From NCBI RefSeq assembly GCF_900102965.1, contig NZ_FNGM01000002.1, positions 176,559 through 240,558 on the forward strand: 64,000 bases of DNA, written 5' to 3'. The notes under the pieces were generated by a model that had not been told where the DNA came from, did no database searches, and saw only the letters and a list, made by a program, of their open reading frames with translations. The DNA comes from Paenibacillus jilunlii. GTDB lineage: Bacteria; Bacillota; Bacilli; Paenibacillales; Paenibacillaceae. Below are positions 1 through 64,000 of this stretch, piece by piece; the first letter of the stretch is position 1, and every line of letters begins with the position of its first letter. A program made the position numbers and the translations under genes.

Positions 1-687
1 GCTCCATCCCCGTTAACGGTTAACGAGGCTGTTTACAACCAACTTCATTTAAGCGCGGGAGAACCCTTACAGTCCTTGCCGATTCTGACTCCATTTATCC
101 AGCCTCCGGGAGATCTGTCCAATGAGCTGATTTCTTCATATGAGCAGTTGGAGGTTGAGCTGAACCGTGCCAGAGAGGCAGTAACCGCAGATATTTCAGG
201 ACTTCAGCTCCAGCAGCAGCTGCTCAGCCAGACCCGAAGCAAGCGGCTTGAAGAGCTTGAGAAAGCCCGCCAGGAAGCACTGGAACAGGCCAAAAAGGAC
301 GAAGAAGCAAAACTCGGCCATGAAAAGCAGCAAAAGGAAAAAGAAAAAGAAAAGGAAAACGAAGAGAAAGCCCAGACTGAACCAAAACCCACACCGGAGG
401 CCTCACCTGCGGCCACACCTATTATCACACCGGAAGCAACACCTGAGGCAACTCCTACAATAACGCCGGAAACCACTCCTGAGCCTGAGGCAATACCTGC
501 CGGAGCTTCTGGAGAACCGCCAGCCAGCACCGCTCCGGCACCAGCCGCCGGTAACCCAATCACACCTCCGGATGGAGACGTGATCAAAGCACCTTCCCAA
601 GAACCACAGGCAACAGAGCCTCCGATCCCGGGTCCGGTAACGACCGCATTGCCTTCGGAGCCACAACTCATTAAAGGTGGAAACTGA
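1..687 (+). CDS. C-terminal part of a TapA-like matrix assembly protein (5' end outside window)
   Basis: The frame is open from base 1, so the gene starts outside the window and 228 residues are visible. About 40 residues in, a long Glu/Lys/Gln-rich coiled coil begins. It turns into a highly charged stretch and then a Pro/Thr/Glu tail with repeated TPEATPEA-like units, typical of a cell-wall-spanning or low-complexity stalk. It ends by overlapping the sipW ribosome binding site. In Bacillus subtilis the gene in this position is tapA, which anchors TasA fibres. The position supports a TapA-type role, but the visible part has no diagnostic TapA domain, so the name is inferred from context. Confidence 0.6.
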   Translation, partial: APSPLTVNEAVYNQLHLSAGEPLQSLPILTPFIQPPGDLSNELISSYEQLEVELNRAREAVTADISGLQLQQQLLSQTRSKRLEELEKARQEALEQAKKDEEAKLGHEKQQKEKEKEKENEEKAQTEPKPTPEASPAATPIITPEATPEATPTITPETTPEPEAIPAGASGEPPASTAPAPAAGNPITPPDGDVIKAPSQEPQATEPPIPGPVTTALPSEPQLIKGGN

Positions 688-688
688 C

Positions 689-1276
689 ATGCTTATCAAA
701 AAAATACTCAGCCATACATTATCCGCAGTGATGGTTTTAATTTTCGTGGTGCTGGCAGCAGCTGTAGTAGTATCCAGAGCCTCGGGAGGTGAGCCTGCCC
801 TTTTCGGCTATGAGATCAAAACGGTGCTGTCCGGTTCGATGGAACCTGGCATTCAGACCGGCTCCATAGTCGCCTTGAAGCCCGGAGGAGATATGACCCG
901 CTTCAAGAAGGGCGACGTCATTACCTTCATGAGCGGGGACAATATTCTGATCACTCACCGCATTGTGGATGCTTCTGCAAAAAATGCTGCCGGAGAAGTG
1001 GTCTATCATACCAAAGGCGACAACAATGATGCTGTCGATATGACCCCTGTCAGTTCGGGGAATGTTGTAGCTGAGTATACCGGAGTCACCGTTCCTTATA
1101 TAGGATATGCCATGAATTTTGCCGCCTCCAAAGCCGGCAGTGTGGTCCTGATGATCGTGCCCGGACTGCTGCTCCTGCTCTATGCACTCTACAGCTCTTG
1201 GAAGGCGCTGGCCGCCCTTGAGAAAAAAAATACCGCGCTCCCCCAAGCGCCGCCGGGAACTGACATACAGTCCTGA
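689..1276 (+). CDS. sipW: SipW-type (ER-type) signal peptidase I
   Basis: A 195-residue membrane signal peptidase that should process TasA-family precursors. There is an N-terminal membrane anchor (about residues 11-30), the nucleophile motif LSGSMEPG with Ser50, the ITHRIV motif with His90 in place of the lysine of ordinary bacterial type I enzymes, and a GDNND box near 110-114. A second membrane helix lies near the C-terminus (about 155-175). Ser-His rather than Ser-Lys chemistry marks the archaeal/ER subtype to which SipW belongs. The start is ATG 689 because AAAGGTGG sits 8 bases upstream; a GTG at 677 lies inside that site. The gene overlaps the end of the upstream gene and precedes its likely substrate tasA. 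Confidence 0.93.
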   Translation: MLIKKILSHTLSAVMVLIFVVLAAAVVVSRASGGEPALFGYEIKTVLSGSMEPGIQTGSIVALKPGGDMTRFKKGDVITFMSGDNILITHRIVDASAKNAAGEVVYHTKGDNNDAVDMTPVSSGNVVAEYTGVTVPYIGYAMNFAASKAGSVVLMIVPGLLLLLYALYSSWKALAALEKKNTALPQAPPGTDIQS

Positions 1277-1361
1277 ACAGATTGTCCGCTTCCGCCTACG
1301 AAACGGAAGATACAATAATACATTCATCAACAGCTACACAAATCAGAGGAGGAATTCGAAT

Positions 1362-1970
1362 ATGGGTATCAAAAAAACATTGGGTCTTGGCATCGCATCG
1401 GCAGCACTCGGTTTGTCTTTGATTGGCGGAGGAACCTTCGCATACTTCAGTGATACTGCAACAAGTACGGCTACCTTTGCAGCAGGCACACTGGATCTGA
1501 ACTCCGATCCTTCCGTAATCGTGGATATCCAAAACCTGAAACCGGGTGACACCGTAACCAAAACTTTTAAACTTAAAAATGACGGAACCCTCGATATCGG
1601 CTCGATTCTGCTGAAAACCACCACTGAGGTTACAGATACCCTCGGCGACAACAACGGCGTCGATCTCAGCAAATTCATCAAGGTCAAATTTCTGAAGAAC
1701 AATGATAAAGGAACGATCATCTCACCGGAAGTTGTTGTGTACGAAACTACACTGGATGCCTTGAAGGGGCAAACCCCGGATCTTGTCAACAATACCGGAT
1801 GGGATCAAATTCTCACTGAAGCTGACGGCATCAAAGCACAGACCAGCGACAGCTTTACGGTCAAGTTCGAATTCGTGGATAATGGCGAAGCACAAAACTA
1901 TTTCCAAAAGGATAAGCTGAAGCTGACCTGGAATTTCGAAGCCAAACAAGGCCCCAAAAAAGATTACTAA
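1362..1970 (+). CDS. tasA: TasA/CalY family matrix fibre protein
   Basis: Secreted biofilm fibre subunit of 202 residues. It has a short basic N-terminus, a hydrophobic core (residues 6-26) and the AYFSDTATS segment that follows the signal peptide in TasA and camelysin precursors processed by SipW. The mature part is a beta-rich domain with the family pattern of an LKPGDTVTKTF stretch followed by KNDGTLDI. AGAGGAGG lies 9 bases before ATG 1362; the open frame upstream of this ATG has no ribosome binding site. It follows sipW by 85 bases and ends in a terminator, so tapA-like, sipW and tasA probably form one operon. Whether it acts as structural fibre or as camelysin-like protease cannot be told from sequence. 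Confidence 0.92.
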   Translation: MGIKKTLGLGIASAALGLSLIGGGTFAYFSDTATSTATFAAGTLDLNSDPSVIVDIQNLKPGDTVTKTFKLKNDGTLDIGSILLKTTTEVTDTLGDNNGVDLSKFIKVKFLKNNDKGTIISPEVVVYETTLDALKGQTPDLVNNTGWDQILTEADGIKAQTSDSFTVKFEFVDNGEAQNYFQKDKLKLTWNFEAKQGPKKDY

Positions 1971-1993
1971 TTCATAGCGGATTGCATTTTCAG

Positions 1994-2045
1994 AAGCAGC
2001 CTATCCTGATTCCGGTTTCGGAAGCAGATTAGGCTGCTTTCCCTT
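1994..2045 (+). terminator. Terminator of the sipW-tasA operon
   Basis: Perfect 10-bp stem AAGCAGCCTA (1994-2003) with TAGGCTGCTT (2030-2039). A small nested TCCG/CGGA hairpin lies in the loop and a T/C-rich tail follows. Confidence 0.75.
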
Positions 2046-2058
2046 GTACTAACGATTT

Positions 2059-2087
2059 TTGTCCGTTTTAAGGAAATTTGTTATACT
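2059..2087 (+). promoter_or_regulatory. Sigma-A promoter of sinR
   Basis: TTGTCC (2059-2064), a 17-base spacer, and TATACT (2082-2087). Transcription would begin near 2094, right at the double-hairpin repeat, which would then lie in the sinR 5' untranslated region. Confidence 0.65.
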
Positions 2088-2091
2088 GACA

Positions 2092-2150
2092 AGTGGAAAC
2101 GGCTATGCCTCCATAGGGGCGGCATCCGTTTCGGCGAGAAATATAAGGAT
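2092..2150 (+). repeat. Dispersed double-hairpin repeat, copy A (sinR leader)
   Basis: An outer stem AAACGG (2097-2102) with CCGTTT (2126-2131) and an inner stem ATGCC (2105-2109) with GGCAT (2121-2125) are followed by a CGGCGAGAAATA tail. It shares order and motifs with copies at 27568 and 36377. Confidence 0.6.
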
Positions 2151-2215
2151 GATTATTGCCGTAAACCGTATAAATCCTTATATTTTAACAAAAAGTACGG
2201 AGGGGCGTTGTAATC

Positions 2216-2560
2216 GTGCCGGATAATATGGGAAGTCGCATCCACCATCTCCGTCTGGAAAAAGGCTGGTCCTTATCCGAACTGGCGGACAAGGCTGATG
2301 TTGCGAAATCATACTTAAGCAATGTAGAAAGAAATATCCAATCCAACCCCTCTATCCAATTTATCGAAAAAATCGCTGACGCGCTTCAGGTTTCCATCCA
2401 CAGTCTGCTCTATGGCGAACCTTCGGATGCTGACGAATCCTCCCTGGACGGCGAATGGTTCCGGCTCGTTCAGGAAGCCATGGCCTCAGGTATAAGCAAG
2501 AGGGAATTCAAGGAGTTTCTCGATTACCAAAAATGGCGGCTGGAGCAGAAGGATCAATAA
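2216..2560 (+). CDS. sinR: SinR-family biofilm repressor
   Basis: DNA-binding regulator of 114 residues. The N-terminal helix-turn-helix of the Xre/Cro type (residues 6-65) contains LRLEKGWSLSELADKADVAK and the recognition segment SYLSNVERN. The C-terminal SinR/SinI oligomerisation segment (about 80-110) has EWFRLVQEAMASGISKREF. This two-part plan and length match B. subtilis SinR, which represses matrix genes and is neutralised by SinI binding to its C-terminus. The start is GTG 2216 because GGAGGGG lies 10 bases before it; the ATG at 2228 would be too far away. It sits downstream of tasA and converges with sinI. That it represses the adjacent sipW-tasA genes is inferred from the family. Confidence 0.9.
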   Translation: MPDNMGSRIHHLRLEKGWSLSELADKADVAKSYLSNVERNIQSNPSIQFIEKIADALQVSIHSLLYGEPSDADESSLDGEWFRLVQEAMASGISKREFKEFLDYQKWRLEQKDQ

Positions 2561-2588
2561 TGGGCGGTTGTCCGCAAGCTCCAGCGAT

Positions 2589-2630
2589 ACAGAAAAGGAC
2601 ACAGCGTATGAACGCTGTGCCCTTTTCTGT
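2589..2630. terminator. Bidirectional terminator between sinR and sinI
   Basis: An 18-bp stem with one mismatch (2589-2606 with 2613-2630). It carries an A-tract on the left arm and a T-tract on the right, so it can stop transcripts from either convergent gene. Confidence 0.8.
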
Positions 2631-2655
2631 ATGTATTCCCGCATATTAAACGCCT

Positions 2656-2811
2656 CTACATCGCCTGCAATGCTGTTTTTTCGCTGAAAAACCGGCGGAT
2701 TTCATCCGCTTCAATCCCTGCCTTCTTGGCCGACATCAGCAAATACACCCATTCCAGATCCAGATCACCCATCAGCAGTTCTCCGTCATTCCCCTGGTTG
2801 GACTTATCCAA
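2656..2811 (-). CDS. sinI: SinI-like anti-repressor (51 aa)
   Basis: A small protein that should bind SinR and relieve repression of matrix genes. Its central segment LDLEWVYLLMSAKKAGIEAD followed by EIRRFF matches the SinR-binding helical hairpin of SinI (LDxEWVxLMxxAKxxxIxxxEIRxxL) and resembles the C-terminus of the neighbouring SinR. The start is TTG 2811, with AGGAGGAG six bases upstream; no ATG is placed as well. It has an acidic N-terminal lead and no DNA-binding part. It is convergent with sinR, unlike the B. subtilis order in which sinI precedes sinR in the same direction. The leader carries a cyclic di-GMP riboswitch. It is easily missed because of its size and TTG start. Confidence 0.85.
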   Translation of the reverse strand: MDKSNQGNDGELLMGDLDLEWVYLLMSAKKAGIEADEIRRFFSEKTALQAM

Positions 2812-2843
2812 GAATATCTCCTCCTAGAATTTATGCGTCCCCA

Positions 2844-2925
2844 GGCAGTCCGGCCGTCGTAGTAGGTGCAGCATCTCTACAGTAGACCCGAGACTTTGTG
2901 TCCCTGCCTTTCGGCAGGTTTACCC
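2844..2925 (-). ncRNA. Cyclic di-GMP-I (GEMM-I) riboswitch in the sinI leader
   Basis: Read on the minus strand, the aptamer starts GGGTAAACC (2917-2925). It continues as a six-pair stem CCTGCC/GGCAGG capped by GAAA, then GGGACACAAAGTC, then GGGTCTAC, and ends with GGCCGGACTGCC (2844-2855). The order AAACC, GAAA-capped P2, GGGACrCAAAGyC and terminal CCGGnyTGCC is the signature of the class I c-di-GMP aptamer (Vibrio Vc2 type). The G-to-A change in CGCAAAG is a variant. The sinI ribosome binding site begins about 20 bases after the aptamer and no terminator lies between, which suggests control of translation. The direction of the switch cannot be read from sequence. Confidence 0.8.
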
Positions 2926-2931
2926 TTTACT

Positions 2932-2994
2932 GGATCCTTTACATGAAAGGATCTGGTTAGAAACCATGAAACCGTTATCCGCAATAACATTATA
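2932..2994 (-). promoter_or_regulatory. Promoter and upstream hairpin of sinI
   Basis: A minus-strand -10 TATAAT (2989-2994) would start a leader of about 170 bases. The -35 zone is weak and lies in an inverted repeat CACAC/GTGTG (3003-3007 and 3013-3017), a possible operator. A GATCCTTT/AAAGGATC hairpin (about 2933-2953) precedes the aptamer. Confidence 0.5.
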
Positions 2995-3249
2995 CAAAAT
3001 CTCACACGAAAAGTGTGTCGTTTCCTGGAATTTTTTTATGCTAAGTAGTGCAGATAAATAGCTTTTTTTGCTAACCTTTGTCCAATATATATGTCTTAAG
3101 GAGCTGTTTATGAATATCCCCGGTTTATAAATGGGTAATTGTCACTAGTTGGGCTGGCTTCAAATCCTGTCTCAGCAACCAATATCCGTTCTTCATCATT
3201 TCCGGACTGAATCATGCCGTTTTGCGAACGGATTCCCCGAAAGTATGAA

Positions 3250-3278
3250 TTGATTACACGTCTTGAAAGTAGCACAAT
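3250..3278 (+). promoter_or_regulatory. Candidate promoter of odhAB
   Basis: TTGATT (3250-3255), a 17-base spacer, CACAAT (3273-3278). The rest of 2995-3371 shows T-rich tracts but no gene. Confidence 0.4.
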
Positions 3279-3371
3279 AGGATGTGAAATGAAACCGTAA
3301 ACATCGCAGCTCCACTGGGCGCTCAAGACACATGCGGCCACGTGGAGTTCATCCGTTAGGAGGATGTATTC

Positions 3372-6242
3372 ATGGCAGTCAAAGAGCCCTATAACGAATC
3401 CATTTGGAGTAAGTATCACGGCCCCAATCTGGGCTATATTCAAGAGAAATATGAGCAATTCGTTAAAGACCCCTCTTCAGTAGAACATCATTACCGTGAT
3501 CTATTTACTGTTTCCGGCCCTCCTCCACTTGCTCCGGATGCCGTTCAGGCCCCGCAGCCAGCTCTTTCGGGAGGCACCGAGTGGCTGAGAAAGGCCGTAA
3601 GAGCTTCCAAGCTAATCGCCAATATTCGCATATATGGCCATATGGCCGCCAATATCGATCCGCTTGAGCAGGGAAATAATCCTATGGCGAAATGGCTGGA
3701 TTATGAAACCTATGATCTCACCCGCGAAGACCTGATTGCTATGCCCGCCTCGCTGATCTGGGAGAATGCGCCGACGGATGTTCATACCGCCTGGGATGCG
3801 GTTCACCGGATGCTCCAGGCCTATACGCAGACTATCGCCTATGAATTCGGGCATGTGCATGACGAACAGGAGCTGCGCTGGCTGAACAGCCAGGCAGAGT
3901 CCACCAGCTCTCCAGCACCTCTGAATAATACCGAGCGCAAGGAACTCCTGAACCGCCTGATCCAGGTAGAGCAGTTCGAAACCTTCCTGCATAAGACCTT
4001 TGTCGGCCAGAAACGTTTCAGCCTGGAAGGCAATGATGCGCTGGTGCCCATGCTGGACGAGATTGTCCGCGCCGCCGCACATGATGGTGCGGAACATATT
4101 CTGATGGGCATGGCCCACCGCGGACGCCTGAATGTGCTGGCTCATATTCTCGGGAAGCCCTATGATATTATTTTCTCGGAATTTCATCATTCTCCCAACA
4201 AGGAGCTGTTCCCTTCCGAAGGCTCCATGGGCATTAACTACGGCTGGACCGGTGATGTAAAATACCATCTGGGCGCAGACCGTGCCGTGCGCGAAGGCGA
4301 GACCGTCCGCACCCGTATTACACTGGCGAACAACCCGAGCCATCTGGAATTCGTCAACCCTGTTGTTGAAGGTTTTGCCCGCGCAGCTCAGGAGGACCGG
4401 AATTCTCCGGGACTGCCGCAGCTCGACACGAACAAGGCTATGGCTGTGCTGATGCACGGGGATGCTGCTTTTCCCGGTGAAGGCATCGTCGCAGAAACAC
4501 TCAACATCGGCAAACTTAAAGGGTATTCCAATGGCGGCACCGTGCATATTATCGTCAATAACCGGATCGGCTTCACCACTGAAAGTGAAGATTCCCGCTC
4601 CACCCACTATGCCAGCGATCTGGCCAAAGGCTATGAAATTCCTATCGTCCACGTGAATGCCGATGATCCGGAGGCCTGCATCGCCGCCGTCCGTCTGGCC
4701 AGCGCTTACCGTAACCAGTTCAAGAAGGATTTCGTCATTGACCTGATCGGCTACCGCCGCCATGGCCATAATGAAATGGACGACCCGGAGACGACCCAGC
4801 CGATCGTATACGGCAAAGTGCGCAATCACCCTACCGTGTACCGTGTCTACGCAGAACGCCTGCAGCGGGACAATATCATCACGGCAGATGATGTGAAGCA
4901 GATGAACCTTGAGGCGGAGAAAGTGCTGCAGCAAGCCTACGATCTGATGAAGGATGGCAAGCACAAAAACGGTGAAACCAAAACCTCCGTTCCGGTGCAG
5001 AGTGAAGCCTCCCAGCCGCAATCCACGGCGGTGCAGCTGGAACAGCTGCAGAGAATCAACCGCGAGCTTCTGACCGTGCCGGACGGCTTCAAGGTCTATC
5101 CGAAGCTGGAGCGGATTTTGCAGCGCCGCAAGGATGCACTGAATGACGGGGAACGGATCGACTGGGCCTTGGCTGAGACACTGGCCTTTGCGACCATCCT
5201 GGAGGATGGCACACCGATCCGGTTAAGCGGCCAGGATTCCCAGCGCGGCACCTTCGCCCACCGCCATCTGGTGCTGCACGACAGCGAGACAGGGGGATTG
5301 TTCTCTCCGCTGCACCAGCTCAGCGATGCCAAGGCTTCCTTCGGGGTGTACAACAGTCCGCTTTCGGAAGCTTCGGTACTGGGCTACGAATACGGCTACA
5401 ATGTATTCGCACCCGAAACCTTCGTGATCTGGGAAGCACAGTATGGCGACTTCGCCAATGCCGCACAGGTAATTATTGACCAGTTCATCGCTGCCGGACG
5501 CGCCAAATGGACGCAGCGCAGCAATCTGACGATCCTGCTGCCGCATGGCTATGAAGGGCAGGGTCCTGAGCATTCCAGCGCCCGGCTGGAGCGGTATTTG
5601 CAGCTCTCCGCAGAGGAGAACTGGACCGTGGCGAACCTGAGCTCCGCCGCACAATATTTCCACCTGCTGCGCCGCCAGGCCGCCTTGTGCGGCAAGAGCG
5701 ATGCCCGCCCGCTTGTGATCATGGCCCCCAAGAGCCTGATCCGCAACCCGCGCAGCACTTCCTCGGGAGCCGAGCTGGCTGCGGGAGAATTCCAGCCTGT
5801 CCTGCCCGAACCGCTTCTCGGCAGCAATCCCGGCGGGGTCAAACGGCTGGTGGTGTGCAGCGGCAAGGTGACTCTGGATCTGCAGACCGAGCTGGAGGCT
5901 GGCAAAGATCAAGACTGGTCCTGGCTGCATATTCTCCGCCTGGAGCAGCTTTATCCTTTCCCTGAACGGGAACTGGCCGCACACTTGAGTACACTGGGCT
6001 CCCTTACAGAAATTGTCTGGGTGCAGGAAGAACCAAAGAACATGGGCGGCTGGAGTTATGCCGAACCCCGGCTGCGGGCCATCGCCCCGCAGAACGTTAA
6101 GGTACAGTATATCGGCCGTCCAGACCGTTCCAGCCCGGCCAGCGGTTATGCTGACGTGCATACTTTTGAGCAGCGTCGTATAGTTACAGAAGCCCTGAAA
6201 TTGAATTCGCAAGTACAAGCGGCTGTACCGTCTACCCGCTAG
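3372..6242 (+). CDS. odhA: 2-oxoglutarate dehydrogenase E1 component
   Basis: Thiamine-diphosphate enzyme of the citric acid cycle. It decarboxylates 2-oxoglutarate and passes the succinyl group to the lipoyl arm of E2. It has 956 residues, as expected for Bacillus-type OdhA. Visible landmarks are the N-terminal NLGYIQEKYEQF segment, the MAHRGRLNVLAHILGKP box (about 246), GDAAFPGEG (about 363), NNRIGFTT, the YRRHGHNEMDDP metal/cofactor region, LSGQDSQRGTF (about 618) and EAQYGDFANAAQ of the transketolase-like pyrimidine domain. ATG 3372 has AGGAGG eight bases upstream. It is followed after 50 bases by odhB; the E3 dihydrolipoyl dehydrogenase gene is not in the window. Confidence 0.97.
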   Translation: MAVKEPYNESIWSKYHGPNLGYIQEKYEQFVKDPSSVEHHYRDLFTVSGPPPLAPDAVQAPQPALSGGTEWLRKAVRASKLIANIRIYGHMAANIDPLEQGNNPMAKWLDYETYDLTREDLIAMPASLIWENAPTDVHTAWDAVHRMLQAYTQTIAYEFGHVHDEQELRWLNSQAESTSSPAPLNNTERKELLNRLIQVEQFETFLHKTFVGQKRFSLEGNDALVPMLDEIVRAAAHDGAEHILMGMAHRGRLNVLAHILGKPYDIIFSEFHHSPNKELFPSEGSMGINYGWTGDVKYHLGADRAVREGETVRTRITLANNPSHLEFVNPVVEGFARAAQEDRNSPGLPQLDTNKAMAVLMHGDAAFPGEGIVAETLNIGKLKGYSNGGTVHIIVNNRIGFTTESEDSRSTHYASDLAKGYEIPIVHVNADDPEACIAAVRLASAYRNQFKKDFVIDLIGYRRHGHNEMDDPETTQPIVYGKVRNHPTVYRVYAERLQRDNIITADDVKQMNLEAEKVLQQAYDLMKDGKHKNGETKTSVPVQSEASQPQSTAVQLEQLQRINRELLTVPDGFKVYPKLERILQRRKDALNDGERIDWALAETLAFATILEDGTPIRLSGQDSQRGTFAHRHLVLHDSETGGLFSPLHQLSDAKASFGVYNSPLSEASVLGYEYGYNVFAPETFVIWEAQYGDFANAAQVIIDQFIAAGRAKWTQRSNLTILLPHGYEGQGPEHSSARLERYLQLSAEENWTVANLSSAAQYFHLLRRQAALCGKSDARPLVIMAPKSLIRNPRSTSSGAELAAGEFQPVLPEPLLGSNPGGVKRLVVCSGKVTLDLQTELEAGKDQDWSWLHILRLEQLYPFPERELAAHLSTLGSLTEIVWVQEEPKNMGGWSYAEPRLRAIAPQNVKVQYIGRPDRSSPASGYADVHTFEQRRIVTEALKLNSQVQAAVPSTR

Positions 6243-6292
6243 AGGGCGGTGTCACGATAATGAAACTATTCTATTTGGGGAGGTAACGGCCT

Positions 6293-7594
6293 GTGTCCGA
6301 AATTAAAGTACCCGATTTGGGCGAATCCATTTCCGAAGGAACCATCTATAAGTGGCTGGTAAAAGAAGGCGACACGGTCGGCCAGGGGGATGTGCTGGCT
6401 GAGCTGGAGACTGACAAGGTCAACCTGGAGATCAGTGCGGAGGAGGACGGCGTCATCTCCTCCATCCTGCGCCAGGCCGGCGAGAATGTAGCCGTCGGCG
6501 AAGCGATCGGCATCATCGGCGCCGGCACGGCAGGCGCCGCAGCACCGCAGGCCGCTGACGGCGGCAAGCCGGAAGCGGCGGCTGCGGGCAGCGACGCGCC
6601 AGCCGCAGCTGCTCCGCAGGCAGCGGCGCCAGCTGTTCCCGCCGCACCGGAAGGAGCGGCGGCAGGCACTGCGGCCCTGGCTTCGCCTGGGGCGCGCAAG
6701 CTTGCGCGGGAGCGGGGCATCGACCTCGGCGAGGTCAGCGCCCGCGACCCTATCGGCCGGATTGCTGCGGCCGATGTGAAGGACCACGGCGCAGCCCGGC
6801 CGGAGGCCGCTGCGCCAAGCGCTCCGCCGGCGGCAGTGAAGCCGGCTCCGGCTAAGCCTGCGGCGGCGGGCTCTGCGCCGCAGGAGGACGGCAAAGCCGT
6901 CGAGCGCAAGCGCATGTCGCGCAGACGGCTGACGATCGCGAGCCGCCTCGTCGAGGCGCAGCAGACTGCGGCGATGCTGACCACCTTCAACGAGGTGGAC
7001 ATGACCGCAATCCTCGACCTCCGCAAGCGCCGCAAGGATGCCTTCAAAGAGAAGCATGATGTCGGACTCGGCTTCATGTCCTTCTTCACCAAGGCCGTGA
7101 TCGGCGCGCTCAAGGCCTATCCGCTGCTGAACGCCGAGATCGACGGCGAGGATCTCCTGATCAAGAAATACTACGACATCGGCATTGCCGTGTCTGCCAA
7201 GGAAGGCCTCGTGGTGCCGGTCGTCCGCGACGCGGACCGCCTGAGCTTCCCGGAAATCGAGCGGCGGATCGGCGAGCTGGCTTCCAAAGCCCGCGCCAAC
7301 ACGCTCAGCCTTCCTGAACTGCAGGGCGGCACCTTCACCATCACGAACGGCGGGGTATTCGGCTCGCTCATGTCGACACCGATCCTCAACACACCGCAGG
7401 TCGGCATTCTCGGCATGCACAAGATCCAGCTCCGTCCGATCGCCCTGGACGAAGAAAGAACCGCCAACCGTCCGATGATGTATATCGCGCTGTCCTATGA
7501 TCACCGCATTGTAGACGGCTCCGAAGCGGTAAGCTTCCTCGTGAAGGTCAAGGAGCTGCTGGAAGATCCTGAAGCGCTGCTGCTGGAAGGGTAG
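6293..7594 (+). CDS. odhB: 2-oxoglutarate dehydrogenase E2 (dihydrolipoyl succinyltransferase)
   Basis: Core of the 2-oxoglutarate dehydrogenase complex, 433 residues in three parts. First, an N-terminal lipoyl domain (1-77) with the lipoylated Lys42 in ETDKVNLE. Second, a peripheral subunit-binding domain (about 125-165) with [15 protein letters not shown] and [11 protein letters not shown]. Third, the C-terminal acyltransferase domain (about 205-433) ending in [16 protein letters not shown] with catalytic His404. Ala/Pro-rich linkers join the domains and make 6530-6900 markedly GC-rich. GTG 6293 is chosen because GGGGAGG lies nine bases upstream. It is co-transcribed with odhA; a terminator follows at 7674. 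Confidence 0.97.
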
Positions 7595-7673
7595 CCTTGG
7601 CGTTAGAAGGTTAAGTCCTTCGTCTTGCGTCTTGGGACAAAAATCATTACAAAACTAGGGATAACTTCATTCA

Positions 7674-7718
7674 AGAGGGCTGTGCGGACTGTTGCAACGT
7701 ACGCGTAGCCCTCTTTTT
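7674..7718 (+). terminator. Terminator of odhAB
   Basis: Stem AGAGGGCT (7674-7681) with AGCCCTCT (7707-7714), followed by a T-run. Confidence 0.85.
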
Positions 7719-7798
7719 CTATAAAACTACTAAGTCTGCCTACATAAGTAACGCATTACCATTAATCGCCCTCACAGCAATCCCCAGCAAAAAGGCGG

Positions 7799-7954
7799 GT
7801 GGAATTTCTCCACCTAATTTACCAAAATCCGCGCCGCAGAGAAGATTAGTGGGAATTTCTCCACCTAATCCAGGCAATTTAGCCCCCTATCCGCCCTAGC
7901 ACACAAATTAGTTCTACTTTTTCCCACTAAATTAGCGATACTTTTTCCACTTAA
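7799..7954. repeat. GTGGAAAAAG-type intergenic repeat cluster, locus 1
   Basis: Several short units with the same ends: GTGGAATTTCTCCACC, a second ATTAGTGGGAATTTCTCCAC copy (about 7846-7865), then ACAAATTAGTTCTACTTTTT and AAATTAGCGATACTTTTTCC (7901-7949). Each pairs an AATTAGT part with CTTTTTCCAC. Three further clusters occur near 14.4, 49.9 and 59.1 kb. The remaining sequence between odhB and the next gene (7720-8379) shows no gene apart from the pyrimidine tract. Confidence 0.75.
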
Positions 7955-8156
7955 ACAGAGTAAGCTAAGCAGCAAAGTTAAATCCATGGACTTCTTGGTT
8001 AGGCAAGGCGGGTTAGCCCCCGAGGTTCTCTATGCTTAAGCTCAACAGGAATAGATCCCGCAGCCGCAGTTCTCTCCATACCCCTCGATTAAATAGACAA
8101 TCCCGACGATCGATCTAAAGCTACATACCAACCAGCAGCCTTCCTCATTTCCCTAC

Positions 8157-8275
8157 AAGCCCCACTTCTTCTTCCTCTCTTCTTCCTACTCTTCCTAAAC
8201 CTCTTCCTCCTCCACCTCTTCTTCCTCTCCTCCTCTTCCTACTCTTCCTACTCTTCCTACTCTTCCTCTTCTCAT
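8157..8275. repeat. Polypyrimidine simple-sequence tract
   Basis: About 120 bases of almost pure C/T on the plus strand, built from repeated CTTCCTA, CTTCCTC and CTCTTC units with a near-perfect (CTTCCTACT)n stretch around 8235-8265. It is non-coding. Confidence 0.85.
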
Positions 8276-8379
8276 TGTTGCCCTCCATCCTTTTTATATC
8301 TCTAATTCCCGTCCTCCCCCTAATTAACGCCTAACGGCATAATGCCCCCTCGCAGACGAACTTACTTAAAATTTGTTGC

Positions 8380-8410
8380 TTGACTTTGAGCATACTCCAA
8401 GTAGTACATT
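8380..8410 (+). promoter_or_regulatory. MerR-type promoter with 19-base spacer and palindromic operator
   Basis: TTGACT (8380-8385), a 19-base spacer and TACATT (8405-8410). The spacer contains the imperfect palindrome CTTTGAG-CATA-CTCCAAG (8384-8401). An over-long spacer with a central palindrome is the hallmark of promoters activated by MerR proteins, and a MerR gene is second in this operon. Confidence 0.65.
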
Positions 8411-8459
8411 CATGGCAGGTGGCCACCGTAATTTGAAAGAGGAAAAGGGGAATTAGGAA

Positions 8460-9200
8460 ATGACACAACCCATCACACAACCAAAAACCATTCTGATCAC
8501 TGGTGCAAATAAAGGCATTGGCTACGAAACGGCCCGGCAGCTCGGGGTCCTCGGGCATAGAATTCTGATCGGCTCACGGGATGAGCAGCGGGGCAGCGAA
8601 GCGGCAGCATCTTTGACAAAAGAAGGTGTTGATGCTCACTTTGTCCAGCTTGATCTGCAGGATCACAATAGTATGGCAGCCGCAGCGCAGACTATTGCTA
8701 AGAATTACTCTTGCCTGGATGTTCTAATTAACAATGCGGGGATCTCCCTTGGAGGAGGCGCTGCTCCAAGCCAGTTGCCGATGAATGACCTTAGAGCAAC
8801 ATTCGAAACCAACTTTTTCGGTACGGTTTCTGTAACGAGGGTTATGCTACCACTACTTTTACAGTCGCCGGCAGGCCGGATTGTCAATATGTCAAGCGGC
8901 CTGGGGTCCTTGACCTTCAACAGTGATCCCGATCACGAGCACGCACAGTTTAATCTGCTTGCCTATAATAGCTCCAAAGCAGCCGTTAACATGGCTACGG
9001 TTGCTTTTGCCAAGGAATTCAAGGATACTCCGCTGAAAGTCAATTCCGCCGACCCCGGCTTCACCGCGACCGACCTCAATGGCTTCACCGGTCAACGCAC
9101 CGTAGAGCAAGGGGCTGGAATTGCTGTACGGCTGGCAACACTGGATGCAGACGGGCCGACAGGAGGATTTTTTGATGAGAATGGAGAAGTTCCTTGGTAA
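8460..9200 (+). CDS. Short-chain dehydrogenase/reductase (SDR)
   Basis: NAD(P)-dependent oxidoreductase of 246 residues with the classical SDR plan. It shows the nucleotide-binding glycine motif TGANKGIG (about 14-21), NNAG (about 92) and the catalytic YNSSK (Tyr about 168, Lys about 172), followed by a SADPGFTATDL loop. ATG 8460 follows AAAGGGG by nine bases. The substrate is unknown; similar enzymes are often called carbonyl or aldehyde reductases. It shares a MerR-type promoter with the regulator encoded 20 bases downstream, so it is probably induced by a reactive carbonyl or similar inducer (inference). Confidence 0.88.
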   Translation: MTQPITQPKTILITGANKGIGYETARQLGVLGHRILIGSRDEQRGSEAAASLTKEGVDAHFVQLDLQDHNSMAAAAQTIAKNYSCLDVLINNAGISLGGGAAPSQLPMNDLRATFETNFFGTVSVTRVMLPLLLQSPAGRIVNMSSGLGSLTFNSDPDHEHAQFNLLAYNSSKAAVNMATVAFAKEFKDTPLKVNSADPGFTATDLNGFTGQRTVEQGAGIAVRLATLDADGPTGGFFDENGEVPW

Positions 9201-9220
9201 CACTACTCAAGGAGGTTTCC

Positions 9221-9661
9221 ATGGATATTACCACGCAGGACATTCCGGAGACCGTCACTTCCATCAGCCAAGCTGCTGAACTGACCGGCCTGACTGAGGA
9301 TACGATACGTTATTATGAGCGCATTGGTCTGCTGCCCTATGCTGACCGCAAACCTAACGGCCATAGGCAATACAGCAAGGACCAGATTCTCGGCATCCGT
9401 TTTCTGCTGCGCCTGAAAGCTACCGGAATGACCCTGGAAGAAATGCGGCATTATCTGGAACTGACCCGCCAGGGGGATAGCACCCTATCCGAACGATATA
9501 CTCTGCTAGAGGCCCACAATGACTATATCGCCCGCGAGATCGCTAAGCTTCAGGAAACGCAAGACGTTATCCGCTATAAGCTCCGCCACTTCCGCGAGCT
9601 GGCAGAGAATCCGAATACGGATGCTTACGACTGTGAAGTACCGGGAGATAGCGGGCGGTAA
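9221..9661 (+). CDS. MerR-family transcriptional regulator
   Basis: 146-residue regulator. The N-terminal winged helix-turn-helix (about 11-80) contains ISQAAELTGLTEDTIRYYER, IGLLPYADRKPNGHRQY and the LKATGMTLEEMRHYL helix. A C-terminal dimerisation coiled coil with repeated Glu/Lys/Arg follows. No paired metal-binding cysteines are present: only one Cys, near the end (DAYDCEVPG), so a metal-sensing MerR or CueR role is unlikely. AldR/AdhR-like sensing of aldehydes is more probable by family. ATG 9221 has GGAGG six bases upstream. It should act at the 19-base-spacer promoter upstream of the dehydrogenase, controlling its own operon. Confidence 0.85.
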   Translation: MDITTQDIPETVTSISQAAELTGLTEDTIRYYERIGLLPYADRKPNGHRQYSKDQILGIRFLLRLKATGMTLEEMRHYLELTRQGDSTLSERYTLLEAHNDYIAREIAKLQETQDVIRYKLRHFRELAENPNTDAYDCEVPGDSGR

Positions 9662-9715
9662 CAGACACAGGAGAGGTGTTCCACCGCTGGGTTCATAAGA
9701 CGGTTTAAATAGACA

Positions 9716-9754
9716 GCCCCGACTTCGCAAAGCTTGTGGAAGTCGGGGCCATTC
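9716..9754. terminator. Terminator after the SDR-merR operon
   Basis: Perfect 11-bp stem GCCCCGACTTC (9716-9726) with GAAGTCGGGGC (9739-9749) and a T/C-rich tail. It may also serve the convergent transporter gene. Confidence 0.75.
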
Positions 9755-9800
9755 TCTTTGTCTGTAATATACTTCAAGCCGGCATAAATCTATATATGGC

Positions 9801-11078
9801 TCAAGCCGTATGCCGTGAAGGCTTCAGGCTTATTCCCTGTTCTCTGGCCTGCTTCTGCACCGGAGGCTTCAGGGAAGCCGCCAGGATGCATGCCAGGATG
9901 CACAGAAGGCCGATGACGGTGAAGGTAGGCTTGAACCCGCCGAGGAACGCAGCGACGAACGATCCGGACAACGCGCCGATCCCGAAACCCTGGTAGACGA
10001 TGCCATAGTTCTTGCTGTGATTGGCAAGGCCGAAGAAGTCGCCGACAATCGCCGGGAACACCGTAATATTGCCCCCGAAGCAAAAAGTAATGGCAGCCAC
10101 ACAAGTGAAGAACAGCCCGTAGCTTAGGGTAGCGTAGCTTAGCGTCAGCATCGCGATGGCAGTGACCAGAAGCGTAGCGCTGACCAGCTTCAGCCGGCTC
10201 ATCCGGTCAGACAGCGCTCCAAGAATCAGCCGTCCGGCGGTATTGAAGATGGCGATCATTGCCACGGCATTGGCCGCCGCAGCGATATTCAGCCCTGCAA
10301 GCTGAACGCCGATATCCTTGACGACGCCAATCAGGTAGAGGCCGCTCATACATGCGGTGAAAAAGACCACGAACAGCAGGTAAGCTTCCTTGGTACGGAG
10401 CATTTTTTTGACGGTGTAGTCTTTCGACGCCGCTGAAACGGCGGCACGCAAGCCACCGGCAGTTGAAGGAGCCGCTGGTCCCCCAGCCGCTTGTACCTGT
10501 ACGGCCACAGGCGCTTCCCGAACCAGCATCGAGCCGATTACGATCATGACCATGACCATAAGACCCCAGTACAGAAAGGCATTCGACACTCCTGCGGAAT
10601 CAATCAGACTGCCGTTGATATATTTGAAGAGCAGGCTTCCAGTTCCATAGGCACCCACCGACACGCCGGAGATTAAGCCTTTGTTCTTCGGGAACCATTT
10701 AATCAGATTGGACAGTGACGTAATGTACGCCGTTCCGTCCGCATATCCAACAACTACACCGGCCAGCAGGTACAACATCGGAAGGGAGCGGGCCTGCGAG
10801 CTTAGGATCAGACCCAGACCCAGCATAATCCCTGCGGCAGCGGTCAGTCTGCGGAGGCCGAACCGGTCCTGCAGTTTCCCCGCGAACAGCGTCGCGAAGG
10901 CCAGGGCAAAGCTGGTAATGGAAAAAGTTATCGAGACAGAGCTGAGCTCCCAGCCGAATTTACTGACAAGCTGTGCATTGAACAGGCTCCAGGTATAGAT
11001 CGTGCCCAGTCCCATCTGCATAATCACTGTGCCTAACACGATGAGCCACCGCTTGCTGCCCGCTGTAGTCGTTGTCAT
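9801..11078 (-). CDS. OFA-family major facilitator transporter (YhjX-like)
   Basis: Membrane transporter of 425 residues with about 12 helices, of the oxalate/formate antiporter (OFA) branch of the MFS. N-terminal motifs are QMGLGTIYTWSLFNAQL, the GKLQDRFGLRR loop between helices 2 and 3, and GLISGVSVGAYGTGS; a second-half loop reads GALSDRMSRLK. A long cytoplasmic loop separates the halves. ATG 11078 is taken as start because AAGGA lies 7-8 bases before it; the longer frame upstream is the promoter region. Escherichia coli YhjX of this family is the target of the pyruvate-responsive LytS/LytTR system YpdAB. Here the transporter lies directly downstream of such a pair, so a carboxylate such as pyruvate is a plausible substrate (inference). 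Confidence 0.88.
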   Translation of the reverse strand: MTTTTAGSKRWLIVLGTVIMQMGLGTIYTWSLFNAQLVSKFGWELSSVSITFSITSFALAFATLFAGKLQDRFGLRRLTAAAGIMLGLGLILSSQARSLPMLYLLAGVVVGYADGTAYITSLSNLIKWFPKNKGLISGVSVGAYGTGSLLFKYINGSLIDSAGVSNAFLYWGLMVMVMIVIGSMLVREAPVAVQVQAAGGPAAPSTAGGLRAAVSAASKDYTVKKMLRTKEAYLLFVVFFTACMSGLYLIGVVKDIGVQLAGLNIAAAANAVAMIAIFNTAGRLILGALSDRMSRLKLVSATLLVTAIAMLTLSYATLSYGLFFTCVAAITFCFGGNITVFPAIVGDFFGLANHSKNYGIVYQGFGIGALSGSFVAAFLGGFKPTFTVIGLLCILACILAASLKPPVQKQAREQGISLKPSRHTA

Positions 11079-11132
11079 GGGTAATTCCTTCTTTCTCTCT
11101 ATTGATCGCTTCAAGGCCTTCTTTGCCTCTTC

Positions 11133-11201
11133 ATTGTAGCGAAAATGCACTTTTTTGAGAGAAATCCGGAATGAGATGACATCTACGGGGAATGAACTGC
11201 C
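11133..11201 (-). promoter_or_regulatory. LytTR-type direct-repeat site and promoter of the OFA transporter
   Basis: On the minus strand GGCAGTTCAT (11192-11201) and GTCATCTCAT (11171-11180) are separated by exactly 11 bases. This is close to the GGCATTTCAT-N11 repeat pair I recall for YpdB at yhjX. A -10 TACAAT (11133-11138) follows. The site begins one base after the regulator's stop codon. Confidence 0.6.
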
Positions 11202-11202
11202 G

Positions 11203-11931
11203 CTAGATGCGCATGATCTGCCTGAACTCCTTCACCTTGCTGCGGCTGACCGGCACTTCAAAGTCCAGATCACGCAGCCTGAGCAGGTAGGTATTGTTGA
11301 ACCAGGGGATAATTTCTTTGATTTTGGACAGGTTCACAAGATATGAGCGGTGACAGCGGAAGAAGCGGTCCTGCGGCAAACGGCTGTGAAACTCACTGAT
11401 ACTGAGGGCCATGCTGTACTCTTCCCCCTTGGTGATGACACTCGTCGTTTTCTCCTGCGCCGAAGCATAATAGATTTCATCGGCATCAACGACGATAATC
11501 TTCTCATTTTTCCACAGGTTGACCTTGTCGCTTAGCTTCACATGCTCCTCTTCTCTTTGATGTCCACGCGCAGCAAATGCCCCCTCCAGCTTATGCAGCA
11601 TCGCCTTGATCCGCGTTTCGCTGTAGGGCTTCAGAATATAGTCGAAGGCTTCGATCTCGAAGGCCTCGGCAGCATGCTCCTTGTATGCGGTAATGAATAC
11701 GATATAGGGCTTGACCGAAAAACGGCTGATATTCTGGGCCAGCAGCACGCCGTCGATGGAAGGGATATTGATATCCAGAAAAATTACATCCACTTCCTCC
11801 GTCTGCAGATACTTCAGTGCGTCCAGCCCGTCCTCGAACTCGGCGGCAATCCTTATGGCGCTGTTTGCTCCGATCAGAAAGGCAAGCTCCTGCCTTGCCA
11901 GCACTTCATCCTCTACGATTATCGCTCTCAT
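11203..11931 (-). CDS. LytTR-family response regulator
   Basis: 242-residue two-component regulator. The receiver domain (1-120) has the acidic pair near EDE (8-10), the phosphoacceptor Asp in [11 protein letters not shown] (about 53), Thr in FITAYKEHA and Lys in ILKPYSE. The C-terminal LytTR DNA-binding domain (about 135-240) has [28 protein letters not shown] and [13 protein letters not shown] 11931 overlaps the kinase stop by four bases, so the two are translationally coupled. It is predicted to bind the direct repeats that start one base after its own stop codon and to activate the transporter. YpdB/LytT relatives respond to pyruvate-type signals. Confidence 0.92.
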
Positions 11932-13589
11932 CGCTGCTCCTTTGTCACGTCAAAATAAATTTCTGTCCCCTGATCCAGCCTGTGGATCGTCAGGCCTTTG
12001 CCATAAATCAGCTTCACCCGCTGATGCACATTGTACAATCCTATTTTATTATCCGGCATGTTTCCGCTGTAGACCTTCCCGATCGTTTCCTCGCTGATCC
12101 CTATACCGGTATCGGTGATGCCGATCCGCACTGCGCTTTCCAGATCTTGTACCGAGATGGTCACCGTACCTTGGCCTCTCACCTTCAAAATACCGTGGAC
12201 AATCGCATTCTCCACCAACGGCTGAATAATCAGACTGGGAATGCGCACCTCCACCTCGTCAATCTCATACTCCACAGCCAGGCGGCTGCCGAAGCGCGCT
12301 TTTTCAATCTCCACATACTGCTGGACCTGCTGCAGCTCGCGCCGGATATCGATGAAATCGTCGGTCAGCTCCAGATTGTAGCGCATATAGCCCGACAGAT
12401 TAACGATCAGCTCCCGTGCCTTATCCGGGTCAATACGAATGGAAGAAATAATGGCGTTCAGCGCATTGAACAAAAAATGGGGATTAATGCTTGTCTGCAG
12501 TGCCTTCAGCTCCGCCTTGTTGGCCATCTCCTTGATGTCTTCCACCCGCGACACCTCCATCAGCGTCGAGATGATCTGCGACAGCCCGACGGCCATCGCC
12601 TGCAGTGAATAGGTGATTTTATGGGCTTTGGTGTAATAAATTTTGAGCGCACCTGTGACCTCGCCCTTCTCTTTCAGCGGAATGATAATCAGCGAGCGGA
12701 TTGCCCGGTTCATATACTCCGTATCATCGTCGCGGATCGTAATCTCGCCGCTGCGGATCGTCGTCTTCGTTTCTTCACTGATAATTTCATTCGCTTCAGC
12801 ATAATATTCCTCTCCAACGCCGACATAGGCACGGATGTAGCGGGTGTCGGTAATGGCTACCGCGTCTGCTCCAATATCCTCCTTAATAATCCCGCAGATG
12901 ATGCGCAGCGACTGGGGAGTGATACTGCGGAAATAAGGCAGGGTCTTATTGGCAATATCCAGCGCCAGCTTGGACTGTTTCGCGGCAATCCGCTCCTTCT
13001 CCCCCTCCACGCTCTGAACAAGCATAACAATGAGACCGACACTGATCTGGCCGGCAATCATCGGAAAAGCGATCTTCGAAACGATGTCCACCCCAAGCGA
13101 CGCCGGATTGGCCATGACCAGAATCAGCACCATCGTCAGCGCTTCACAGGCCATCCCGGCCAGGATACCCGCAATCCAGCGGCGCTCTGCCGAAGTACGG
13201 CGGTAAATGATGCCCGAGACAATACCCGCCGTAACGCTTGTAATTAGGCAAGGTACTGAGGTAATTCCACCGATATCGATCAGGAACCGGTGCACGCCGG
13301 AGATGATTCCGGTGATCAGGCCAACCCACGGACCGAAGAGGATTCCGCCGGCCACGATCGCGATGATCCGCACATTCACCAGCGACCCCTCGACATTAAT
13401 CCCCGTGTAGGTCCCGAAGATCGCGAACAGGCTGAAGATTACCGTCACCATCGCCAGCTCCTGGGGGGCATAAGCTCCCTGGACAAAAATCTCTTTAAAC
13501 CGCGGCACCCGTGTCAGCACGAAGAGGCACATCAGCAGCAGGGCCGCTCTTTCGAACAATTGCAGCAGTATCGTCAGGTTATGCTCCAC
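11928..13589 (-). CDS. LytS-type sensor histidine kinase (5TM-LYT, GAF, HisKA_6-like)
   Basis: Membrane kinase of 553 residues. There are about six N-terminal helices of the 5TM-5TMR_LYT sensor (residues 1-200) with [17 protein letters not shown], then a GAF domain (about 225-350), the phosphoacceptor box [15 protein letters not shown] (His about 373) and an ATPase domain with [14 protein letters not shown] and [11 protein letters not shown] 13589 is used as start because GGAGG lies seven bases before it; seven extra upstream codons have no site. It forms an operon with the LytTR regulator and the OFA transporter, the same linkage as the pyruvate-sensing YpdAB-YhjX system. The ligand is inferred, not shown. 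Confidence 0.9.
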
Positions 13590-13791
13590 AATTACGCCTC
13601 CAAAGGTCAATCTACCGGTTCATTATAAGAGTGCTGCTCCAGATTAGCAATTTATCTGCCGTTCCTGCAATTCCTTTTATTCTACCCCTCCTTGTAGATT
13701 CAGTCTTATAATAAAAGAGCATGACAAAATAGTACCCGGGCATTCCGAAATACGAACTATGTAAAATACGGACTATATGATGGAGGTGTTC

Positions 13792-14373
13792 ATGCTGCGG
13801 TTACATAATGAATTGGACCTGCTGCTGGCTGTGAAAGAAGACCCCTGGATGATGAACATCCTCGCCGCTGTGAGGGATTTGCATTTGCCGGACTCCTGGG
13901 TCTGCGCCGGTTTTGTGCGTTCCAAAGTGTGGGATGTGCAGCACGGTTTTACCGGAAGAACCCCCTTGGGGGATGTGGATGTAATCTATTACGACCCGGA
14001 CAACATCCGTGAGGAAGTGGAAAAATCCTGGGAAGCACAGCTGCGGAGCGCGGCTCCCTCTGTCCCCTGGTCGGTCAAAAATCAAGCGCGAATGCATATC
14101 GTCAACGGCCTCCCCCCTTACTCCTCGTCCACGGACGGCATGTCCAAATTTCCTGAAACGGCAACCGCGCTGGGACTTGCCATGGATGAACATGGAGAGC
14201 TTAGGCTAGCCGCTCCGCATGGGGTTTCGGATGTGCTGGAGCTGACCGTCCGCGCGTCGCCGCACTTCAGGGCGAACCCGCAGCTGCATCCTATCTATGA
14301 GGCACGGGTGGCCGGGAAGAACTGGCAGGCCGTCTGGACTCAGCTGCGGGTGCTTTCCGTACTGGGGATTTAA
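13792..14373 (+). CDS. Nucleotidyltransferase family protein (NTP_transf_6/COG3575 type)
   Basis: 193-residue cytosolic protein of a widely distributed family of uncharacterised predicted nucleotidyltransferases. Seen directly: CAGFVRSKVWD (about 40-50) followed by HGFTGRTPLGDVDVIYYD, in which G-R and the D-V-D pattern are the metal/nucleotide-binding core. A conserved KNQARMHIVNGLPPYSS segment and a DVLELTVRASPHFR C-terminal part follow. ATG 13792 has GGAGG five bases before it. No substrate is known for the family. It stands alone between the divergent LytS gene and a repeat cluster; its promoter probably lies at 13719-13770. Confidence 0.8.
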   Translation: MLRLHNELDLLLAVKEDPWMMNILAAVRDLHLPDSWVCAGFVRSKVWDVQHGFTGRTPLGDVDVIYYDPDNIREEVEKSWEAQLRSAAPSVPWSVKNQARMHIVNGLPPYSSSTDGMSKFPETATALGLAMDEHGELRLAAPHGVSDVLELTVRASPHFRANPQLHPIYEARVAGKNWQAVWTQLRVLSVLGI

Positions 14374-14415
14374 TCCAAAAGACAAGAGCAGCACATCGTT
14401 AATAACACTGCTGCA

Positions 14416-14600
14416 GGTGGAAAAAGTAAACTTATTTCTCCCCCAACATCAACATTCGTGGGGTTTTAGTGGAAAAAAGGAACTTAATCAGGCCATATTA
14501 CCCTGTCAGGAGCAAAATGTGCTGAATTAGTGATACTTTTTCCACTTGGCTAGCGGGAAGCATGATACTCGAGCAAATTAGTAATACTTTTTCCACCTAA
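14416..14600. repeat. GTGGAAAAAG-type intergenic repeat cluster, locus 2
   Basis: Three adjoining units. Unit 1 runs GTGGAAAAAGTAAACTTATT to about 14466. Unit 2 is the 81-base inverted-repeat-bounded element 14467-14547. Unit 3 ends AAATTAGTAATACTTTTTCC (to about 14595). Units 1 and 2 are homologous, in the same order but opposite orientation, to 50094-49957. Unit 2 matches at about 68 of 81 positions by eye. The rest of 14601-14793 contains no convincing gene. Confidence 0.8.
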
Positions 14601-14793
14601 CGAAGCCGGAAGATACGGAAGATACGAACGCTTCTTACACAAAGTTCTTGACGCTGCCAGCAGACTTTCAAAAACGGCACCATACATAGAAAACGCTCCG
14701 CCATCCGCGAAAAGAGCCGCCTCATCGTAGACAATTGCTACTCCGAGACAGCTCTTCATGTTCCTCACCGATGCCTAAGCCGCAGGCTCCGTC

Positions 14794-16218
14794 TTACTTC
14801 AGCATCCCCCGCGCAATCCACACTCCGGCCGCTCCGGCTTGAGCCAGGCCACGGGTGATGCCCGCGCCGTCACCGCCACAGTAGAGGCCTGAAATTTCAG
14901 TTTCCAGGTTCTCTGTAAGCTTCGGACGGGCCGAGTAGAATTTGGCCTCCACGCCATAGAACAGCGTATGTTCTGAGGCGATGCCCGGAGTGACTTTCTC
15001 CAGAGCCTCCACCATTTCGATCAGGCTCTTCATTGTATTATAAGGCAGCACCAGCCCGAGATCGCCAGGCACCGCTTCCTTCAGCGTAGGCTCCAGAAAG
15101 CCTTCCTTAATCCGGGTTTCTGTGGAGCGCCGTCCGCGCAGGATATCCCCGTATTTCTGTACAATGACTCCGCCGCTGGACAAATCATTGGCCCGTTTGC
15201 AGATTTCCCGGGCATATTCATTCGGCTTGTCAAAAGGCTCTGTGAAGGTATGCGAGACCAGCAGCGCAAAATTGGTATTCATGGAACCCAGCGCAGGGTC
15301 CTTGTAGGAATGGCCATTGGCCGCCATCACACCGCTGTGGTTCTCAACAACAACGTGTCCGGAAGGATTGCTGCAAAAGGTGCGGACACGCGTACCTACA
15401 GATGTATTGAAAATGAACTTCCCTTCATAGAGATGCTCATTAATCTCTCTCATGACGACATCCGATGTCTCTACCCTTACACCTACATCGACCTGATTGT
15501 TGTACATCTTGAGCCGGCGTTTCTTCAGCACTTCCGTAAGCCAAGCAGACCCGTCGCGCCCCGGTGCGATCATCACTTTGTCCGCCGCATAGCTTTCGCC
15601 ATTCTTCAGCGTAATGCCCGTAATCCGGTGCTTGCCCTCTTCCTTAACCGTAACAATATCCTGAACCTCAGTTTTGAACAGCATATCAATGCGTACCCGC
15701 AAATATTCATATATGGATTTCAGGATTTCCAGGTTCTGCTCCGTGCCGAGATGGCGCACCTGCGCCCGCAGCAGCTTAAGCCCGGCGGCGTATCCCCGCT
15801 GCTCGATGCCCCGGATGCTTTCGGTGGTCGGATCGGTAATTACCGGCGTGGCCCCATGCTCCAGATTGATGGCATCTACATATTGAATCAGCTCCAGCAC
15901 TTTGGAGGGTGCCAGATAATCTGTCATCCAGCCGCCAAACTCAGTGGTGATATTGAACTTTCCGTCACTGTACGCGCCCGCTCCCCCAAAACCGGCGGTA
16001 ATCGAACACGCAGGCAGACAGCCGGCGAATTCCTTGCGTCCCGCGGCCGGAGGGCAGAGTTTGATTTTCTCCTCCAGAATCGGGCAATTGCGCCGGTATA
16101 TATCATGGCCTTTGTCCACCAGCAGCACCTTAAGCCCAGGGGCCTTGCGCGTCAATTCATAGCAGGCGAAAATTCCAGCCGGTCCGGCACCCACCACAAT
16201 CACATCATATTTACTCAT
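14794..16218 (-). CDS. FAD-dependent dehydrogenase of the COG2509 type
   Basis: 474-residue flavoprotein. The N-terminal Rossmann motif is VIVVGAGPAGIFACYEL, followed by LLVDKGHDIYRRNCPI. The family signature CLPACSITAGFGGAGAYSDG holds conserved Cys and Gly. Further on come APGRDGSAWL and a C-terminal FAD box LYCGGDGAGITRGLAQAGA. Members of this family are annotated only as uncharacterised FAD-dependent dehydrogenases. ATG 16218 is used; the longer open frame has no better site, though the GGAGG at about 13 bases is far. The gene is preceded by a guanine-type riboswitch and terminator, so its expression should respond to purines. That makes an enzyme acting in purine metabolism or salvage a fair hypothesis. 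Confidence 0.85.
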   Translation of the reverse strand: MSKYDVIVVGAGPAGIFACYELTRKAPGLKVLLVDKGHDIYRRNCPILEEKIKLCPPAAGRKEFAGCLPACSITAGFGGAGAYSDGKFNITTEFGGWMTDYLAPSKVLELIQYVDAINLEHGATPVITDPTTESIRGIEQRGYAAGLKLLRAQVRHLGTEQNLEILKSIYEYLRVRIDMLFKTEVQDIVTVKEEGKHRITGITLKNGESYAADKVMIAPGRDGSAWLTEVLKKRRLKMYNNQVDVGVRVETSDVVMREINEHLYEGKFIFNTSVGTRVRTFCSNPSGHVVVENHSGVMAANGHSYKDPALGSMNTNFALLVSHTFTEPFDKPNEYAREICKRANDLSSGGVIVQKYGDILRGRRSTETRIKEGFLEPTLKEAVPGDLGLVLPYNTMKSLIEMVEALEKVTPGIASEHTLFYGVEAKFYSARPKLTENLETEISGLYCGGDGAGITRGLAQAGAAGVWIARGMLK

Positions 16219-16314
16219 TGGTTTCTCTGTTCCTCCCAGGAAGAAACGGTACCGCCTGCCCTCCAGCAAGGGCGTTGTCCGTTTCTGCGATCATATTCTT
16301 ACTGAATGCAGCAC

Positions 16315-16421
16315 AAAAAATCCTGACTACTTCATAGGTATGCCAAATGCACCCTATTCGTAGCCAGGAATTTACGGTTCCCTGTAGAGACCCCCAAACC
16401 TTATCTTTGAGGATATACGAA
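16315..16421 (-). ncRNA. Purine riboswitch (guanine-type, C74) with overlapping terminator
   Basis: Minus-strand aptamer 16421-16357: P1 TTCGTA/TACGAA, P2 CCTCAAA/TTTGGGG with loop GATAAGG, J2/3 GTCTCTAC, P3 GGGAA/TTCCT with loop CCGTAAA, and J3/1 GCT. The base corresponding to xpt C74 is C, which predicts guanine or hypoxanthine rather than adenine. C48 and G73 differ from the consensus. A terminator hairpin CCTGGCTAC (16368-16360) with GTAGTCAGG (16330-16322), plus a T-run (16320-16315), reuses the 3' strands of P3 and P1. Ligand binding should therefore prevent termination, an ON-switch layout as in pbuE. Confidence 0.87.
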
Positions 16422-16452
16422 CAGCTAATCATTGTTTGTTGAGCCACTTGAA

Positions 16453-16481
16453 ATATTACCGAACATAGACGAATGTGTCAA
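16453..16481 (-). promoter_or_regulatory. Sigma-A promoter upstream of the purine riboswitch
   Basis: Minus strand TTGACA (16476-16481), 17-base spacer, TAATAT (16453-16458); the start would fall about 25 bases before the aptamer. Confidence 0.8.
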
Positions 16482-16665
16482 GGATATTTAGCTCTTATAA
16501 TTCGTGTTTTACCTAAAATATAAATATTAACTATCTCCACAATGCTGAACAATAGCCAAAACACGAACATTATTTCTGGTGTATACCTTGCGTCATTATT
16601 TGGAGGAAAAACGTGATTATTGTCGAATATATAGATATATTGCCACTGGAAAAGAGGAACATCTT

Positions 16666-17760
16666 ATGCACATCCCACCGCCTACTCCTCGCCAAACGTA
16701 CTGGAACCGTATGATCCTCAATGCTTTCTGGCTGGTACTGCTTGTCCATCTGCTCACTCAAATCATTATCTGTTGTTCGATGCAAGGAGATTATCCCTGG
16801 TTATCGGGCACAAGTTACCTGACCGGCAATGTACTGATTCCCGTCATTATGATACTGGGAATAATGCTTATACTTGAGGCCATTTATAAATGGCGCCCCC
16901 TGTTATCGGAAATTTCCAATGTTGCCGCAAGCCATTTGATCGCGATACTGATGATCTTAAATTTAAGTGACGTTTTCCGTGTGAAGCCGCTTATCATGCT
17001 AATCCCTTTGCTGGTATCCATGCTCTATTTGAGAAGTATCTACTTGAAAGCCACTTCCATTTTATGTGTGACGTACATGATCCTGCTGCTGCTGGATACT
17101 TCGGTCTATGGTAATAGCTTGCGCATCCAGAATATGATCATCGCATTCATCTTGACCGGAACTGCGCTTGCGGGTTTTGCCCTCATTGCCCGGGGGCGTG
17201 ATCTGATGCAGTCTCTGGAGAGCTCGCTGAAATCGGAGCAGGATTTGCGCATCCAGAATATCATCATGGACCGCCTGTCGAAGGTTGATCCTCTGACCGA
17301 ACTGTATAACCACAAAACCTTTCACGAATATCTGGGCTGGCTGATTGAGCATCAGCAGAGCAATCCTTTTCCCATGCAGCTGGCAGTGCTGGACATCGAT
17401 AACTTCAAAAAAGTAAATGATCAGTACGGGCACTGGGTCGGAGACATTGTGCTGAGACAGGTTGCCGGAATCGTGCTGAAGCATATCGGCGCAGATGATT
17501 TCGCCGCCAGGTATGGGGGCGAGGAATTCGTTGTCATTCTGACAGCCAAGCCGCTGGAGGATTCCCGCAGGATCATGACGCAGATTCTGCACGGCATTGC
17601 CGCATTTCCCGTTGCCGAGATGGAAGGAAACTCCGTAACCGTCAGCATTGGCATGCATGACTTTGCCGGAACAGACTCCAAAAGCTCTACCTTTCAGCAG
17701 GCGGACGATGCCCTGTACGAGGCTAAAAAAACAGGGAAAAATAAAATCGTCGTTGCCTGA
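16666..17760 (+). CDS. Membrane diguanylate cyclase (GGDEF)
   Basis: 364-residue enzyme expected to make c-di-GMP from GTP. About six N-terminal hydrophobic helices (residues 15-170) precede a short coiled linker and a C-terminal GGDEF domain with VDPLTELYNHKTFHEYL, LDIDNFKKVNDQYGH and the active-site RYGGEEF (about 282-288), ending ADDALYEAKKTGKN. All catalytic residues are present. The allosteric inhibitory RxxD is missing: the aligned residues read GADD, so product inhibition may be weak. ATG 16666 is chosen because AAGAGGAA lies eight bases upstream. The gene converges on a GGDEF-EAL gene across a shared terminator. Confidence 0.88.
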   Translation: MHIPPPTPRQTYWNRMILNAFWLVLLVHLLTQIIICCSMQGDYPWLSGTSYLTGNVLIPVIMILGIMLILEAIYKWRPLLSEISNVAASHLIAILMILNLSDVFRVKPLIMLIPLLVSMLYLRSIYLKATSILCVTYMILLLLDTSVYGNSLRIQNMIIAFILTGTALAGFALIARGRDLMQSLESSLKSEQDLRIQNIIMDRLSKVDPLTELYNHKTFHEYLGWLIEHQQSNPFPMQLAVLDIDNFKKVNDQYGHWVGDIVLRQVAGIVLKHIGADDFAARYGGEEFVVILTAKPLEDSRRIMTQILHGIAAFPVAEMEGNSVTVSIGMHDFAGTDSKSSTFQQADDALYEAKKTGKNKIVVA

Positions 17761-17794
17761 TCCAGGCCGGACAGCTTACAGAACCACCAAAACC

Positions 17795-17834
17795 AAAACA
17801 GGCCTCAGAGCGGAAATGCTCTGAGGCCTGTTTT
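17795..17834. terminator. Bidirectional terminator between the two c-di-GMP genes
   Basis: Perfect 17-bp stem (17795-17811 with 17818-17834) with A4 and T4 ends. Confidence 0.92.
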
Positions 17835-17859
17835 GCCTGGCAAACCTAATCTGATTGTA

Positions 17860-20800
17860 TTACTCTGAATACCCCGGCCCGTGACGTCTCTGCGGCTCCA
17901 GCAGCTCAATGACTCCGCGCTGCGGTACTGGACGGCTAATCAGATAGCCCTGCACCTTGTCACAATCCGCTTCCTTAAGGAACGCCAACTGGTCAGCATC
18001 CTCCACTCCCTCTGCGACAACATCCAGCCCTATTTTGTGTCCCAGAATAATAATGGTCTGCACAAAGGATTGGCTGTACCCCTGGTCTGCCAGAGAGTCG
18101 ATAAAGATCTTATCCATTTTGAGTGTGGAGATCGGCAGCTGCTGCAAATAGCTTAGAGAAGAGTAGCCTGTCCCAAAATCATCAAGAGCAATGCGGATTC
18201 CGCGCGATTTCAGAAATTCCAGCTTGCTTACTGTGTTTTCAAAAGACTCCATAAAGATAGACTCGGTAATTTCAAGCTCCAGACAATGGGGCGCAAGCCC
18301 GCTTTCCTTCAGATTGTCCAGCACAATATCCACAAAATCATCCTGCAGCAGTTGAATAATGGAGATATTCACTGAAATTTTGTAGGAAAGGCCTGTGCGG
18401 TCATTCATTCTTTTCATAAAAGCGGAGGCTTCTCTAAGCACCCACTCCCCGATATAAATGATAAGTCTGGAGTCTTCGGCAATTTTGATAAAGGAAAGCG
18501 GTGACACAAAGCCCAGGACCGGACTGTTCCAGCGGATCAGCGCTTCGAAGCCCGTTATGAGCCCCGTCTTGATCTCCACCTGCGGCTGGTAATGCAGCTC
18601 AAATTCATTGTTGTTCATCGCACTGCGCAGATGCTTCTCAATGTTCATCCGTTCATTAAATGACATGTGCATGGACTTGTCATAAACCACAAAGGTGTTT
18701 TTCCCTTCCTCCTTGGCCCTGTACATGGCAACGTCGGCATTCATCAGGATTTCTTCCGTAGTCTCCCCGTCTTCAGGGTAGAAGGAGATTCCGATACTCA
18801 CGGAGATATACAGGTTGCTCTCGCCGATCAGAAACGATCTGCGGAAAGAGCGGAGGATACTCTCCGCCAGATTCAGCACCTCTGCGCGGTCTTCCGCGTC
18901 TTTGATAAACACCACAAATTCATCCCCGCCAAGCCGGGACAGCATGTCCCCTCCGCGCATAACCGACTGCAGCCTTTCGCTGGCCTGGCGGATCAGAATA
19001 TCTCCCCACTTGTGCCCCAGGGTGTCATTGATATATTTGAAATTGTCTGTATCCACGAACAGAAGCGCCGCTTTCCCTCCCGGACGGTGGAAATAACTCT
19101 CCATGGCGTCCAGCAGAAGGATGCGGTTGGGCAGGTTGCTGAGTGAATCCATATACGCCAAACGGTGTATATTTTTTTGATTCTCCAGCAGCATATCGTA
19201 CTGCCCTTTAAGTTCCTCCTGCGTAGCTGTCAACTGCTCATATGTAGCCTCCAGCTCCTGGTAGCTGTTGCCCAGCTGGAACTCGGCCTGCTTGCGTTTG
19301 CTGATATCGATTAAGGAACCCAAGAACAGCACAATTTTGTCCTTGGGGTCTACAATCGCCTTCCCGCGCACTTCGAACCAGACATAACGGTTGTCCTTGG
19401 TGCGCATACGGTACTCTATTTCATAGATGGGCGTTAATCCGGCCAGGTGCTCCTGGCGCGCCTGGCGGGCCGGTTCCTGATCATCGGAATGAATAATGCT
19501 GAGAACGCCGCCCTCGAGCGAGTGGATCTCCTCCTCCGTATATCCCATCACCTCATACCAGCGTTCCGACAGATTGTACATGCCGCTCTCCCAATCCAGC
19601 TCCCACATGTAGGCACCGGATCCCTCGGATGCCAGCCGGAAGCGCCGTTCACTGGCTTCCAGCTTATGGAACTGATCCTGCAGCTCCTCTTCAGTCGCCG
19701 CAAGCTCTTCGTAGGTAGCCTCCAGCTCCTGGTAGCTGAACTGCAGCTTGAGCTCGTTCTGCTTGCACTCTTCAACGTCCACCCCGACCAATACGTATAT
19801 ATCCTCCGCCTGCGTGTCCATTCCCTGGATAAGGGTAGTCCGGAAAGAGAAGTACCTCGCTTCAGATGAATGGTCCGGAAGCTTCAGCTCCACATTGCTG
19901 ACATAATCCTGGTAGACGGCTCTGACGAGCAGCTCTCTAAGCGCTGCGGCCCCGCCGACGAGGCCGGGTATCTCATCGAGACTTACACCGAGCACATCTT
20001 CCCCGTTCAGTCCCGTCATGCTTGCCGCATACTGGTTGAACCGTATAACCCGCTTATCGCCATGCACCGCCCATACGATCATCCCGCTATGCTCAATTAC
20101 ATCCCTGAAAAACGCCTGTTCCGAATGGATGGTCCGCCGAAGATGCCTGATGTAGATTCTAAGCGCAATGATCACTATAACTAAGAGAAATAAACCGATC
20201 ACAATTCCCGAGATCACCCGGCCGCGGACCATCGATGTGTAATTCTCGGAATGGGTAAAAAAATATTGCTGATACAGCTCTTCAAAAGCTCCCGACCGCT
20301 GAAGCCGTTCCAGCCGGGCATTTATGTAAGTGACTAGCTGAGGTTCGGATTTGCTGATGCCGTAAGCCACATCCTGGGGGTACAAATTGCTTAATCTGCG
20401 GACAATATTGCCGGTCAAGCCCTGCTCAACGATTAAGTAGTCAACCACCTCCTGATTCTCAAAAAGCAGGTCAATCTCACCCTTCTGCAGGGCTTCCAGC
20501 GCTTGCGGTACTGTTGCATACGGTATGTATTGTGAAACATCTGTTTTACTGCGCAGCACGGTCTCGGAATATTGTTCCTTCCCTACGCCGATTTTATAAT
20601 TTTTCAGGGTGCTTAGCTTGATCTCTTCTTGAAGCGCCTGCCTGGAGTATACGGAGATATAGCTTGTAAGCACGGGCTTGGAGAACAGGGTTTCCTTCTT
20701 GCGTTCCTCTGTTACAGCCATAAGGCCTGTAGTATCAATCTCTCCCCGGGTCAGCCGTCTGTATGTTTCCTCCCAATCGCCCGTACTGTAATGAATTAAA

Positions 20801-20994
20801 TACGACTGCTTCTCAAAAATCATACTCGTCAGGTCCATATCGAAGCCGGTCAGGTATCCGTTCTGAAGGTACTTGTATGGCGGATAACCCAGTTCTGCCT
20901 GGTATCGTATTTCCTGTCTTTCGGCGTGAGCGGATGCAGGGGGTGCGAGTATGAACACAATGCTAATCAGAAGCAAGAGTTGACACCGCTTCAT
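17860..20994 (-). CDS. SBP-PAS-PAS-GGDEF-EAL c-di-GMP signalling protein
   Basis: 1044-residue membrane protein. It has a signal peptide (1-24), then an extracellular amino-acid-binding-protein-like sensor (about 30-255) with IRYQAELGYPPYKY and FDMDLTSMIF. A membrane helix follows (about 262-285). Two PAS domains (about 295-410 and 455-575) are separated by a near-duplicated coiled linker (SYQELEATYEELAATEEEL and SYQELEATYEQLTATQEEL). GGDEF (LSRLGGDEFVVF, about 690) has an intact RGGD inhibitory site. EAL (FEALIRW about 816; DDFGTGYSSL about 938) keeps its catalytic acids. Both activities could be functional. AAGGAG lies 7-8 bases before the start. It probably senses an amino-acid-like ligand outside the cell (inference). 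Confidence 0.93.
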   Translation of the reverse strand: MKRCQLLLLISIVFILAPPASAHAERQEIRYQAELGYPPYKYLQNGYLTGFDMDLTSMIFEKQSYLIHYSTGDWEETYRRLTRGEIDTTGLMAVTEERKKETLFSKPVLTSYISVYSRQALQEEIKLSTLKNYKIGVGKEQYSETVLRSKTDVSQYIPYATVPQALEALQKGEIDLLFENQEVVDYLIVEQGLTGNIVRRLSNLYPQDVAYGISKSEPQLVTYINARLERLQRSGAFEELYQQYFFTHSENYTSMVRGRVISGIVIGLFLLVIVIIALRIYIRHLRRTIHSEQAFFRDVIEHSGMIVWAVHGDKRVIRFNQYAASMTGLNGEDVLGVSLDEIPGLVGGAAALRELLVRAVYQDYVSNVELKLPDHSSEARYFSFRTTLIQGMDTQAEDIYVLVGVDVEECKQNELKLQFSYQELEATYEELAATEEELQDQFHKLEASERRFRLASEGSGAYMWELDWESGMYNLSERWYEVMGYTEEEIHSLEGGVLSIIHSDDQEPARQARQEHLAGLTPIYEIEYRMRTKDNRYVWFEVRGKAIVDPKDKIVLFLGSLIDISKRKQAEFQLGNSYQELEATYEQLTATQEELKGQYDMLLENQKNIHRLAYMDSLSNLPNRILLLDAMESYFHRPGGKAALLFVDTDNFKYINDTLGHKWGDILIRQASERLQSVMRGGDMLSRLGGDEFVVFIKDAEDRAEVLNLAESILRSFRRSFLIGESNLYISVSIGISFYPEDGETTEEILMNADVAMYRAKEEGKNTFVVYDKSMHMSFNERMNIEKHLRSAMNNNEFELHYQPQVEIKTGLITGFEALIRWNSPVLGFVSPLSFIKIAEDSRLIIYIGEWVLREASAFMKRMNDRTGLSYKISVNISIIQLLQDDFVDIVLDNLKESGLAPHCLELEITESIFMESFENTVSKLEFLKSRGIRIALDDFGTGYSSLSYLQQLPISTLKMDKIFIDSLADQGYSQSFVQTIIILGHKIGLDVVAEGVEDADQLAFLKEADCDKVQGYLISRPVPQRGVIELLEPQRRHGPGYSE

Positions 20995-21160
20995 CGCAAT
21001 TCTCCTTTTTCCAAGAAATCAGCTAACAGCACTTATAACAAGCCTTATTCGACAAAAAATGGTATGTTTCCTGCATGCTGCCCCCATAAGGGGGATAAAA
21101 TATGCAAAATCTGCCGATAAAATATTTATTCAAAAGATGGAGATCCTTTTATTTTTTATA

Positions 21161-21221
21161 TTGCTTTTTAGGTAAAAAGTGTGGATAATAACAGTAACGG
21201 TTGATAATGATTATCATTATT
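21161..21221 (+). promoter_or_regulatory. Promoter with Fur box
   Basis: TTGCTT (21161-21166), 17-base spacer, GATAAT (21184-21189), then GATAATGATTATCATTATT (21203-21221), which differs from the classical 19-bp Fur box only at the centre and last base. The operator covers the transcription start. Upstream, CCCCC-ATAA-GGGGG (21081-21094) forms a separate hairpin between the divergent genes. Confidence 0.8.
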
Positions 21222-21275
21222 GAAGACATTCAATCATCCCCTTCACTATATTGAATTAAAGGAGACTGAACACCC

Positions 21276-21419
21276 ATGAGCGCAGCCACTACCCGGACGG
21301 CACTGAAGGTTGACGATTATCTGGATCTGCTCAATCTTGCTGTAAAAGTTGGAGATTTGAAATGGCAAAAGGAAATCAAATCCAGATTGCAATATATACT
21401 CTGCCTGCAAACCAGATAG
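21276..21419 (+). CDS. Small Fur-controlled protein (47 aa), unknown function
   Basis: A short gene with its own promoter, Fur box, ribosome binding site (AAAGGAG, 11 bases before ATG 21276) and terminator. The protein has a Thr/Ala-rich start and then a likely amphipathic helix VDDYLDLLNLAVKVGDLKW followed by QKEIKSRLQYI. There is no signal peptide or membrane segment. I do not recognise the family, although the L-D-L-L-N spacing faintly resembles IDEAL-type helices. Fur control predicts expression under iron limitation, like the small Fbp proteins of B. subtilis that help the FsrA regulatory RNA; no sequence similarity to FbpA or FbpB is apparent. The reading frame, signals and terminator make it a convincing gene. 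Confidence 0.72.
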   Translation: MSAATTRTALKVDDYLDLLNLAVKVGDLKWQKEIKSRLQYILCLQTR

Positions 21420-21433
21420 CACTATGGAGTTAC

Positions 21434-21468
21434 GCCGCACTTCCCGGTCAGGGAAGGCGGCTTTTTTT
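21434..21468 (+). terminator. Terminator of the Fur-controlled small gene
   Basis: Stem GCCG-CA-CTTCCC (21434-21445) with GGGAAG-G-CGGC (21451-21461), followed by T7. Confidence 0.9.
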
Positions 21469-21511
21469 AATTTTAAGGGCACAGGGCGGAAATAGGCCTC
21501 AGGATGTTTAA

Positions 21512-21520
21512 TGATATAAT
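21512..21520 (+). promoter_or_regulatory. Extended -10 promoter of the TPM-domain gene
   Basis: TGATATAAT fits the TGnTATAAT extended -10 form; no good -35 is seen. Confidence 0.45.
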
Positions 21521-21577
21521 GTAACAATCAGCATAATATACAGCAAATAGTCTACCTGCAGATCGGAGCGTGTCAGC

Positions 21578-23827
21578 TTGAAGAAAACCTTTGTGTTGTT
21601 TCTGATGTTCAGCCTGCTATGGATGCCTAATATGTACGCGGCTGGAATTCCCGCCCGGCAAGGAATAGTTACCGATGAGGCCGGTCTGCTCACAAAGCAG
21701 GAGACAGCCGCTATTGCAGCAATTGCCGAGGGAGACCGCTATACCATCCGGGTGCTGACTGTCGATTCTCTTGACGGTGCCGAGCCAGAGGCCTACGCAG
21801 CTGATGTCTATGATTCCTGGGGCCTGACACCGCGTGATGTTCTTCTTCTGATCTCTGCCGGAGACCAGAGGGTGGAACTGAACTTCAACAATCCGGGCCT
21901 GCAGGGTTATATCAACTCCTGGTCGCAAGCCCAAGGCGGAGCCTTGGATACGGCAGCCATCACGGGGCTGCTGGACACGTATTTTAATCCTTATGCCCGG
22001 GAAGGGGATTTTGCCGGGGGAATCCGCTCCATGATTCAGAAGCTGCACTCCTTCGGCGGCACCGGAAGCGGCACTGGCAGCGGTGCGGCTTCGGGCGGTG
22101 GCACGGCCGGTAGCGGCAGCTCAGGCCCCGGGCTGCTGAAGATGGCCGGCATTGTCATTGGAATAGCGCTGCTGGCATTCGTGCTGTATGTGCTGTTCAC
22201 CGGCCTGCGCAGACGGGGGCAGCTCCGCAGCCGGCAGGAGCAGCTGGCCGATTTGCTGGTCCGGGCGAACCGGGCGCTGGAGTCCCTGCAGCCGTTCCAG
22301 GGAATTGTTCAAGGCAAGACGGGAGAAATGGTCGAGGGAATCTCCAAACGGCTGTCTGCACAGCTGGTGGAGATCTCCGCATTGCAGAGCAGCCAAAGCT
22401 CACAGCCTCCCTTCTACCGTCTGAAGGCGCTCCGTGCGGCCAACTCACAGCTGCAGCAGGCTGAAACAGCGTTCCGCTCCTCGCTGGAGGAAGAAGAGCA
22501 GCGCATTGCCGTAATCAGTGATGCTGACCGCAACGTTAAGCAGCAGATTACCGAACTGAAGAAGGACGCACCTGAACTGAACCTGCAGCTTCAGAGTGCG
22601 GTCAAGGAGACCGGCTATGGGCTGCAGGAAATTGCCGGGGATCTGAAAGAGCTGGCTGAAGAGACCGCCAAAGCGGATGAGCTGGAGCTGTTCGACCCGG
22701 TTGCCGCACAAGATATGACCGGGGAAGCGCAGGAGAAGCAGGCGCAGATCGAGCAGGATCTGCAGGATGTCGATACGTATGATGACAAATTGAATGGCTT
22801 TCCTGGAGTTCTGGCGGCTGCCCGCAGCACCATTGCCGCATTGATCGAACAGAATTCCCTCCACAATATGAAGGTCAAGCCTTATGAGAATCTGGATCAG
22901 GCCTCCGCAGCCGCGGCAGCACTTGAAGCTCCCCTGCGCAGCGGAGACATGGATGAGGTGCGCAAAATCGCCGCCCGCATGGATACCCTGCTGGCCGAAG
23001 CCATTGCCATGACAGAGCGCCAGGCACTGATCCGCCAGAACAACCTGAGGGATCTGGATACGGTCCGCAGCCGCTGGAGCGGGCTGTCTCAGCGGCGCAA
23101 TGAGCTGCACAGCCGGATCGCCGAAGCCCGCAGCCGGTTTGCGGAACACCATCTGGCCCCGCTTGAAGAGGTCCTGGAGACTGCGGGAACCCAGCTCCGC
23201 CAGGGTGCGGGAGAAGTTCCGCAGATCGAGACCTGGACCAGTGACCAGCGGGGTGAATATGACAATGCCCGCAATAGCCTGGACCAGCTGCTCAAGCTTC
23301 AGGAGGAAACCGCCCAGAAATTCGACAATGCCGGCGAGAGCCTTGATATGCTGAGCCAACGCTTAGCTAACGTTACCCGGCTCCTGGCTGAAGGACAGGA
23401 GCGCGTGGATACAGCCCAGCGGCGGCTGCAGAGCAAGGGAATTACTTCCAGGAGTCAATTCCAGCTCTCCCTGCTCCCTGAGTATGGTGAACTGGAGCAG
23501 CAGATGTCCATCCGGCCTTATAACCTGGATGAGCTGGAAGCCGCTGCACATGCCTACGAGTCCCAAATTTCCTCCTTCGTGGAGGAAGCGAACCGGCTCG
23601 TACGCCAGAAAGAAGAAGAGGAGCGCCTGGCACAGCTGGCCATCCTGCGGGAGCAGCAGCGCCGGGAGCAGGCGCGCAAGCGCGCCTCCTCTTCGGGCGG
23701 CTTCGGCGGCGGCAGATCCTCCGGCGGTTCCTCTTGGGGAGGCGGCGGCCGCTCGTCCGGCGGGTCATCCTGGGGCGGTGGCGGCGGCAAATCCGGCAGA
23801 AATTCCTCCGGCGGCTCCAAGTGGTAG
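21578..23827 (+). CDS. TPM-domain membrane protein with coiled coil and Gly/Ser tail
   Basis: 749 residues. The signal peptide (1-22) is followed by an extracellular TPM (DUF477-type) domain (about 25-150) with VTDEAGLLTKQETAAI, DVLLLISAGDQRVELN and DTYFNPYAREGDFAGGI. A Gly/Ser linker, one membrane helix (about 188-208) and a cytoplasmic region of roughly 450 residues of predicted coiled coil follow. The C-terminal tail carries the tandem unit SSGGSSWGGGG. TPM domains occur in phosphatases and membrane repair proteins; the catalytic role here is unknown. Bacillus YgcG/YdjH-type TPM proteins are shorter, so the coiled coil is an extension. The start is TTG 21578, with GGAG about nine bases before it. 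Monocistronic, with terminator at 23846. Confidence 0.82.
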   Translation: MKKTFVLFLMFSLLWMPNMYAAGIPARQGIVTDEAGLLTKQETAAIAAIAEGDRYTIRVLTVDSLDGAEPEAYAADVYDSWGLTPRDVLLLISAGDQRVELNFNNPGLQGYINSWSQAQGGALDTAAITGLLDTYFNPYAREGDFAGGIRSMIQKLHSFGGTGSGTGSGAASGGGTAGSGSSGPGLLKMAGIVIGIALLAFVLYVLFTGLRRRGQLRSRQEQLADLLVRANRALESLQPFQGIVQGKTGEMVEGISKRLSAQLVEISALQSSQSSQPPFYRLKALRAANSQLQQAETAFRSSLEEEEQRIAVISDADRNVKQQITELKKDAPELNLQLQSAVKETGYGLQEIAGDLKELAEETAKADELELFDPVAAQDMTGEAQEKQAQIEQDLQDVDTYDDKLNGFPGVLAAARSTIAALIEQNSLHNMKVKPYENLDQASAAAAALEAPLRSGDMDEVRKIAARMDTLLAEAIAMTERQALIRQNNLRDLDTVRSRWSGLSQRRNELHSRIAEARSRFAEHHLAPLEEVLETAGTQLRQGAGEVPQIETWTSDQRGEYDNARNSLDQLLKLQEETAQKFDNAGESLDMLSQRLANVTRLLAEGQERVDTAQRRLQSKGITSRSQFQLSLLPEYGELEQQMSIRPYNLDELEAAAHAYESQISSFVEEANRLVRQKEEEERLAQLAILREQQRREQARKRASSSGGFGGGRSSGGSSWGGGGRSSGGSSWGGGGGKSGRNSSGGSKW

Positions 23828-23845
23828 ACAGCGAAATATATATGC

Positions 23846-23886
23846 AAAACGCCTCCGGCCCAGAATAACTGGCCGGAGGCGTTTTT
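23846..23886 (+). terminator. Terminator of the TPM-domain gene
   Basis: 15-bp GC-rich stem 23846-23860 with 23871-23885 and T-run. The following 23887-24202 is AT-rich with a tandem GCATGTAA pair (24150-24165) and presumably holds the promoter of the thiolase operon, but no clear hexamer pair. Confidence 0.92.
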
Positions 23887-24202
23887 GCCTTGAACTCTTT
23901 TACTCCTTTCATTCGTCTTTTCAGAAATAACCAGAAATATCCAGAAAAACAAAGAAAATGAAAGAACGGCTTCGTTAGTTGGGTATACAAGGCCTTACAC
24001 ATATTGATATGTAAATTTTTGTATTTATTTGAACATTGAGTAAAATAAACATTAGCCTTACGATTGATTTGTTAATAAATTCCATAAAAGGACGAAGGAA
24101 GGCGATCAAACCGTAACGCCCACTCTCTCATGCACCATGATCTATACCCGCATGTAAGCATGTAAAGGTTTCTTAAACACAATGAAAGGAATGTGAGGTT
24201 TT

Positions 24203-25387
24203 GTGAAAAAAGTTGCATTGGTGAGCCCATTAAGAACAGCCGTGGGTTCTTTTAACAACGGTCTTTCGACATTGAGCGCTCCGGAATTGGGAGCAAACGT
24301 GATGACGGCCTGCCTTCAGCACAGCCAATTAGAGCCTGCCTTGATTGATCAAATTTATTTTGGAAATGTTCTTCAAGCGGGCATTGGCCAAAACCCTGCC
24401 AGACAGGCGGCCCTAAAAGCCGGCATCCCCATTGATGTACCTGCATCAACCATAAACACGGTTTGCGGTTCCGGGCTTCATGCCGTCGCTTTAGCTTACA
24501 ACTCTATTCTGGCTGAACAAGGCAGCGTCCTCTTGGCTGGAGGTATGGAGAGCATGACGAACGCCCCATATGTGCTAAGGAATGCACGAAATGGCTATAA
24601 GCTCGGCAACGGTGAATTGATAGACAGCGTGGTAGCCGACGGCCTTACATGTCCCATCAATAATTATCACATGGGAATTACCGCAGAAAACATTGCCGGG
24701 AAATATAACATTTCAAGACTTGAGCAGGATGAATTTGCTTATGGAAGCCAGGTCAAGGCCTTGGAAGCAAAAAACAAGCAGGTTTTTGCCGAGCAGATTG
24801 TTCCCGTTATGACCAAAACCAAAAAAGCAGAGATTTGGTTCTCGGAGGACGAACATGTAAGAGCAGATACAAGCAAAGAAAAGCTTTCGAATCTAAAACC
24901 TGTATTTAAGGAAAACGGATCGGTTACTGCCGGAAATGCCTCGGGGATCAATGATGGAGCGGCGGCTGTACTTGTTATGTCGGAGGACAAATGCAAGGAG
25001 CATGCGGTACAACCATTGGCCTATATCAAGGGTTATTCGCTTGTTGGCGTTGACCCTGCATACATGGGGATGGGGCCGGTGAAAGCCATTTCGTCACTTC
25101 TTAAGAAACAGGGAATTTCCCTTGATGCCATCGATCTGTTTGAGATTAATGAAGCCTTCGCTGCACAAGCATTAGCGGTATTGAAAGAGCTTCGGATCAA
25201 CCCGGAGAAGGTGAATGTCAATGGCGGCGCAATCGCGATTGGACATCCTGTCGGTGCAAGCGGAGCCAGAATATTGGTTACGTTGGTGCATGAAATGGTA
25301 CGAAGATCTTCGCGTTACGGCATAGCCTCGTTATGCATTGGAACGGGTATGGGAATCGCAATGCTGGTTGAAAATGCACTCATCTAA
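24203..25387 (+). CDS. Acetyl-CoA C-acetyltransferase (thiolase)
   Basis: Biosynthetic-type thiolase of 394 residues that condenses two acetyl-CoA to acetoacetyl-CoA. All three active-site blocks are present: the nucleophile Cys88 in NTVCGSGLHA, the NEAFAAQ block (about 315) and GGAIAIGHPVGASGARI with the catalytic His, plus the C-terminal CIGTGMG cysteine. GTG 24203 follows an AAGGAATGTGAGG stretch. It is first gene of a four-gene operon with acetoacetate decarboxylase and both CoA-transferase subunits. This context points to acetoacetyl-CoA synthesis rather than fatty-acid degradation. The operon is plausible for overflow metabolism of acetyl-CoA and acids, as in solventogenic clostridia (inference). 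Confidence 0.94.
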   Translation: MKKVALVSPLRTAVGSFNNGLSTLSAPELGANVMTACLQHSQLEPALIDQIYFGNVLQAGIGQNPARQAALKAGIPIDVPASTINTVCGSGLHAVALAYNSILAEQGSVLLAGGMESMTNAPYVLRNARNGYKLGNGELIDSVVADGLTCPINNYHMGITAENIAGKYNISRLEQDEFAYGSQVKALEAKNKQVFAEQIVPVMTKTKKAEIWFSEDEHVRADTSKEKLSNLKPVFKENGSVTAGNASGINDGAAAVLVMSEDKCKEHAVQPLAYIKGYSLVGVDPAYMGMGPVKAISSLLKKQGISLDAIDLFEINEAFAAQALAVLKELRINPEKVNVNGGAIAIGHPVGASGARILVTLVHEMVRRSSRYGIASLCIGTGMGIAMLVENALI

Positions 25388-25419
25388 CATTCGTCTAAAA
25401 GAAAGGGAGCCAAGATTGT

Positions 25420-26160
25420 ATGAATCCAAAAGAGGTTCTTTCACTGCAGTCCATGCCTGCGGCCAGCGCCAGTTACGGTCGTCCCCCCTACCGCTTCATC
25501 GACCGGGAGTTTTTTATAATTACCTATGAATCCGACCCCGCTGCCATTAGACAGGCGGTCCCGGAACCTCTTGAGCCGGATGGAAGCAATACCGTTTCCT
25601 ATGAATGGATCAAGATGCCTGATTCATCCGGTTTAGGAAGTTATGAGGAGAGCGGGATTGTCATCCCGTGTACCTTTCAGGGGGAACCCTGCAATTTTGT
25701 TGCCCAAATGTATTTGGATAACGCGCCTGCTATTCTTGGAGGACGTGAGATTTGGGGGTTTCCCAAAAAATGGGCGAATCCCCGCCTGAGCGTTGAAGGT
25801 ACGGAGACGCTGACCGGCACATTACATTATAACCATGTCCTCGTGGCCATGGGAACCATGCCTTTCAAACATAACATTCTCGACGAAAAGGATACGGCTA
25901 CATCCATCGCCAAAACCCAAGTGAATTTAAAATTAATTCCCGATGTGGATGGTACCCCTAAAATTGCGCAGCTAGTGGCGTATAATCTCGAGAATATTAC
26001 AGTAAAAGGTGCTTGGTCAGGGCCGGCCCGGTTAAGCCTGATCCCCCATATCAACGCTCCTGTGGCAGATTTGCCAGTTAAGGCGTATATCGGCGGCAAA
26101 CATTTTATTGCCGATTTAACGCTGCCATACGCAAGAGTCATTCACGATTATCTCCAGTAA
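25420..26160 (+). CDS. adc: Acetoacetate decarboxylase
   Basis: 246-residue enzyme converting acetoacetate to acetone and CO2 through a Schiff base. The catalytic block GGREIWGFPKKWANP holds adjacent Lys116 and Lys117, equivalent to the Schiff-base lysine and its pKa-lowering neighbour. An upstream conserved acidic pocket includes SYEWIKMPDSSGLGSY, and GEPCNFVAQMYLDN is also typical of the family. Length matches clostridial Adc (about 244). ATG 25420 follows AAAGGGAGCC. It is 32 bases after the thiolase gene and 41 before ctfA, so it is almost surely co-transcribed. Confidence 0.93.
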   Translation: MNPKEVLSLQSMPAASASYGRPPYRFIDREFFIITYESDPAAIRQAVPEPLEPDGSNTVSYEWIKMPDSSGLGSYEESGIVIPCTFQGEPCNFVAQMYLDNAPAILGGREIWGFPKKWANPRLSVEGTETLTGTLHYNHVLVAMGTMPFKHNILDEKDTATSIAKTQVNLKLIPDVDGTPKIAQLVAYNLENITVKGAWSGPARLSLIPHINAPVADLPVKAYIGGKHFIADLTLPYARVIHDYLQ

Positions 26161-26201
26161 GCTTTGCTATCTTAAAATAAATATACAAGGAGTCAGAAAC
26201 C

Positions 26202-26870
26202 ATGAATAACAAATTAATCTCCGCAGAAGACGCCGTTAAGACGGTCAAAGACGGAGACACGGTGATGGTCGGCGGTTTTCTGGCCGGAGGCCACCCGGAA
26301 CAGCTCGTGCGAGCGCTTGTCGAGACCCATTCCGCCGGTAATCTTTCCATTATTTCCAATGATACAGGCACCACGGAATTATCTATATATGAGCTTGTAA
26401 AAAGCGGCAGAGTCAAGCGGATTTATGCATCCTATATCGGCTCCAATCCGGAAACGGGAAGACTCCTTATGACCAAAGAAGCTGAGGTAAACCTCTTCCC
26501 GCAAGGCACGTTAGCTGAAAAAATACGTGCAGGAGGAGCGGGCTTGGGCGGTGTTTTAACACCTGTAGGTGTAGGTACCATTGTAGAGGAAGGCAAAAGG
26601 AAAATAGATATTGACGGAAGGGAATATCTGCTCGAACTGCCGCTCAAAGCGGATGTGGCGTTAATCAGAGCCCATAAGGCAGATGAAGCGGGGAATCTAG
26701 TGATCAACGGCTCCTCACGCAACTTCAATTTCGTTATGGCTATGGCGGCAGATTATGTAGTTGCCCAGACAGACGAATATGTAAAGCTCGGGGAAATTGA
26801 TCCCAATCATGTCAACGTACCGGGAATTTTTATCGACGCCATTGTAAAGGTAGGGGATACGCATGAATAA
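26202..26870 (+). CDS. ctfA: Acetoacetyl-CoA transferase subunit A
   Basis: 222-residue alpha subunit of a 3-oxoacid CoA-transferase. It has the N-terminal DGDTVMVGGFLAGGHPEQLV nucleotide/CoA-binding stretch, IGSNPETGRLL, FPQGTLAEKIRAGGAGLGG and GVGTIVEEGKRKI. It moves CoA from acetoacetyl-CoA to an acid such as acetate or butyrate, freeing acetoacetate for Adc. AAGGAG lies upstream of ATG 26202. Its end overlaps ctfB by eight bases, which supports a coupled heteromer. The acceptor acid cannot be decided by sequence; the succinyl-CoA-type enzyme (ScoA) is an alternative, but the adc neighbour favours the acetone pathway. Confidence 0.92.
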   Translation: MNNKLISAEDAVKTVKDGDTVMVGGFLAGGHPEQLVRALVETHSAGNLSIISNDTGTTELSIYELVKSGRVKRIYASYIGSNPETGRLLMTKEAEVNLFPQGTLAEKIRAGGAGLGGVLTPVGVGTIVEEGKRKIDIDGREYLLELPLKADVALIRAHKADEAGNLVINGSSRNFNFVMAMAADYVVAQTDEYVKLGEIDPNHVNVPGIFIDAIVKVGDTHE

Positions 26871-27519
26871 CCGGGAATTCATTGTGAGAAGAGTCGCCCA
26901 GGAATTCAAAGACGGCGATGTGGTCAACCTGGGTATTGGCTTACCTACCATGGCGGTAGACTATATTCCTGATAATGTTCATATTATGCTGCAAGCTGAG
27001 AACGGGATCCTCGGTGTAGGCCCCAAAGCCACAAAGGAACAGGAAAATATCGATTGTATCGATTCTGGCGGAAGTTATGTTACAACCATGGCAGGAGCTT
27101 GCTATTTTGACAGTGCGCTTTCCTTCTCCATCATCCGTGGGGGGCATGTGGACATCACTGTTCTGGGTGCCCTGGAGGTTGATGAGCACGGCAACCTTGC
27201 AAGCTGGATGATTCCAGGAAAAAAAGTGCCGGGCATGGGAGGAGCTATGGATTTGGTGGTCGGGGCCAAGCGTGTCATTGTAGCCATGGACCATGTGAAC
27301 AAAGATGGGGCACCAAAAATATTAGAAAACTGCAAGCTGCCCCTGACTGCTGTAAATGTGGTGAAAACCATTGTAACCGAAATGGCTGTCATCGATGTGA
27401 TTCCGGGCACAGGGCTGATGCTGAAGGAAATTGCGCCGGGTCTGTCGGTGGAGGACGTTCAAAAGGCAACCGGGGCCAAGCTGTTGGTCTCGCCAAACTT
27501 GAAGGCCATTGCCGTCTAA
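26863..27519 (+). CDS. ctfB: Acetoacetyl-CoA transferase subunit B
   Basis: 218-residue beta subunit. The catalytic glutamate is Glu46 in LQAENGILGVGP, which forms the CoA thioester intermediate. DVVNLGIGLPTMAV and GGHVDITVLGALEVDEHGNL are family blocks. The start ATG 26863 lies inside the end of ctfA. It is last in the operon; the intergenic region after it holds a copy of the double-hairpin repeat and a terminator. Confidence 0.93.
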   Translation: MNNREFIVRRVAQEFKDGDVVNLGIGLPTMAVDYIPDNVHIMLQAENGILGVGPKATKEQENIDCIDSGGSYVTTMAGACYFDSALSFSIIRGGHVDITVLGALEVDEHGNLASWMIPGKKVPGMGGAMDLVVGAKRVIVAMDHVNKDGAPKILENCKLPLTAVNVVKTIVTEMAVIDVIPGTGLMLKEIAPGLSVEDVQKATGAKLLVSPNLKAIAV

Positions 27520-27567
27520 GCTAAACGGTAACTCCGGTATATGGCAAATACTAACACCGCCGTCCCA

Positions 27568-27625
27568 AGTAGAACCGGCTTCGCCGTCCTTTAAAAGGAC
27601 GGTACCGTTTCAGCGAGAATAAATT
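27568..27625 (+). repeat. Dispersed double-hairpin repeat, copy B
   Basis: AGTAGAACCGGCT start, inner stem CCGTCCTT (27584-27591) with AAGGACGG (27595-27602), outer ACCGG/CCGTTT remnant, then TTCAGCGAGAATAAA, which parallels copy A. Confidence 0.65.
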
Positions 27626-27638
27626 CATATATTTCAAA

Positions 27639-27682
27639 AACACAAGCCCACTCTCCCCAATCAGGGGAAGCGGGCTTGTGTT
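27639..27682. terminator. Bidirectional terminator between ctfB and the formate/nitrite-type transporter
   Basis: AACACAAGCCC (27639-27649) pairs with GGGCTTGTGTT (27672-27682), with inner CTCCCC/GGGGAA pairing. Confidence 0.85.
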
Positions 27683-27690
27683 GTCTTCGG

Positions 27691-28497
27691 TTAATGCGTA
27701 TCCTTAGGCTCATCATGCGGCTCATCCAGAAACGGCTTGTTCACATAATAATACATCACGCCCATCAGCACGCCTCCACCGATCAGATTCCCGAGCGTGA
27801 CCGGCACCAGATTGTGCACCACACCGCCCCAGGATATCGTACCGGGATGATCCAGCACGAGGGCAATCGCAAACGTACACATATTAGCGATACTGTGCTC
27901 ATAACCGGAAATAAAGAAGCAGAAGACGAACAGAACCATGGCAAACATTTTGGCTCCATCGCTTTTCATAGACATAGGAACAAAAAAGGCCAGACATACC
28001 AGCCAATTACACAGAATCGCGCGGAAGAACAGCTGCATTGCCGGGGCTTCCATCTTGTGGGCCACCACATTGAGCAGAAATCCGTTCACACTGGAATCAT
28101 AGAACAATCCTGTCAAAAAAATCAGCAGCGCAAAGGCCGTGGCCCCGAGAATATTGCCGATGTAGCTGATGACCCACATCCGCACCACCTCGGTCCACTG
28201 CAGCTTGCGTCTTAAGGCGGCATACGTGTAATAAAAGGTATCTCCGGTGAACAAATCGCCTCCACCATACGAGATCAGAATGATGGCTGCGCCGAACGTA
28301 ATCGCAGCCATCGGGTACGTCATCGGCGAATGCTCCATGTAGAAAAAGTTACCGGTCTTAAACGCTACGATGACGCCGAATCCAATAAACATACTGGCCA
28401 GCATTGCCCTGGCGATGTAACGCAAAATGCTTTGCTGATAGATCTTCTGTTTCTTTAGAGCTAATTTCTCAACCTGCAGCAGTGCCTCGTTCTCCAT
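27691..28497 (-). CDS. Formate/nitrite transporter (FNT) family channel
   Basis: 268-residue membrane protein with six predicted helices in the FNT fold. Visible family blocks are the GDLFTGDTFYYT loop after helix 2, WVISYIGNILGATAF, the RAILCNWLVCLAFF helix and FFISGYEHSIANM with the central channel histidine motif (GxEHxxANM). FNT channels pass formate, nitrite, hydrosulfide or lactate-like monovalent acids. ATG 28497 has GGAGG five bases before it. It is convergent with the acetoacetate operon, so a role in exporting an acid end-product is possible but not shown. Confidence 0.9.
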   Translation of the reverse strand: MENEALLQVEKLALKKQKIYQQSILRYIARAMLASMFIGFGVIVAFKTGNFFYMEHSPMTYPMAAITFGAAIILISYGGGDLFTGDTFYYTYAALRRKLQWTEVVRMWVISYIGNILGATAFALLIFLTGLFYDSSVNGFLLNVVAHKMEAPAMQLFFRAILCNWLVCLAFFVPMSMKSDGAKMFAMVLFVFCFFISGYEHSIANMCTFAIALVLDHPGTISWGGVVHNLVPVTLGNLIGGGVLMGVMYYYVNKPFLDEPHDEPKDTH

Positions 28498-28646
28498 GTG
28501 ACCTCCGATTCAGCTTATATTTTCAGCAATGTGAGGCTAAGTGCAGCCTCCCGGTTATTATACCCAATAAACCGCTGGAAATTGCTTGAACCAGGGATCA
28601 TCCAAAAATTGTGGAGAATCCATCGGGGCTCTCCGCCGTTGCCGCT

Positions 28647-28745
28647 TTAGCTGTCATCGCCAGGATCGTTCAGCTTGACAATCGCTTCTGCCTTCTCACT
28701 GCTGGCTACGATGATAAGCACCAGTACCAAACACCCCAGAATCAT
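28647..28745 (-). CDS. Possible small membrane peptide (32 aa) downstream of telA
   Basis: Minus-strand frame MILGCLVLVLIIVASSEKAE plus a short charged tail ending at TAA. It has one hydrophobic helix and AGGA seven bases before ATG 28745. It is followed by a modest hairpin with a T5 tract (28597-28635 on the plus strand), so it could be the last gene of the telA transcript. Similar single-helix mini-proteins are common in this group, but no family is recognised. Confidence 0.4.
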   Translation of the reverse strand: MILGCLVLVLIIVASSEKAEAIVKLNDPGDDS

Positions 28746-28830
28746 CCGCTTATCCTCACTTCCTCCATATGCCGCCTCAGTGACAACTTATGTGGAGGAG
28801 CAGGGGATTATGAGTGGGGAAGTTGGATTC

Positions 28831-29931
28831 TTAATTCAGGAAGCTGCTAAGCTCGCTGTCGCTGCCGGCCTGCTTCAAGGCCTGCGGCTGCGAAGCTTCA
28901 TTGAGTCCGAGGCGGTTGTTCAGCTGCGTGTTGATGGTTGTCATTTTGGACGTATAATCCTGACAGCTCTCAATGATCCGGCGGTTGGACTGCTCGGAAG
29001 TATCCAGGGCACTCAAGAGATCGCCAATGGCCTGATTAACCGCCTCAAGCGACATAGAGGGCTTGGAGAGCAGCTCCGTCGTTTTCTCCGTAGTCGTACG
29101 CAGCAGACGCGCATTTTCTTTGAATTGATCCTCGATGGTCTTATTGGTCGCTTCTACCGCAGAGATGACATTCTCCTGATCCGCCAGGGACATGGCAATC
29201 ATTGCCGAGACGGTAATCAGATTCGAAGTCTTATCAATCGCGTTGTTTACGGAATCGATCAGCTTGTCGTTGTTGTCATTGATAATATCCGTAGCGGCAA
29301 TCGCCTGATTGTAGAGGAGAATCATTTCCGTCATGGACTGGATACGAACCATCACCTTGCGCAATCCGCGCTCCAGATATGCCTTGCGGAACTCATTCTC
29401 CGGCTTGGCGATCTCAACCTCGAACAGCTCCTTCAGCTTGTTGCCGAAGGCGATTTTGGTCTGCAGGTTGTAGATCTCCTCCATGGAGGTTCGTTTGAGC
29501 TGCCGCATATTGACGATGCTCTCTTCCAGAGTATCCCGACCGTCACGCAGCCCCGTTACGATGGCGTCAATATTGGTGCGGACCGACTGATACTTGTATA
29601 CGTAATTCTTGAGCGGGCTCTTGCGCAGCATTTTGCCAAAAAAGCTGACGTTCTTGCTCTGCTGAAGCGTCTCACATTCATTGCGCAGCTTCATAATCAT
29701 GTTCGGCACTTCCACCCGTTTGCCGGACATCAGATCATTCACCGGGCGGTCCAGCAGCTTCAGGGTTTGCCCTGCCTTCTCCTGCGTCTTCACTCCCAGC
29801 TTGCCGATATCATCCATCAAGGAATCCAGGGCAACGGTGTCTGTTTTGGCGACCTTTTCAATCAGCTGCGAGGCTTCTTCGACAACCTTCTGCTCATCTT
29901 CTTTTTTGAGCTCAATCAACTGCGTGGACAT
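28831..29931 (-). CDS. telA: Toxic anion resistance protein TelA
   Basis: 366-residue soluble, largely helical protein of the TelA family. It starts with STQLIELKKEDEQKVVEEA and contains VRTNIDAIVTGLRDGRDTLEE and YLERGLRKVMVRIQSMTEM, all TelA landmarks. It was named for tellurite/anion resistance on plasmids. The biochemical role is unknown, but it is a regular partner of xpaC and Ter proteins (B. subtilis yaaN and yceH). GGAGGAGGG precedes ATG 29931 by about seven bases. It is the last large gene of a seven-gene minus-strand run that begins with the aldolase at 36309. Confidence 0.92.
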   Translation of the reverse strand: MSTQLIELKKEDEQKVVEEASQLIEKVAKTDTVALDSLMDDIGKLGVKTQEKAGQTLKLLDRPVNDLMSGKRVEVPNMIMKLRNECETLQQSKNVSFFGKMLRKSPLKNYVYKYQSVRTNIDAIVTGLRDGRDTLEESIVNMRQLKRTSMEEIYNLQTKIAFGNKLKELFEVEIAKPENEFRKAYLERGLRKVMVRIQSMTEMILLYNQAIAATDIINDNNDKLIDSVNNAIDKTSNLITVSAMIAMSLADQENVISAVEATNKTIEDQFKENARLLRTTTEKTTELLSKPSMSLEAVNQAIGDLLSALDTSEQSNRRIIESCQDYTSKMTTINTQLNNRLGLNEASQPQALKQAGSDSELSSFLN

Positions 29932-29945
29932 GGGTTTCCCTCCTC

Positions 29946-30647
29946 CTATAATTCGGAACTGCTGTACCGCTGATGAATCAGTTCCGCCTTGGTCTGAAGT
30001 TCCATCAGGTCTTTATGCTCAATCGTTGAGGCGATTTCCGATATTTTGGAATCAACATCCCGCAGGCCGTTCAGCAGCATCCTCCGGTTTCTTGTCTTGG
30101 CTTCTCCGCCCAGGCGCAGAAACGGATTGATCACACCATTAAGATCCTTAAGCACCAGCCTGCGGACCGTATGGTTAATCTCGCCGTTGCCCAGCTCCTG
30201 CAGCAGCGGAATTACCCGCTGGAGCCTGGCGAACAGCGCCAGCGACTTCTCGACAATCTCATTGTCGAGCGTATCCTTCTGTCCTTCGGAGATGATCATA
30301 TCCTCCAAAATGCTCAAATACTCCACTACCGGAGCGAACTCTGCGCTGATCTGGATCTCGGCGCTTCCCCGTCCGGCGGGGGCTTGTCCGCCTGCAGCAG
30401 CGGCTCCGCTTGCGGAACCGCCCCGTTCCAGGCTGCCCGCTGCGGGAGACGGGGGGAGCGCTTCCTGCTCCTGGCCGGCGGGAAGAACCTCCGCCGGCAG
30501 ATTGATGCGGTTCCGCGCCCCGCCGATAACCGCTGCGCCAGCACCGGCCACCGGCAGCAGCAGAGAGATTAGCTCCGGTACAAAAGCGCTCGTCACCAAG
30601 GCAATCACGTAACCGGCTCCGGCATACATCAATACTTTCCATTTCAA
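29946..30647 (-). CDS. xpaC: XpaC-like membrane protein
   Basis: About 233 residues. Two closely spaced N-terminal hydrophobic helices (LMYAGAGYVIALVTSAFV and ISLLLPVAGAGAAVIGG) precede an Ala/Gly/Pro-rich low-complexity linker (about 60-100) and a helical C-terminal half with EYLSILEDMIISEGQKDTL and HTVRRLVLKDLNGVINPFL. The XpaC family was named after hydrolysis of an indolyl phosphate, but its true role is unknown. The start is uncertain: TTG 30647 has GAGGTG eleven bases before it, while GTG 30662 lies inside that site. The stop is 14 bases before telA, and the xpaC-telA pairing is conserved in Bacillus. Confidence 0.82.
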   Translation of the reverse strand: MKWKVLMYAGAGYVIALVTSAFVPELISLLLPVAGAGAAVIGGARNRINLPAEVLPAGQEQEALPPSPAAGSLERGGSASGAAAAGGQAPAGRGSAEIQISAEFAPVVEYLSILEDMIISEGQKDTLDNEIVEKSLALFARLQRVIPLLQELGNGEINHTVRRLVLKDLNGVINPFLRLGGEAKTRNRRMLLNGLRDVDSKISEIASTIEHKDLMELQTKAELIHQRYSSSEL

Positions 30648-30677
30648 ATGAATTGTTCTCACCTCTTGTGAACGGGC

Positions 30678-31751
30678 TTATGAACTGCTGCCGCTCAGGT
30701 TCACGGCATCCGTGATCACGGATTCACCGTTTATTCTCATAATCAGCGGCTGCTCTACATGGCTGGCCAGCACATTGCCGGCGAATTCTGCTGGCTGCAC
30801 CTCGCCGCCCAGCGCGCTTTTGACTGCCAGATAAGGGAAATTAATTCCGGACAGGCAGGAGATATGCAGCCCGCCGGACATCCGGGGATTAATCTCCAGC
30901 AGCTTCGGAACCCCGCCGCTGTATTTCATCTGGATATTGAAATTGAAGGGAATGCGGTAAGTCTCGGCCACCCGTGAAGCAATATGCTCCAGCTCCGGAA
31001 TATGCTCCATCAGCCGCAGGCGTCCGCCCGCCTTGCGTCGCGGCACCGCCGCCAGCAGTCTGCCGTTCTCATCGGCCAGACAATCAATGCTGTACTCAAA
31101 GCCTTCGAGAAGCTCCATTACCATCAGATTCGGAAAAGAATCCACACTGGAGAGTATGCGGCGGGCTTCCTCAAAAGATATGTACGGCGTAACATGGCCA
31201 AAAAGATCCTGCAATGGATTGCGGTCATTATTGATAATGCGGAAGCCAAGCCCGCCTTCGGTTTCGGTCGGCTTGAAGCAGACCTGATGTCCTTGGGCGG
31301 CAAGATCCTCGTAAGCTGCCTGGAATTGCTCTACAGTGCTGACTACACGGTAATCCGGAATCATCATGATTCCGGTTTCTTTGACACTCTCATAGAATTT
31401 GCCCTTGTCCATAATCTTCTCCAGCAGGTCCAAATCACGGCAGACCAGCACTTTCGTGCCTATGGCGTCGAACATCGGGGCGTGTAAGGCAATATCCAGC
31501 ATGTGCAGACGGGGAATAAAAATATCGATCGCATTGCTGCGGCAGAAGTCTACACAGAATTGCACATATTCAATCCCTTCAAGCTCAGGCTCCGCTGCGG
31601 CAACATCTGCGCCTTGCAGCGACATATGCCGGATATCCGGATGGGTGGCAAAAATTTGAACAGGGAGGCCATCCTCATTATTGCGGATAAGGTTCATATA
31701 ATGATAAGCCACGGAAAACCAGCGGTTAAAATAAATGTTTACCTTTTTCAT
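30678..31751 (-). CDS. ATP-grasp enzyme of the Ter biosynthetic operon
   Basis: 357-residue ATP-grasp ligase. The N-terminal domain contains VNIYFNRWFSVAYHYMN and DIFIPRLHMLD. The ATP-grasp fold (about 115-330) has KGKFYESVKETGIMMIP, VCFKPTETEGGLGFRI with the ATP-binding Lys, MELLEGFEYSIDCL and the metal-binding LLEINPRMSGG. ATP-grasp members join an acid to an amine or thiol. The substrate is unknown. Published comparative genomics (Anantharaman, Iyer and Aravind) places such a gene in Ter-linked operons predicted to make a nucleoside-like metabolite. The start overlaps the HAD gene stop by four bases. Confidence 0.87.
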   Translation of the reverse strand: MKKVNIYFNRWFSVAYHYMNLIRNNEDGLPVQIFATHPDIRHMSLQGADVAAAEPELEGIEYVQFCVDFCRSNAIDIFIPRLHMLDIALHAPMFDAIGTKVLVCRDLDLLEKIMDKGKFYESVKETGIMMIPDYRVVSTVEQFQAAYEDLAAQGHQVCFKPTETEGGLGFRIINNDRNPLQDLFGHVTPYISFEEARRILSSVDSFPNLMVMELLEGFEYSIDCLADENGRLLAAVPRRKAGGRLRLMEHIPELEHIASRVAETYRIPFNFNIQMKYSGGVPKLLEINPRMSGGLHISCLSGINFPYLAVKSALGGEVQPAEFAGNVLASHVEQPLIMRINGESVITDAVNLSGSSS

Positions 31752-32581
31752 TGTGGCCCAACTCCTAGTGCTGTCAAATTGTTATACAGCCTCTGTACAT
31801 ATTCCATAATCTCATCCCCGGCAAATACACCGGCCCGCTTCGTAAAAGGATACTCTAATTTTACTAGACCTGCCTGCTGTTCGGCAAATATTTCTCCATG
31901 GCAAGGGGCGATTGCATAATCGGCACTTGCCAGCAGGCTCTTGTCCAGCAGGGAATCGCCCGACGCTACCATCGGCTCTGAATGGACTGTGCGGCGTACA
32001 TGGATGATGGCATCGCTTTTGCTCACAGCCTCCGGAACCACATAGAGCTTGCGGCCCTGAAGCGAAACCTTCCAGCCCCATCCGTTCAGATGCTCCGAAA
32101 GCCGTGTAATTTCATCCATAGGCAGCAAATCACGATAAACAACAAACGTGTAGAACAGCTCATCGCAATACCGCTCACTGATAATCCATTCGGGCCGGAC
32201 CACCGACCGCACCAGCCTCCCGGCTTCCTCAGCCGAAGCAGAACCCCGTTCCACCAGCCTGCCTACAGCAGTCCTCCACTCCTGGTCCACTATCCCATTC
32301 ACCAGAATATTCCCGCCGTTGCTGGTTATCGCATAATGGGGAATAACCGTATCCTGGAACAGATTGATCCGTCTGTACTGTGCCACTGTGCGTGTAGTTA
32401 CCGGCATAAATATGATTTTGGCCGCAAGCTCTTTAAGCAGCTCCAGCGCATGCTGTGAAATATAGGAGACTGTCTTCCCGTCGACAATCTCTGCCGGAAC
32501 AAGACCCGGAGAATCCTCGGGAACACCAATTGCACTCGGGGAATAGATCAGGGTGCGGTCCAGATCGCTGGCGTAAATCAT
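31748..32581 (-). CDS. HAD-family phosphatase of the Ter biosynthetic operon
   Basis: 277-residue haloacid-dehalogenase hydrolase. Motif I is YASDLDRTLIYS with nucleophile Asp6 and acid Asp8. Motif II is in FMPVTTRT, followed by the cap (about 85-185) with ITSNGGNILVNG. Motif IV is in MVASGDSLLDKSLLASADYA. The fold resembles sucrose-phosphatase or Cof-type members. It likely dephosphorylates an intermediate in the Ter-linked pathway (family context). It overlaps the neighbours on both sides by four bases, so translation is coupled. Confidence 0.86.
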   Translation of the reverse strand: MIYASDLDRTLIYSPSAIGVPEDSPGLVPAEIVDGKTVSYISQHALELLKELAAKIIFMPVTTRTVAQYRRINLFQDTVIPHYAITSNGGNILVNGIVDQEWRTAVGRLVERGSASAEEAGRLVRSVVRPEWIISERYCDELFYTFVVYRDLLPMDEITRLSEHLNGWGWKVSLQGRKLYVVPEAVSKSDAIIHVRRTVHSEPMVASGDSLLDKSLLASADYAIAPCHGEIFAEQQAGLVKLEYPFTKRAGVFAGDEIMEYVQRLYNNLTALGVGPQ

Positions 32582-33732
32582 TCACTCTCCCCCTTCAGCG
32601 GCTTGATAATCCCGCAGCAGGAATACGTAAGACCAGGGAAAATTTCTACCGGAACACCGCGGTCTTCCGCCAGCAGCAGAATATGGCGCAGATTCGGATT
32701 ATCCATAGTATCGACAAGAATCTTCCAGGGTACTCTGCGAAGCAGCACGCGGGTGGTCTCGCCGACCCCGGGCTTTACCAGATTAATATCCGCTATGCCG
32801 AACGTTTCCTGAATCCTCTGAATATCACGCAGGCCCTGCCAGGTAATCTCAGGGGGAGAGGCCAGCATTCCTGCAGCGATAACCCCAGCCTCTTCACTAA
32901 CTGAAGGATAATAGGGTGTAATTGCATCGATAAACACATTGGAAAGGTCCGTTTCCAGCCACTCTCTGTAGAACTTTGCCCCATGGAATTCATCAGGCCC
33001 GATGAGATCGTCCCGCAGAACGGTGCGGCTCATCAGGCCGGACACGGTGGAGTTCAGACACGCGCTCGGAATCAGATAATCCTCCCGGGTGCCAAAGGTA
33101 CCCGAGCAGTGACCCGGATCGGCAAGCACTGCCAGATCATCGCTAAGCACAATTCCATATTTCTGATACATGCTGCGACAGGCTTCTATTAAGACCTGGC
33201 GGATAGCTCCCTTGCCGGTCCAGCCGTCAATGAACTGCAGCTTCGCATCCATTCCATGCTGCTGCAGCATATAGAGGATAGCGTTCTCATCGATGCCTTT
33301 GCCCCGGATAATCGATATGCTGTAATGAGGCAGCTCCACCCCGTAACGCACAGAGATATAACGTTTAATCAGCACACCAACGGGGGTGCCGGCTCTCGCC
33401 AGGGATACCAGGACCGTACCCTCGGTTCCCCGCTGAGCCACAATCATTTCGGAGACCGCCGCGACTGCCAGTGCTACCTTCTCTGCTGATTGCCGAAGCG
33501 TCTCATGGAACAGCGCAATATACTGCGCGGTCGGCTGATATTCAACAGGGAGCATTTCGGAATAATGCACACCGGACTGGATGGCTGCTTCCCGCTCTGT
33601 GGTCCCGCGCTCCAAATGCACATCACTGAGGTCCTTAAGCAGAAACGTAACATCAGACGGGGGATAGCTGCCCAGCGCCACAGGGGGGGCAATTTTTTGT
33701 TTCATGATGTAATCCGGATCTGTTCCCTTCAT
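32578..33732 (-). CDS. StiP-type domain plus PELOTA-like domain protein
   Basis: 384 residues. The large N-terminal StiP region (about 18-280) contains SYPPSDVTFLLKDL, GTVLVSLARAGTPVGVL, SIIRGKGIDENAILYML, FIDGWTGKGAI and DPGHCSGTFGTREDYLIPSA. The C-terminal part (about 290-380) resembles PELOTA-type RNA-binding domains, with VGETTRVLLRRVPWKILVD and LLLAEDRGVPVEIFPGLTY. The StiP label cysteine protease comes from family names; the VLVSLARAGTPVG element looks more like a phosphoribosyltransferase pocket, and the real activity is unproved. It is a fixed member of Ter biosynthetic operons and overlaps both neighbours by four bases. Confidence 0.85.
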   Translation of the reverse strand: MKGTDPDYIMKQKIAPPVALGSYPPSDVTFLLKDLSDVHLERGTTEREAAIQSGVHYSEMLPVEYQPTAQYIALFHETLRQSAEKVALAVAAVSEMIVAQRGTEGTVLVSLARAGTPVGVLIKRYISVRYGVELPHYSISIIRGKGIDENAILYMLQQHGMDAKLQFIDGWTGKGAIRQVLIEACRSMYQKYGIVLSDDLAVLADPGHCSGTFGTREDYLIPSACLNSTVSGLMSRTVLRDDLIGPDEFHGAKFYREWLETDLSNVFIDAITPYYPSVSEEAGVIAAGMLASPPEITWQGLRDIQRIQETFGIADINLVKPGVGETTRVLLRRVPWKILVDTMDNPNLRHILLLAEDRGVPVEIFPGLTYSCCGIIKPLKGESE

Positions 33733-35156
33733 CCGGTCAAACCTCCCTCTTCCGGTTCAGAGGCCAGGACGACAAGATGCACCTTGCTCCCCGCCAGCCG
33801 CTTCAGAATATCGGTCATCGGTTCAATCCTCCGGCGGGGTACATCACGCTCAAGAAGCACAAAAATCTCATCATACTGGCCAGGTTCCACATTATAGATA
33901 TAATTAGTAATCCCCGGGTCCACTGCTGACGGATAGGCTGCCGCACTGTGGACACCGTAACCGGAACGCCGGTCGGGGTGGATCGGGCTGCGGGTGGAGG
34001 ATTGATACCTGACCCCTTCGCCCATCTCCGCCGCAATTCTCATCGGCAGATACATGAACTCGCCGACTCCAAGCACGAGCGCAGTCCCCCCCTCCCGCAG
34101 CCCGCGAAGTTGTGCAGCTGCCTGTGCAATCCCTTGATCCAAACGCTTGTTATCCTCTGACTCTAACCCGAACCGTCCGCTGTGCTTCAGGTAGGGTGCC
34201 GGGTTAATCTCTCCAGAGGAATCAGAGGAGGTTACATTCAGCCGCTCCAGGCCGTCCTGCACATAGGTAAGGATCACCGGAGCTTCAGCGGCAATCGAAG
34301 GCTCCCGCCCAGTCTCCACCAAGCTCAGCTGAGGCGTGCCTTTAACTTCAATTGTTCCCTGCAGCAAGCTTAGCGCTCTGATGCGGATGCCCAGCTCCTG
34401 CTCCAGATCACGGTAAGCCTGAATGTTGGCGCTGCTGCGCCAATCGAGAAGGGAAGCAACCACATATTCCTTACGCGGAAACTTGGACTGGATATCACGA
34501 ATGGTATTGATCGCCGTATTGCCGGTAGTAATTTCATCATCTACCAGCACAACAGGTTCTTCCCCGGACAGCAGCTCGGCATTCAGGGCATAGCATAAAT
34601 GATCAACCGCATGGGAATGCTCTTCTTCAAAGCTGACCACCGATACAAGCTCCGGTATGTCTTCACGGGTAGTATGAATATATGATGCACCTTTGGCAAA
34701 CATGTGGTACATGCTGTGGCCCAGGGCCGTTGCCGTCTCGGCAAAGCCGATAAACAGAACACGCTCCGGGAGAACCAGCCGGGCATCCAGCAAATCACGG
34801 TAGGCCGCCTCTGCATGCTCCGGATGAATCAGTCCGTGAACGGCCTGATTTAGCAGCTTGTCCATCCGTCCGCCGCCTGCTGCTTCTCCGCCCATCTCCT
34901 GATAGAGCAGCAGTGCCAGCGCGGCACCGCTGAGCAGCGGAGTATACGGATGGACAGGGATGTGCTTCCCGAGCACCTTGCTGACAAAAAGAAATGAGCG
35001 TTTCTTATTAATCCGGGCCGCCATCGCGAACAAGGCATGAACCGGAATATGAAAAGGGTTGGAGGTTTCAGTTACCGTAACCTGCAGGTTCTCAACAATA
35101 TCAAACGTGTGTGTATTCGTTCTCGGGCAATAATCCGACAAAATGCTGTTGTTCAT
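33729..35156 (-). CDS. Phosphoribosyltransferase with TRSP domain
   Basis: 475 residues in two parts. The phosphoribosyltransferase domain (about 30-250) has the PRPP-binding loop PVVLVDDEITTGNTAINTI, where the acidic pair and Thr/Gly/Thr contact PRPP. The C-terminal TRSP domain (about 310-470) is named for the tetrapeptide seen here in YQSSTRSPIHPDRRSGYG and also shows ALVLGVGEFMYLPM. PRPP use suggests attachment of ribose phosphate to a base-like substrate. This supports the published prediction of a nucleoside-like product. ATG 35156 lies 56 bases inside the end of the aldolase gene, an unusually long overlap; GGGGTG is the nearest ribosome binding site. Confidence 0.88.
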   Translation of the reverse strand: MNNSILSDYCPRTNTHTFDIVENLQVTVTETSNPFHIPVHALFAMAARINKKRSFLFVSKVLGKHIPVHPYTPLLSGAALALLLYQEMGGEAAGGGRMDKLLNQAVHGLIHPEHAEAAYRDLLDARLVLPERVLFIGFAETATALGHSMYHMFAKGASYIHTTREDIPELVSVVSFEEEHSHAVDHLCYALNAELLSGEEPVVLVDDEITTGNTAINTIRDIQSKFPRKEYVVASLLDWRSSANIQAYRDLEQELGIRIRALSLLQGTIEVKGTPQLSLVETGREPSIAAEAPVILTYVQDGLERLNVTSSDSSGEINPAPYLKHSGRFGLESEDNKRLDQGIAQAAAQLRGLREGGTALVLGVGEFMYLPMRIAAEMGEGVRYQSSTRSPIHPDRRSGYGVHSAAAYPSAVDPGITNYIYNVEPGQYDEIFVLLERDVPRRRIEPMTDILKRLAGSKVHLVVLASEPEEGGLTG

Positions 35157-36309
35157 GTAACACCCCGTATATTTGAGATCGTAGTAAGACTCGTTTCGCC
35201 CAGTTCAAATGCGGCTTAATTTCATTCATCTTGTTGTAATACTCGCTTTTTAACACACCGCGGCTGCCATCATTGCTCTCGACAATACTTAAGGCGTCCA
35301 CATATTCCTCATGCATCACCGTATACATGGCCTGCACAGGTCTCAGGTGGGAGGGGTGAATGATCGTCTTGCCGACAATCCCGTTCTCCTTATCCAAAAG
35401 CACTTCACGGAAGAGCCCGTCCATGGCGCTGGTAATATAGTGGTTGCGGATTTCGCGGCCCTGCTTGCCATAGGTGTCCTCAAAAGGAGTCTGCCGGAGC
35501 TGCGGACGCAGAACCCGGTGCCCTTTGTTAGCGAAGTATTCCCATACCGGTCCCGAGATGACATAACCCTCATCCACCCGGCCGAACACATTGATAATAT
35601 CGGAGATGCAGTCACGGATCGGCGTCAGATCATAAATGCTGATATCCGGACTGCGCCGCAGCCCGAACAGACTGGAGAAATCCGTCGCCCCGATGCGGAC
35701 ATTCAGCACATATTCACGGTATTCACCCAGCAAATCGCGGATACCAAGCAGCGTGCCGAGCCGGCTTTCCCGGTAAATGACCGGTGCACTTTCCAGGATC
35801 GGCATGCCGTACAGCACAGGAGCTGAATAGCTGCGTGAGCTGTTATAATCCGCTATCGCTTCGAAGTATTCCACTCCGTTCTCCAGAGTGAACTTGGGAA
35901 ATACAAAGCCGGTCAGCATAGTAATTAAAGTGCCCAGCCGGAAAATCAGCTGCTGCAGCTGCTCCGGATTGCGTACACGGACAAACAGCAGCGGGAGACT
36001 ATTCCTCAGATCCGGCTCATTGTCGGCATAGGCCGAGAGGAACGCAAGATGTCTCACAATAGACTCCTCGGCAAAATCAACTTCACCGTCGCCAATGGCA
36101 TCCTCCAGATCCATAATCACCGTTACCAATCCAGAAGCCTTAAGCTTCAAAATATCTTCAGCAACACTGGGACGGGTAGCCGGCATATATAGGGCCGCTC
36201 CGACAGCATACGCCAGGAGCTCCTTATGTGTGGCAGAGTTAAATGAAACAGGCGGAGAGTAGAATAAGGACATTTCTTGTTCTTTGGTCAGGTAATCGAA
36301 GTATCTCAA
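35101..36309 (-). CDS. HpcH/HpaI aldolase/citrate-lyase-like enzyme of the Ter operon
   Basis: 402-residue TIM-barrel carbon-carbon lyase relative. LYMPATRPSVAEDILKL and VTVIMDLEDAIGDGEVDFAEE hold the metal-binding acids; VRVRNPEQL, GFVFPKFTLENG, LYGMPILESAPVIY and IGKTIIHPSHL-like VGKTIIHPSHLRPV are the citrate lyase beta-chain pattern. The start is TTG 36309, with AAGGGGGAAAGG upstream. It is the first gene of the predicted biosynthetic operon, behind a copy of the double-hairpin repeat. It may form or split a carbon skeleton for the metabolite (inference). Confidence 0.87.
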   Translation of the reverse strand: MRYFDYLTKEQEMSLFYSPPVSFNSATHKELLAYAVGAALYMPATRPSVAEDILKLKASGLVTVIMDLEDAIGDGEVDFAEESIVRHLAFLSAYADNEPDLRNSLPLLFVRVRNPEQLQQLIFRLGTLITMLTGFVFPKFTLENGVEYFEAIADYNSSRSYSAPVLYGMPILESAPVIYRESRLGTLLGIRDLLGEYREYVLNVRIGATDFSSLFGLRRSPDISIYDLTPIRDCISDIINVFGRVDEGYVISGPVWEYFANKGHRVLRPQLRQTPFEDTYGKQGREIRNHYITSAMDGLFREVLLDKENGIVGKTIIHPSHLRPVQAMYTVMHEEYVDALSIVESNDGSRGVLKSEYYNKMNEIKPHLNWAKRVLLRSQIYGVLHEQQHFVGLLPENEYTHV

Positions 36310-36376
36310 GGCCTTTCCCCCTTATCGGTTCACGAAGAAGCGCTGCAAAAACGAATAGCCTCTCCTTATAGAGAGC

Positions 36377-36430
36377 AGTAGAACCGGCTGCGCCGTCCTC
36401 TCGGGGACGGCATCCGGCTTTCTCAAATAC
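36377..36430. repeat. Dispersed double-hairpin repeat, copy C
   Basis: AGTAGAACCGGCTGCGCC start as in copy B, inner stem GCCGTCC (36392-36398) with GGACGGC (36405-36411), outer ACCGG/CCGG. It lies in the leader zone of the aldolase operon. A second imperfect hairpin (about 36465-36508, GGCAGAGGAGATCCAC with GTGGACGTCTCTCTACC) fills the rest of the gap to terC. Confidence 0.65.
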
Positions 36431-36542
36431 AAGCAAAGGCCATGCTATTATCTATACGATTACCAGGCAGAGGAGATCCACCTTCCCTGTGGACGTCTCT
36501 CTACCTATAAAACAGTGACTCACATCAAGACTGCCGCTTCAG

Positions 36543-37283
36543 TTAAACTTTACGGTTAGCCTCTCTTTTTTTCTTGCCGGAGCTGTATAAGATTGTTCCC
36601 ACAAAGACTGCTATCAGAATAGTGAAGAACACCACATGCGACATTTCGTAGCCAAAGGCTCCAGCCATCATTTTGCCGGCAATAATAGCGATCAGCAGAA
36701 ACGCCGTCTGCTCCAATTCAGGGAATCTGGCAATGAGCTTCAGGAACAGCTGGGCCACACCGCGCATCATCAGTACGCCGAGTATACCGCCCAGGAAAAG
36801 TACCCAGACCTTATCGCTAAGTCCGAAGGCAGCCACCACGCTGTCAATACTGAAGGCAATATCCATTAACTCAACCATCAGCACCGTTCGCCAAAAAGAG
36901 GTGCCTTTGTTCTCTGTGTGATCTTCCTCGCCGCCTTTAAACAATCCTTTGTAGGCGATGTAGAAGAGATAGAGCGCACCCAGAACCTTAACGAGCGTAA
37001 ACTTAATCAGGAATGTCCCGAGACCAATGGCCAGGAATCTGAATAAATATGCACCCAGAATCCCGTAGAACAACGCCTTTTTCTGCTGTTCTTTGGGTAA
37101 ATGCTTGACCATAACTGCCAGTACGAGTGCATTATCTGCGGAGAGCAGACCTTCCAGCAGCACCAAACTCCCAATAATCCCCCAGCTTACAGGGTCAGAG
37201 AGGGTACCTACAATATCACTCCATGAGAAGAAGTGCCCGTAATTATCGCTTATACTCCTAAAAAAATCGCTGAACCAGTCCAT
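36543..37283 (-). CDS. terC: TerC-family membrane protein
   Basis: 246-residue integral membrane protein with about seven helices. The conserved acidic membrane motifs are LVLLEGLLSADNALVLAVMV and MVELMDIAFSIDSVVAAFGL, whose paired Asp/Glu probably bind metal. TerC proteins are required in tellurite resistance, and some load manganese onto exoenzymes or export Mn2+. A short basic C-terminal tail (KKKREANRK) is cytoplasmic. GGAGG lies five bases before ATG 37283. It is last of the terB-to-terC run, 26 bases after the TerA-like gene, and corresponds to B. subtilis yceF next to yceCDE. Confidence 0.92.
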   Translation of the reverse strand: MDWFSDFFRSISDNYGHFFSWSDIVGTLSDPVSWGIIGSLVLLEGLLSADNALVLAVMVKHLPKEQQKKALFYGILGAYLFRFLAIGLGTFLIKFTLVKVLGALYLFYIAYKGLFKGGEEDHTENKGTSFWRTVLMVELMDIAFSIDSVVAAFGLSDKVWVLFLGGILGVLMMRGVAQLFLKLIARFPELEQTAFLLIAIIAGKMMAGAFGYEMSHVVFFTILIAVFVGTILYSSGKKKREANRKV

Positions 37284-37309
37284 CCCATTCTTGCCTCCGG
37301 TAAAATAGT

Positions 37310-38614
37310 TTATTTACTGCCTGCTACCCACTGCAGGCCCCATCCATATGCCTGGTCCATTTCGCGATGCCCGCTGAAATATTGCACGAGTCTTTCAATA
37401 CTGAACGTTTCATTCCCGACATTCTGGACCATGGCTATGGCGCACATGCCCTTCCGGTTGTTATGCTCGTCCAAATGGACAATAATATCCGGCCCGCCGC
37501 CTTGAGTTATGGTAACTACACCATCTGCCTCGGACCAATGGGTAACACCTTTGTAGATAAAAGCAAAAATTAAAATTCTTTGGATTTCCGCAACCTTACT
37601 CCCGTTTATACGCAGGTTTTCTCCAGAGGTTACGGAGCCTGTCCGGTCATCTCCATCCAGCATCACAAAGGGCGGCTGCTGAAAATGGCCAAAAGCATTG
37701 CCAAGCGCCTGCACAACGCCCTTATGGCCATTTTTGAGTTCATAGAGACAGGCAAGATCCAGATCCACGCCGCCCTTGCGGCTGAACAGTCCGCCGCCCT
37801 GCTTCTGATTCCAGTTAAGGTTGACCAGCACTTCACCCAGACCGGCGGCGGACTTCTTCAAGTTAATGGAATCGCCCTTTTTCTTCAACTCAATCTTCTT
37901 CAGATTAAGATTTAGCGGCGCAGAGGAAGAAATCTCCTGCCGCCCGGAAGGAGGCGCAGCCGATCCAGCCGTCGGCTGAATCACCGGTATCACCGGTGCC
38001 TCTGTTTGCGTACCCTTCCGTTCTGTCATCTCCGTCTTAGGTGGAGCCGGGGGCGGCTCCTCTGACACCTCAATTCCATAGTTGCTGCAGAGCGCCTGCA
38101 GCCCGCCGTCAAAACCCGCCACAATGGCGCTGAACTTCCATTCACCGCTGTATCTATATAATTCTCCTACCACAACAGCCGTTTCTACGGAGAAATGACT
38201 TCCAAGGTTACATCGCAGGATTTCCGAGCCTGTCGCCTGATTCAGAATCCGGCAATGAGCTTCACTCATTTGACTGAAGCTTTGCTTGCGGTTTTCGCCG
38301 TCATAGAGTGTAAGCGTAAATGCGATTCTCATGATGTCCGGGGGAATTTTGTCCAGTTCGACCTCGAACTGCCTGAGGCCCCCTGAAGCCTGGCCCGGCA
38401 CGTCCTTATACCGGATATAAGATGTAGACGGATTATTATAAAAGATCAGGTCATCATCCCCGCGCACCTTGCCCTCAGAACCAAGGAGGAACGCCGAGGC
38501 GTCAATTTCCATCGAAGAAGGGGCATGCCAGGCGATCTCTGCAATCATGTGATGGAGCCCCGGATTGCTTTTGGTCAGGTCTGCTTTCTGCCCTTTAACC
38601 ACTTGAGTGCTCAT
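37310..38614 (-). CDS. Two-domain TerD-superfamily (TerA-like) protein
   Basis: 434 residues. The N-terminal TerD-like domain (1-190) starts VVKGQKADLTKSNPGLHHM and has DDDLIFYNNPSTSYIRYKD in place of a full Ca-binding loop. A Pro/Thr/Glu-rich linker (about 195-235) follows. A second TerD-like domain (about 240-430) carries LNLKKIELKKKGDSINL, DLDLACLYEL and LDGDDRTGSVTSGENL. The duplicated layout is that of TerA. The N-terminal loop lacks the GDGDDE acids, so Ca2+ affinity should differ from the single-domain paralogues. GGTGG precedes ATG 38614. It is probably a scaffold partner of the TerD proteins (family knowledge, not tested). Confidence 0.87.
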   Translation of the reverse strand: MSTQVVKGQKADLTKSNPGLHHMIAEIAWHAPSSMEIDASAFLLGSEGKVRGDDDLIFYNNPSTSYIRYKDVPGQASGGLRQFEVELDKIPPDIMRIAFTLTLYDGENRKQSFSQMSEAHCRILNQATGSEILRCNLGSHFSVETAVVVGELYRYSGEWKFSAIVAGFDGGLQALCSNYGIEVSEEPPPAPPKTEMTERKGTQTEAPVIPVIQPTAGSAAPPSGRQEISSSAPLNLNLKKIELKKKGDSINLKKSAAGLGEVLVNLNWNQKQGGGLFSRKGGVDLDLACLYELKNGHKGVVQALGNAFGHFQQPPFVMLDGDDRTGSVTSGENLRINGSKVAEIQRILIFAFIYKGVTHWSEADGVVTITQGGGPDIIVHLDEHNNRKGMCAIAMVQNVGNETFSIERLVQYFSGHREMDQAYGWGLQWVAGSK

Positions 38615-38696
38615 TCTTACGCCACCTTTTGAGAAGCATAAATCTTCTAATATTTATAAAAAGGGCAGGATCGCTAAGATCCCGCCTTTGAAGCTA

Positions 38697-39278
38697 CTAT
38701 TGCGCGTCCAGTCCGTAGTTCCTGCACAAGGCACTAAGGCCGCCGGCAAACCCGCTTCCCACCGCCTGGAACTTCCAATCCGCACCATGGCGGTAGAATT
38801 CACAGAAGACAACGGCAGTTTCTGTTGAGAAGTCCTCGCCCAGATCGAACCGCAGAATCTCACGGTCGCTGGAAGCATCCACGACACGCACAAATGCATT
38901 GGAGACTTGTCCAAAGTTCTGGACTCTTGCCTCATAATCATAAATGGTTACTGTAATGCCGATACGCTGAATATTGGCGGGAACCTTGCTGAAATCCACA
39001 AGGATCTGCTCGTCATCCCCATCGCCTTCCCCTGTACGGTTATCCCCCGTATGGGTTACAGATCCGGAGCCGCCGGAAGGATTATTGTAAAAGACAAAAT
39101 CATCCTCACCTTTGGCTTTGCCATCCTCATGGAGCAAAAATGCCGAAGCATCCAAGTCAAAGTCCTTGCCGCCGCTATATTTGTTCGTATCCCAGCCGAG
39201 TCCCACAACTACCTTCGTCAGACCCGGATTGGTCTTGGTAAGATCAATCCGCTGTCCTTTGGAAAGACTGATCGTCAC
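38697..39278 (-). CDS. terD: TerD-family calcium-binding stress protein (paralogue 3)
   Basis: 193 residues, one TerD domain. It opens [19 protein letters not shown] and has [10 protein letters not shown], then [19 protein letters not shown]. The two acidic clusters there form the known two-Ca2+ site of TerD. It ends with the [16 protein letters not shown]-terminal helix. The start is GTG 39278, nine bases after GAAGG, which aligns its N-terminus with the paralogues; an upstream TTG would add three residues. It resembles the next gene closely, so the array arose by duplication. Confidence 0.92.
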
Positions 39279-39329
39279 TGGTAACAACCTTCTTTCGTGA
39301 ATAGTATCATTTAACGAAAGCCGCAGGTT

Positions 39330-39905
39330 TTATTGCAGCCCGTAATCGCGGGTCAAGCCGGAAAGACCGTCCTTGTAGCCGCTGCCGATGGCATTGAATT
39401 TCCATTCTGCACCGTTGCGGTACAGTTCGCCTACCACTACGCCGGTTTCAATGGAGAAATCTTCTCCCAGGTCAAACCGGATCAATTCTTCACTGTTGGC
39501 ATCATTTACAATACGCACATAAGAGCGGGAGACTTGTCCAAAGTTCTGGCTTCTGGCCTCAGCTTCATAGATGGTAATGGTAAAAGCCACTTTCTCAACA
39601 TCTGCCGGAATGTTCAGCAGATCCACTGCAATTTGCTCATCGTCCCCGTCGCCTTCGCCTGTGCGGTTGTCACCGGTGTGGATAACGGAACCGTTCTCGT
39701 TCTGCTTGTTGTTGAAGAAAATGAAGTTGCTCTCTTTATCCACTTTACCGCTGGCATTGGTCAAAAAGACGGAGACGTCTAAGTCAAAATCTTTACCGCC
39801 GTCGTATTTATTGGTATCCCAGCCGAGGCCCACTGTGATTTTGGACAGACCCGGGTTGGTTTTGGTCAGATCGATTTTTTGCCCTTTGGATAAATTAATC
39901 GCCAT
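39330..39905 (-). CDS. terD: TerD-family calcium-binding stress protein (paralogue 2)
   Basis: 191 residues. It shows [39 protein letters not shown] and [21 protein letters not shown] with the full calcium ligand set, then [19 protein letters not shown] and [21 protein letters not shown] precedes ATG 39905. It is the closest of the three to classical TerD/TerE and to B. subtilis YceD/YceE. Soluble; such proteins are thought to form membrane-linked complexes with TerC and TerB under metal or envelope stress. Confidence 0.93.
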
Positions 39906-39934
39906 GAATAGAAACCTCTTTTCTTATATTGGAA

Positions 39935-40531
39935 TTAGATGTAGCGTTCAGCCAATTGGTTGATATGTGCTGCGTGCGCCCCCTCACCGATGGCTGCGAA
40001 TTTCCATTCTTCGCCATGCCGGTAGAGCTCTCCGCAGATCAATGCAGTAAAACCTGTGTAATTGTCCGTCAGGTTGAACTTGACCAGTTCAATGTTGCCC
40101 GACGCGTTCACAATCCGGATGTACGCCGATTTAATCATTCCGAAATCCTGCTTGCGGTTCACGGCATCATAGATATTGACTACGACCAGAACCTTGTGCA
40201 CATCGGCAGGAATCGCCTTCAGATTCACCTTAATCTGCTCGTCGTCCCCGTCTCCCTCGCCTGTCAGGTTATCCCCGGAATGGACAACAGAGCTATTTGC
40301 ATTCTGTTTGTTGTGGAAGCAGACCAGATTCAGCTTGTTGGTCAGCTTGCCATTCTCGCTCAAGAGCAGCGCCGATGCATCGCAGTCGACGTTGGCCTGC
40401 TTCTTGACGCCGAAGAATCCGCGTGCCGGCTCAGCAGGGTCCCAGCCAAGTCCTACAATGACATTGGACAACCCGGCATTTCCTTTTGTTAAATCAATCT
40501 TTTGACCTTTTACCAAATTAATACCAGCCAA
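39935..40531 (-). CDS. terD: TerD-family calcium-binding stress protein (paralogue 1, divergent)
   Basis: 198 residues. It starts [20 protein letters not shown], has an insertion with ARGFFGVKKQANVDCDASAL and keeps the acidic loop [20 protein letters not shown]. The C-terminus diverges (FAAIGEGAHAAHINQLAERY), so its partner surface may differ. The start is TTG 40531, nine bases after GGAGG; GTG 40537 is too close to that site. It corresponds by position to YceC-type members. First of the three terD copies, 29 bases before the next one. Confidence 0.9.
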   Translation of the reverse strand: MAGINLVKGQKIDLTKGNAGLSNVIVGLGWDPAEPARGFFGVKKQANVDCDASALLLSENGKLTNKLNLVCFHNKQNANSSVVHSGDNLTGEGDGDDEQIKVNLKAIPADVHKVLVVVNIYDAVNRKQDFGMIKSAYIRIVNASGNIELVKFNLTDNYTGFTALICGELYRHGEEWKFAAIGEGAHAAHINQLAERYI

Positions 40532-40654
40532 ATTCACGTACCTCCGTTTCGAAAAGAATCGCAGCTAAAATTCTAACTTGCGGGTGTTATACCAGTGATA
40601 CGACACAGAAGCAATTACGTTTCACCCGTTTCCCGGTAAATTTCAATCTGGTGC

Positions 40655-41101
40655 TTACAGGCTGAATTCGCTTGGGCTGAGCCCCAGCACGCTGCAAATA
40701 TTCCGCACCACTGCTTTTTCCTGCTCGTCGAAATCACCGTCAGCCGCTCCGATTGCGGAACATACGCCTACAATTACACGTCCAACTTCCGGTTTGCTGC
40801 TGAATTTGGCGATGGCTTTCAGCGCTTCCTGCTTGCCGATCTCCGGAGAAAATTCGAAATTACTGACATAGAAATTGAACTGGGCAATGACATCCCTCAT
40901 GTCAAAAACCTTCAGTTCGTTGCTGAGGTTCATATATCCGGCCATTTTGTTCTTTTCAGCTTCCTCAATCTTGCCGTCAGCCGCAGCCACCAGGGCGCAG
41001 CCCGCGACAACAGCGTTCATGAAATCTTTATTTTTGAACTTTTTCACCTGTTCAGTCAGTCCGCTTTTTGTAGTGTTCAACCAATTTTTAAATGTGCTCA
41101 T
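40655..41101 (-). CDS. terB: TerB-family tellurite-resistance protein
   Basis: 148-residue all-helical protein. TerB consists of two EF-hand-like metal-binding repeats, seen here as ALVAAADGKIEEAEKNKM (about 37-54) and SAIGAADGDFDEQEKAVV (about 115-132). Each has the AADGxxxxxE acidic pattern of the family. It starts STFKNWLNTTKSGLTEQVKK. AGAAGGAG precedes ATG 41101. It is the first gene of the terB-terD-terD-terD-terA-terC run. A weak ECF-like element (GGAACTT about 16 bases before GTCGAAA, 41169-41194 on the plus strand) lies upstream; the related B. subtilis yce operon is under envelope-stress sigma factors. Confidence 0.92.
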   Translation of the reverse strand: MSTFKNWLNTTKSGLTEQVKKFKNKDFMNAVVAGCALVAAADGKIEEAEKNKMAGYMNLSNELKVFDMRDVIAQFNFYVSNFEFSPEIGKQEALKAIAKFSSKPEVGRVIVGVCSAIGAADGDFDEQEKAVVRNICSVLGLSPSEFSL

Positions 41102-41258
41102 CGTATTCTCCTTCTATCACTATAAGTTATGATAAACAAAAGATATCCCCGAGCCTCCTCTCAGCCGTTTCGACAGATATTTACTTAAAGTTCCAGCTCT
41201 CAATCCTTACCCCTCTAATATAACCGATTAATCGCCAAGATTCTACTTTGCCAGGATT

Positions 41259-41990
41259 TCACAATACCTTGGACAAAAAGGCCCGGGTACGCTCATGAGA
41301 CGGATGGCTGAACAATTGCTCCGGATGGCCCTCCTCGACAACCGCCCCCTGCTCCATAAACAGCACACGGTCCCCCACTTCGCGGGCAAACCCCATCTCA
41401 TGGGTAACCACTACCATGGTCATCCCTTCACGGGCCAGATCCTTCATGACCGCAAGCACCTCACCGACCATTTCCGGATCAAGCGCAGAGGTGGGCTCAT
41501 CAAACAGCATGATCTTCGGCTCCATCGCCAGCGCACGGGCAATGGCTACCCGCTGGGCTTGACCGCCGGACAGCGAGGCAGGATACGCCTCGGCTTTTTC
41601 GCTTAATCCTACCTTGTCCAGCAGCTCCAGCGCCTTCCGGCGCGCTTGCTCCGCAGGCCATTTGCGGACCTGGACCGGGGCGAGCATAATGTTCTCGATC
41701 ACTTTTTTGTGGGGGAACAGATTGAACTGCTGAAAAACCATGCCAAGCTCTGTACGGATATCGTTAATTCTGGTACTTTTGGCCATCAGGGACGTTCCTT
41801 CAATAAGGATGTCGCCCTCTTGCGGCTGCTCCAGGAAATTCAGGCAGCGCAGAAAGGTTGATTTGCCCGAACCCGAAGGTCCGATCACCACCACAACCTC
41901 CCGGGTGTGAATATCCACATTAATGTCGGCCAGCACCTTGTGGGCGCCAAATGATTTATGCAGATGTCTAACTGAGATCATAGGCTCCAT
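41259..41990 (-). CDS. Polar amino acid ABC transporter ATPase
   Basis: 243-residue ATP-binding subunit of the GlnQ type. It has Walker [10 protein letters not shown] (about 38-46), the Q-loop in [17 protein letters not shown], signature [16 protein letters not shown], Walker [16 protein letters not shown] and the H-loop [16 protein letters not shown] 41990 lies just after the permease stop. The ribosome binding site is weak and the second Met (residue 4) is an alternative start. It powers uptake together with the permease and binding protein encoded upstream. Confidence 0.95.
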
Positions 41991-41996
41991 GTGCGG

Positions 41997-42644
41997 TTAC
42001 ACCTTCCGTTCAATATAATTAAGCAGCTTGCTGAGCGAGTACGTAAGAATGAAATAAATGAGTGCAGCGGTCAGATAGGGTTCCCATATCCGCAAATACT
42101 GGCCTTTCATCGTGTTGCTCCAGTACATAATCTCCGGGGCGGCAATCAGCGCGAGCAGTGAGGAGTCTTTTACCAGAACGATAAATTCATTGCCGAACGC
42201 AGGCACCATCCGTTTAACCGCCTGCGGCAGAATGATAAACCGCATCGCCTGGAATCCGGTCATCCCCAGTGACACTGCAGCCTCCCGCTGCCCCGGGTCA
42301 ATCGACTGGATGCCCGCCCGGAAAATCTCGGCTGAATAGGCCGCTGAGTTCAGAGAGAGTGCTACAAACGAGGTCATCAGAACATTCGTGCTGCCGTAAA
42401 AGGCAGGGATCACCCCGAAGTGGACAATCAAAATCTGCACATACAAAGGGGTTCCGCGGAAAAAGTTAATGTAGCAATGAAACGGCCAGCGGAAATACGC
42501 TTTTGGAGCCATTTTGCCAAAGCCGATTCCCAGCCCCAGGATAGAACCGAAGATGATTGAGACGATAGATACACCGATTGTAAAGGCCGTACCCTTAAGC
42601 AATACCGGCAGATAATGAGCAATGATGTCAAATCTGAAATCCAT
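41997..42644 (-). CDS. Polar amino acid ABC transporter permease
   Basis: 215-residue membrane subunit with about five helices of the His/Glu/Gln/Arg/opine class. It shows LKGTAFTIGVSIVSIIFG, FFRGTPLYVQILIVHFG, the AAYSAEIFRAGIQSIDPGQREAA coupling helix in separate blocks and PQAVKRMVPAFGNEF (EAA motif). Only one permease gene is present, so the channel is probably a homodimer. GAAGGGAAG precedes ATG 42644. A hairpin between it and the binding-protein gene probably lowers its expression relative to that protein. Confidence 0.94.
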   Translation of the reverse strand: MDFRFDIIAHYLPVLLKGTAFTIGVSIVSIIFGSILGLGIGFGKMAPKAYFRWPFHCYINFFRGTPLYVQILIVHFGVIPAFYGSTNVLMTSFVALSLNSAAYSAEIFRAGIQSIDPGQREAAVSLGMTGFQAMRFIILPQAVKRMVPAFGNEFIVLVKDSSLLALIAAPEIMYWSNTMKGQYLRIWEPYLTAALIYFILTYSLSKLLNYIERKV

Positions 42645-42688
42645 AGAACTCTTCCCTTCTCTTCAGCTTGTTTCTTTCTCTCTATTTC

Positions 42689-42729
42689 AAAAAAAGAAGC
42701 ACGCGCAATAGCAATCATTACGCATGCTT
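42689..42729 (-). terminator. Partial terminator inside the ABC operon
   Basis: An imperfect 13-bp stem 42697-42709 with 42717-42729, followed on the minus strand by T7 (42695-42689). It lies between the binding-protein and permease genes, where attenuation would give excess binding protein. Confidence 0.7.
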
Positions 42730-42743
42730 AGTTGTTCCAACGC

Positions 42744-43559
42744 TTACTCCGCGTTCAAAAGGGTCTGGGTATCCGGCTCTTCACCGAACCAGTTTTTGTA
42801 GATTTCGGCGTATTTGCCGTTCTCGATAATTTTTTTGATCGCCGGATCCAGCTTGGCCTTCCATTCACTGCCCTTCGGATACAGGATGCCGTAATATTCA
42901 GAGCCGAAGTTCTCCTTGTCGATGATCCCCGTCAATTTCTGATCCGGATTGTTCTTGATGTATTCATTCACGATGGCGATATCCGCTACCACCGCATCCG
43001 CTCCACCGCTATTCAGTTCCATCAGGGCCACCGCGTTGCTGTCGAAACGCTTCAGGTTGCCGTTGTCCACACCCATAATCCCGCTCATCAAATCATCCGC
43101 CGTAGTCGCCGCCTGCACAGCAACCTTCTTGTCCTTCAGGTCAAGCGCACTCTTGATATCGCTGCCTTCCTTAACCATGATCATGTTGGTGGATTCAAAA
43201 TAAGGGATGGAATAATCATAAGTCTCCTTACGTTCGTCCGTAATGGACACCGAAGATAACCCGGCCTGGTATTCCGTGCCCTGCTTCACGCTGGACAGCA
43301 TGGTATCCCAGCCCGTGTTCGTAACAGTGTAACCGATACCCGCTTCTTCCATGACCGCCTTGATGAAATCAATGTCGAAGCCCTTAATCTTATCGGTGTC
43401 CATGTACTCCATCGGCGCATAGCTCGCGTCACTGGCGAACTTGATCGTCTCCCCGCCGGCGCTGCCGCTATCCGCCTTATTGCCGGAGCCGCAGCCTGCC
43501 ATTGTAAACACCATAAATGCTACCAAAGCTGACACCGCCCATTTCTTTTTCATCCCCAT
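42744..43559 (-). CDS. Amino acid ABC transporter substrate-binding lipoprotein
   Basis: 271 residues. The lipoprotein signal peptide ends at lipobox TMAGC (Cys about 23). The mature protein is a PBPb fold with IKFASDASYAPMEYMDTDKI, GFDIDFIKAVMEEAG, YTVTNTGWDTMLSSVKQG and AGLSSVSITDERKETYDYSI. The arrangement fits a polar or basic amino-acid binder; the ligand cannot be assigned. ATG 43559 follows AGGGGGAT; a second Met two codons later is also possible. First gene of the operon, with a strong promoter and a palindromic site upstream. Confidence 0.93.
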   Translation of the reverse strand: MGMKKKWAVSALVAFMVFTMAGCGSGNKADSGSAGGETIKFASDASYAPMEYMDTDKIKGFDIDFIKAVMEEAGIGYTVTNTGWDTMLSSVKQGTEYQAGLSSVSITDERKETYDYSIPYFESTNMIMVKEGSDIKSALDLKDKKVAVQAATTADDLMSGIMGVDNGNLKRFDSNAVALMELNSGGADAVVADIAIVNEYIKNNPDQKLTGIIDKENFGSEYYGILYPKGSEWKAKLDPAIKKIIENGKYAEIYKNWFGEEPDTQTLLNAE

Positions 43560-43599
43560 CCGCCAATCCCCCTACTGATTTGTAAGATAACTTAAGGAG

Positions 43600-43663
43600 A
43601 TTTTATCAGATTAAAGTGTCAGTGACAATTAACTTTTCACATTTATGTTATGTTATATAACAT
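43600..43663 (-). promoter_or_regulatory. Promoter and palindromic operator of the amino acid ABC operon
   Basis: Minus strand TTGTCA (43623-43628), 17-base spacer, TAAAAT (43600-43605). Upstream of the -35 lies the perfect 14-bp palindrome ATGTTATATAACAT (43650-43663), placed like an activator or regulator site. Confidence 0.7.
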
Positions 43664-43752
43664 ATTATTGCTGGATTGTAACATTTGATGTTTTTTCCGT
43701 CCCGTAATTCGGAAATACGGCAAAATTCCTGCCATACAAACGTTTTTGCATC

Positions 43753-43797
43753 AAAAAAAGGCACCGCCGGAAGAGGCTCATCCTCCTGGCGGTGCCT
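43753..43797 (-). terminator. Terminator of the aguA-aguB operon
   Basis: GC-rich stem AGGCACCGCC (43759-43768) with GGCGGTGCCT (43788-43797) and inner pairing, followed on the minus strand by T7. Confidence 0.92.
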
Positions 43798-43851
43798 GGC
43801 TATGCTGCGGTTCCCTAATGGGTTCTAATGGTTTTTACCGCTTGCTTATAC

Positions 43852-44727
43852 TTAAAACGTCAAATCTCCGTCATACGAAGCGATCATCCGGTACAGCTCC
43901 GGCCGCCGGTCGCGGAAGATTCCCCACTCAATCCGGCCAACCTCCAGTGCGTCAAGATCGAATTCGCTGACCAGTACGGTCTGCTCATCCCGCCCGGCTT
44001 CAACAATCTTGTTGCCCTGCGGGCCAGCGATAAATGAAGAGCCGTAGAAGTTAATGCTGGACTCCTCATCGGTTTCTTCTCCGATCCGGTTCGAGGCTAC
44101 GACAGGAATCAGATTCGCCGCCGCATGGCCCAGCATGCAGGTCTGCCAGTGGTCTTTGGAATCAATTGAGCCATCCTGCGGCTCCGAACCAATGGCCGTT
44201 GGGTAGAACAGAATTTCCGCACCCATCAAGCTCATTACCCGCGCTGCCTCCGGATACCATTGATCCCAGCACACACCTACGCCGATTTTGGCATAGCGGG
44301 TGTTCCACACCTTAAATCCGGTATCCCCGGGATTGAAGTAGAACTTCTCTTCATAGCCTGGGCCATCCGGGATATGGCTTTTGCGGTACTTGCCCAGCAC
44401 CGTGCCATCGGCATCAATCACGGCCAAGGAGTTGTAACGGGCATAGTTTTTCTTTTCATAAAAGCTGATCGGCAGCACCACTTGCAGCTCCTTGGCGATG
44501 GCCTTGAAATGGTTCACCGCTTTGTTGTGCTCAAGCTCAGTGGCATAAGCATAATAATCGGATTTCTCCTTCTGGCAGAAATACGGGGTTTCAAACAGCT
44601 CCTGCAGCAGAATAATCTGCGCACCTTGGGCTGCAGCTTCTCTAACCAGTGTTTCCGCCTTGCGGATATTCTCATCAATGTCGCCCGAGCAGCTCATTTG
44701 CGTCGCGGCTACTTTTACGTTTCTCAC
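43852..44727 (-). CDS. aguB: N-carbamoylputrescine amidase
   Basis: 291-residue nitrilase-superfamily hydrolase that turns N-carbamoylputrescine into putrescine, CO2 and ammonia. The Glu-Lys-Cys triad is visible: Glu in ILLQELFETPYF, Lys in GKYRKSHIPDGPGYEEKFYF and Cys (about 151) in IGVGVCWDQWYPEAAR. FNPGDTGFKVW and the length match AguB. The start overlaps the aguA stop by four bases (ATGA type), so both are made together. It completes the agmatine deiminase route to putrescine. Confidence 0.94.
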   Translation of the reverse strand: MRNVKVAATQMSCSGDIDENIRKAETLVREAAAQGAQIILLQELFETPYFCQKEKSDYYAYATELEHNKAVNHFKAIAKELQVVLPISFYEKKNYARYNSLAVIDADGTVLGKYRKSHIPDGPGYEEKFYFNPGDTGFKVWNTRYAKIGVGVCWDQWYPEAARVMSLMGAEILFYPTAIGSEPQDGSIDSKDHWQTCMLGHAAANLIPVVASNRIGEETDEESSINFYGSSFIAGPQGNKIVEAGRDEQTVLVSEFDLDALEVGRIEWGIFRDRRPELYRMIASYDGDLTF

Positions 44728-45782
44728 AGTTCTGTCCTCCTTGCATAAATAGATGATCTCCCGGCAGGCATCTGCTGGGTGGTGCAGTGTACATTGCCGC
44801 CTTCACCAATCACGGCCATTCCGTCCACTGTGCGGATTCTGCGGTCCGGGAACAGTGCAGCAAGCTTCTCTTCGGCAAGCGCATCCGTCTCAGCGGCGGT
44901 GCCGCCGAACACCGGCAGGATAATCCCGCCGTTCACAAAATAAAAATTCAAATAGCTGAGCGTCAGACGGCTGCCGTCATAGTCGGTACGAGGCGGCTGC
45001 TGGATGGTGACAATCTCCAGCTTCCGGCCTTTGGCATCCACGGCATTCTCCAGAATGCGTAAATTCTCCCGTGTAATCTCATAATTCTCGTCCTGCGGGT
45101 CATCGCAGACCTGGATAATCACCTTGCCAGGTGCAGCGAAGCAGGCAATATTGTCAACATGACCATCCGTTTCATCCCCGCTTAGGCCGCGTTTCAGCCA
45201 AATGATGGTCTCTGTGCCCGTATATTTCCGCACGTATTCTTCAATTTCTTCCCGGTCCAGCTCCGGGTTGCGGTTCTTGTTCAGCAGGCATTCCTCGGTG
45301 GTAATGAGCGTACCTTCACCGTCCGTATGGATTGAGCCGCCTTCCATGACCAGCGGAGCATCGTAACGGGTCACCTGGACCTGCTCGAGAATCTGCGGAG
45401 CCACCTCATCATCAAGATCCCAAGGCGAATATTTGCCGCCCCAGGCATTGAATTTCCAGTTCACTCCTGCAAGAGCGCCATCCGCACCCTTCACAAAGGT
45501 CGGGCCGTTGTCACGCAGCCAGGCATCATTATGCCGGATCGGCAGCAATGTAACGTTGTCTCCCAGAGCCAGCTTCTCTATCTGCTCCAGCTCTTCGGGA
45601 TTGACTACCACGGTTACCGGCTCGAACTCGGCAATGGCCCGGATAATCTCGGCATAGCCGGCGCTCACCGCTTCATAATTATCCGGAAACACCATGGAAG
45701 CCTGAACTGGCCAGGAAATAAACGTGCGTTCATGTTCGCCCCATTCCGGCGGCATTGTATAGTTTAAATCTTTGGGATACAT
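44724..45782 (-). CDS. aguA: Agmatine deiminase
   Basis: 352-residue enzyme of the guanidino-modifying superfamily that converts agmatine to N-carbamoylputrescine and ammonia. Landmarks are MPPEWGEHERTFISWP, RHNDAWLRDNGPTFV, NAWGGKYSPWDLDDEV, LVMEGGSIHTDGEGT, DETDGHVDNIACF (catalytic His/Asp) and the nucleophile Cys (about 330) in GGNVHCTTQQMPAG. A promoter lies directly upstream (45848-45876). It is paired with aguB; an arginine decarboxylase gene that would supply agmatine is not in the window, so external agmatine is possible. Confidence 0.95.
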   Translation of the reverse strand: MYPKDLNYTMPPEWGEHERTFISWPVQASMVFPDNYEAVSAGYAEIIRAIAEFEPVTVVVNPEELEQIEKLALGDNVTLLPIRHNDAWLRDNGPTFVKGADGALAGVNWKFNAWGGKYSPWDLDDEVAPQILEQVQVTRYDAPLVMEGGSIHTDGEGTLITTEECLLNKNRNPELDREEIEEYVRKYTGTETIIWLKRGLSGDETDGHVDNIACFAAPGKVIIQVCDDPQDENYEITRENLRILENAVDAKGRKLEIVTIQQPPRTDYDGSRLTLSYLNFYFVNGGIILPVFGGTAAETDALAEEKLAALFPDRRIRTVDGMAVIGEGGNVHCTTQQMPAGRSSIYARRTEL

Positions 45783-45847
45783 TCTTATAATTACCTCTGC
45801 TATTCATATTTGGAGCGGGAAAGCTGTCCCGGAAAAGCTCCTTACCC

Positions 45848-45876
45848 ATCATACAATAATATAGGGATGCGCTCAA
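45848..45876 (-). promoter_or_regulatory. Promoter of aguA-aguB
   Basis: Minus strand TTGAGC (45871-45876), 17-base spacer, TATGAT (45848-45853). Confidence 0.7.
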
Positions 45877-45890
45877 TTGCCGGACAAGCA

Positions 45891-45918
45891 AATCCCCCTG
45901 GGAAAATCCAGGGGGATT
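45891..45918. terminator. Terminator of the YfcE-like phosphodiesterase gene
   Basis: Perfect 11-bp stem AATCCCCCTGG (45891-45901) with CCAGGGGGATT (45908-45918); only a weak T-rich tail. Confidence 0.7.
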
Positions 45919-45932
45919 AGGGCCAGCTATTT

Positions 45933-46475
45933 TTACAGGTGGATCTGCTTCACAATTTTTCCGGCAAAATCCTTGATGATGAATTCTCCATTCTCCAGGA
46001 TCGCGTAGGAGTTGGGATTATTCTCTTTTGGCAGCGAGATTGAGCCGGGATTTAGTACCGTGATGCCTTCTCTGACCTCAGCTACCGGGAGGTGGGTATG
46101 CCCCTGAATAAAAACATCGCCCGGCGCAAGCGGAGGCAGATTGTCGATGCTGAAGCCATGCCCGTGGGTGGCATAGATCTTCCGGCCTTCATGAAGGATC
46201 AGCACATAGTCGCCCATCATCGGGAACTGCAGCAGCATCTGATCGACCTCGGCGTCACAGTTGCCGCGCACGGCCACCAGCGATTTGCCATAGGCATTCA
46301 GCCTGGCGGCGACTCCCTGGGGATCATAACCATCCGGCAGCGGATTCCTTGGCCCGTGGTACAGGAAGTCGCCCAGCACAACAAGCGTATGCGGCTGCTC
46401 CTCCTCCGCCTTCGCCAAAGCCTGCTCCAGCCAATGCAGCGATCCGTGAATATCCGAAATGAACATCAGTTTCAT
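45933..46475 (-). CDS. YfcE-like metallophosphoesterase
   Basis: 180-residue calcineurin-type phosphodiesterase. The metal-binding motifs appear in order: FISDIHGS (D-x-H), VVLGDFLYHGPRN (GDxxxHGPRN, close to E. coli YfcE), AVRGNCDAEVD (GNCD), ATHGHGFS and FIQGHTHLPVA (GHTH). It is likely a cyclic or mono phosphodiesterase of unknown natural substrate. ATG 46475 is chosen because AAGGAG lies eight bases upstream; the 17 codons before it have no start signal. A terminator follows at 45891. Confidence 0.9.
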   Translation of the reverse strand: MKLMFISDIHGSLHWLEQALAKAEEEQPHTLVVLGDFLYHGPRNPLPDGYDPQGVAARLNAYGKSLVAVRGNCDAEVDQMLLQFPMMGDYVLILHEGRKIYATHGHGFSIDNLPPLAPGDVFIQGHTHLPVAEVREGITVLNPGSISLPKENNPNSYAILENGEFIIKDFAGKIVKQIHL

Positions 46476-46546
46476 GATACATTCTCCTTTTATGTGGTCT
46501 ATGTATCTATTTATCTTAACCTGCAAGGGACCGGAAACGCAAAGCA

Positions 46547-46564
46547 GACGCCCCGCAGGGCGTC
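46547..46564. terminator. Probable terminator of gltD
   Basis: GACGCCC/GGGCGTC hairpin with a small loop between gltD and the next gene; the T-tail is poor. Confidence 0.55.
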
Positions 46565-46593
46565 CTGAACCTCAGGTTCTTATCCAGCATGGC

Positions 46594-48078
46594 TTAAGGC
46601 AGATTCGAGGAACCCGTGAGGAACCGGTCCACTTCCCGTGCTGCCTGCCGCCCTTCATTAATCGCCCACACCACAAGGCTCTGGCCGCGCCGTATATCCC
46701 CTGCGGCAAATACGCCTTCCACATTAGTTGCCTGTGTTCCAAACTCAGCTTTGGCGTTGGAGCGCTCATCACGCTCTACTCCAAGCTGGCCGAGCACAGT
46801 CTCTTCCGGTCCGGTGAATCCCAGGGCGAGCAGCACAAGCTGCGCCTTGATGACTTCTTCACTGCCCGGAACCTCAACCGGCACCATCCGGCCCTGCTCA
46901 TTCCGGCTCCATTCAATACGCACAGTATGCAGCTCCTGCACATGTCCGCCGTCGTCTCCAACAAAACGTTTCGTGTTCACAAGATACCGGCGCGGATCTT
47001 CCTGATACAGCGAAGCCGCTTCCTGCTGGCCATAATCGACCTTCAACACCTTCGGCCATTCCGGCCAAGGGTTACCCGCCTGGCGGGTAAGCGGAGACTG
47101 CGGCATAATCTCCAGCTGGATCACACTGCGGCAGCCGTGGCGGATGGAAGTCGCCACACAGTCTGTGCCTGTATCCCCGCCGCCAATGACGACCACATCT
47201 TTGCCGGCCGCCGAGATGTACTCGCCGTCTGCGAGACCGGAGTCGAGCAGACTCTTAGTATTCAGTGTCAGGAACTCCATCGCCTGATGAATGCCCCGCA
47301 GCCCGCGCCCTTCCAGTGCCAGATCACGCGCCTGCGTGGAGCCGCCGCAGAGCACCACTGCATCATGTTCCTCCTTCAGCTGTGATGCGGCAATATCTCT
47401 GCCGATCTCGGTACGGGTAACAAAGGTAATGCCTTCTGCTGCCAGCAGATCCACGCGGCGCTGTACAGTCTTTTTGTCGAGCTTCATGTTCGGGATTCCG
47501 TAAGTCAGCAGGCCGCCGATGCGGTCTGCACGTTCATATACGGTGACACTGTGTCCTGCCTTGTTCAGCTGTGCGGCACAAGCAAGGCCTGCCGGGCCGG
47601 AGCCGACGATCGCAATCTTTTTGCCCGTACGGGTGAGCGGCGGCTGGGGAACGATCCACCCTTCCTCAAAACCTCTGTCCACTATGGCTTTCTCAATGGA
47701 TTTGATGGTGACCGGCTTGCCGTTCATGCCCACGGTACATGCACCTTCGCAGGGCGCAGGGCAGACACGTCCGGTAAACTCCGGAAAGTTATTGGTCTTG
47801 TGCAGCCGTTTCAGGGCTACCTCCCAGTTACCGCGGTAAACCATATCATTCCATTCCGGAATAAGATTGTGCAGCGGACAGCCGGAAGCCATCCCCGAGA
47901 GCAGCCGCCCCACATGGCAGAACGGCGTACCGCAATCCATGCAGCGCGCGCCCTGCTCCCGGAGCTTCTCCTCATCCATCGGCTGTGCAAATTCATTCCA
48001 GTTCTTGATCCGCTCCAAAGGCTCGCACTCCGCAGGAGTCTGCCGCTGATATTCGAGAAATCCTGTTGCTTTACCCAT
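46594..48078 (-). CDS. gltD: Glutamate synthase small subunit
   Basis: 494-residue NADPH-binding iron-sulfur flavoprotein that feeds electrons to the large glutamate synthase subunit. It starts [14 protein letters not shown]. Cysteine clusters [15 protein letters not shown] and [15 protein letters not shown] bind Fe-S centres. The FAD Rossmann motif is [16 protein letters not shown] (about 150) and the NAD(P)H motif [17 protein letters not shown] (about 290); [19 protein letters not shown] closes the FAD site. ATG 48078 has GGAGG eight bases before it; a longer frame upstream is unsupported. The large-subunit gene gltB is not next to it, which is unusual. A possible GlnR/TnrA box lies upstream. 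Confidence 0.93.
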
Positions 48079-48286
48079 CCCTGTCATCCTCCGAGTCTCT
48101 CTGATTGGCCGCCGTATATTAAAGGGCGGCATTCTTGCCCCATTCGGCTCCAAAAAGACAGTTACTCTCTGTCACCGACTGATCATTTGTCACTGTAAAG
48201 CAGCAAAGCAAAAAGCTGTGACAAGGCGGGTTTCCGCCTGAAATGACTTCATATTATCATCTATCCTCTATAGCCTAAATGAGTAA

Positions 48287-48303
48287 TGTCACATTTTTTA
48301 AAT
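48287..48303. promoter_or_regulatory. Possible GlnR/TnrA nitrogen-control box upstream of gltD
   Basis: TGTCACATTTTTTAAAT matches the consensus TGTNANATTTTNTNACA at all fixed positions except the last CA. The gltD leader also holds a CAGGCGG/CCGCCTG hairpin (about 48216-48231). Confidence 0.35.
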
Positions 48304-48338
48304 AAAATTCCGGGGATGGGCAACGCTATTTTAATAGA

Positions 48339-48515
48339 CTATTGTTCCTTTGCTGCATGATAAATGGAATTGAGCACACCCAGCAGAATTGAGGTAACCG
48401 GGAACACCACACAGTTGACATCCCAGCTTCCAAAAACAAACCCGCTGATCAGGAGAGTGACGACGGCCAGCGGCCGGATAATGGCTGCGGCGTAGCCCAT
48501 GACCCGGTTCTTCTT
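48339..48515 (-). pseudogene. In-frame 3' continuation of the HAAS-type gene beyond a TAA stop
   Basis: Immediately after the TAA (48518-48516) of the upstream gene the same frame runs on for 58 sense codons to TAG. It encodes KKNRVMGYAAAIIRPLAV and then a second hydrophobic helix ILLGVLNSIYH. Two membrane helices separated by SWDVN are what I recall as the usual C-terminus of such HAAS/permease-prefix proteins. The simplest reading is a nonsense change (for example AAA to TAA) that cuts off the last two helices. Independent translation from the internal ATG 48500 (53 residues) is possible but the ribosome binding site is poor. Confidence 0.65.
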
Positions 48516-49304
48516 TTACTTTTCCCGGGTATACTCGCCCTCCTTAAGCAGAAAGCTGAAGCTCTCCTTGATGGTCCCATAGTAAATGAACAGAAAAACA
48601 GCCACAGCAATCAGTGAGAGTAAAAGCACCACGCCATACCCGGAAGAATCGTTATTGATGAGAGACCCCGCAATGACCGGAACGGGACTTAATACACACA
48701 GGCATACGCCCATCACCAGGGACAAAGTATACGTCGAGGCATAAGCACTGCTGCGCTGCTGAATCTCGGACCGCAAATGATGCGGCAGGTTAAAGCCTTT
48801 GTGCAAATACTTATAATTTTCCAGCATCATGCCGCTGAATATGAATAGCCCAACCGCCAAAGCCACCAGTATAAGCAAAGCCACCACACCTAAGATTCCA
48901 GCAGCATCTTCCGAGAGGATTCCTTGTAGAAAGCCGGTCTCAGCCAGGACATCGAGCAGAATCAGCAGCGCAGGCCCTATGAGGCACAGCATCACACCAA
49001 TCCCTATCATGAACCCCGCTTTCTTCTTGGCAACCATGTAGTCCCAGGTATCCTCCGGTGCCAGCACAGGAAGATTGTCTTCCTCGCCTTCAACCGCAAT
49101 ATCCAGCTCTTCCATCAGTTCATCAATGTTGCCGAACTCGGAGATCACGATGCCAACGGCCTCATTTTCGGTTTTGCCTTCTTCTTTCAGCTCACGGTAC
49201 TTCTCTTCCATGCTCGCCAGCAAGTCCTGCTTGACCCCTTCTATCTGCGAGGTCTTAGGCAGAGCGGCAAACATATTGTTCAAATAACCGATGATGGTGT
49301 CCAT
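48516..49304 (-). CDS. HAAS/permease-prefix-domain membrane protein (probably truncated)
   Basis: 262 residues. The N-terminal helical domain (about 1-70), DTIIGYLNNMFAALPKTSQI and AVGIVISEFGNIDELMEEL, is the HAAS or DUF1700-like signalling domain that often follows PadR genes. Then come four hydrophobic helices: about 95-120, 135-160, 195-220 and 225-245. It ends LLKEGEYTREK at a TAA, and the following in-frame segment completes the family-like C-terminus. Adjacent to and co-transcribed with padR, it is probably controlled by that repressor in an envelope-stress or antibiotic response. Function in the truncated form is uncertain. Confidence 0.78.
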   Translation of the reverse strand: MDTIIGYLNNMFAALPKTSQIEGVKQDLLASMEEKYRELKEEGKTENEAVGIVISEFGNIDELMEELDIAVEGEEDNLPVLAPEDTWDYMVAKKKAGFMIGIGVMLCLIGPALLILLDVLAETGFLQGILSEDAAGILGVVALLILVALAVGLFIFSGMMLENYKYLHKGFNLPHHLRSEIQQRSSAYASTYTLSLVMGVCLCVLSPVPVIAGSLINNDSSGYGVVLLLSLIAVAVFLFIYYGTIKESFSFLLKEGEYTREK

Positions 49305-49310
49305 TCCTGA

Positions 49311-49637
49311 TCACAGCTCCTTAATGAATTTGTTTACAACTTCCTGGGTAATCAGCCACTCGGCACATTTCTCATGGTAATAGGCCAGCCCCTCCGGAGT
49401 GATGCGGTAGTAGGTGCGACGCTTCCCCTGTGTCTCATCCTTATAAAAAGAGCAGATGTACCCATTCTTCTCCAGCCGGGTAAACGCTGAATAAAGGGTG
49501 GTTTCCTTCATAATATATTTCTCATCCGACAGCTTCCTGATATTCTTGGCGATCTCGTAACCATAGGATTCTCCGTCCAATAGCATGTATAAAATAAATG
49601 TATCGTTGTATCCGCGGATCACATCGCTGCTGATCAA
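49311..49637 (-). CDS. PadR-family transcriptional regulator
   Basis: 108-residue winged-helix repressor of the short PadR-s2 class. It shows GYNDTFILYMLLDGESYGYE, IMKETTLYSAFTRLEKNGYI (recognition helix), GKRRTYYRITPEGLAYYHEK and a short C-terminal dimer helix. The start is TTG 49637, with AAGGAGG seven bases before it. It precedes the HAAS-type gene by six bases. Its probable operator, a long palindrome, surrounds its own -10 region, so autorepression is expected. Confidence 0.9.
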   Translation of the reverse strand: MISSDVIRGYNDTFILYMLLDGESYGYEIAKNIRKLSDEKYIMKETTLYSAFTRLEKNGYICSFYKDETQGKRRTYYRITPEGLAYYHEKCAEWLITQEVVNKFIKEL

Positions 49638-49658
49638 TGATCTTCCTCCTTACTTCAC

Positions 49659-49712
49659 CTGTCGTACTACATCTGTCGTAGTAATTGCATTGTAGCATAA
49701 TTACTACGACAG
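49659..49712 (-). promoter_or_regulatory. padR promoter enclosed in a 14-bp-arm palindrome
   Basis: CTGTCGTAGTAATT (49673-49686) and its exact inverse AATTACTACGACAG (49699-49712) flank a minus-strand -10 TACAAT (49689-49694). A further CTGTCGTA half-site lies at 49659-49666. This is a typical autoregulatory PadR operator. Confidence 0.75.
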
Positions 49713-49757
49713 GTGTAGTATTAATTTTGGAAAAATGAGCCTGTTTTTTTCTTGAAC

Positions 49758-49796
49758 AAAAAAGCTACACTGCTCATCACGGGACAGCGTAGCCTT
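49758..49796 (-). terminator. Minus-strand terminator before the padR operon
   Basis: Imperfect stem 49762-49772 with 49785-49796 and a minus-strand T6. It insulates padR from transcripts entering from the repeat cluster side. Confidence 0.65.
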
Positions 49797-49904
49797 TATG
49801 GATTTTAGGTTTAGGTTGCCTGGGTACTCTGTAGCCTACCCTTGCCAAAGTGAAGCGATCTTCTCCCAGCCCTTCCTGATTGGATCGGCAGATCGGCGCA
49901 ACTC

Positions 49905-50141
49905 CAAGTGGAAAAAGGTTAACTAATTTGCCCCGGCACCCTGTTCTCCAAAGATTAAGTGGAAAAAGGTACACTAATTCAGCTCATTTTCCCCCTGACA
50001 AGGTAATAGGGTCCAATTAAGTTCCCTTTTTCCACTTCAATCTCACAATTGTTGATTTTGGGGAGAAATAAGTTCCCTTTTTCCCACTAGCGCTTGCGAA
50101 AAAGGCGGTGAGCAAGCGCTTGTGGGAAAAAGGATAACTAA
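49905..50141. repeat. GTGGAAAAAG-type intergenic repeat cluster, locus 3
   Basis: The largest cluster. AAGTGGAAAAAGG units at 49905 and 49957 are followed by the 81-base element 49957-50037 (reverse homologue of 14467-14547), a TTGTTGATTTTGGGGAGAAA unit (about 50049-50094) and a perfect hairpin AGCGCTTGC/GCAAGCGCT (50089-50121), closed by GTGGGAAAAAGGATAACTAA. No credible gene is present between 49797 and 50255. Confidence 0.8.
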
Positions 50142-50255
50142 TCCGATCGATTCGCACCCTTACTGGTGATTTTGCTTAACTTCCCCGCTCCGTTAAATGA
50201 TTCTATCGCTCCTCATTCATGTATAATTACCTATACAGCAAAAAATACAGCAAAA

Positions 50256-50301
50256 AAAGACTGTCCCGTAGGCAGATGACTCTACCCTTAAGACAGTCTT
50301 T
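50256..50301 (-). terminator. Terminator of the pullulanase gene
   Basis: AAAGACTGTC (50256-50265) pairs with GACAGTCTTT (50292-50301); an A-run on the plus strand gives a T-tail on the minus strand. Confidence 0.82.
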
Positions 50302-50337
50302 ATATTCTTCAATGACGTGATTCTGGCCTTCGTCCGG

Positions 50338-52311
50338 CTAAGCCTGAACAGCGAGTACAACCATCCCTATACCCTTAACAGTCAGCCGCCCGTCTGTCTG
50401 GAGCACCGCCAGCTCTTCGCCCAGCAGCGGCTCCCAACCTCCCAGCGGCGGCAGCGCAAGCGTTGACCCCTTCGGATTGGTATTGTAGACAACGTACAGA
50501 TGCTGCGCCTCATCGCCACCGGCATGCTCCCGCAGGGTATAAGCTATAGCACCCGCCGGCGCCTTCTCAAAAAACAGCTTCGCGCGGATTTCTTCTGCAC
50601 TGCGCAGCCGGAAGGCAGGATGTGCCCGGCGCAGCGTGATGAGCTTTTTCATGTAAGCAACATCGTCCGCATACGCGGCACAGCGCTCCCAGTCCAGCCA
50701 ATTGATCTCGACCGGTGACCTGAAGCTGTTCTCCACCCCATCTTTGGTGCGCAGAAATTCCTGTCCGGCATGAATAAATGGAATTCCCTGGCTTGTCAGG
50801 ACCATGGCGGAAGCCAGACGGTGCATCGCACGGTGCTGTTCGTTGCTGGCCTTAGGGGAGGACAAGACAATTTTATCCCACAGGGTATGGTTGTCATGGC
50901 ACTCCATATAGTTCACGCATTGCTGGGGTTCATCGGCAAATTGGCCGGTTGTCTGTCCGTACACCACTCCCCCGGTAATTCCTGTCTTTACCGCCTGCTC
51001 CAGTCCCGATCTGCCGCCGATAAAGCCGGGGTCATCCGGCAGGAAAATGTTGCCCTTCACCGCATCACGGTAACCATCGTTGAATTGTCCAATCCCCGGC
51101 AGTGCATCCGCATTGCTCTGATTAGCCAGCCGTTCCATGGCAAGCTCGGTCTCCATGATCCAACCCTCGCCAATTGTCATGATCGAAGGGTCGATTTCAT
51201 CCAGCCGTCTGCGGACTTCCGCCATTGTATCAATATCAATCAGGCCCATCAGATCAAAACGGAAACCGTCCAAATGATATTCTTTGGCCCAGTAAAGCAC
51301 CGAATCCACAATAAAACGGGACATCATTATACGCTCTGAAGCCGTATCGTTGCCGCAGCCTGAGCCGTTGGAGAGACTGCCATCCCGCTTATAGCGCAGA
51401 TAATAGCCGGGAACGAGTTTGGTGAAATTCACACGGTACCCGTCATAGACATGGTTGTAGACCACATCCATGATAACGCGCAGACCCCGGTCATGGAGCG
51501 CCTGGATCATGGTTTTGAGCTCGGTAATGCGCAGGCCCGGCAGATAGGGGTCTGTTGCATAGGAACCCTCCGGCGCGTTGAAATTCTTCGGATCATAGCC
51601 CCAGTTAAAGTGCGGCTGATCTAGCTTGGTCTCATCCACACTCTCTGTGGAGTAGTCGTAGATCGGCAGCAGCTGGATATGCGTCACCCCAAGATCAGCG
51701 ATATGATCCAGTCCGGTCAGTATCCCCCCCGGACCCCGTGTTCCGCTTTCGGCGAGACCCAGATATTGTCCTTTGTGGGCAATCCCGCTGGCCGGATGAA
51801 TGGACAAATCCCGCAGATGAAGCTCATAAATAACCGCGTCCACTGGATGAGCCAAAGGCGGAGTATCTGAAGGCAGCTTATCCTCAGCCCACCGCTCCGG
51901 GTCCGTTTTGCGCAGATCAATAATCGCCGCTCTATCCCCATTTACACCGACAGCCCGGGCATAAGGGTCTGCCGCCTCATTCCACTGCTCTCCGATACGC
52001 ACGCGGTAGGTATACAGCTTGCCCTCCAGATCACCGGAAACCGTCAGTCTCCAGGTCCCCCGCACCTCGCGGACCATAGGCAGGCGGCGGCCGACAGTCT
52101 GCTCCCAGGAGTCATACAGCACAACCTCCGCCTCCTGGGCCGTAGGCGCCCACAGACAAAATGCTGAGCAGGCCGGTGTATAAGCGAGGCCAAGGTCATC
52201 TCCGTCATAGCTGAACAGCTTGTCAAAATCCTGGTCGAATACAGAAACCCCGCTGGTAGCTGCAGGATCTCCAAAGTAGATAGGTTCTTCCATTTCCCTT
52301 TGTACTGACAT
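50338..52311 (-). CDS. pulA: Type I pullulanase (GH13 debranching enzyme)
   Basis: 657-residue cytoplasmic alpha-1,6-glucosidase; no signal peptide. The N-terminal CBM48-like beta domain (about 40-140) contains AFCLWAPTAQEAEVVLYD. The catalytic barrel has the type I pullulanase signature FNWGYDPKNF, VVYNHVYDG, the nucleophile Asp (about 351) in DGFRFDLMGLID, the acid Glu (about 380) in MTIGEGWIM and MECHDNHTLWDK. It probably trims branched maltodextrins or glycogen taken into the cell. ATG 52311 follows a GGGG stretch by about 11 bases. The promoter overlaps a LacI/CcpA-like operator. Confidence 0.95.
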   Translation of the reverse strand: MSVQREMEEPIYFGDPAATSGVSVFDQDFDKLFSYDGDDLGLAYTPACSAFCLWAPTAQEAEVVLYDSWEQTVGRRLPMVREVRGTWRLTVSGDLEGKLYTYRVRIGEQWNEAADPYARAVGVNGDRAAIIDLRKTDPERWAEDKLPSDTPPLAHPVDAVIYELHLRDLSIHPASGIAHKGQYLGLAESGTRGPGGILTGLDHIADLGVTHIQLLPIYDYSTESVDETKLDQPHFNWGYDPKNFNAPEGSYATDPYLPGLRITELKTMIQALHDRGLRVIMDVVYNHVYDGYRVNFTKLVPGYYLRYKRDGSLSNGSGCGNDTASERIMMSRFIVDSVLYWAKEYHLDGFRFDLMGLIDIDTMAEVRRRLDEIDPSIMTIGEGWIMETELAMERLANQSNADALPGIGQFNDGYRDAVKGNIFLPDDPGFIGGRSGLEQAVKTGITGGVVYGQTTGQFADEPQQCVNYMECHDNHTLWDKIVLSSPKASNEQHRAMHRLASAMVLTSQGIPFIHAGQEFLRTKDGVENSFRSPVEINWLDWERCAAYADDVAYMKKLITLRRAHPAFRLRSAEEIRAKLFFEKAPAGAIAYTLREHAGGDEAQHLYVVYNTNPKGSTLALPPLGGWEPLLGEELAVLQTDGRLTVKGIGMVVLAVQA

Positions 52312-52345
52312 CCAAATATTCCCCTTTTCCCCTTATTAATTGGAT

Positions 52346-52381
52346 ATTATACCCTGATCAACAAGTTTGTGCAAACGTTTG
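52346..52381 (-). promoter_or_regulatory. pulA promoter overlapped by a LacI/CcpA-type operator
   Basis: Minus strand TTGCAC (52369-52374), 17-base spacer, TATAAT (52346-52351). The perfect palindrome CAAACGTTTG (52372-52381) overlaps the -35; its AAACGTTT core is typical of LacI-family and catabolite-control sites. Confidence 0.78.
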
Positions 52382-52384
52382 TAC

Positions 52385-52993
52385 TTAGAGGTCTATATGC
52401 AAAGCTACCATGGTGAGAATGCTCCGATTGGGCAAATAAGGAATCCGGCGTTCCCGGCCAGGGGTAAACCCTCCATTCTTATGGCGTATGCCATTATCCT
52501 GGACAATCAGCACGGGTCCCGCTGCCGCATCTGTCATATCGTAACCGGTCCCCAGCACCCAATGATAATCATACGCATAGCTCCCCCTCCAGCGGAGGCT
52601 GAACCATTTGTCGAACATCACCGCTACCGGGCGCTTCGCGTCAATCTCGGCTTGGTACCTCTGCATATGATTAAAAAGGGATACCGAAAACGGCTTGCGG
52701 TGTTCACGCGGAAGAGCAGCTCCCAGGTAACCCTGCAGCCCTTTGACAAAACCGCGTGCACTCATCCCCCACGGCTTCCCCCCGTGATGACTGTATATAT
52801 AATTGATATGCGCCGCTTTGGAGTGGAAATGACCTGCTCCAGGAATTAAGCTGCAGCCTCTCCGCGTGTGCCAATATTCCATTAAGGCGGCTATGGTCGC
52901 CGGGCCGCAGGCAGAGCCGGGCGAGGATACGCCCGGTTCCCACTGCGTGTACGGCTCCACATCCAGCCGAATTTCGGGATGTTCCTCTCTCAT
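52385..52993 (-). CDS. C39-like cysteine peptidase-fold protein
   Basis: 202-residue soluble protein of the peptidase C39-like group. The likely catalytic Cys lies in SSPGSACGPATIAALMEYW (about 30) and His in YAYDYHWVLGTGYD (about 147), with Asp/Asn in VLIVQDNGIRH. C39-like domains occur in bacteriocin-processing proteases and in many uncharacterised proteins. No transporter or signal peptide is attached. ATG 52993 overlaps the stop of the hybrid kinase gene by four bases, so the two products are made in step; a longer frame upstream lies within the kinase gene. A substrate connected to the kinase pathway is conceivable but unproved. Confidence 0.75.
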   Translation of the reverse strand: MREEHPEIRLDVEPYTQWEPGVSSPGSACGPATIAALMEYWHTRRGCSLIPGAGHFHSKAAHINYIYSHHGGKPWGMSARGFVKGLQGYLGAALPREHRKPFSVSLFNHMQRYQAEIDAKRPVAVMFDKWFSLRWRGSYAYDYHWVLGTGYDMTDAAAGPVLIVQDNGIRHKNGGFTPGRERRIPYLPNRSILTMVALHIDL

Positions 52994-55900
52994 AGCGATA
53001 TCTTTTCCATCCGCTCCCGGAGTATCCGTTCGATGTCGGAGGAGAGAAACGGCTTGCTCATGAAGTCTTCCATGCCTGCAGCCAGGCACCGCTCCCGGTC
53101 CTCCGGCCTCGCATATGCGGTTACCGCAACGATGAACGGCTGGTGGCTCACCGGTGCCTGCTCCCTGATTCTGGCAGCCGCTGTCAGCCCGCTCATCACC
53201 GGCATTTGCACATCCATGAACACCAGATCATAAGGCTGCCCGAGGACAGCCTGCAGCGCCTGCTGGCCGTTCTCCGCAAGATCCGCCCGATACCCCCGCT
53301 TTTCCAGCATCGTCAGTATAAGCTTCTGATTAACGGGATGGTCCTCCGCGACCAGAATCCGCAGAGGCCCATACTTCGCTTCAGGCAGCCCCGGGGGCAG
53401 TTCTCCGGCAGGCAATAAACCACCGCCCCCTACCTGTTCCAGATGTTTCCCGCCCGCACAGGCAGCAGTATTTGCACCGCTATCCGGCGTATTTAAAACT
53501 TGTGGCGGCTCATGATCCTCCGCCCCGTTCTCTTCCCATTCCCTGCCGGAGACGATGGGAAGCGTAAAGTAGAAATTCGATCCTTTTCCTTCTACGCTCT
53601 CCATCCCGATCGCACCGCCCATAAGCTCGACAAGGCGTTTGCAGATCGCAAGCCCCAGACCTGTCCCCCCATACTTGCGGTTAATCGACGGATGCAGCTG
53701 GGAGAAGGACTGGAAGAGCAGCGGCTGCTTTTCGGAGGGAATACCGATTCCGGTATCCTGCACACTGAACTTCAGGCTGAACTTCTTCGCATTCGGGCAA
53801 AATTCTGTTTCTACGCCAATAGAGACTTGTCCTTCCTCGGTAAACTTGACGGCATTGCTCACCAAATTAACGAGTATCTGACGCAAACGGTCCGCATCGC
53901 CCATAATCAGCTCCGGTACATCTTCCGCTATGCGGCTGGACAACAGGACATTTTTTTCCTTGGCTTTGGGTGAGAACAGCTCGGTTACAATGCCCATCAC
54001 CGACTCCACACTGACCAGCTCATGCATAAGGGTCATTTTACCGGCTTCGATTTTACTGAAATCCAGAATCTCATTGAGAATATACAGCAGGGAAGAGCTG
54101 CTCTGGCTGATGATCTCCGCATAACCGCGCTGCTCCTCATTAAGGTCCGTTTCAGCCAGTAAATCCGTCATGCCGATAATCCCGTTCATCGGGGTCCGCA
54201 ACTCGTGGCTCATCACCGCCAGAAACTCCGATTTGGCCTGGTCCGCCTTCTCGGCAGACTCTTTGGCACGGATAATTTCCTGTTCGTCGGTAATATCCCG
54301 GAATACCACAACTGCACCTTTGCGCTCTCCTTTGTCAAACAGAGGTGTTGCCTGATATTCAGCAAGAAAACTTGACCCGTCTTTGCGCCACAACACCGCA
54401 TCCATGCTCCGCTGGGACTCTCCGGCCTGAATAACCCGGAGCAGGGGAGAAGCCTCCGTCCGGTAATGAACAGCGTCAGACGCCGTTTGCCGGATATGGT
54501 TCAGATAGGAGCGGCCCATGATTTCGTCTTGCTCAAAACCCAGCATATATGCACCAGCCGGATTGATGAACGTGATCCTTCCCTCGGTATCCAGTCCGAA
54601 TATGCCTTCAGACACCGCATTCAGAATCAGTGTGTATTCATTGCTCAGCTTCTCGATCTGCTCGGTATACCTGATGCGCTCCGTGATGTCGCGGGAAATC
54701 CCATACACCCCTACTACCTGCCTGTCTACGATGATTGGAATGTTGAGGGTATTAATTTCGACCAGATGTCCATCCTTATGGATCAGTGTCAGATCATAGC
54801 TCTGCGGCTCCCCCTGGCTGGCCAGTCTGAAATGATGCAGGGTCTTCTCAATGTCCTTCTCATGCACAATGGGTCCAAAATACATGCCGATCAGCTCATC
54901 AAGAGTATACCCTGTCAGTTCCTCCAGATTGGCATTGGCCGTCAAATATTCCCCGTTCAGATTCATGGAGTAGACTGCTGACGGATTATATTCGAAAAGG
55001 GACTTGTAGCGCTGCTCGCTTTCTCTAAGCTGCTGCTCCATCTGACGCCGCTCGGTAATATCCTGCATCATGCCGATAAGCTGCACCGGCTTGCCGTCAG
55101 GGCCGCGCATGACATCCCACTGAATGTGTACTGTAAGCAACGCAGTGTCAGGAAGAACCAGACGGTAGGCGGATTCACCGGATTCCCCCTTTTTCACCGC
55201 CCGTTCAACTTCCGCTTTCAGCAGCTCCAGGTCGTCCGGATGAACCAAAGACAAGAAGGTTTCGTATTTTACATCCGTCCCTGTGCTATAGTGCAGCATA
55301 CGCTGCAGCTCTTCCGAAAACACCAATGTGCCTTTGGACAAATCCCAAACCCATGAACCAATCTTCGCCACACGCTGGGCGGCAGCCAGAGCCTCCTCGT
55401 TCTGCTTACGGCTGGTCACATTGCGCCCGATACCCATGATCCGCACGATTTCATTATTTTCATCATGGATTACATGAAAGGAAGTCTCGAACCACAAATA
55501 ATGTCCGTCTTTATGGCGCAGCCGCCGGATATAGGTTTTGCTCTCCAGCAGCCCCTGGGACTGGTCCATCCCTTCAATATCATCAGGATGGTAGAACTCC
55601 AGCCTGTTCCTGCCAACCATCTCCTCCGGCGCAAAGCCAATCTGCAGCTGTGAGGAAGGAGATATGAAGCTCAGCGTCCCATCAGGCAGGGTGAAGGAAA
55701 TCATCGTCTGGTCATCTTTTATAAATAAATCATACAAATCACGGCTGTCCACGGTCAGCTGATCGGCGATTTTGCGGTCGGTAATATCCTGGGCATAGAC
55801 AATAATATGGGAACCAGCTTGTCCCGCCGGAGCCTTCACACACGTAAGCAGGAGCCACACCGTGCGGCCGGAGCGGGTTAGAAGTTTCTTCTCTTTGACC

Positions 55901-56148
55901 AGAGAGCGCTCCGCAGAGGAGTCAAGCTCGCCGATAATAAGATCTATGTCCATCTGCTGAATTTCCTCCTGCTGGGCAACAGTGTTGTGCAGCAACCCGC
56001 CGGCCAGAAACTCCTGTTCACTGCAGCCGATCGTGTGGCAAAAAGCGGGATTCACCTTCAGCCACTTGCCCTCTGGAGACAGCACTCCCGTTCCAAGCGG
56101 AGACATCAGGAATGCATAATCCAGAAGCTCCCTGTTATTCTCATCCAA
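52990..56148 (-). CDS. Cytosolic hybrid histidine kinase with five PAS domains
   Basis: 1052 residues, no membrane segment. Five PAS/PAC units lie at about 10-125, 140-250, 255-375, 385-500 and 510-630 (each ends in a DITERR- or RNVTSRK-like box). A coiled linker follows, then HisKA with [18 protein letters not shown] (His about 646), HATPase ([48 protein letters not shown]), a Gly/Pro-rich linker and a C-terminal receiver with [10 protein letters not shown] and phosphoacceptor Asp (about 977) in [13 protein letters not shown]. The start is TTG 56148, with GGAGG ten bases upstream. No phosphotransfer or output protein is adjacent other than the coupled C39-like gene. Confidence 0.93.
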
Positions 56149-56286
56149 TTCAGCCAGGCCTCCTTCATCACGAGCCGCTGCTTTTGCAGACTCTCTGTTA
56201 TCCTATTACCCCAGTATACGCTAAGAGAAGTGCGGAAAGAAATGAACAGGCCTGTTTCAAACCAGAAAAATCTAAAATTGAAAATA

Positions 56287-56400
56287 TTGACGGATATAGG
56301 AGATTCATCTATAGTTTAGATACATATTTTATTCGTGTCCTGTTACGCTGGAAGCACCCGTAATGAAGGCTTATTAGCCTTTGCTGCGGGTGCTTTTTTG
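56287..56400 (+). promoter_or_regulatory. Promoter followed by an early terminator (attenuator or small RNA)
   Basis: TTGACG (56287-56292), 17-base spacer, TATAGT (56310-56315). About 35 bases after the start lies a terminator: AAGCACCCG (56352-56360) with CGGGTGCTT (56387-56395), inner AAGGCT/AGCCTT hairpin and T6. The next gene begins at 56444. Transcripts should mostly end here unless read-through is regulated; an ~80-base RNA would be released. Confidence 0.65.
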
Positions 56401-56443
56401 TCTTTTTATGCAGGTCTGCGGATGTTAAAAAAGGAGGAGAACG

Positions 56444-57259
56444 ATGACTACCCTTAAGAATTCTGTTCTGACACTTTTATCGCTTTTGCTTCTAATGCTG
56501 CCGCTGGCAGGCAAGGCGGCTGCTTCCGGGACGGAGCTGACCCCTTCAATCCAGGCCGCCTTTGATTTGACAGCTGCTGTTGCAGATTCATCCTCAAGAA
56601 GCCAGCTGAACAGCCAGTATAGTGAGCTATCCGTATTATCAGCACAATATAACAGCAGAGAGGAACAAATCCGGAAGCTTCATGAGAGTAATGCGCAGTC
56701 ACTCCTAACGGTGAAAGAGAAGATCAAGAATATTGATCAGGACACCGTGGCCCGGCTTACCGCTGCAGCTGCCAGCACCAAGGCGCGGTACCAGCCGCTG
56801 TTCGACCAATACAGCGCGCTTAACAAGCGTATATCCCTGCTTAGGGGAATGCGGGACAAGTCCTTGAATTCCGTGCTGCGCGCCCAGTCCGATGCCATGA
56901 AAATTCTCGTCCAGATGGCCCGTCAGGACATCCGCGACCAAGAGGCCCGGCTGAAAGCCGCCAAAGAGGCCCGGGCCAAGAAAATAGCTGCGGCACGCAA
57001 GACTCTTGCCGGGATCGACAGTCCGCAGACGTCGATCAAATCCCAGAAAAGTGTGATCTCTTCCCTGAACAAGCGCTTGTCTGCAGATTGGAGCGACTTC
57101 AAATCGGCCATCCGCAAACAAAACCCTTCCTTGACCAGCCTGTCCCTGAATTCATTGCTCTCCGGCCACCGGCAAATTGCAGCCAGCAAGCAAAGGATCA
57201 TCGAACTGGAACAAAAGATTGCCGGTGTAATCACTGCAGCTTCGAAGCAAATCACCTGA
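56444..57259 (+). CDS. Secreted coiled-coil protein, unknown function
   Basis: 271 residues. The signal peptide (1-28) has a leucine-rich core LTLLSLLLLMLPLAG and a likely cut after KAAA. The rest is almost entirely alpha-helical coiled coil rich in Ala, Lys, Gln and Ser (for example EQIRKLHESNAQSLLTVKEK and ARLKAAKEARAKKIAAARK). There are no cysteines or known catalytic motifs. It may be a wall-associated or spore-related structural protein; I do not recognise the family. AAAGGAGGAG precedes ATG 56444. Expression must pass the leader terminator at 56352-56399. Confidence 0.75.
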   Translation: MTTLKNSVLTLLSLLLLMLPLAGKAAASGTELTPSIQAAFDLTAAVADSSSRSQLNSQYSELSVLSAQYNSREEQIRKLHESNAQSLLTVKEKIKNIDQDTVARLTAAAASTKARYQPLFDQYSALNKRISLLRGMRDKSLNSVLRAQSDAMKILVQMARQDIRDQEARLKAAKEARAKKIAAARKTLAGIDSPQTSIKSQKSVISSLNKRLSADWSDFKSAIRKQNPSLTSLSLNSLLSGHRQIAASKQRIIELEQKIAGVITAASKQIT

Positions 57260-57344
57260 TCCTGCTCATCAATGTGTCTTCCCCCTGCTTGGCGGCATAT
57301 GTTAGGTAAGAGGCTACAGCTATGGGGTGAGGAGGCATATACCT

Positions 57345-58445
57345 ATGCATATCTGCATGATTGCACCGGAGCAGTATCCGGTGCCGGGAGACGGCTCTGT
57401 GGAAATCTGCATCTGGGCGATTGCCAGAAAGCTGGCCCGGCGGCATAAAGTAACTATCGTGAGCAGAAAGGCTCCCGGACTTCCTGACACCGATGAACAA
57501 GAGCAGGTGCGTATCGTCCGCCTGGTCTCAGGCACGCCTGCACGTTATCTTGCATCCGTCCTGGACTATCTTGAAACAGAACATTTCGATGTGATACAAG
57601 TCGATAACCGGCCGCTCCTGATGTCCTCCGTCAAGCGCCGGCATCCATATACGCCTGTTATCCTGTTCCTTCATTCCCTGACTTTTGTGCCTGCTGAATC
57701 GAGAATTGCACGCAGCCTGGCGAGAGCTAATCTCATTGCTGTCAACAGCCGCTCCCTGCAGCGCAGGCTTGCCCGCCGCTTTCCCGGCCTGGGCGGAATC
57801 ATCCGTGTCGTGCCGCTCGGCGCCGATTTAAGCCGGTTCTCTCCGGCAGAGCTGCCGGAGAAGCAGCAAATGCGAAGGCTGTACCGCCTGTCTCCGGTGT
57901 TTACTGTGCTGTTCGTCGGCCGGGTCATTCCGCGCAAAGGCGTTCCTGTGCTGATTAGAGCCATGCGCCTGCTTCATAAACGCTTGCCGGCCCAGCTGAT
58001 TATCGCCGGCCACGGCAAGCCGCCGTATATCCGGCAGCTTAAGGCCATGGCCCGGCGTCTGGGAGTCCGGGCTGTTTTTATCGGCAGGATCGCTCATGAA
58101 GATATTCACGATCTGTACCATGCGGCAGATGTCTTTGTCTGCCCGTCCCAGCGGCATGAATCCTTCGGGCTGGTCAATGTAGAGGCCATGGCCTCCGGAC
58201 TGCCCGTCATTGCCTCGAACAACGGCGGCATCCGGGAGATTATTGTATCGGGCCATAATGGATATCTGGTGCAGCGGTACCGCGAAGCGTCACCGTTCGC
58301 CAAAGCCCTGCTGCAGCTCGGCCGCGAGCCGCAGCTTGCAGCCAGAATCGGACTGCAGGGAAGGAGGGACGCACTGCAGAATTTCGGTTGGCAGCATACA
58401 GCAGCGGCGCTGGAAGAGCTGTACCGTTTTCTTTTGCTGAATTAG
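57345..58445 (+). CDS. GT4-type glycosyltransferase
   Basis: 366-residue GT-B fold glycosyltransferase. The N-terminal domain begins HICMIAPEQYPVPGDGSVEI. The C-terminal donor-binding domain has VLFVGRVIPRKGVPVLIRAM, LIIAGHGKP and the nucleotide-sugar motif HESFGLVNVEAMASGLPVIA. It resembles the CotSA/YtcC group of spore-coat or cell-surface transferases in spore formers. The sugar and acceptor are unknown. ATG 57345 is used because GAGGAGG ends nine bases upstream. It follows the secreted coiled-coil gene by 85 bases and could share its transcript. Confidence 0.88.
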   Translation: MHICMIAPEQYPVPGDGSVEICIWAIARKLARRHKVTIVSRKAPGLPDTDEQEQVRIVRLVSGTPARYLASVLDYLETEHFDVIQVDNRPLLMSSVKRRHPYTPVILFLHSLTFVPAESRIARSLARANLIAVNSRSLQRRLARRFPGLGGIIRVVPLGADLSRFSPAELPEKQQMRRLYRLSPVFTVLFVGRVIPRKGVPVLIRAMRLLHKRLPAQLIIAGHGKPPYIRQLKAMARRLGVRAVFIGRIAHEDIHDLYHAADVFVCPSQRHESFGLVNVEAMASGLPVIASNNGGIREIIVSGHNGYLVQRYREASPFAKALLQLGREPQLAARIGLQGRRDALQNFGWQHTAAALEELYRFLLLN

Positions 58446-58649
58446 CGGAATGCTATGCTGTTATCCGCTTCTGTGCTATGCGACACAATGTACAATGAAA
58501 TTTGTGACCATATTCGCAGGAACCAACTACAGTTAATATTATACTCGAATTGTAAGCGTTGCCATTAAGCAAACAGATCACCACTAAGGCCACCCAGACA
58601 TTGGCAACCCCCTACAACACATTATTCGCTGTAGAAAGGGTGCATCGTT

Positions 58650-58976
58650 ATGTTAATGATCAAAGCTATAGTTAGACCCGAGAAAGCGGATGCGGTTATG
58701 GCTGAACTGCTGCTTGCCGGCTTTCCTTCCATCAGCAAGATGGATCTGCTCGGCCGCGGCAAACAAAAGGGAATCCAGGTCGGAACCAATCATTATAATC
58801 AAATCTCCAAAAAACTGCTGATGATTGTCATCAATGACGACGAGAAGGAAGATGTCATCAGCATTATTATGAGAACGGCAAGAACCGGTGAGCAGGGTTC
58901 CTTCGGTGACGGCAAAATCTTCGTGCTGCCTGTGCAGGAAGCCTACACGATCAGCAACGGTAAAAGCCAGCTGTAG
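58650..58976 (+). CDS. P-II family nitrogen regulator (NifI1-like)
   Basis: 108-residue ferredoxin-fold P-II protein. It has MIKAIVRPEKADAVMAELL at the N-terminus, LGRGKQKGIQVGTNHYNQI in the T-loop region and MRTARTGEQGSFGDGKIFV, which holds the B-loop ATP/2-oxoglutarate site. The KxxxxGxGDGK-type end is conserved. The T-loop lacks the modified Tyr of enteric GlnB and has the GRGKQKG form I associate with NifI1 proteins of nitrogenase clusters. No nif gene or ammonium transporter is in the window. AAAGGG lies nine bases before ATG 58650. It is monocistronic, with its own terminator. Confidence 0.85.
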   Translation: MLMIKAIVRPEKADAVMAELLLAGFPSISKMDLLGRGKQKGIQVGTNHYNQISKKLLMIVINDDEKEDVISIIMRTARTGEQGSFGDGKIFVLPVQEAYTISNGKSQL

Positions 58977-59006
58977 AGCTCCTATCCATATTTGAAATGT
59001 AACTAG

Positions 59007-59052
59007 AAACGGCTGCATTGTCCTTCCGTGGACAGCGCAGCCGTTTTGAATT
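59007..59052 (+). terminator. Terminator of the P-II gene
   Basis: AAACGGCTGC (59007-59016) with GCAGCCGTTT (59037-59046), inner GTCC/GGAC, and T-rich tail. Confidence 0.85.
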
Positions 59053-59088
59053 TTTGGGTCTCCTGAACCCGCTTTCCCGCAAGCTTTA

Positions 59089-59218
59089 GGTGGAAAAAGG
59101 ATCACCAATTCGGCAAATTATCATCCTTACCGTCAAATTTGCCTAAATTAACTCTACTTTTTCCCACTATCCCCTCTACAAGTACGTTTTCGGGTCCATT
59201 TAAATGGACTAATTCCAC
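59089..59218. repeat. GTGGAAAAAG-type intergenic repeat cluster, locus 4
   Basis: GTGGAAAAAGGATCACCAAT (from 59090) and the inverted CTCTACTTTTTCCCAC (59152-59167) bound a 78-base unit. A degenerate ATGGACTAATTCCACTT (59203-59219) follows. Confidence 0.7.
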
Positions 59219-59262
59219 TTCGCTTCCCTGCAGTTGCTTACGATTCCATCCTTACCGTCTTC

Positions 59263-59335
59263 AAAGCAGCAACCCGGCCTCAGAATCTCTGACCCCAGAG
59301 GTGCATCTTGCTGTTTCCAGGTTGCCGCTGCTTTT
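59263..59335 (-). terminator. Terminator of the DUF445 gene
   Basis: Long imperfect stem AAAGCAGC (59263-59270) with GCTGCTTT (59327-59334), extended by CAACC/GGTTG and an inner CTCTG/CAGAG hairpin; weak T-tail. Confidence 0.6.
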
Positions 59336-59339
59336 ATGT

Positions 59340-60581
59340 TCAAAACAACTGGATTACTGTAAGCACCAGACCTACGACAAAACCGCATACCGCACCGTTG
59401 ACCCGGATCCACTGCAGATCCTTGCCCACTTTATCCTCCAGCATATTTACCAGACTGGCATCATCCATCAGATCCAGGTTCTCCTTGACCAGAAGCCCCA
59501 CCCGGTAATGGTTGGCTTCGACGAAGCTGATCAGAGAAGCACGGATGCGTTCTTCCCATTCCTGTATCCACTGCTGTTCCTTACCGATACGGCGGGCCAG
59601 CATGGCATACAGTCCAAACAGCTTGCGTCCGCCCGCAGACCGCTCTTCTTCAAGCCAGGCAACCGCCCTGCCCCGGAAATGCTCAAGCTGCTCCCGCAGG
59701 AACGACGCAGCAGCTTCACTCTGAAGCTCGTTCAGCCCCCACTCCTTAATGGCAGCGATCCGCGCCTCGTCATTCACTGTCTGGAAGATGGCTACACGGA
59801 TTTCCCGGATAATCTCCTCGCGGTAAGGGCTGTCTTCGCTGCGGAAATCGTTGATCCCGGATTGCACCATGCCTTGCAGCATCCCCCCCAGCATCTCGGC
59901 ATCCACAAAACCGACAAAAGCCTGAAAAGCCATCCCCTTCAAGCCGCCGAGCTTCACCTCGGCAAGCTTCTCACTGGCGATCTTACCCAGCATAGCCCGG
60001 GTCTCGGGACGTTCCACCCAGCCAGAGATCCCTTCGAGCGCGAAATCCAGAGCCGCGACATCCTTTCCGTCATTCATAAGCTTGGTGACGATGGTATCCA
60101 CAGCCGTTCCAAGCTTGGCTTCCCGGATATAGCCGGCTGCAGCTGACTGGATATAAGGTACCGCCTGTTCCACCGGCAGCTTTTGCACGAAGGCGCTGAC
60201 CTGTTCCAGCATTTCGGCTCTCGCTTTTTTGCGGGCAAATAGTCGTGTCAGCATGGTGCTGCCCAGCGACACTATACGGATTTTGCGCAGCTTGTTTTCA
60301 ATACTTGCCTTGTTCAGCAGCTCGTTCTCCATCGCGGAGATCAGGGACTGAATAATTTTGTCCCGGTTCTTCAAGAGCAGGGAGGTATGCGGAATCGGCA
60401 GACCCAGCGGGTGGCGGAACAACGCAGTCACGGCGAACCAGTCCGCAATCCCCCCGACCAGTCCGGCCTCAAAGCCTCCCCTCAGCAGAACAACAGCCAG
60501 ATTTTCCGGCAAAAATAGTGTAATGAGAAAGCCGCAGGCCATAATCGCCAGCGAAATCGTAGCTAAATTTCTGGATTTCAA
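59340..60581 (-). CDS. DUF445 family membrane protein
   Basis: 413 residues. An N-terminal hydrophobic helix (about 8-28) is followed by FEAGLVGGIADWFAVTALFRHP, the signature of the DUF445/YheB-YtlR type family, then a long helical cytoplasmic or peripheral domain and a C-terminal membrane helix (VCGFVVGLVLTVIQLF). Bacillus members have been linked to spore or membrane organisation, but the molecular role is unknown. The start is TTG 60581, with AGGGGGAAC upstream. The large open frame on the opposite strand here is a shadow. Confidence 0.87.
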   Translation of the reverse strand: MKSRNLATISLAIMACGFLITLFLPENLAVVLLRGGFEAGLVGGIADWFAVTALFRHPLGLPIPHTSLLLKNRDKIIQSLISAMENELLNKASIENKLRKIRIVSLGSTMLTRLFARKKARAEMLEQVSAFVQKLPVEQAVPYIQSAAAGYIREAKLGTAVDTIVTKLMNDGKDVAALDFALEGISGWVERPETRAMLGKIASEKLAEVKLGGLKGMAFQAFVGFVDAEMLGGMLQGMVQSGINDFRSEDSPYREEIIREIRVAIFQTVNDEARIAAIKEWGLNELQSEAAASFLREQLEHFRGRAVAWLEEERSAGGRKLFGLYAMLARRIGKEQQWIQEWEERIRASLISFVEANHYRVGLLVKENLDLMDDASLVNMLEDKVGKDLQWIRVNGAVCGFVVGLVLTVIQLF

Positions 60582-60848
60582 TCACAGTTCCCCCTAAAAG
60601 TATTGTGAGCATGGCTTCCTGATGCTGTTGACATGATTAGATGTATACTAAGTGGTCCGCCTTATATTGTACCACGACGGAACTCTTTTCTGAAAATCCT
60701 CGCCCTCTCGCTCAGCAGGCAGCCGGAAAATCAGAGTACCCTCATGGAAATGGATTTTTAATTTTCAGAGAATTAATGATAAGATACAAGCAATAATTTC
60801 ATCGCCCATAAAAAGAACAGCCCCAGAAAAGAAAAGGAGAAAATCAAC

Positions 60849-61721
60849 ATGCTGATTGCACTCGATATGGACGGAACGCTGCTCAACGGGGAGGGCAAGA
60901 TCAGCCCGGAGAACCGCGAGGCTATTGTGCACGCCCAGAGCCTGGGCCACATCGTGATTATCGCTACAGGCCGCTCTTACATGGATGCGGAACGGCAGCT
61001 CCGGTTGGTGGATCTGGAATGCCCTGTGGTCAGTCTGAACGGAGCGGTAGTGACGCTGCCTGACCGGACGCTGGCAGCAAGCAAGCCGCTCAATAAGGAG
61101 GATATCATTCCGGCTTTACGCTGGATGAGCGAAATTCCTGAACTGTATTACGAGGTGTACACTGAAGATAACGTATATGTGGAGCTCGACAAGCGGGTGC
61201 GGCTGGAGAAGCTGTCCGAGCTTAACGATGAGGATGTTCCCGGGGAGCTCCGCTGGCTGCTAAAAGCTATGATCGCTGAGCAGTTCCAGCAAGCTTCTGT
61301 CACCTATGTAGAGAGCATGGAGGAGATTTGGAGCAAAGACGAGTATGTAATCTATAAAACGCTGGCTTTCTCGCTGAACCGGGAGCTGCTGAAGGAAGCC
61401 TCCACACGGTTCGCGGCAATTCCCGGGCTGATTATTACTGCCTCGCATGTAAACAATATCGAAATTAACCACAAGGATGCCAATAAAGGCTCAGGTGTGG
61501 GAATGCTGGCGGCACATTACGGCATTCCTGCCGAACAAGTGGCTGTTATGGGTGACAGCTATAATGATCTGCCGATGTTTGAAATGGCCGGCTACCGAAT
61601 TGCCATGGAGAACGCCGCACCGATTCTAAAAGAAACGGCCGACTTTGTAACGGGGAATCATGCGGAGAATGGTGTAGCTGAGGGTCTGCGGCATCTTTTG
61701 GAGAAAAGAGAAGGACAGTGA
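60849..61721 (+). CDS. Cof-type HAD-IIB phosphatase
   Basis: 290-residue sugar- or cofactor-phosphatase-like hydrolase. Motif I is LIALDMDGTLLNGEGKI (nucleophile Asp8, acid Asp10). Motif II is IATGRS, with the cap domain in the middle. Motif III Lys is in HKDANKGSGVGML and motif IV in VAVMGDSYNDLPMFEMAG. This matches the YkrA/YidA class of B. subtilis and E. coli. The substrate is not predictable. AAAAGGAG precedes ATG 60849. The gap before it (60582-60848) is AT-rich and probably carries its promoter; nothing else is recognised there. Confidence 0.92.
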   Translation: MLIALDMDGTLLNGEGKISPENREAIVHAQSLGHIVIIATGRSYMDAERQLRLVDLECPVVSLNGAVVTLPDRTLAASKPLNKEDIIPALRWMSEIPELYYEVYTEDNVYVELDKRVRLEKLSELNDEDVPGELRWLLKAMIAEQFQQASVTYVESMEEIWSKDEYVIYKTLAFSLNRELLKEASTRFAAIPGLIITASHVNNIEINHKDANKGSGVGMLAAHYGIPAEQVAVMGDSYNDLPMFEMAGYRIAMENAAPILKETADFVTGNHAENGVAEGLRHLLEKREGQ

Positions 61722-61731
61722 AGAGAAGCTA

Positions 61732-61851
61732 CTAACGTCTGCCTGCTCCAAACTTGATAAAACAATAAATTGCGCCTATATTCACCGCCAGCAGGATCAA
61801 AAGGACCCACTGCTGCGTCGTAGTCAGTGCTGTGAGAATTGGAATAAACAC
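61732..61851 (-). CDS. Small single-helix membrane protein (39 aa)
   Basis: GTG 61851 with AAGGAGG six bases upstream starts FIPILTALTTTQQWVLLILL, one membrane helix, ending YCFIKFGAGRR. The strong ribosome binding site and basic C-terminal end (positive-inside) suggest a real membrane peptide. No family is recognised. It lies 34 bases after the Spo0E-like gene on the same strand. Confidence 0.55.
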   Translation of the reverse strand: MFIPILTALTTTQQWVLLILLAVNIGAIYCFIKFGAGRR

Positions 61852-61885
61852 AGTCTTCCTCCTTATGAAAAGATTGATATACAGA

Positions 61886-62053
61886 TCAACAAACTGTTTT
61901 TTGGGAGCTGTATTGATTAAGCAGATGATCCAAAGCAACAGATTGTTCAATAACCTTGGGATGCGTCAAAAAACCATACTTTTTCAGCGCCTGATATAGC
62001 TTCTCCCTGGCGCTTTCTACATGAAGCAGCACCATCTTCTCATTGTTATGCAT
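61886..62053 (-). CDS. Spo0E-like aspartyl-phosphate phosphatase
   Basis: 55-residue two-helix protein. The motif SVALDHLLNQY matches the Spo0E family signature SxxLDxLI; the first helix is VESAREKLYQALKKYGF. Such proteins dephosphorylate Spo0A~P and delay sporulation, and so also influence biofilm genes. ATG 62053 follows AAGGGGGTGG; a longer open frame upstream lacks a site. The presence of a Spo0A system supports the spore-former assignment. Confidence 0.82.
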   Translation of the reverse strand: MHNNEKMVLLHVESAREKLYQALKKYGFLTHPKVIEQSVALDHLLNQYSSQKTVC

Positions 62054-62188
62054 AGTTCCACCCCCTTCATGTAATATTTTAGTACAAGCTGTCAAAATGC
62101 GGAATTTGAATAAAGTGAAAACAGCTGAGTGCCGCTAATGGTAGGGGCAAAAGAAAAGAACCGATCAACTCCGGTTCTTCTAAATATG

Positions 62189-62660
62189 CTACTTCCTATT
62201 GTCGTGAAATGGATACTCCTTACTTAGCCCCCAGCACCATGAGTCATATAACTTTTTGTACAAACTTGTTTGTTCCTGCAATGCTTCTGAGTGGTATTTT
62301 TCAAACAACACTACACATTTAACTATATTATAATCGTTTCCCATTTTAACAGATGATTCCAAACTACCCATTAAGTAATTAAATCCATTCTCAAATCTTT
62401 CATGTCTCAAGTAATATGTAGCTAATTCAATAAGTAATTATATCCACGTATAATGAAGCATAGTATATAGCCTTCTGATAATCCCCACATTTATCACAAA
62501 CTAATGACCTCAATAAAGAAGCATATAGAATGTAATAGATAAGCGGGCGCGTTGGTTGCTTCCTCCATCTCCGCCAATATCGTGGGTGCAGGCTCCATTT
62601 TGCGACCACCTTTCACAATTAAAACCAATAACTAGAATAATAACCCTATTATTATACAAA
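62189..62660 (-). pseudogene. Remnant of a TPR-type DNA-binding regulator
   Basis: Pieces of one protein appear in different frames. TILAEMEEATN lies at about 62620-62570, then LYASLLRSLVCDKCGDYQKA and IYYASLYVD, then after a frame change LIELATYYLRHERFENGFNY and LFEKYHSEALQ, ending at 62189. These look like the C-terminal tetratricopeptide part of Rap/PlcR-like helix-turn-helix proteins common in Paenibacillus. The N-terminal DNA-binding half is absent and at least two frameshifts are present. The stretch is AT-rich compared with its neighbours, as expected for a decaying or foreign gene. Confidence 0.65.
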
Positions 62661-62796
62661 ATATAACAGCGGTCAATACTCACTACCGCGACTTTTCGAA
62701 CACTCTGGCGACTCTGCCGGGGGTCAAACAATAGTATGTTAAAATGTTGGTACATTACCGGATTGTAAACCAGACCAACATAGGGGGAATCACAAG

Positions 62797-63252
62797 TTGA
62801 ATATGTATCCCGGGATTGCCCAGTTATATCATAACCGTCTGCTGCGGACGGAGCTGGAATGCGAGGCTTTTGATCTGGCGCTGGAGGGGTTGGCCGGAGA
62901 CACGGAGGATGCGGTGATCCACCAAATCTTCAACGTTTTTGACGACGATACCGAGCAGGAGGACGTTATGTTCGGACTTGTCCATTTCGTGGAAAGCTAC
63001 CAGATGGAGATGTACCTTACCCAGTTGCTGGAGTCGCTGCCGGACATGCTGGAGAATGCACGCAACTGGGCCATTGTGCTGAACCAGAGAATCCTTGAGG
63101 ATGACCTCTGCCGCAGAGAGTACGCCGATATCGCTGCCGGCATGACGCCAAGGATCAAGAGATCGCTGGCTTTTCTGCTGGAGGAAATCAAAGAGGACAA
63201 CCCAAGGCTATACGAGCGCAAGGTCAATGCTATCCTTGGACAATTGAAATGA
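62797..63252 (+). CDS. Imm30-like immunity-type protein
   Basis: 151-residue acidic soluble protein, rich in Glu/Asp/Leu. IHQIFNVFDDDTEQEDVMFG and LVHFVESYQMEMYLTQLLE resemble the Imm30 family of polymorphic-toxin immunity proteins; later helices read NWAIVLNQRILEDDLCRREY. No toxin gene is visible next to it, so it would be an orphan immunity gene. The start is TTG 62797, nine bases after GGGGG. The Imm30 assignment rests on recalled pattern only. Confidence 0.5.
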   Translation: MNMYPGIAQLYHNRLLRTELECEAFDLALEGLAGDTEDAVIHQIFNVFDDDTEQEDVMFGLVHFVESYQMEMYLTQLLESLPDMLENARNWAIVLNQRILEDDLCRREYADIAAGMTPRIKRSLAFLLEEIKEDNPRLYERKVNAILGQLK

Positions 63253-63281
63253 AGACCGCTCTCCAGCCTGGGGGGAACAAG

Positions 63282-63767
63282 TCAGCGGAGCTTGAAGGTT
63301 TTTACGATTTTTGGCACATCGTCATTCACCATGCTGGACAGGATGCGGATGGGTCTGCCATATCTTTTGTAATCATAGTCATCGCCTTTGGCGTTCAGGA
63401 ACTCTTCAGGCAGCTCACTGGGAAGCGCATAGGCATAAATCCGCCCATTACGCACAGCCAGCCGGATGATTGGGGACTCATCATAGCCCTCTTCAATCCA
63501 CTTCTTCAGCGTCATCCGGTACACCAGCAGAGTGAGCGCCGATTCATAAATCTTCCCTTTGTATTTAAAAAGGAAATACACAGCGTACTCCGCATCGTCC
63601 AGCCGGGAGCTTCTTCTAACCACTGTGTAGCATTTCCATCTGCGGGGGAGCCTGATGCTGAAGCCATACTTGGAGTTACGGTAGAGCAGTGTTCTGGGCG
63701 AACCTGTGCGGGGAACGGAACGGTTCCTTTGTACTGCCAGCTTTCTTGTCCGGGCAATAGGCTTCAT
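63282..63767 (-). CDS. Hypothetical basic protein
   Basis: 161 residues. A basic unstructured N-terminus (about 1-25) precedes a compact domain starting YRNSKYGFSIRLPRRWKCY, followed by YFLFKYKGKIYESALTLLVY, LAVRNGRIYAYALPSE and a C-terminal MVNDDVPKIVKTFKL. The opening YGFxxxLPxxW pattern occurs in PsbP-like and related small secreted domains of Firmicutes, but no signal peptide is present. ATG 63767 is chosen, with AAAGG ten bases before; GTG three codons earlier is possible. Function unknown. Confidence 0.65.
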   Translation of the reverse strand: MKPIARTRKLAVQRNRSVPRTGSPRTLLYRNSKYGFSIRLPRRWKCYTVVRRSSRLDDAEYAVYFLFKYKGKIYESALTLLVYRMTLKKWIEEGYDESPIIRLAVRNGRIYAYALPSELPEEFLNAKGDDYDYKRYGRPIRILSSMVNDDVPKIVKTFKLR

Positions 63768-63966
63768 CACAATCACACCTTTCCGGGAATGAATTTCAGT
63801 ACATACGTATAATAGTCAGAATATTCATACACCCAGGAGTGTGACACCAAAAAAATGAGCAGTATTATTTTGATTACGGGACAGCGGCGCGGGCGGGATG
63901 GTATAGTATAGATCGGCTAAAATTTAATTTAACCCGCAATGAAACAAACGAAGGTGAATCTGTCCA

Positions 63967-64000
63967 ATGAACAAGCTTTTATTTCACAATATACCGCTCG
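63967..64000 (+). CDS. Start of a further gene, cut by window end
   Basis: ATG 63967 lies ten bases after AAGGTGA and opens NKLLFHNIPL. Only 11 codons are visible, so no product can be assigned. A second open frame from ATG 63939 lacks a ribosome binding site. Confidence 0.45.
   Translation, partial: MNKLLFHNIPL

Follow-up and report, generated by a model that had tools for sequence, protein, structure and literature searches.

A predicted c-di-GMP riboswitch ahead of the anti-repressor gene sinI in Paenibacillus and other Bacilli

Described systems and the sinI locus of the window

In the study of biofilm commitment, the SinI-SinR pair serves as a model of a bistable switch. In Bacillus subtilis, sinI is described as Spo0A-controlled and, to our knowledge, as having no riboswitch. 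In that species c-di-GMP is seen mostly as a signal for motility.

A c-di-GMP riboswitch before sinI is listed for Bacillus methanolicus MGA3 as "(c-di-GMP)-sinI" in Table 4 of a 2015 RNA-seq paper (PMC4342826). That listing concerns another genus, and the table line and the sentence that goes with it give no mechanism, polarity or breadth. A 2023 survey reports a c-di-GMP-I riboswitch in Paenibacillus sp. FSL P4, in a locus type probably identical to the one described here, but the entry for this element assigns it in antisense to an XRE/SinR gene, with no mention of sinI (PMC9943018). For B. thuringiensis, higher sinI expression is reported when a diguanylate cyclase is overproduced (PMC7793685). 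The earlier note on this DNA, which knew of no report of a direct link between c-di-GMP and sinI, is thus to be corrected, since the first of these sources lists the pairing and the second notes a Paenibacillus copy. The literature searched, chiefly non-subscription, yielded no report of a class II aptamer at sinI, of the breadth of the pairing, or of its mechanism or a test of it.

The element therefore belongs to a known riboswitch family, and its pairing with sinI is already listed. New are the presence of an aptamer at every sinI examined in Paenibacillus and the finding that one gene has aptamers of two unrelated classes; a predicted partner strand inside the coding sequence and a probable Spo0A gate are likely further new features.

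The window is the whole stretch of 64,000 nucleotides of Paenibacillus jilunlii DNA that was analyzed (contig NZ_FNGM01000002.1). Features of the sinI region are in Table 1.

Table 1. Positions of genes and RNA elements around sinI in the window
Feature	Position	Strand	Remarks
sipW-like signal peptidase	677..1276	+	weak Peptidase_S24 match, 13.8 bits, below cut-off 23.3
TasA/camelysin-family protein	1362..1970	+	PF12389, 259.5 bits
sinR-like repressor	2216..2560	+	HTH and SinI-type C-terminal domain; convergent with sinI
Long inverted repeat	2588..2631		separates the convergent genes sinI and sinR; entire palindrome seen by eye
sinI, SinI-family anti-repressor	2656..2811	-	51 codons, TTG start; Pfam SinI 30.1 bits
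OFF helix 3' arm GTCC-AA-CCAGG (predicted)	2793..2803	-	inside sinI, codons 3-7
Ribosome binding site AGGAGG of sinI	2820..2825	-	from sequence
OFF helix 5' arm CCTGGGGAC (predicted)	2837..2845	-	overlaps 3' strand of P1
c-di-GMP-I (GGC variant) aptamer	2840..2933	-	closing P1: CCAG 2933-2930 with CTGG 2844-2841
Hairpin GATCCTTT...AAAGGATC	2933..2953	-	directly 5' of aptamer; conserved in 64-leader alignment
Likely sinI promoter, 0A-box-like -35 region	2989..3020	-	CGACA 3020-3016, 21 bases, TATAAT 2994-2989

The SinI-like gene that the earlier note placed behind the aptamer is confirmed as an open reading frame with a Pfam SinI match (E-value = 4.2e-7) that falls a little short of the curated cut-off, 31.4 bits. 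The two best solved-structure matches of its product are SinI chains (1b0n_B, E-value = 0.0014; 5tmx_A, E-value = 0.0016). The neighboring sinR product shows HTH_3 (56.5 bits) and SinI (43.2 bits) domains, each over its Pfam cut-off, and residues 5–113 (109 residues) match the SinR chain 1b0n_A with an E-value = 5.7e-39. It thus has the HTH, the C-terminal SinI-type domain and the whole-length homology to B. subtilis SinR that characterize a SinR repressor.

The gene set of the window looks, by its sequences, like the B. subtilis matrix-switch genes in a different order. In common with sinI-sinR and tapA-sipW-tasA are the whole-length SinR homolog, the SinI-type domain and the adjacent TasA-family gene; in the window, however, sinI and sinR converge and a riboswitch precedes sinI. 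The gene at 677..1276 is presumably sipW-like, named by resemblance from its position and motif. The core stem of the inverted repeat between sinI and sinR is scored as terminator-like at 2600-2619 (+), and the repeat is possibly a two-way terminator.

The aptamer and its distribution

A cmscan search shows a full-length c-di-GMP-I-GGC aptamer at 2840-2933 (-), with 69.6 bits against the RF03167 gathering score of 59 (E-value = 2e-14 for the window). The general c-di-GMP-I model, RF01051, gives 74.8 bits for the same 94 bases, against a threshold of 35. The covariance-model search proposed in the earlier note thus returns a significant match with both models, in keeping with the minus-strand c-di-GMP-I aptamer it had claimed. 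The landmarks it named (AAACC, the GAAA-capped P2, GGGACACAAAGTC and GGCCGGACTGCC) are present in the sequence as well. In the RF03167 alignment, P2 with its GAAA tetraloop, the P3 arm and the closing P1 are all paired, with no non-standard pair marked. The ligand-contacting bases of c-di-GMP-I are G20, A47 and C92, and consensus letters are kept in the alignment at the places that probably match these.

The minus-strand order is TATAAT, 5' hairpin, aptamer, AGGAGG and the 51-codon open reading frame. The aptamer ends 28 bases ahead of the sinI start codon. It does lie just ahead of the ribosome binding site, as the earlier note had it, but the distance is 14 bases and not about 20. The position upstream of a same-strand gene and the full-length match over gathering scores are shared with the RF01051/RF03167 family; what differs is the target, here the anti-repressor of a matrix repressor, and a predicted partner strand inside the coding sequence. 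TAGGAGG is present in all but one of the 64 genus leaders, the remaining leader (L105) having TAGGGGG. The GATCCTT/AAGGRTC hairpin 5' of P1 is strongly conserved in genus leaders and was not seen by eye in sister-genus leaders; it could stack on P1.

Within Paenibacillus, 64 of 100 genomes show a SinI match, and in all 64 loci a c-di-GMP-I or -GGC match over the gathering score is found directly upstream of sinI. In each of these loci sinR adjoins sinI in convergent orientation, as called by tblastn in the fetched flanks. The leader comparison across the genus therefore places the aptamer before sinI in close relatives, and with the strong covariance match it favors, at the sequence level, the reading that the riboswitch controls sinI. 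Each of the two models has nine matches in the genome of the window; for RF01051 all nine exceed the cut-off, for RF03167 six do. By eye, two of the remaining c-di-GMP-I aptamers of this genome stand in tandem before a transglutaminase-like protein, and the rest lie before exported proteins and some further genes; two on other contigs (L004, L007) lie ahead of similar long proteins that are DUF342/FapA-like by eye.

In the whole family, 116 of 295 genomes carry a SinI-type match. Outside the genus 69 genomes were tabulated and 67 searched, 34 for class I and 48 for class II, with 15 of these searched for both; two genomes with SinI-type matches (G259, G297) are in neither search. Class I is found ahead of sinI in 14 of the 67, at 34–88 bases before the SinI-domain match (G315 with only 39.9 bits), and class II (RF01786) in 33, at 33–50 bases and 34 loci. 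By genus, class II is at sinI in 25 of 27 genomes of g17, 4 of 9 of g2 and 4 of 4 of g6, and 34 of the 52 class II matches listed sit at sinI. Class II shares the ligand and the place before sinI with the aptamer described here but has an unrelated fold, and a cmscan of the window for it found none. Neither class was found at sinI in 20 of the 67 (15 searched for both, 5 for class I only). That two unrelated aptamers for the same ligand occur at a single gene is an argument for the importance of the ligand.

Two sister-genus loci (L175 in G311, L177 in G344), whose genomes are among these 20, have lost the 5' half of the class I aptamer while the 3' half, the leader and sinI remain; judged by sequence, this is natural loss of the riboswitch. 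Such loss is a point in favor of a reading in which the aptamer senses another ligand, e.g. 3',3'-cGAMP, or no longer binds, as is the existence of variant c-di-GMP-I RNAs with different specificity. This reading is most improbable, since the window sequence, including the G taken as position 20, exceeds the thresholds of both c-di-GMP-I models, the equivalent position in other genera is taken by class II c-di-GMP aptamers, and c-di-GMP enzymes are encoded in the window. The latter are the two that the earlier note had pointed out, a GGDEF protein at 16579-17760 (+) and a solute-binding-PAS-GGDEF-EAL protein at 17860-20994 (-).

Among Bacilli at large 72 of 398 genomes show a SinI match, 56 of them outside the family. 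In 32 of these 56, representing 19 of 22 families, a class I match over the cut-off is found 41–103 bases upstream of the SinI match; in G499 the match at sinI is below the cut-off. No class II aptamer is found at sinI in the 56 genomes. For every genome in which the first class I listing placed no match next to SinI, complete match lists were drawn up, in sets of 24 and 21 genomes. Class I is wholly absent at sinI in f23 (0/8), genus g33 of f15 (0/5), f30 (0/2) and f55 (0/1). We suspect f23 and g33 to be the B. cereus and B. subtilis groups. The three non-Paenibacillus records L139-L141 likewise show no aptamer. Three genomes (G383, G370, G526; loci L232-L234, L237-L238 and L240-L241) hold several SinI copies, each with its own c-di-GMP-I aptamer.

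The arrangement of sinR varies with the group. It adjoins sinI in all 25 class II loci tested (of 34), convergently in 23, and in 22 of the 31 other-Bacilli loci tested. In 19 of these 31 it lies downstream on the sinI strand, and the aptamer is still before sinI. The sister-genus class I loci (L160-L178, genera g18 and g7) show the aptamer-sinI unit as an orphan sinI, tblastn having found no sinR within the fetched flanks of about 1.5 kb in 13 of 13 tested.

These arrangements bear on the antisense proposal made for the Paenibacillus sp. FSL P4 element (PMC9943018), in which the riboswitch would act on the convergent sinR and sinI would be incidental. In the window the aptamer is on the strand opposite to sinR and 279 bases beyond its stop codon, within the 500-base criterion, and the convergence kept throughout the genus and in most class II loci fits such a role. 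The same proposal calls for no downstream sense gene, whereas a conserved one, sinI, begins directly past the aptamer. Further, the long inverted repeat lies between sinI and sinR, the same-strand loci of other Bacilli keep the aptamer before sinI, and the sister-genus loci keep it with no sinR found nearby. Antisense control of sinR was rejected as the main reading on account of the sense open reading frame, the inverted repeat and the same-strand sinI-sinR pairs, and we regard it as very unlikely. If sense control of sinI is correct, the antisense role that the survey gave to such a Paenibacillus element would need correction.

Promoter and predicted expression platform

Leader analyses include 133 of 135 loci, L161 and L184 giving no parse. 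From the family-search matches outside the genus, 60 loci were fetched. Of the 34 class II loci 26 were fetched and 25 parsed; of 32 class I loci from outside the family 31 were fetched and parsed, and five found later were left out. Helix counts exclude L162, L172, L175 and L177.

The TATAAT -10 claimed in the earlier note is found upstream of the aptamer. It is preceded by CGACA, and the pattern YGACA-N21-TA[TGC]AAT is counted 64 times in the 64 genus leaders and 13 times in the 13 class I leaders of the sister genus. A looser pattern, YGACA-N19-23, is present in 64/64 genus, 13/13 sister-genus, 20/25 class II and 6/31 other-Bacilli leaders; shuffled leaders give 1.4, 0.2, 0.2 and 0.7, respectively. 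CGACA with 20–22 bases occurs in 62/64, 4/13, 17/25 and 3/31 of the same groups and at 4 of 32 non-sinI aptamer loci. A sigma-70 scan with a 16–18 base spacer does not report this promoter. The Spo0A-box core TGTCR has YGACA as its complement, and in B. subtilis Spo0A-activated promoters are marked by wide spacers of 21–22 bases. On the basis of this consensus, we take the conserved YGACA promoter of sinI to be Spo0A-box-like. These motifs suggest that Spo0A~P drives the transcription of sinI and c-di-GMP its translation. Because the Spo0A-box-like promoter is also conserved, c-di-GMP would probably not replace Spo0A.

Three terminator-like sites are reported, with shuffles averaging 1.4: the core stem noted above, 2709-2695 (-) inside sinI, which is about chance expectation, and 3017-3003 (-) at the promoter. 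None is reported between the aptamer and the sinI open reading frame, and transcription termination in the leader was dropped as a mechanism for that reason.

In the best fold of the window RNA, CCUGGGGAC (2845-2837) pairs with GUCC-AA-CCAGG (2803-2793), enclosing the Shine-Dalgarno sequence (SD) and the start codon; in an inner hairpin of the same fold, the SD pairs with the start codon region. The CUGG of CCUGGGGAC is also the 3' strand of P1. P1 and the OFF helix are mutually exclusive, and thus ligand would free the leader, i.e. an ON switch. The aptamer match, its position, its conservation, its neighbors and the capacity of the RNA to form both helices are computed directly. The z-score of the window hairpin is -1.70, with 11 of 200 shuffles as stable.

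Both arms of the OFF helix are all but invariant across the genus leaders. The nine outer pairs (G-U allowed) can form in 64/64, the outer five with a mean probability of 0.99. Among sister-genus leaders 11 of 13 show the motif, and 9 of those exceed a probability of 0.5; L168 and L169 have no motif. Codons 4–6 of sinI, TCC AAC CAG, are identical in all 64 genus genes although they lie ahead of the SinI domain, whereas synonymous changes occur at each of the seven invariant core residues that have more than one codon (D, E, L, A, G, R, F). The sister genus has GC instead of AA in the bulge and SAQ instead of SNQ in the protein; the helix arms are kept in most. Two sister-genus sinI genes with no aptamer (L162, L172) begin in a comparable way, with KSxQ or KPxQ, and some of the codon constraint may therefore act at the protein level.

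For the -20 to +19 ribosome footprint of the window RNA, the opening cost is 18.7 kcal/mol if the P1 strand is free, against 13.1 if it is hidden and 14.1 if it is shuffled. The cost drops by more than 3 kcal/mol when the strand is hidden in 43/64 genus, 2/13 sister-genus and 18/31 other-Bacilli leaders, and the free strand is a stronger block than its shuffled versions in 45/64, 7/13 and 20/31. As the inner SD-start hairpin persists, opening of the region from SD to start codon is not eased (6.83 free vs 6.99 hidden, averaged over 64 leaders). SD accessibility as the sole ON mechanism is accordingly not supported in the genus; the effect is seen only with the larger 30S footprint.

The leaders of other Bacilli differ in that the ribosome site itself is where the P1 strand pairs, e.g. 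CUGAAAUAC with GUAUUUUAG. For 23 distinct loci this match scores -7.67 kcal/mol vs -5.45 when partners are permuted, and 0 of 2000 permutations are as low; with one locus per family (n = 15) 34 of 2000 are as low. The own partner ranks in the best tenth at 8 of the 23 loci (3 of 15 with one per family). In class II leaders the P1-SD match is no better than permuted (920/2000), and specific matching there was dropped.

The same energies can be read with the opposite sign, c-di-GMP lowering SinI translation, e.g. if the inner SD-start hairpin were favored beside a formed P1. The unchanged SD-to-start energy agrees with this, as do the 11 of 64 genus leaders in which the footprint opening changes the opposite way by more than 1 kcal/mol and the mere two sister-genus leaders with a gain above 3. 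Yet the window RNA and the 43 genus leaders predict easier ribosome access once P1 is formed, and in the leaders of other Bacilli the ribosome site has the P1 strand as its partner. An OFF response would also run against the usual rule that high c-di-GMP means more biofilm. The stated rise of sinI in B. thuringiensis upon diguanylate cyclase overproduction points the same way, though it does not act through this element (PMC7793685). We consider the opposite sign unlikely, and modeling makes ON the likely polarity, with c-di-GMP raising SinI translation.

Proposed regulation and neighboring features

The proposed sequence of events begins with sinI mRNA made from the likely Spo0A-dependent promoter. 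With no c-di-GMP, CCUGGGGAC would pair with the strand in codons 3–7, and the resulting hairpin would trap the ribosome site and the start codon. When c-di-GMP is present, the closing helix P1 would take the CUGG part of that strand and the OFF hairpin would weaken. SinI would then be produced and would block the neighboring SinR, and matrix genes, likely including the adjacent TasA-family gene, would be released. That the aptamer binds c-di-GMP and that binding raises SinI translation, blocks SinR and releases matrix genes is what we predict with good, though not full, confidence.

A wider proposal is offered tentatively: direct c-di-GMP control of SinI may be the general design in SinI-bearing Bacilli, with the B. 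subtilis circuit as the exception. Two unrelated riboswitches would have been gained independently, each ON with its own platform (one reaching into the coding sequence), and together with the Spo0A-type promoter they would form an AND gate with Spo0A~P and c-di-GMP as inputs. Should the riboswitches function as predicted, c-di-GMP, which rules the biofilms of many bacteria, would feed directly into SinI-SinR across much of the Bacilli. The two aptamer classes at one gene would then be a rare natural test in which the ligand, and not the RNA, was selected.

Elsewhere in the window a Purine riboswitch is found at 16341-16440 (-), with 68.6 bits, before a 491-codon FAD-dependent-type protein (14794-16269, -), an unusual-looking target. 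The genes of the GGDEF protein and of the solute-binding-PAS-GGDEF-EAL protein are convergent and lie beside this riboswitch.
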